Positions 1 through 10,817 of a stretch of 10,817 bases of DNA are shown here, piece by piece. Below the pieces are notes generated by a model that saw only the letters and a program-made list of their open reading frames with translations, was not told the origin of the DNA and did no database searches. The DNA lies in contig JAABTB010000049.1 of NCBI GenBank assembly GCA_011390085.1, forward strand, positions 1 through 10,817. The letters are read 5' to 3'. Each line of letters begins with the position of its first letter. Position 1 is the stretch's first letter. The stretch is from Desulfobacula sp. (GTDB taxonomy: Bacteria > Desulfobacterota > Desulfobacteria > Desulfobacterales > Desulfobacteraceae). The translations under genes and the position numbers were made by a program.

Positions 1-96
1 GAAAAATGTATTGTTGCCGGTTCTTACCCGATCGAAAAACTGATGGAACTCAAGAATAAATGTGCGGTCCTTAAAGAAATCCGGGGCGGGGCCTGA
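1..96 (+). CDS. 3' end of an unrecognised protein-coding gene (partial)
   Basis: An open frame enters from the left edge and ends at a TGA at 94-96, giving 31 visible residues (EKCIVAGSYPIEKLMELKNK at the start, GGA at the C-terminus). I do not recognise the family from so short a tail. The codon use resembles the genes that follow, so it is probably the end of a genuine gene. It lies 43 bases upstream of the first ABC exporter gene on the same strand and could be the preceding member of the same operon. No function is proposed. Confidence 0.5.
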   Translation, partial: EKCIVAGSYPIEKLMELKNKCAVLKEIRGGA

Positions 97-139
97 TCAT
101 GAGCCTGGATACCATCCTGTCTGAAGTGTAAACCCTATT

Positions 140-1867
140 TTGAAGCTGATTTATCCATATATCAAAAAAAATCTGTACAAGATTCTATTCGGCATCTTGT
201 GCATGGTCATCGTGGATGCCACCCAACTGATCGTTCCTCAGATCATCAAGCAGGCCGTTGATACTCTGGACAAAGGGTCTTTTGATTCAAACATCCTTTT
301 TTTTCAGTGCGGTTATATTCTTTTTCTGGGTTTTGTCATGGCTGTTTTAAGATATGGGTGGAGGAACCTTCTCATGGGAAGTGCGCGGGATCTTGAAAAC
401 GGTATCCGGGATGAGATTTTCAATCATATTCTGACCCTTGATATGGCCTATTATAACCGGACAAAGACAGGTGATATCATGGCCCATGCCACCAGTGACA
501 TCAACCATGTCCGGATGGCCTTCGGGTTTGGTCTGATCGCCATTGTTGATACGCTTCTTCTGGGGGGTGCCACCCTGGGCATCATGATCTGGACCCATCC
601 CACCCTGACCGCCTTGGCCATGATCCCCATGCCGTTTTTGGTGATGACGACCCGAAACCTCGGAAAAAAGATGCATACCCTTCATAAAACCGCCCAGGAA
701 TCATTTTCAAAACTCACCGAACTTGTGCGGGAAAGCTTTTTTGGTATCCGCATCATAAAAGTCTATAATTTTGAATCCATCATCCTTAACAAGGTAGAAA
801 AGGCTTCGAAAGATTATTTTAATAAAAACCTGAAACGGGCTTTTGTCAATGCAATCTTAAAACCCATGCTCATCCTTTTTTTCAATCTGTCCACCCTGAT
901 TATTCTTTTTTACGGGGGTTTTCTTGTGATGAAAGAGGCCCTCACCCCAGGCGAACTGGTCGCCTTTCTTCAATACCTTGGAATTCTTGCCTGGCCTGTT
1001 ATTGCCATCGGATGGATGACCAACCTCTTTCAAAGGGGAATGGCGTCTTTGAACAGAATCAATACCCTCCTGGATTCGAGGCCCGAAGTGGCCTCTCCCG
1101 GGCATCCGGCCGTTTTACCCGGCCTATCCGGACGTATCACCTTCAAGGATGTGAGTTTTGCCTATGGAAAGGACAATCCTGTTCTATCCAATATCATGCT
1201 CGTTGTGGAGCCGGGCATGTCCATCGGCATCACCGGTCCGCCGGGCTCGGGAAAAACCAGCCTTGTCCAGTTGATTCCGCGGCTCTACAATACGAGTTCC
1301 GGGAAAATCTTCCTGGATGGCTATGACCTTAACTCCCTGGACCTGAATTTTCTTCGGCAGAATATTGCATTTATGCCCCAGGAATCATTCCTTTTTTCAA
1401 GCACAATCCGGGATAATATTCTCATGGGCCGGTCTGTAAACGAGGAAAGGCTGGGCCGGATTATCGATGCCTGCTGCTTGAAAAAAACCCTTGAAAAAAT
1501 GCCGGAGGGACTTGATACGGTGGTGGGTGAAAGGGGGGTAACCCTTTCCGGCGGTCAGAAACAAAGAATTGCGCTTGCACGGACATTGGTCAACGAAAAA
1601 CCCATTGTCATTCTGGATGACCCTGTCAGTCAGGTGGATACCCATACCGCCTCCAAACTGATTGCAGCAATTCACCAGATGAACTCAGGATCTTCTTTCA
1701 TCATCATTTCCCACAGGATCTCCGCCCTGGCCTCCTGTGACAGGATCTATATCCTGAAAAACGGACGGGTAGACCATTCCGGAAGCCACCAGGAATTGAT
1801 TGAGACCAGCCGGTTCTATGGGGAATCCTTCAAGGTCCAGCAGTTTGAAGAGGAGAAGAATGCCTGA
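140..1867 (+). CDS. ABC exporter half-transporter, degenerate-site subunit (MdlA/BmrC/TM287-like)
   Basis: This 575-residue protein is an inner-membrane half-transporter with the usual type IV ABC exporter layout: six hydrophobic segments within about residues 12-295, then a nucleotide-binding domain from about 330. Visible ATPase elements are the A-loop Tyr342, Walker A GPPGSGKTS (366-374), Q-loop Gln414, an intact signature LSGGQ (469-473), Walker B IVILDD (489-494), D-loop SQVD (497-500) and switch His525. The residue after the Walker B Asp is Asp494, not the catalytic Glu. In known heterodimeric exporters (BmrC, TM287) this marks the subunit forming the non-hydrolysing site. The start is a TTG at 140; an in-frame TGA at 122-124 excludes an upstream ATG in this frame, and the ribosome binding site is weak. 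The next gene overlaps by 8 bases and should be its partner. The substrate cannot be read from sequence; this class moves drugs, lipids or peptides outward. Confidence 0.93.
   Translation: MKLIYPYIKKNLYKILFGILCMVIVDATQLIVPQIIKQAVDTLDKGSFDSNILFFQCGYILFLGFVMAVLRYGWRNLLMGSARDLENGIRDEIFNHILTLDMAYYNRTKTGDIMAHATSDINHVRMAFGFGLIAIVDTLLLGGATLGIMIWTHPTLTALAMIPMPFLVMTTRNLGKKMHTLHKTAQESFSKLTELVRESFFGIRIIKVYNFESIILNKVEKASKDYFNKNLKRAFVNAILKPMLILFFNLSTLIILFYGGFLVMKEALTPGELVAFLQYLGILAWPVIAIGWMTNLFQRGMASLNRINTLLDSRPEVASPGHPAVLPGLSGRITFKDVSFAYGKDNPVLSNIMLVVEPGMSIGITGPPGSGKTSLVQLIPRLYNTSSGKIFLDGYDLNSLDLNFLRQNIAFMPQESFLFSSTIRDNILMGRSVNEERLGRIIDACCLKKTLEKMPEGLDTVVGERGVTLSGGQKQRIALARTLVNEKPIVILDDPVSQVDTHTASKLIAAIHQMNSGSSFIIISHRISALASCDRIYILKNGRVDHSGSHQELIETSRFYGESFKVQQFEEEKNA
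1851..1855 (+). promoter_or_regulatory. Ribosome binding site for the second ABC exporter gene
   Basis: AGGAG lies 4 bases upstream of the ATG at 1860, inside the end of the preceding gene. It decides the start: an in-frame TTG at 1800 would add 20 residues (MRPAGSMG...) with no comparable site and a 68-base overlap. Confidence 0.7.
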
Positions 1868-3659
1868 GACATCCATTCCCATGGAAGAAAAAGAGATCAA
1901 ACTGGCCGATCTTTATCTTGCAAAAACCCTGTGGCCGTTTATCCGGCCCTATGCCTTCCTGCTTGGCCTGACAACACTGCTGGTTTTTATCGTCACCTTT
2001 TTTGAATTGCTCATGCCGATTCTCACTCAGAAAGCGTTTGACGGATTTATCCTTCCGGTGGGACCCGAAAAAGGGGCTCATCTTTTCGGGTTTGAAATCA
2101 CTTCCTTTTCAAACTTTTGTATCCTTTTTTCTGTTATTGTTCTTGTGTCCTTTGTCATTGATTTTTTCCAGAGCCTTCTCATGGAATATACCGGCCAAAC
2201 CATCATTTTAAATCTGAGGTGCAGCCTTTTTTCCCATATGGCCTTTCTGCCGGTTGCATTTTATGACAAAAACTCCAGCGGCCGACTGGTCTCAAGAGTG
2301 GCAGGCGATATTGAAAACATGAATGAAATGTTTACAAATGTCCTGATTTTTATTTTCAGGGATCTTTTTCTCATGATCGGGGTCCTGGTGATTTTATTCA
2401 GCATCAATATAAAACTTGCCCTTTACCTGACGGCCATGGTGCCGGTTATTGTGATCAGCATCACAATGTTTTCAAAAATCCTGAGAAAGGCTTTCAGGAC
2501 CATCCGCCAGAAACTCGCCGAGATCAATCACAGTTTTTCAGAAGCCATCACCGGCATCAAAATCATCCAGACCACGTCAAGCCGGGATCGGTTCATGGAA
2601 AAATTTAAATTTCTGAATTTTGAATATTTTTCCGCATCCCTGTTTCAGATCAGAATTTTTTCCATTTTTATGCCTTTCATCGGTTTCATGGGAGTGCTGA
2701 GTGTGGCCATCATCCTCTGGACCGGAAGCTTTAATGTAGTGGAGCAATCCTTGACCCTGGGAGAGCTTGTGGCCTTTCTATCTTATATGAAACTTTTTTT
2801 CAGACCCTTAAGGGATTTGTCTGAAACTTTTAATCTGCTCCAGAATGCCCTGGCCTCGGCAGAACGCATTATCAACGTCTTCAAACAAGAAAAAGCCAAA
2901 CAAAGAGCCCTCGTTCTTCGGGAACGCATCGATAAGATTTCCCACCTTTCATTAGACAAGGTAAATTTTTCATATTCGCAAGATAAGCCTGTATTAAAAA
3001 ACATATCTTTCCGTCTTCCCCCAAACCGGTCCATCGGCCTTGTCGGCCGGACCGGGTCCGGCAAAAGCTCCATTATCAACCTGATCACAGGTTTTTATGA
3101 GCCTGGGAGCGGAACGATTTCTTTTAATGGTATTGATCAAAAATCCATTAATATAGAAGATATCCGGAAAAGAACAGCCCTTGTCATGCAGGACCCTGTC
3201 CTTTTTTCCGGGACCATCGGGGAAAATATCACGCCGTCGGGGCTGGACATGGATCCTGCCAGGCTTGAAAAAGCATTATATGATGCCAACTGTAATTTTT
3301 TGTTTGAAAAATTTTCAGGGCTTGATACAAAAATTGAAGAAGAAGGCCGGCCCCTGTCCAGCGGAGAGAAGCAACTGGTCTGCATCGCCCGGGCCTTTGC
3401 CTTTGACCCGGATCTGATCATTTTTGATGAAGCCACCTCCTATATGGATTCCAATTCCGAGCAGAAGGTTCATGATGCCATGAAAAAACTGATGAAAGGG
3501 CGGCTGTCCATTATTATCGCCCACCGGCTCTCCACGGTCAGGGATTGTGACAGCATCCTTTTGTTAAGGGATGGAAGTATCCGGGAGCAGGGTTCCCACC
3601 ATGAACTGGTTGAACTCAAGGGAGAATATTATCATCTTCTGGAAAAAGAAAAAATCTGA
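1860..3659 (+). CDS. ABC exporter half-transporter, catalytic-site subunit (MdlB/BmrD/TM288-like)
   Basis: This 599-residue inner-membrane half-transporter is the second half of the exporter. Hydrophobic transmembrane segments occupy about residues 33-325 and the nucleotide-binding domain runs from about 362. Visible elements are Walker A GRTGSGKS (396-403), Q-loop Gln444, signature LSSGE (499-503), Walker B LIIFDE with catalytic Glu524, D-loop SYMD (527-530) and switch His555. The signature departs from LSGGQ, as it does in the TM288-type partner of heterodimeric exporters. The intact Glu here pairs with the intact signature of the upstream subunit to make the working ATP site. The departures in the two proteins are complementary, which is strong evidence that they form one heterodimer. 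A charged N-terminal extension of about 25 residues precedes the membrane domain. The gene overlaps the upstream stop by 8 bases, so translation is probably coupled. The substrate is unknown. Confidence 0.93.
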   Translation: MPETSIPMEEKEIKLADLYLAKTLWPFIRPYAFLLGLTTLLVFIVTFFELLMPILTQKAFDGFILPVGPEKGAHLFGFEITSFSNFCILFSVIVLVSFVIDFFQSLLMEYTGQTIILNLRCSLFSHMAFLPVAFYDKNSSGRLVSRVAGDIENMNEMFTNVLIFIFRDLFLMIGVLVILFSINIKLALYLTAMVPVIVISITMFSKILRKAFRTIRQKLAEINHSFSEAITGIKIIQTTSSRDRFMEKFKFLNFEYFSASLFQIRIFSIFMPFIGFMGVLSVAIILWTGSFNVVEQSLTLGELVAFLSYMKLFFRPLRDLSETFNLLQNALASAERIINVFKQEKAKQRALVLRERIDKISHLSLDKVNFSYSQDKPVLKNISFRLPPNRSIGLVGRTGSGKSSIINLITGFYEPGSGTISFNGIDQKSINIEDIRKRTALVMQDPVLFSGTIGENITPSGLDMDPARLEKALYDANCNFLFEKFSGLDTKIEEEGRPLSSGEKQLVCIARAFAFDPDLIIFDEATSYMDSNSEQKVHDAMKKLMKGRLSIIIAHRLSTVRDCDSILLLRDGSIREQGSHHELVELKGEYYHLLEKEKI

Positions 3660-3689
3660 CGTTCATTGATACTCAATCATCTGCTCCAT

Positions 3690-3713
3690 GGGATGACGCC
3701 GTGAATTCATCCT
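3690..3713 (+). terminator. Weak hairpin after the ABC exporter operon, possible terminator
   Basis: GGATGA (3691-3696) pairs with TCATCC (3707-3712), with one more G-T wobble pair, around a 10-base loop. It is followed by TCCCTTT, not a clear T-run. It lies 31 bases after the exporter stop, where a terminator is expected, but the stem is short and the tail poor. Confidence 0.2.
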
Positions 3714-3783
3714 TCCCTTTGATAATTCCATATGATTTCACCTGTCAACGATAAAGATAAATCTATAAGAATGATTCATTTGC

Positions 3784-3812
3784 TTGACTTGCCTTTGGAG
3801 TTTGAATAAAAA
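3784..3812 (+). promoter_or_regulatory. Putative sigma70-type promoter for the GTPase signalling cluster
   Basis: TTGACT at 3784-3789 matches the -35 consensus at five of six positions. After a 17-base spacer comes TAAAAA at 3807-3812, a four of six match to the -10. The region is clearly more AT-rich than the coding sequence around it. Transcription would begin near 3819, about 60 bases before the first start codon. The AATGA-T-TCATT palindrome at 3770-3780 abuts the -35 and could be a regulator site. No -24/-12 sigma54 pattern was seen. The whole 219-base spacer (3660-3878) holds no convincing small gene. Confidence 0.45.
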
Positions 3813-3864
3813 TAAAACTATCGTACGCTTTGTTATTTAATTATTCCGCCAACCTGCCAACCGG

Positions 3865-3871
3865 AAAGGAG
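3865..3871 (+). promoter_or_regulatory. Strong ribosome binding site for the coiled-coil gene
   Basis: AAAGGAG lies 7 bases before the ATG at 3879 and supports that start. A second strong site, AGGAGG at 3944-3949, lies 4 bases before an in-frame ATG at 3954, so initiation at either codon is possible. Confidence 0.65.
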
Positions 3872-3878
3872 ATTAATA

Positions 3879-4487
3879 ATGAATAACGCCCGAAAATCAA
3901 ACGAGCCTGACCCAACCCCGCATAAAAAAGTCACACCCGGTATAGGAGGCGATATGGCCGATGCCGGTAGTATGGACAAAATCCGCGACATCCTGTTCGG
4001 CCATCAGGCAAAAGACTATGAAAAACGATTTTTAAAGATGGAAAACCACCTTAACCAGGAAGTTGGCGAACTCAAGGACGAATTATTAAAGCGCATTAAT
4101 ACCTTGGAAGGGTACGTCAAACAGGAAATAAAGGATATCCATCAGCGGATTAAAAACGAATCCAATGAACGGGTTGAATCCGAGAAAACACTTCACAGAG
4201 AATTGAAAGAGGCGGTTGAATCTCTGACCAAAAAACTTTTAAATGATGAAGAAAATCTCTCTAAAAAATCCACTGAACTCCGGGATCAGATTCTGGAACA
4301 ATCCAAACAATTTTCTTCAGAAATCTTATCCAAGTTTGACCAGGCTGCAAACAATCTGAAAAAAGCGGCTCAAGAGCTTGATGAAGCAAAGGTGAACCGG
4401 TCGGATCTGTCCGGATTTTTTCTTGAAATTGCCATGCGGCTCTCCGGAGACGACAATATGGGATCAAAGAATAACACCCAAGCATGA
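3879..4487 (+). CDS. Soluble coiled-coil protein of a small-GTPase/OmpA gene cluster
   Basis: This 202-residue protein has no signal peptide or membrane segment and is probably cytoplasmic. The first 30 residues are low in structure (Pro, Gly, Lys). A short motif follows, MDKIRDILFGHQAKDYEKRF (32-51). Then comes a long Lys/Glu-rich heptad-like helix, about 50-172, typical of an extended coiled coil. A second motif, SDLSGFFLEIAMRLSG (175-190), sits near the C-terminus. I recall both end motifs from uncharacterised proteins encoded beside OmpA-domain and small-GTPase genes in other bacteria; this is memory, not a search. The layout suggests a scaffold or spacer joining two partners by its ends. 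It opens the cluster, 30 bases before the OmpA-domain gene. If the ATG at 3954 is used the product has 177 residues and keeps every conserved part. A biochemical function is not known. Confidence 0.8.
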   Translation: MNNARKSNEPDPTPHKKVTPGIGGDMADAGSMDKIRDILFGHQAKDYEKRFLKMENHLNQEVGELKDELLKRINTLEGYVKQEIKDIHQRIKNESNERVESEKTLHRELKEAVESLTKKLLNDEENLSKKSTELRDQILEQSKQFSSEILSKFDQAANNLKKAAQELDEAKVNRSDLSGFFLEIAMRLSGDDNMGSKNNTQA

Positions 4488-4517
4488 TTCAACGGATCTA
4501 AAAGAAAAGGATCTGCT

Positions 4518-6242
4518 ATGGATTCAGAGGCTGTTGAAGAAAAATCTCTTGAAGCTTTCAAAAATTTATTGCTTCAGCCTGAAAAAGATCGAATACGTCA
4601 GATAGAAAACCGTCTGAATGATCCGATGATCCGCGCCAAAGAAACCAGTCTGTTCCTGCCGGAAGCCATTTCCTTTTCTGTTTTGAACAGCAACAGATTA
4701 TCCCGTGTGATTCAACCGGTGATGGACGCGTCCCTTAAAGAATCCGTCCGGAATAACCCCAAATCCATTGCCGACGCAATTTTCCCTGCCCTGGGACCCG
4801 GCATCAGAAAGGCCATTTCATCCACTGTCATGGGAATGGTCCAGTCCCTGAATCAGTTGCTGAATCATAGTTTTTCCTTCCAGGGAATAAAATGGCGGTT
4901 TGAAGCCTTCAGAACAGGGAAGCAATTTGCAGAAATTGTTCTCCTGCATACGCTGGTATATAAGGTCGAGCAGATCTTTTTAATCCACAACGAATCCGGG
5001 ATTGTCCTGGACCACGTGACGGCAAAGGATGTCGTGATCCAGGACCCGGACCTGGTCTCCGGGATGCTGACGGCCATTCAGGACTTTGTCAAAGACTCCT
5101 TTGATATCCGGGATGACCTTGAAACACTCAGAATCGGTTCCGATAGAAGTGTATGGATTGAAAAAGGAAAACATGCCCTGATTGCCGCCGTGATCAGGGG
5201 AAACCCGCCCGTTGATCTGAGAATCAGGTTCAGGGAACTGCTTGAAGAAATCCATATCAAATCCGGGATGGCCCTGGAAAAATTTGAGGGGGATGCCTCC
5301 TCTTTTTCAATCTTCAGGGAACAATTGAAAGACGGGCTTGGATTTCAGAACAGAAAAGTGAAACAAAAGCTTTCTCCATTGCTCATATGCCTTATTTTAG
5401 CGGTTCTTTCCCTGGCAGGAATCTGGGGATACCATACCTTCAGATCCCATCAGATCTGGAATGCTTATTTAGACCGCCTTAAGGCTGAGAAAGGATTGAT
5501 CATCCTGTCCGCTCAAAAAGAAAAGGGGGTGTATCAGGTTTTCGGCCTTCGTGATCCAATGGTCGATGACCCTGAAGCCCTTCTCCAGCCGGAAGAAAAA
5601 TCCAGGATAAAGATTAGAGGCCATTGGACACCCTTTTACAGCCTTGATCCGGAGCTGATTTTACCAAGGTCCAGGCAAATCCTGAACCCACCGCCATCCA
5701 TAACCCTTGACCTGTCTCAGGGCATTCTCCTTGCTTCAGGGCAGGCTTCCCGGGACTGGATTGACATATTTCAAAAAACAGCTCCTACCATACCGGGTGT
5801 CAAAGGATATAGCGACCAGGGGGTCCTCAATATGGACAGAGAGAAACTGGATGCTGCATTAAAAGAGATCAGTGAAATAAAACTATATTTTGAAAACAAC
5901 AGCACTCGTTTCATAAAAGCCCAGGAAGATATTTTCAATAAACTTCTGGAAACCGTCCAAAATATCCAGGAACTTCAGATCAAGGCAAAAATCCAAGTGC
6001 AGATCATGATCCTCGGGCATACGGATTCATCCGGCACTGAATCTTTGAATCAAAGATTAAGCCGTGACAGGGCTGAGTTGGTTTTTAACCATTTGATCGT
6101 TCATGGAATCAATCCATATTTTCTCACCATTTCAGGGATTGGGACAAAAATTCCACTAAAATCAGAAACCGGGGCCGAGGAAAGACAATACAACAGGGCG
6201 GTGTCTTTTAAAGTATTCTACCCGTTAGGTGAAAAGGGCTGA
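4518..6242 (+). CDS. Membrane protein with cytoplasmic longin/roadblock-like domain and periplasmic OmpA-like domain
   Basis: The 574 residues fall into four parts. Residues 1-130 are helical, with a conserved-looking stretch IADAIFPALGPGIRKAI (84-100). Residues about 136-250 read as beta-beta-alpha-beta-beta-beta-alpha (EQIFLIH, GIVLDHV, helix 176-195, then strands near 203, 211 and 220), the order of longin/roadblock folds that partner small GTPases; this is inferred from the pattern. One transmembrane helix lies at about 285-305, with Lys/Arg before it (RKVKQK, 279-284). It is followed by a possible BON-like region (315-440) and an OmpA-like peptidoglycan-binding domain (about 450-567), with GHTDSSG at 500-506, LSRDRAELV at 514-522 and NRAVSF at 559-564. 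The topology should be N-in, C-out, tying the cell wall to the cytoplasm. There is no beta-barrel, so it is not an outer-membrane porin. An AAAGG site precedes the ATG. The gene ends 4 bases before the GTPase start, which suggests that the two proteins interact. Confidence 0.85.
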   Translation: MDSEAVEEKSLEAFKNLLLQPEKDRIRQIENRLNDPMIRAKETSLFLPEAISFSVLNSNRLSRVIQPVMDASLKESVRNNPKSIADAIFPALGPGIRKAISSTVMGMVQSLNQLLNHSFSFQGIKWRFEAFRTGKQFAEIVLLHTLVYKVEQIFLIHNESGIVLDHVTAKDVVIQDPDLVSGMLTAIQDFVKDSFDIRDDLETLRIGSDRSVWIEKGKHALIAAVIRGNPPVDLRIRFRELLEEIHIKSGMALEKFEGDASSFSIFREQLKDGLGFQNRKVKQKLSPLLICLILAVLSLAGIWGYHTFRSHQIWNAYLDRLKAEKGLIILSAQKEKGVYQVFGLRDPMVDDPEALLQPEEKSRIKIRGHWTPFYSLDPELILPRSRQILNPPPSITLDLSQGILLASGQASRDWIDIFQKTAPTIPGVKGYSDQGVLNMDREKLDAALKEISEIKLYFENNSTRFIKAQEDIFNKLLETVQNIQELQIKAKIQVQIMILGHTDSSGTESLNQRLSRDRAELVFNHLIVHGINPYFLTISGIGTKIPLKSETGAEERQYNRAVSFKVFYPLGEKG

Positions 6243-6246
6243 TGCA

Positions 6247-6744
6247 ATGATTAAAAAAAAAATTTGCCTGCTGGGCGCTTTTGCCGTGGGAAAAACCAGT
6301 CTGGTTCAGCGATATGTTCACAGTATTTTTTCAGAAAAATATCATACCACCGTTGGGGTGAGGATAGAAAAAACACAAGTCCGGGCCAATGACACGGATG
6401 TGGATCTGATTATCTGGGACCTGCATGGTGAAGATGATTTTCAGCATGTCCGGCTCTCCTATCTGAAAGGATCATCCGGCTGCATTTATGTGGCAGACGG
6501 AACACGGGAGAAGACCTTAATGACGGCCCTGAATTTAAAGGAAATAGCCGAAAACACGATAGGGGAAATCCCTTGTGTCCTGGTGATCAACAAACTGGAT
6601 CTAAAGGACCAATGGGAGATAGACCCCTTGGTTCTGGATGACATGAAACGCAACGGAATGATGATTTTTCAGACCAGCGCCAAAACAGGGGAAGTGGTTC
6701 AGCAGGCATTTCAACTGCTGACCCGGAAAATGATGGAAAAATAA
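6247..6744 (+). CDS. Rab/Ras-like small GTPase
   Basis: This 165-residue protein is a single small-GTPase domain and should act as a GTP/GDP switch at the cytoplasmic face. Visible elements are the P-loop GAFAVGKTS (10-18), the switch I Thr in YHTTVGV (32-38), G3 WDLHGED (57-63), G4 NKLD (115-118) and G5 TSAK (143-146). The G3 differs from the eukaryotic DTAGQE: Leu-His replaces Thr-Ala and Glu62 stands where Ras has catalytic Gln61. Slow intrinsic hydrolysis or dependence on a partner is therefore likely. No prenylation Cys or membrane segment is present, so membrane recruitment would have to come from a partner, presumably the upstream protein. I chose the ATG at 6247, with AAAAGGG at 6232-6238; a GTG at 6229 would add six residues, lacks a good site and overlaps the previous gene by 14 bases. 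It sits 4 bases after the OmpA-domain gene and 2 bases before the kinase gene, so it is probably co-translated with both. It belongs among the prokaryotic Ras-superfamily proteins of unknown function. Confidence 0.93.
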   Translation: MIKKKICLLGAFAVGKTSLVQRYVHSIFSEKYHTTVGVRIEKTQVRANDTDVDLIIWDLHGEDDFQHVRLSYLKGSSGCIYVADGTREKTLMTALNLKEIAENTIGEIPCVLVINKLDLKDQWEIDPLVLDDMKRNGMMIFQTSAKTGEVVQQAFQLLTRKMMEK

Positions 6745-6746
6745 AA

Positions 6747-8867
6747 ATGCAGCCCCCGATCACCTCTATTTTAGATAAAATCTGTCTTGAGATTTTCAAA
6801 GGCCACCGCCTTGCTTATTTTCTCATAAATTCATCAGGAACTATTGTTCAATCGGGTGGAAACCTTTCGCAACTGAATATCCCCACTCCTGGAAAAACCG
6901 ATAAAATTTCAGATATCATCATTTTCATGGAAGGAATTTTACCCTTAAAAGAGAAATCAATGGATTTTTCCTGTATTAAACTGCCTTCTGATATTTGTGT
7001 GGATGCCCTTTTGTTTCAGATTGAAAAAGACTATGGCCTCATTATCTGGGATTCTACCCAAAAAGAGGATTATTTGACCCAAACCCAGCAAAAATGCAAC
7101 GAACTGAGCCTGCTGATTGAAGGGCAGAAGAACCGGATGACCCGTCTTCATGATGACGCTTTTTTTGGGGACCTGTTCCAGGCATTGAATTTTGCCGTCC
7201 TTGAAATGAACGCCCATGGCCATTTTGTACTCACCGGAACGCCCCCGGCCTGGGTTCAACACATCCCTCAGTCCGCCCGGATACTATCCGGCATGGCCTA
7301 TCCGGAAGATGAGTTCAGTTTTCTTGGAAATTTTATCCAGGAGGCCAAATCACAATGGTCCAAACACCAGAATGAAAGCTTCAAGTCGGGCCTATGGATT
7401 GAAAAAGATGAGACAGGGAAGGAGCTTTTTTTCGAAGCGACGGCTGTTCATATTTATGGAAGAAAATTAATAATTATTTCCCACGACCTCCATCATCCCA
7501 TGGAAACAAATGCCATTATCCAGAAAGGCAGGGAACTGGCTTTGAGTTTTCACAGTCTGAAACGATCCGGCCGGAAACTCAAAGACATGCATGATGAACT
7601 TGAGATACGAGTGAAAGAAAGAACCAAAGACCTTGAAGAGGCAAACTTGAAGCTCGCCAATGAACTGAAGGAGCGCAAAAAGGTAGAAAAAGAGCGTGAA
7701 GAAATATCCAAACTATTACGCCAGTCCCAGAAAATGGAGGCCATCGGGACCCTTGCCGGTGGGATATCCCACGATTTCAACAATATCCTGGCTGCCATCA
7801 TCGGATTTACGGAATTATCCCTGGCCGAGACAAAGGACAATCCCTTGCTCAAAGACCGTCTTGAAAAAACCCTTTCCGCCTCCAACCGGGCAAAAGAACT
7901 GGTACGTCAGATTCTGACCTTCAGCCATCAAACCGAATATGAAAAAAAGCCCTTAAAGCTGAAACAAATTGTAACAGAGGTTCTCACTCTCTTGCAGACC
8001 TCTATACCGGCAAACATCCATATTGAAAAGGATCTGAAAAGCAACGCCTATATTCTTGCCGACCAGACTCAGATGCATCAGGTTATCATGAATCTGTGCA
8101 CCAATGCCTGGCACTCCATGAGAGAAACCGGCGGAACGCTTTGTCTTAAATTAAAAGATACGGTTATTTCATCAAAGGACCTTTTCAATCTCCCCGGACT
8201 GATTCCGGGCCGGTATCTTATGCTGTCGGTTCAGGATTCCGGCTGTGGCATAAAGCCTGATATTATCGAAAAAATTTTCGACCCTTATTTTACAACAAAG
8301 GATAAGGATAAAGGAACAGGGCTTGGGCTTTCCATCGTACACGGCATCGTCACAAAATTAAACGGAGCCGTCACCTTGGACAGCCAAATCGGTAAAGGCA
8401 GTAAATTTTCAATTTATCTGCCGGTCTTTGCCACACCGGATGAGATCAAGCCGGCAAAGGAGCTTCCCCCCCTTGGGAATAATGAAACCATTTTATTCGT
8501 AGATGACGAACCCTTTCAGAATGAGATGGCCGAACAGATTTTAAACCGGCTGGGATACCAGGTTGTGACATGCAATGATAGTGTTGAGGCCTTGGATCTC
8601 TTTACACATAAAAAAGATCGGTTTGATCTTGTGATAACAGACATGGCCATGCCCAAAATAACAGGGGATCAATTATCTGAGAAAATTTTAGAGCTCCGGC
8701 CGGATATTCCCATCCTTCTATGTTCAGGATATAGTGATGATATCAGTCCTGAACGCTTGGAAAAAATCGGTATCACCCAATACCTGATGAAACCGGTTAG
8801 CATGATGGAACTGGCCAAAGCCGTTCATGAGGCCCTGCAGAAGACAAGAAAAAAACCTGGATTATAG
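6747..8867 (+). CDS. Soluble hybrid sensor histidine kinase with PAS-like input and C-terminal receiver
   Basis: The 706 residues contain no membrane segment, so the signal must arrive inside the cell. Residues about 15-105 form a PAS-like domain with an unusual central motif FMEGILPL (60-67) ending in LIIWDST (98-104). A helical linker follows, then a second PAS-like domain (about 145-247). A coiled coil (280-325) leads to the dimerisation/phosphoacceptor domain, H-box His342 in GGISHDFNN. The ATPase domain shows N-box Asn453 (NLCTNA), DSGCGI (497-502), FDPYFTTK (511-518) and GTGLGLS (523-529). A receiver domain (about 580-697) has the acidic pair Asp586/Asp587, phosphoacceptor Asp632, Ser660 and Lys682. 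All catalytic residues are present, so it should autophosphorylate and pass phosphate to its own receiver. No Hpt protein or DNA-binding response regulator is encoded nearby, so the onward target is unknown. It starts 2 bases after the GTPase gene and has only a weak GGA site, suggesting translational coupling and a shared pathway. Confidence 0.93.
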   Translation: MQPPITSILDKICLEIFKGHRLAYFLINSSGTIVQSGGNLSQLNIPTPGKTDKISDIIIFMEGILPLKEKSMDFSCIKLPSDICVDALLFQIEKDYGLIIWDSTQKEDYLTQTQQKCNELSLLIEGQKNRMTRLHDDAFFGDLFQALNFAVLEMNAHGHFVLTGTPPAWVQHIPQSARILSGMAYPEDEFSFLGNFIQEAKSQWSKHQNESFKSGLWIEKDETGKELFFEATAVHIYGRKLIIISHDLHHPMETNAIIQKGRELALSFHSLKRSGRKLKDMHDELEIRVKERTKDLEEANLKLANELKERKKVEKEREEISKLLRQSQKMEAIGTLAGGISHDFNNILAAIIGFTELSLAETKDNPLLKDRLEKTLSASNRAKELVRQILTFSHQTEYEKKPLKLKQIVTEVLTLLQTSIPANIHIEKDLKSNAYILADQTQMHQVIMNLCTNAWHSMRETGGTLCLKLKDTVISSKDLFNLPGLIPGRYLMLSVQDSGCGIKPDIIEKIFDPYFTTKDKDKGTGLGLSIVHGIVTKLNGAVTLDSQIGKGSKFSIYLPVFATPDEIKPAKELPPLGNNETILFVDDEPFQNEMAEQILNRLGYQVVTCNDSVEALDLFTHKKDRFDLVITDMAMPKITGDQLSEKILELRPDIPILLCSGYSDDISPERLEKIGITQYLMKPVSMMELAKAVHEALQKTRKKPGL

Positions 8868-9638
8868 CCGGATAAGCCTGCCGGGTTCATGGGGTTTGGC
8901 CACATGAAGACCGATCTGTGAACCATTCAGGCTTTCTGAAACTTCCCGGGCAGCTTTTTGAGGATTGTTGTTCTCTTCACTGAGATGGGCCAGGACCACG
9001 TGCTTGAGCCGCTCTGTTTTGAGTTCCGACACCAGAATTTTTGCATCCAGATTGGACAAATGTCCCATTCTACCCTTGATCCGCTGTTTAAGATGCCAGG
9101 GATAGGAACCATTCATCAGCATTTCAGGGTCATGGTTGGATTCAAGATATAAAAGACTGCTGCCCTTCAAATGGTCTTTAACAAGATTGGTGACAATTCC
9201 CAGATCCGTTGCGATTCCTATTTTATGGTCTTTGTATTCCAGGGTCATCCCGGCCGGATCTTCGGCATCGTGGGAAATGGAAAACGGGTTGATCCGGATC
9301 TGATCAATGTTAAATGATGTACCGCACTCAAAAAAACGAAGGTCTTCTATTTTTCCCAGGCTTTGGCAGGCCCCGTAGGTCTTTGGGGTGATATATAAAG
9401 GCAGTTTATACCGGCGGCTTAATATGCCCGCCCCTTTGATATGGTCCGAATGTTCATGGGTGATGACGATGGCGGTCAGGCTTTCAGGATTAATATTCAA
9501 AAGGCCTAACCGCCTTTCCATTTCAACGCCGGAGAGCCCGGCGTCAATCAAAATGGAGTTGTTGCTGCACGAGACAAAGAGACTGTTCCCCCTGCTTCCG
9601 CTGGCAAGGGGACAGACACAGAATGAATTATTTTTCAT
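8862..9638 (-). CDS. Metallo-beta-lactamase-fold hydrolase, YycJ/WalJ-like
   Basis: This 258-residue cytoplasmic protein has the metallo-beta-lactamase fold. The first metal-binding motif is THEHSDH (60-66). Further likely ligands are His123 in [11 protein letters not shown], Asp145 in GIATDLG and His218 in LAHLSEENN. The N-terminal LASGSRGNS (11-19) and the segment [10 protein letters not shown] (165-174) are typical of the YycJ/WalJ group, small hydrolases often described as putative DNA exonucleases and otherwise poorly defined. Length and motifs are complete. On the minus strand an AAAGGAAG lies just before the ATG, and the gene begins inside the last 11 bases of pnp, so the two are almost certainly cotranscribed. 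Its stop faces the histidine kinase stop in a 6-base convergent overlap. Activity on nucleic acid is inferred from the family and the pnp link; it is not evident from sequence alone. Confidence 0.88.
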
Positions 9639-10817
9639 CTTCCTTTGCTGCTTTTAAACTCAGCTTTATCTTTCCGTCCTTTGTTATATCCAGTACCTTT
9701 ACCGATATGATATCGCCTTCCTTGACCACATCGGTGACTTTTTTAACCCTGTGATCCGCCAGTTCGGAAATATGCACCAGCCCGTCCGTTCCCTGCTTGA
9801 TATTGACAAAGGCCCCGAAGTCTGTGATTTTAACGACGGTTCCCTGATAGATCGTTCCGATTTCAGGATCAAGAGCAATGTCGGATACCCTTTTCAAGGC
9901 CTCTGCCGCATCTTGCTCATTTTCGGCTGCAATCTTGACAAGACCTGAATCATTCACCTCGATCACGGTATTGGTTTCGGCCTGGAGCGCCCGGATGACT
10001 TTGCCTCCCGGGCCGATGATCTCCCTGATCTTATCCGCATTGATCTGGATGCTCACAATCTTGGGGGCATGGGGAGAAACCTCTTCGCGCGAAGCCTGAA
10101 GGGTTTCCAGCATTTTATTCAGTATATGAATCCGGCCCGCCCTGGCTTGATTCAGGGCTTTCTCCATGATATCACGGGACAGTTCTTTGATCTTGATATC
10201 CATCTGGAGGGCTGTGACCCCTTCTGCGGTTCCGGCCACTTTAAAATCCATGTCGCCGAAATGATCCTCATCACCCAGGATATCAGAGAGTACGGCGATT
10301 TTGTCCCCCTCTTTGACCAGGCCCATGGCAATCCCGGACACCGGCGCTTTAATAGGAACGCCGCCATCCATCAAGGCCAGGGTGCCGGAACAGATCGTTC
10401 CCATGGAGGAACTGCCGTTGGATTCCATGACCTCTCCCACCAGGCGGATGGTATATTCAAAATCTTCCTGATTCGGCAGGATTTTTTCCAGGGCCCGGGT
10501 TGCCAGGTTGCCATGGCCGATATCCCTTCGACTGGGTCCGCCGGCACGCTTGGTTTCTCCCACTGAAAAGGCAGGGAAATTATAATGCAGCATGAAAGAC
10601 CGTGTTTCATTTCCGGACAAGGTTTCCACCCGTTGTTCATCCATTCCCGACCCCAGGGTCAAAACGCCCAGCACCTGGGTTTCACCCCTGGTAAACAGGG
10701 CTGAGCCATGCGGCCTCGGCAGGCTTCCCACTTCGCAGGTGATCTGCCGGATTTCGTCAAATGCCCGGCCGTCAATCCGTTTATCCTCTTTGAGGACAAT
10801 GTCTCGGCTGACCTGTT
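9628..10817 (-). CDS. pnp: Polynucleotide phosphorylase, C-terminal part (gene continues beyond the right edge)
   Basis: The visible 395 residues are the second half of polynucleotide phosphorylase, which degrades RNA 3' to 5' with phosphate and helps form the degradosome in many bacteria. The frame is open to the right edge and begins with [18 protein letters not shown], the entry to the second RNase PH domain. That domain shows [14 protein letters not shown], the phosphate-binding SSSM (135-138), and the acidic cluster [11 protein letters not shown] that likely supplies the catalytic metal-binding Asp residues. A KH domain with IIGPGG (266-271) and a C-terminal S1 domain with TDFGAFV (331-337) follow, and the protein ends in KEDEK. 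The order and spacing match full-length enzymes of about 700 residues, so roughly 300 residues lie outside the window. An internal GTG at 10731 is a Val within the domain and is not a start. The stop overlaps the hydrolase start by 11 bases. Confidence 0.97.

What the first reader, a model, noticed from the sequence alone, without database searches (positions are those of the whole stretch)
3879..8867. Four-gene cluster linking a cell-wall-anchored membrane protein, a Rab-like GTPase and a phosphorelay
The coiled-coil, longin/OmpA, small-GTPase and PAS-kinase-receiver genes lie on one strand with gaps of 30, 4 and 2 bases behind one plausible promoter. The combination implies a pathway in which wall or envelope state is sensed through a peptidoglycan-binding domain, converted to a GTP switch and read by a soluble kinase. 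Small GTPases in bacteria are mostly known from MglA polarity systems, and I know of no assigned function for this set. I have some memory of similar neighbours in cyanobacteria and other phyla, so the module may be widespread yet undescribed.
Basis: partly seen in the sequence, partly recalled or inferred. Interest (0 to 1): 0.78.

Follow-up and report, generated by a model that had tools for sequence, protein, structure and literature searches.

The report
Bacterial Rab-like GTPase signalling operon
Four neighbouring genes form a small signalling module around a bacterial relative of the Rab switch proteins; the gene set was described in 2014 without a known job, and here its membrane protein is predicted to carry a longin-like domain, a fold that regulators of Rab proteins use in cells like ours.

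Summary
In detail: four co-directional genes (gaps 30, 4, 2) encode a coiled coil, a membrane protein with an OmpA domain, a Rab-like GTPase and a soluble hybrid histidine kinase. The promoter is not above chance. The set is not undescribed: Wuichet and Sogaard-Andersen (2014) defined this neighbourhood as the Group 1 Rup system, uncharacterised. Added here: (1) the membrane protein's unknown domain is predicted as longin-like (best matches: a Fuzzy-Inturned chain, SNARE longins, TRAPP); no sequence profile confirms it; (2) the kinase N-terminus is two PAS-like domains, each followed by a helix with a near-invariant glutamine, and elsewhere these sit on histidine kinases, GGDEF, HD, sigma-54, cyclase or SpoIIE outputs; (3) in two genomes of the Nitrospira phylum GTPase and PAS domain are fused, followed by a TIR-NTPase-TPR gene; (4) of 740 genomes from four phyla, 48 have the membrane protein, 50 the GTPase, 48 both. 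Most likely mechanism: the wall-tethered longin protein controls the GTPase, which acts on the PAS domains to set the output. Direction, GEF/GAP roles and signal are inferred. The window is a new member of a known kind.

The parts
3879..4487 (+). coiled-coil protein (CC), 202 aa; first gene of the module
   Evidence: ORF; orthologue just upstream of the membrane-protein gene in 77 of 80 loci
4518..6242 (+). membrane protein (OMP), 574 aa: helical N-terminus, longin-like domain, TM helix, periplasmic part, OmpA domain
4953..5351 (+). predicted longin-like domain, aa 146-278 (beta-beta-alpha-beta-beta-beta-alpha-alpha)
5370..5426 (+). transmembrane helix, aa 285-303, preceded by RKVKQK (N-terminus inside, inferred)
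   Evidence: hydropathy
5886..6197 (+). OmpA domain, aa 457-560
   Evidence: Pfam PF00691 E 1.1e-12; PDB relatives YiaD, Rv0899, Pal
6247..6744 (+). Rab-like small GTPase (Group 1 Rup type), 165 aa
   Evidence: Pfam Ras E 2.7e-30 (on the 171-aa reading); closest PDB sequence Rab-23, E 1.5e-25
6415..6435 (+). G3 motif WDLHGED: Asp kept, catalytic Gln replaced by Glu
   Evidence: sequence; 73 GTPases of the 80 loci: Glu 57, Asp 12, Ala 3, Thr 1, Gln 0
6747..8867 (+). soluble hybrid histidine kinase, 706 aa
6747..7157 (+). effector domain A (DA), PAS-like, aa 1-137; Q115 in the following helix is present in every row with a residue there (51-row alignment)
   Evidence: a separate ORF in most cyanobacterial loci
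7164..7580 (+). effector domain B (ADP), PAS-like, aa 140-278; Q259 in the following helix is present in 98% of rows with a residue there (65-row alignment)
   Evidence: fused to the GTPase in L183 and L184
7746..7928 (+). HisKA domain, aa 334-394
   Evidence: Pfam E 1.5e-10
8061..8426 (+). HATPase_c, aa 439-560
   Evidence: Pfam E 1.2e-21
8490..8825 (+). receiver domain, aa 582-693
   Evidence: Pfam E 1.3e-22

Best explanation
A Group 1 Rup signalling module. The second protein is an inner-membrane receptor: its OmpA domain grips peptidoglycan and its cytoplasmic longin-like domain binds the Rab-like GTPase and governs its nucleotide state (inferred: GEF-like, as longin platforms act on eukaryotic Rabs). 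The GTP-bound GTPase contacts the PAS-like domains A and B at the N-terminus of the fourth protein and so sets its kinase output. The GTPase lacks the G3 glutamine; hydrolysis is either helped in trans by the glutamine on the PAS signalling helices (the suggestion of Wuichet and Sogaard-Andersen) or driven by the acidic residue in its place. The coiled coil is a constant cytoplasmic partner of unknown role. Shown: gene set, order, co-occurrence, modular outputs, one type of GTPase-PAS fusion. Predicted: longin and PAS folds. Inferred: binding, direction, GEF/GAP roles, wall state as the signal.
For: Order CC-OMP-GTPase-output (a protein with domain A or B) in 66 of 80 loci. Of the other 14, 5 miss a part at a contig end (L104, L117, L135, L158, L165), 4 have the GTPase elsewhere in the locus (L101, L112, L115, L119) and 5 lack a part (L109, L113, L114, L134, L142). 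Membrane protein in 48 and GTPase in 50 of 740 genomes of four phyla, both in 48, 3.2 expected. GTPase next downstream on the same strand: 20 of 23, 3 of 5 and 13 of 13 loci in the phyla of the Nostoc, Blastocatellia and Nitrospira centres, and 10 of 13 in other families of the window's phylum. Longin-like model. GTPase-domain B fusions in L183 and L184. Outputs change while domains A/B stay. Flanks differ: of 9 complete loci of the family only L026 shows the window's ABC and MBL/PNP neighbours, and the split G034 locus (L019 and L032) shows them too.
Against: No longin family matches by sequence: none in the window protein at E up to 0.5, none among the 25 of 48 families shown for 65 members; one member matches Robl_LC7 at E 0.024. 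The profile found no useful PDB relative. Foldseek ranks the roadblock protein MglB first (E 1.8e-4); SNARE and adaptor longins, which are not exchange factors (recalled), tie with the GEF chains. Longin and PAS folds cross-match: the same CPLANE chain is rank 33 for the kinase model. Mean pLDDT falls to 54-78 at aa 51-120, and pTM is 0.55. No complex was predicted. An output with domain A/B was found beside only 6 of 13 phylum loci by the profile used there. Some GTPases have no membrane protein beside them (L030, L031, L033, L091, L092; 4 of 24 in the cyanobacterial census). Domain A was found in 42 and domain B in 66 of 80 loci, so neither glutamine is present in every locus.
Confidence: 0.6

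Rival explanations
1. Reverse flow: the kinase/PAS protein senses a cytoplasmic cue, and the GTPase is the output that acts on the membrane protein or wall, as was proposed for actinobacterial conservons.
For: PAS-like domains are usual sensors (fold match). PMC4316618 posits the GTPase as output of conservons.
Against: The fourth gene carries recognisable output enzymes of many kinds (GGDEF, HD, cyclase, sigma-54 activator, SpoIIE), as expected of the end of a pathway.
Confidence: 0.17
2. Positional scaffold: the wall-anchored longin protein recruits GTPase and enzyme to a place (septum, pole), and the nucleotide state sets location, not enzyme activity, as with MglA polarity.
For: OmpA tether and constant coiled coil; SNARE and adaptor longins among the best matches.
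Against: Messenger and transcription outputs gain little from a fixed place (argument); GTPase-PAS fusions suggest a direct switch.
Confidence: 0.17
3. Unrelated genes that merely share an operon.
For: Flanks vary, so transfer as a block could keep neighbours together.
Against: Same order in eight phyla, all 48 genomes with the membrane protein also have the GTPase, GTPase-PAS fusion.
Confidence: 0.03

Closest known systems
Group 1 Rup systems (Wuichet and Sogaard-Andersen 2014, PMC4316618)
   Same: Coiled coil; conserved domain-TM-OmpA protein; Ras-like GTPase without G3 glutamine; output protein (histidine kinase or c-di-GMP enzyme) whose N-terminal region has an invariant glutamine; all neighbours
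   Different: The section read gives no fold for the unknown domain and names as typical outputs only c-di-GMP enzymes and histidine kinases. Here: longin-like prediction, two PAS-like effector domains, further outputs, GTPase-PAS fusion
MglA/MglB polarity systems
Actinobacterial conservons (CvnA-D)
   Same: Small GTPase, histidine kinase and two further proteins in an operon
   Different: Conservon uses an MglB-type roadblock and MglA-type GTPase; here longin-OmpA protein and Rup GTPase
Eukaryotic longin Rab regulators (Fuzzy-Inturned/Rab23, TRAPP, Mon1-Ccz1)
   Same: Longin-class fold beside a Rab-like GTPase; closest PDB sequence of the GTPase is Rab-23 and top fold match of its partner is a chain of the Fuzzy-Inturned complexes, by length taken to be Fuzzy
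   Different: One longin-like domain on a wall-anchored membrane protein; no sequence similarity; exchange untested; SNARE longins tie in score

Membership tests
Group 1 Rup system | single-domain Ras-superfamily GTPase of 150-240 aa | tested here: met
   165 aa from the ATG; Pfam Ras E 2.7e-30
Group 1 Rup system | G3 aspartate kept and catalytic glutamine absent | tested here: met
   WDLHGED in the window; 0 of 73 relatives (all with E < 1e-50 in the 80 loci; 4 weaker ones not counted) have Gln
Group 1 Rup system | not coupled to an MglB homologue | tested here: met
   no Robl_LC7 among the Pfam families shown for the 8 window proteins at E up to 1 (for the coiled coil 25 of 29 shown); the longin-like domain is similar in fold only
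Group 1 Rup system | neighbouring coiled-coil gene | tested here: met
   3879-4487; family conserved upstream in 77 of 80 loci
Group 1 Rup system | neighbouring protein with conserved domain, TM helix and OmpA domain | tested here: met
Group 1 Rup system | neighbouring output protein whose N-terminal region has an invariant glutamine | tested here: met
   hybrid kinase; Q115 and Q259. That one of these is the glutamine of the paper's logo is inferred; figures are not held
Group 1 Rup system | branches within Group 1 in a GTPase tree | not tested
   no tree was built
Longin domain | beta-beta-alpha-beta-beta-beta-alpha-alpha topology | tested here: met
Longin domain | profile match to a longin family | tested here: not met
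   none in the window protein at E up to 0.5, none among the 25 of 48 families shown for 65 members
Rab GEF | nucleotide exchange on the cognate GTPase | not testable with these tools
   needs biochemistry
MglA/MglB | roadblock-domain partner gene | tested here: not met
   none among the window proteins

The most novel reading that the evidence does not exclude
Bacteria hold a complete receptor-Rab-effector pathway: a peptidoglycan-anchored transmembrane longin protein acts as exchange factor for a Rab-like GTPase, whose dedicated PAS effector domains plug into almost any output (phosphorelay, c-di-GMP, cyclic nucleotides, sigma-54 transcription, SpoIIE phosphatase, TIR-NTPase). The Rab-longin pairing would then exist in bacteria outside membrane traffic, as an envelope-stress switch.
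Probability: 0.35. Interest if true: 0.85.

Novelty: new member of a known kind. Interest (0 to 1): 0.55.

Why it matters
[quoted passage not shown] A predicted longin-like receptor and a transplantable GTPase-effector domain give concrete binding partners to test. If right, wall state is linked to second messengers and transcription through a GTP switch, and the Rab-longin partnership may predate membrane traffic.

Tried and rejected
Promoter claim: at chance level. Pfam for a longin or PAS match in the window proteins: none. Profiles against PDB sequences: one match at E 0.24 for the OMP N-terminus, none at E up to 1 for the kinase N-terminus. Homology of domains A and B by hhalign: probability 5%, so only the helix motif is similar; OMP against A or B: 0.1% and 2.9%. 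A 3113-aa membrane-protein fusion in L066 is an artefact: frames there run through a stretch of X (unknown bases). PADLOC: weak ZorB/ZorA matches of the OmpA and coiled-coil parts, judged shared architecture. Domain B was not searched alone by fold; the matches listed mostly cover domain A. Literature: eight searches listed no experimental study of a Group 1 Rup system and no bacterial longin-Rup pairing; the library holds open papers only and I read listings. Of papers, PMC4316618 was seen as abstract, passages and section 18 in full; PMC3521125, PMC10933270, PMC4917890, PMC7159879, PMC4915359 and PMC13015309 as passages.

Counting choices: I counted only matches reaching the N-terminal part at E below 1e-50 (13 genomes plus the window's own) and dropped OmpA-domain-only matches (216 of 395 genomes match at E up to 1e-5). 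Thresholds differ between census calls (1e-25 or 1e-30; my 1e-50 cut), as do queries (window protein and A1 in the window's phylum, A4 and A6 elsewhere). Three census centres (G480-G482) were chosen because they carry the module and are counted. In G190 and G347 (own phylum), G562 (cyanobacterial census) and G655 (Acidobacteriota census) GTPase and membrane protein are on different contigs. Relatedness of genomes is not corrected for. Domain A and B profiles were iterated on the same loci, and the alignments hold some near-duplicate rows; first-pass domain A matches are. Phyla of the 80 loci were assigned by me from record titles. Fuzzy and Trs23 chain names are inferred from chain length and entry title.

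Full report
Observation. The closest relatives of the GTPase that bear an organism name are from Desulfobacula. Four + strand ORFs at 3879-4487, 4518-6242, 6247-6744 and 6747-8867 leave gaps of 30, 4 and 2 bases. Pfam finds OmpA in the second, Ras in the third, and HisKA, HATPase_c and receiver in the fourth; the first has only matches under the curated cut-offs (25 of 29 shown), several to coiled-coil families. The 219-base gap before the first gene holds one weak sigma-70-like site, and the region has no more such sites than shuffles. Upstream lie two half-size ABC exporters, downstream a convergent metallo-beta-lactamase-fold gene and a polynucleotide phosphorylase-like gene.

Prior description. 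Section 18 of PMC4316618 (Wuichet and Sogaard-Andersen 2014), read in full, says that Group 1 Rup GTPases lie beside three conserved genes: a coiled-coil protein; a protein with a conserved unknown domain, often followed by a TM helix and an OmpA domain; and an output protein, typically a c-di-GMP enzyme or histidine kinase, with an invariant glutamine in its N-terminal region. It notes that these GTPases lack the G3 glutamine. The window meets each feature tested; tree placement was not tested. The finding is therefore not a new system.

Spread. In the family, 12 of 86 genomes have the GTPase, the window's own included. Of 16 places fetched, 9 hold the complete order, L021 has it with a cut kinase, L019 and L032 are one locus split over two contigs, L034 is in pieces, and three divergent GTPases (L030, L031, L033; 45-48% identical) lack the first two genes, though L030 has a domain B protein. 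In 13 loci from other families of the phylum, CC and OMP are together in 13 of 13; the GTPase follows co-directionally in 10, lies convergently in L067, and is not in the locus in L066 and L073; an output with domain A or B was recognised in 6 of 13. Of the best 80, 66 have the full order, 77 have CC and 72 the GTPase in place. By record titles the 80 cover Desulfobacterota (20), Cyanobacteriota (20), Nitrospirota (15), Acidobacteriota (12), Gammaproteobacteria (4), Verrucomicrobiota (4), one each of Chloroflexota, Actinomycetota, Latescibacterota and CSSED10-310, and one unassigned; the 66 come from eight of these phyla and the unassigned one. Census: own phylum OMP 14, GTPase 15 of 395; phylum of L129 19 and 20 of 146; of L116 5 and 5 of 99; of L139 10 and 10 of 100. 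All 48 OMP genomes have the GTPase; 3.2 would be expected by chance. A more distant cyanobacterial subfamily keeps CC, OMP and GTPase in order in L174, L176, L178 and L179; in L175 and L177 no GTPase was found, and in L180 no CC.

GTPase. Closest PDB sequences are Rab-23 (E 1.5e-25) and a Thorarchaeota Rab. Position 62 is Glu here; among 73 relatives Glu 57, Asp 12, Ala 3, Thr 1, Gln 0; five more distant ones have Thr, Lys, Lys, Ser and Arg. I recall, from no call, that Glu at this place speeds intrinsic hydrolysis in Ras.

Fusion and TIR. In two genomes of the Nitrospira census the GTPase and domain B are one ORF (365 and 337 aa), and in a third they are separate neighbours; in all three the next gene, 24-99 bases on, encodes a protein with TIR, NTPase and TPR matches. 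A fusion is the best genomic sign that GTPase and PAS domain touch.

Reading. Receptor, switch, effector and exchangeable output is the simplest account. Which way nucleotide exchange runs, what the wall signal is and what the coiled coil does remain inference.

Noticed in passing
L183:700-4695, L184:1198-5235, L187:6412-10449: Second copies of the module in three genomes of the Nitrospira census lead into a TIR-NTPase-TPR gene of 957-981 aa; in two the GTPase is fused to the PAS-like domain B.
   Followed up: partly
L174, L176, L178, L179, L180: A distant cyanobacterial subfamily with larger membrane proteins (724-1263 aa) and GTPase matches at E 1e-44 to 1e-47; CC-OMP-GTPase order kept in the first four, no CC seen in L180.
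   Followed up: partly
L173:2252-7569: Mesorhizobium plasmid carries CC-OmpA-Rab GTPase-adenylate/guanylate cyclase.
   Followed up: partly
L116:10804-11936: Two GTPases of the family in tandem.
   Followed up: no
window 140-3659: Two overlapping half-size ABC exporter genes upstream; also beside the module in L026 and L032, not seen in the other loci of the family.
   Followed up: partly
window 8862-10815: Convergent metallo-beta-lactamase-fold gene overlapping the kinase end by 6 bases, then a polynucleotide phosphorylase-like gene.
   Followed up: no
L031:8830-9435, L033:2460-3026: Divergent GTPases (45-47% identical) with no coiled coil or membrane protein of the module in the fetched stretch.
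   Followed up: partly
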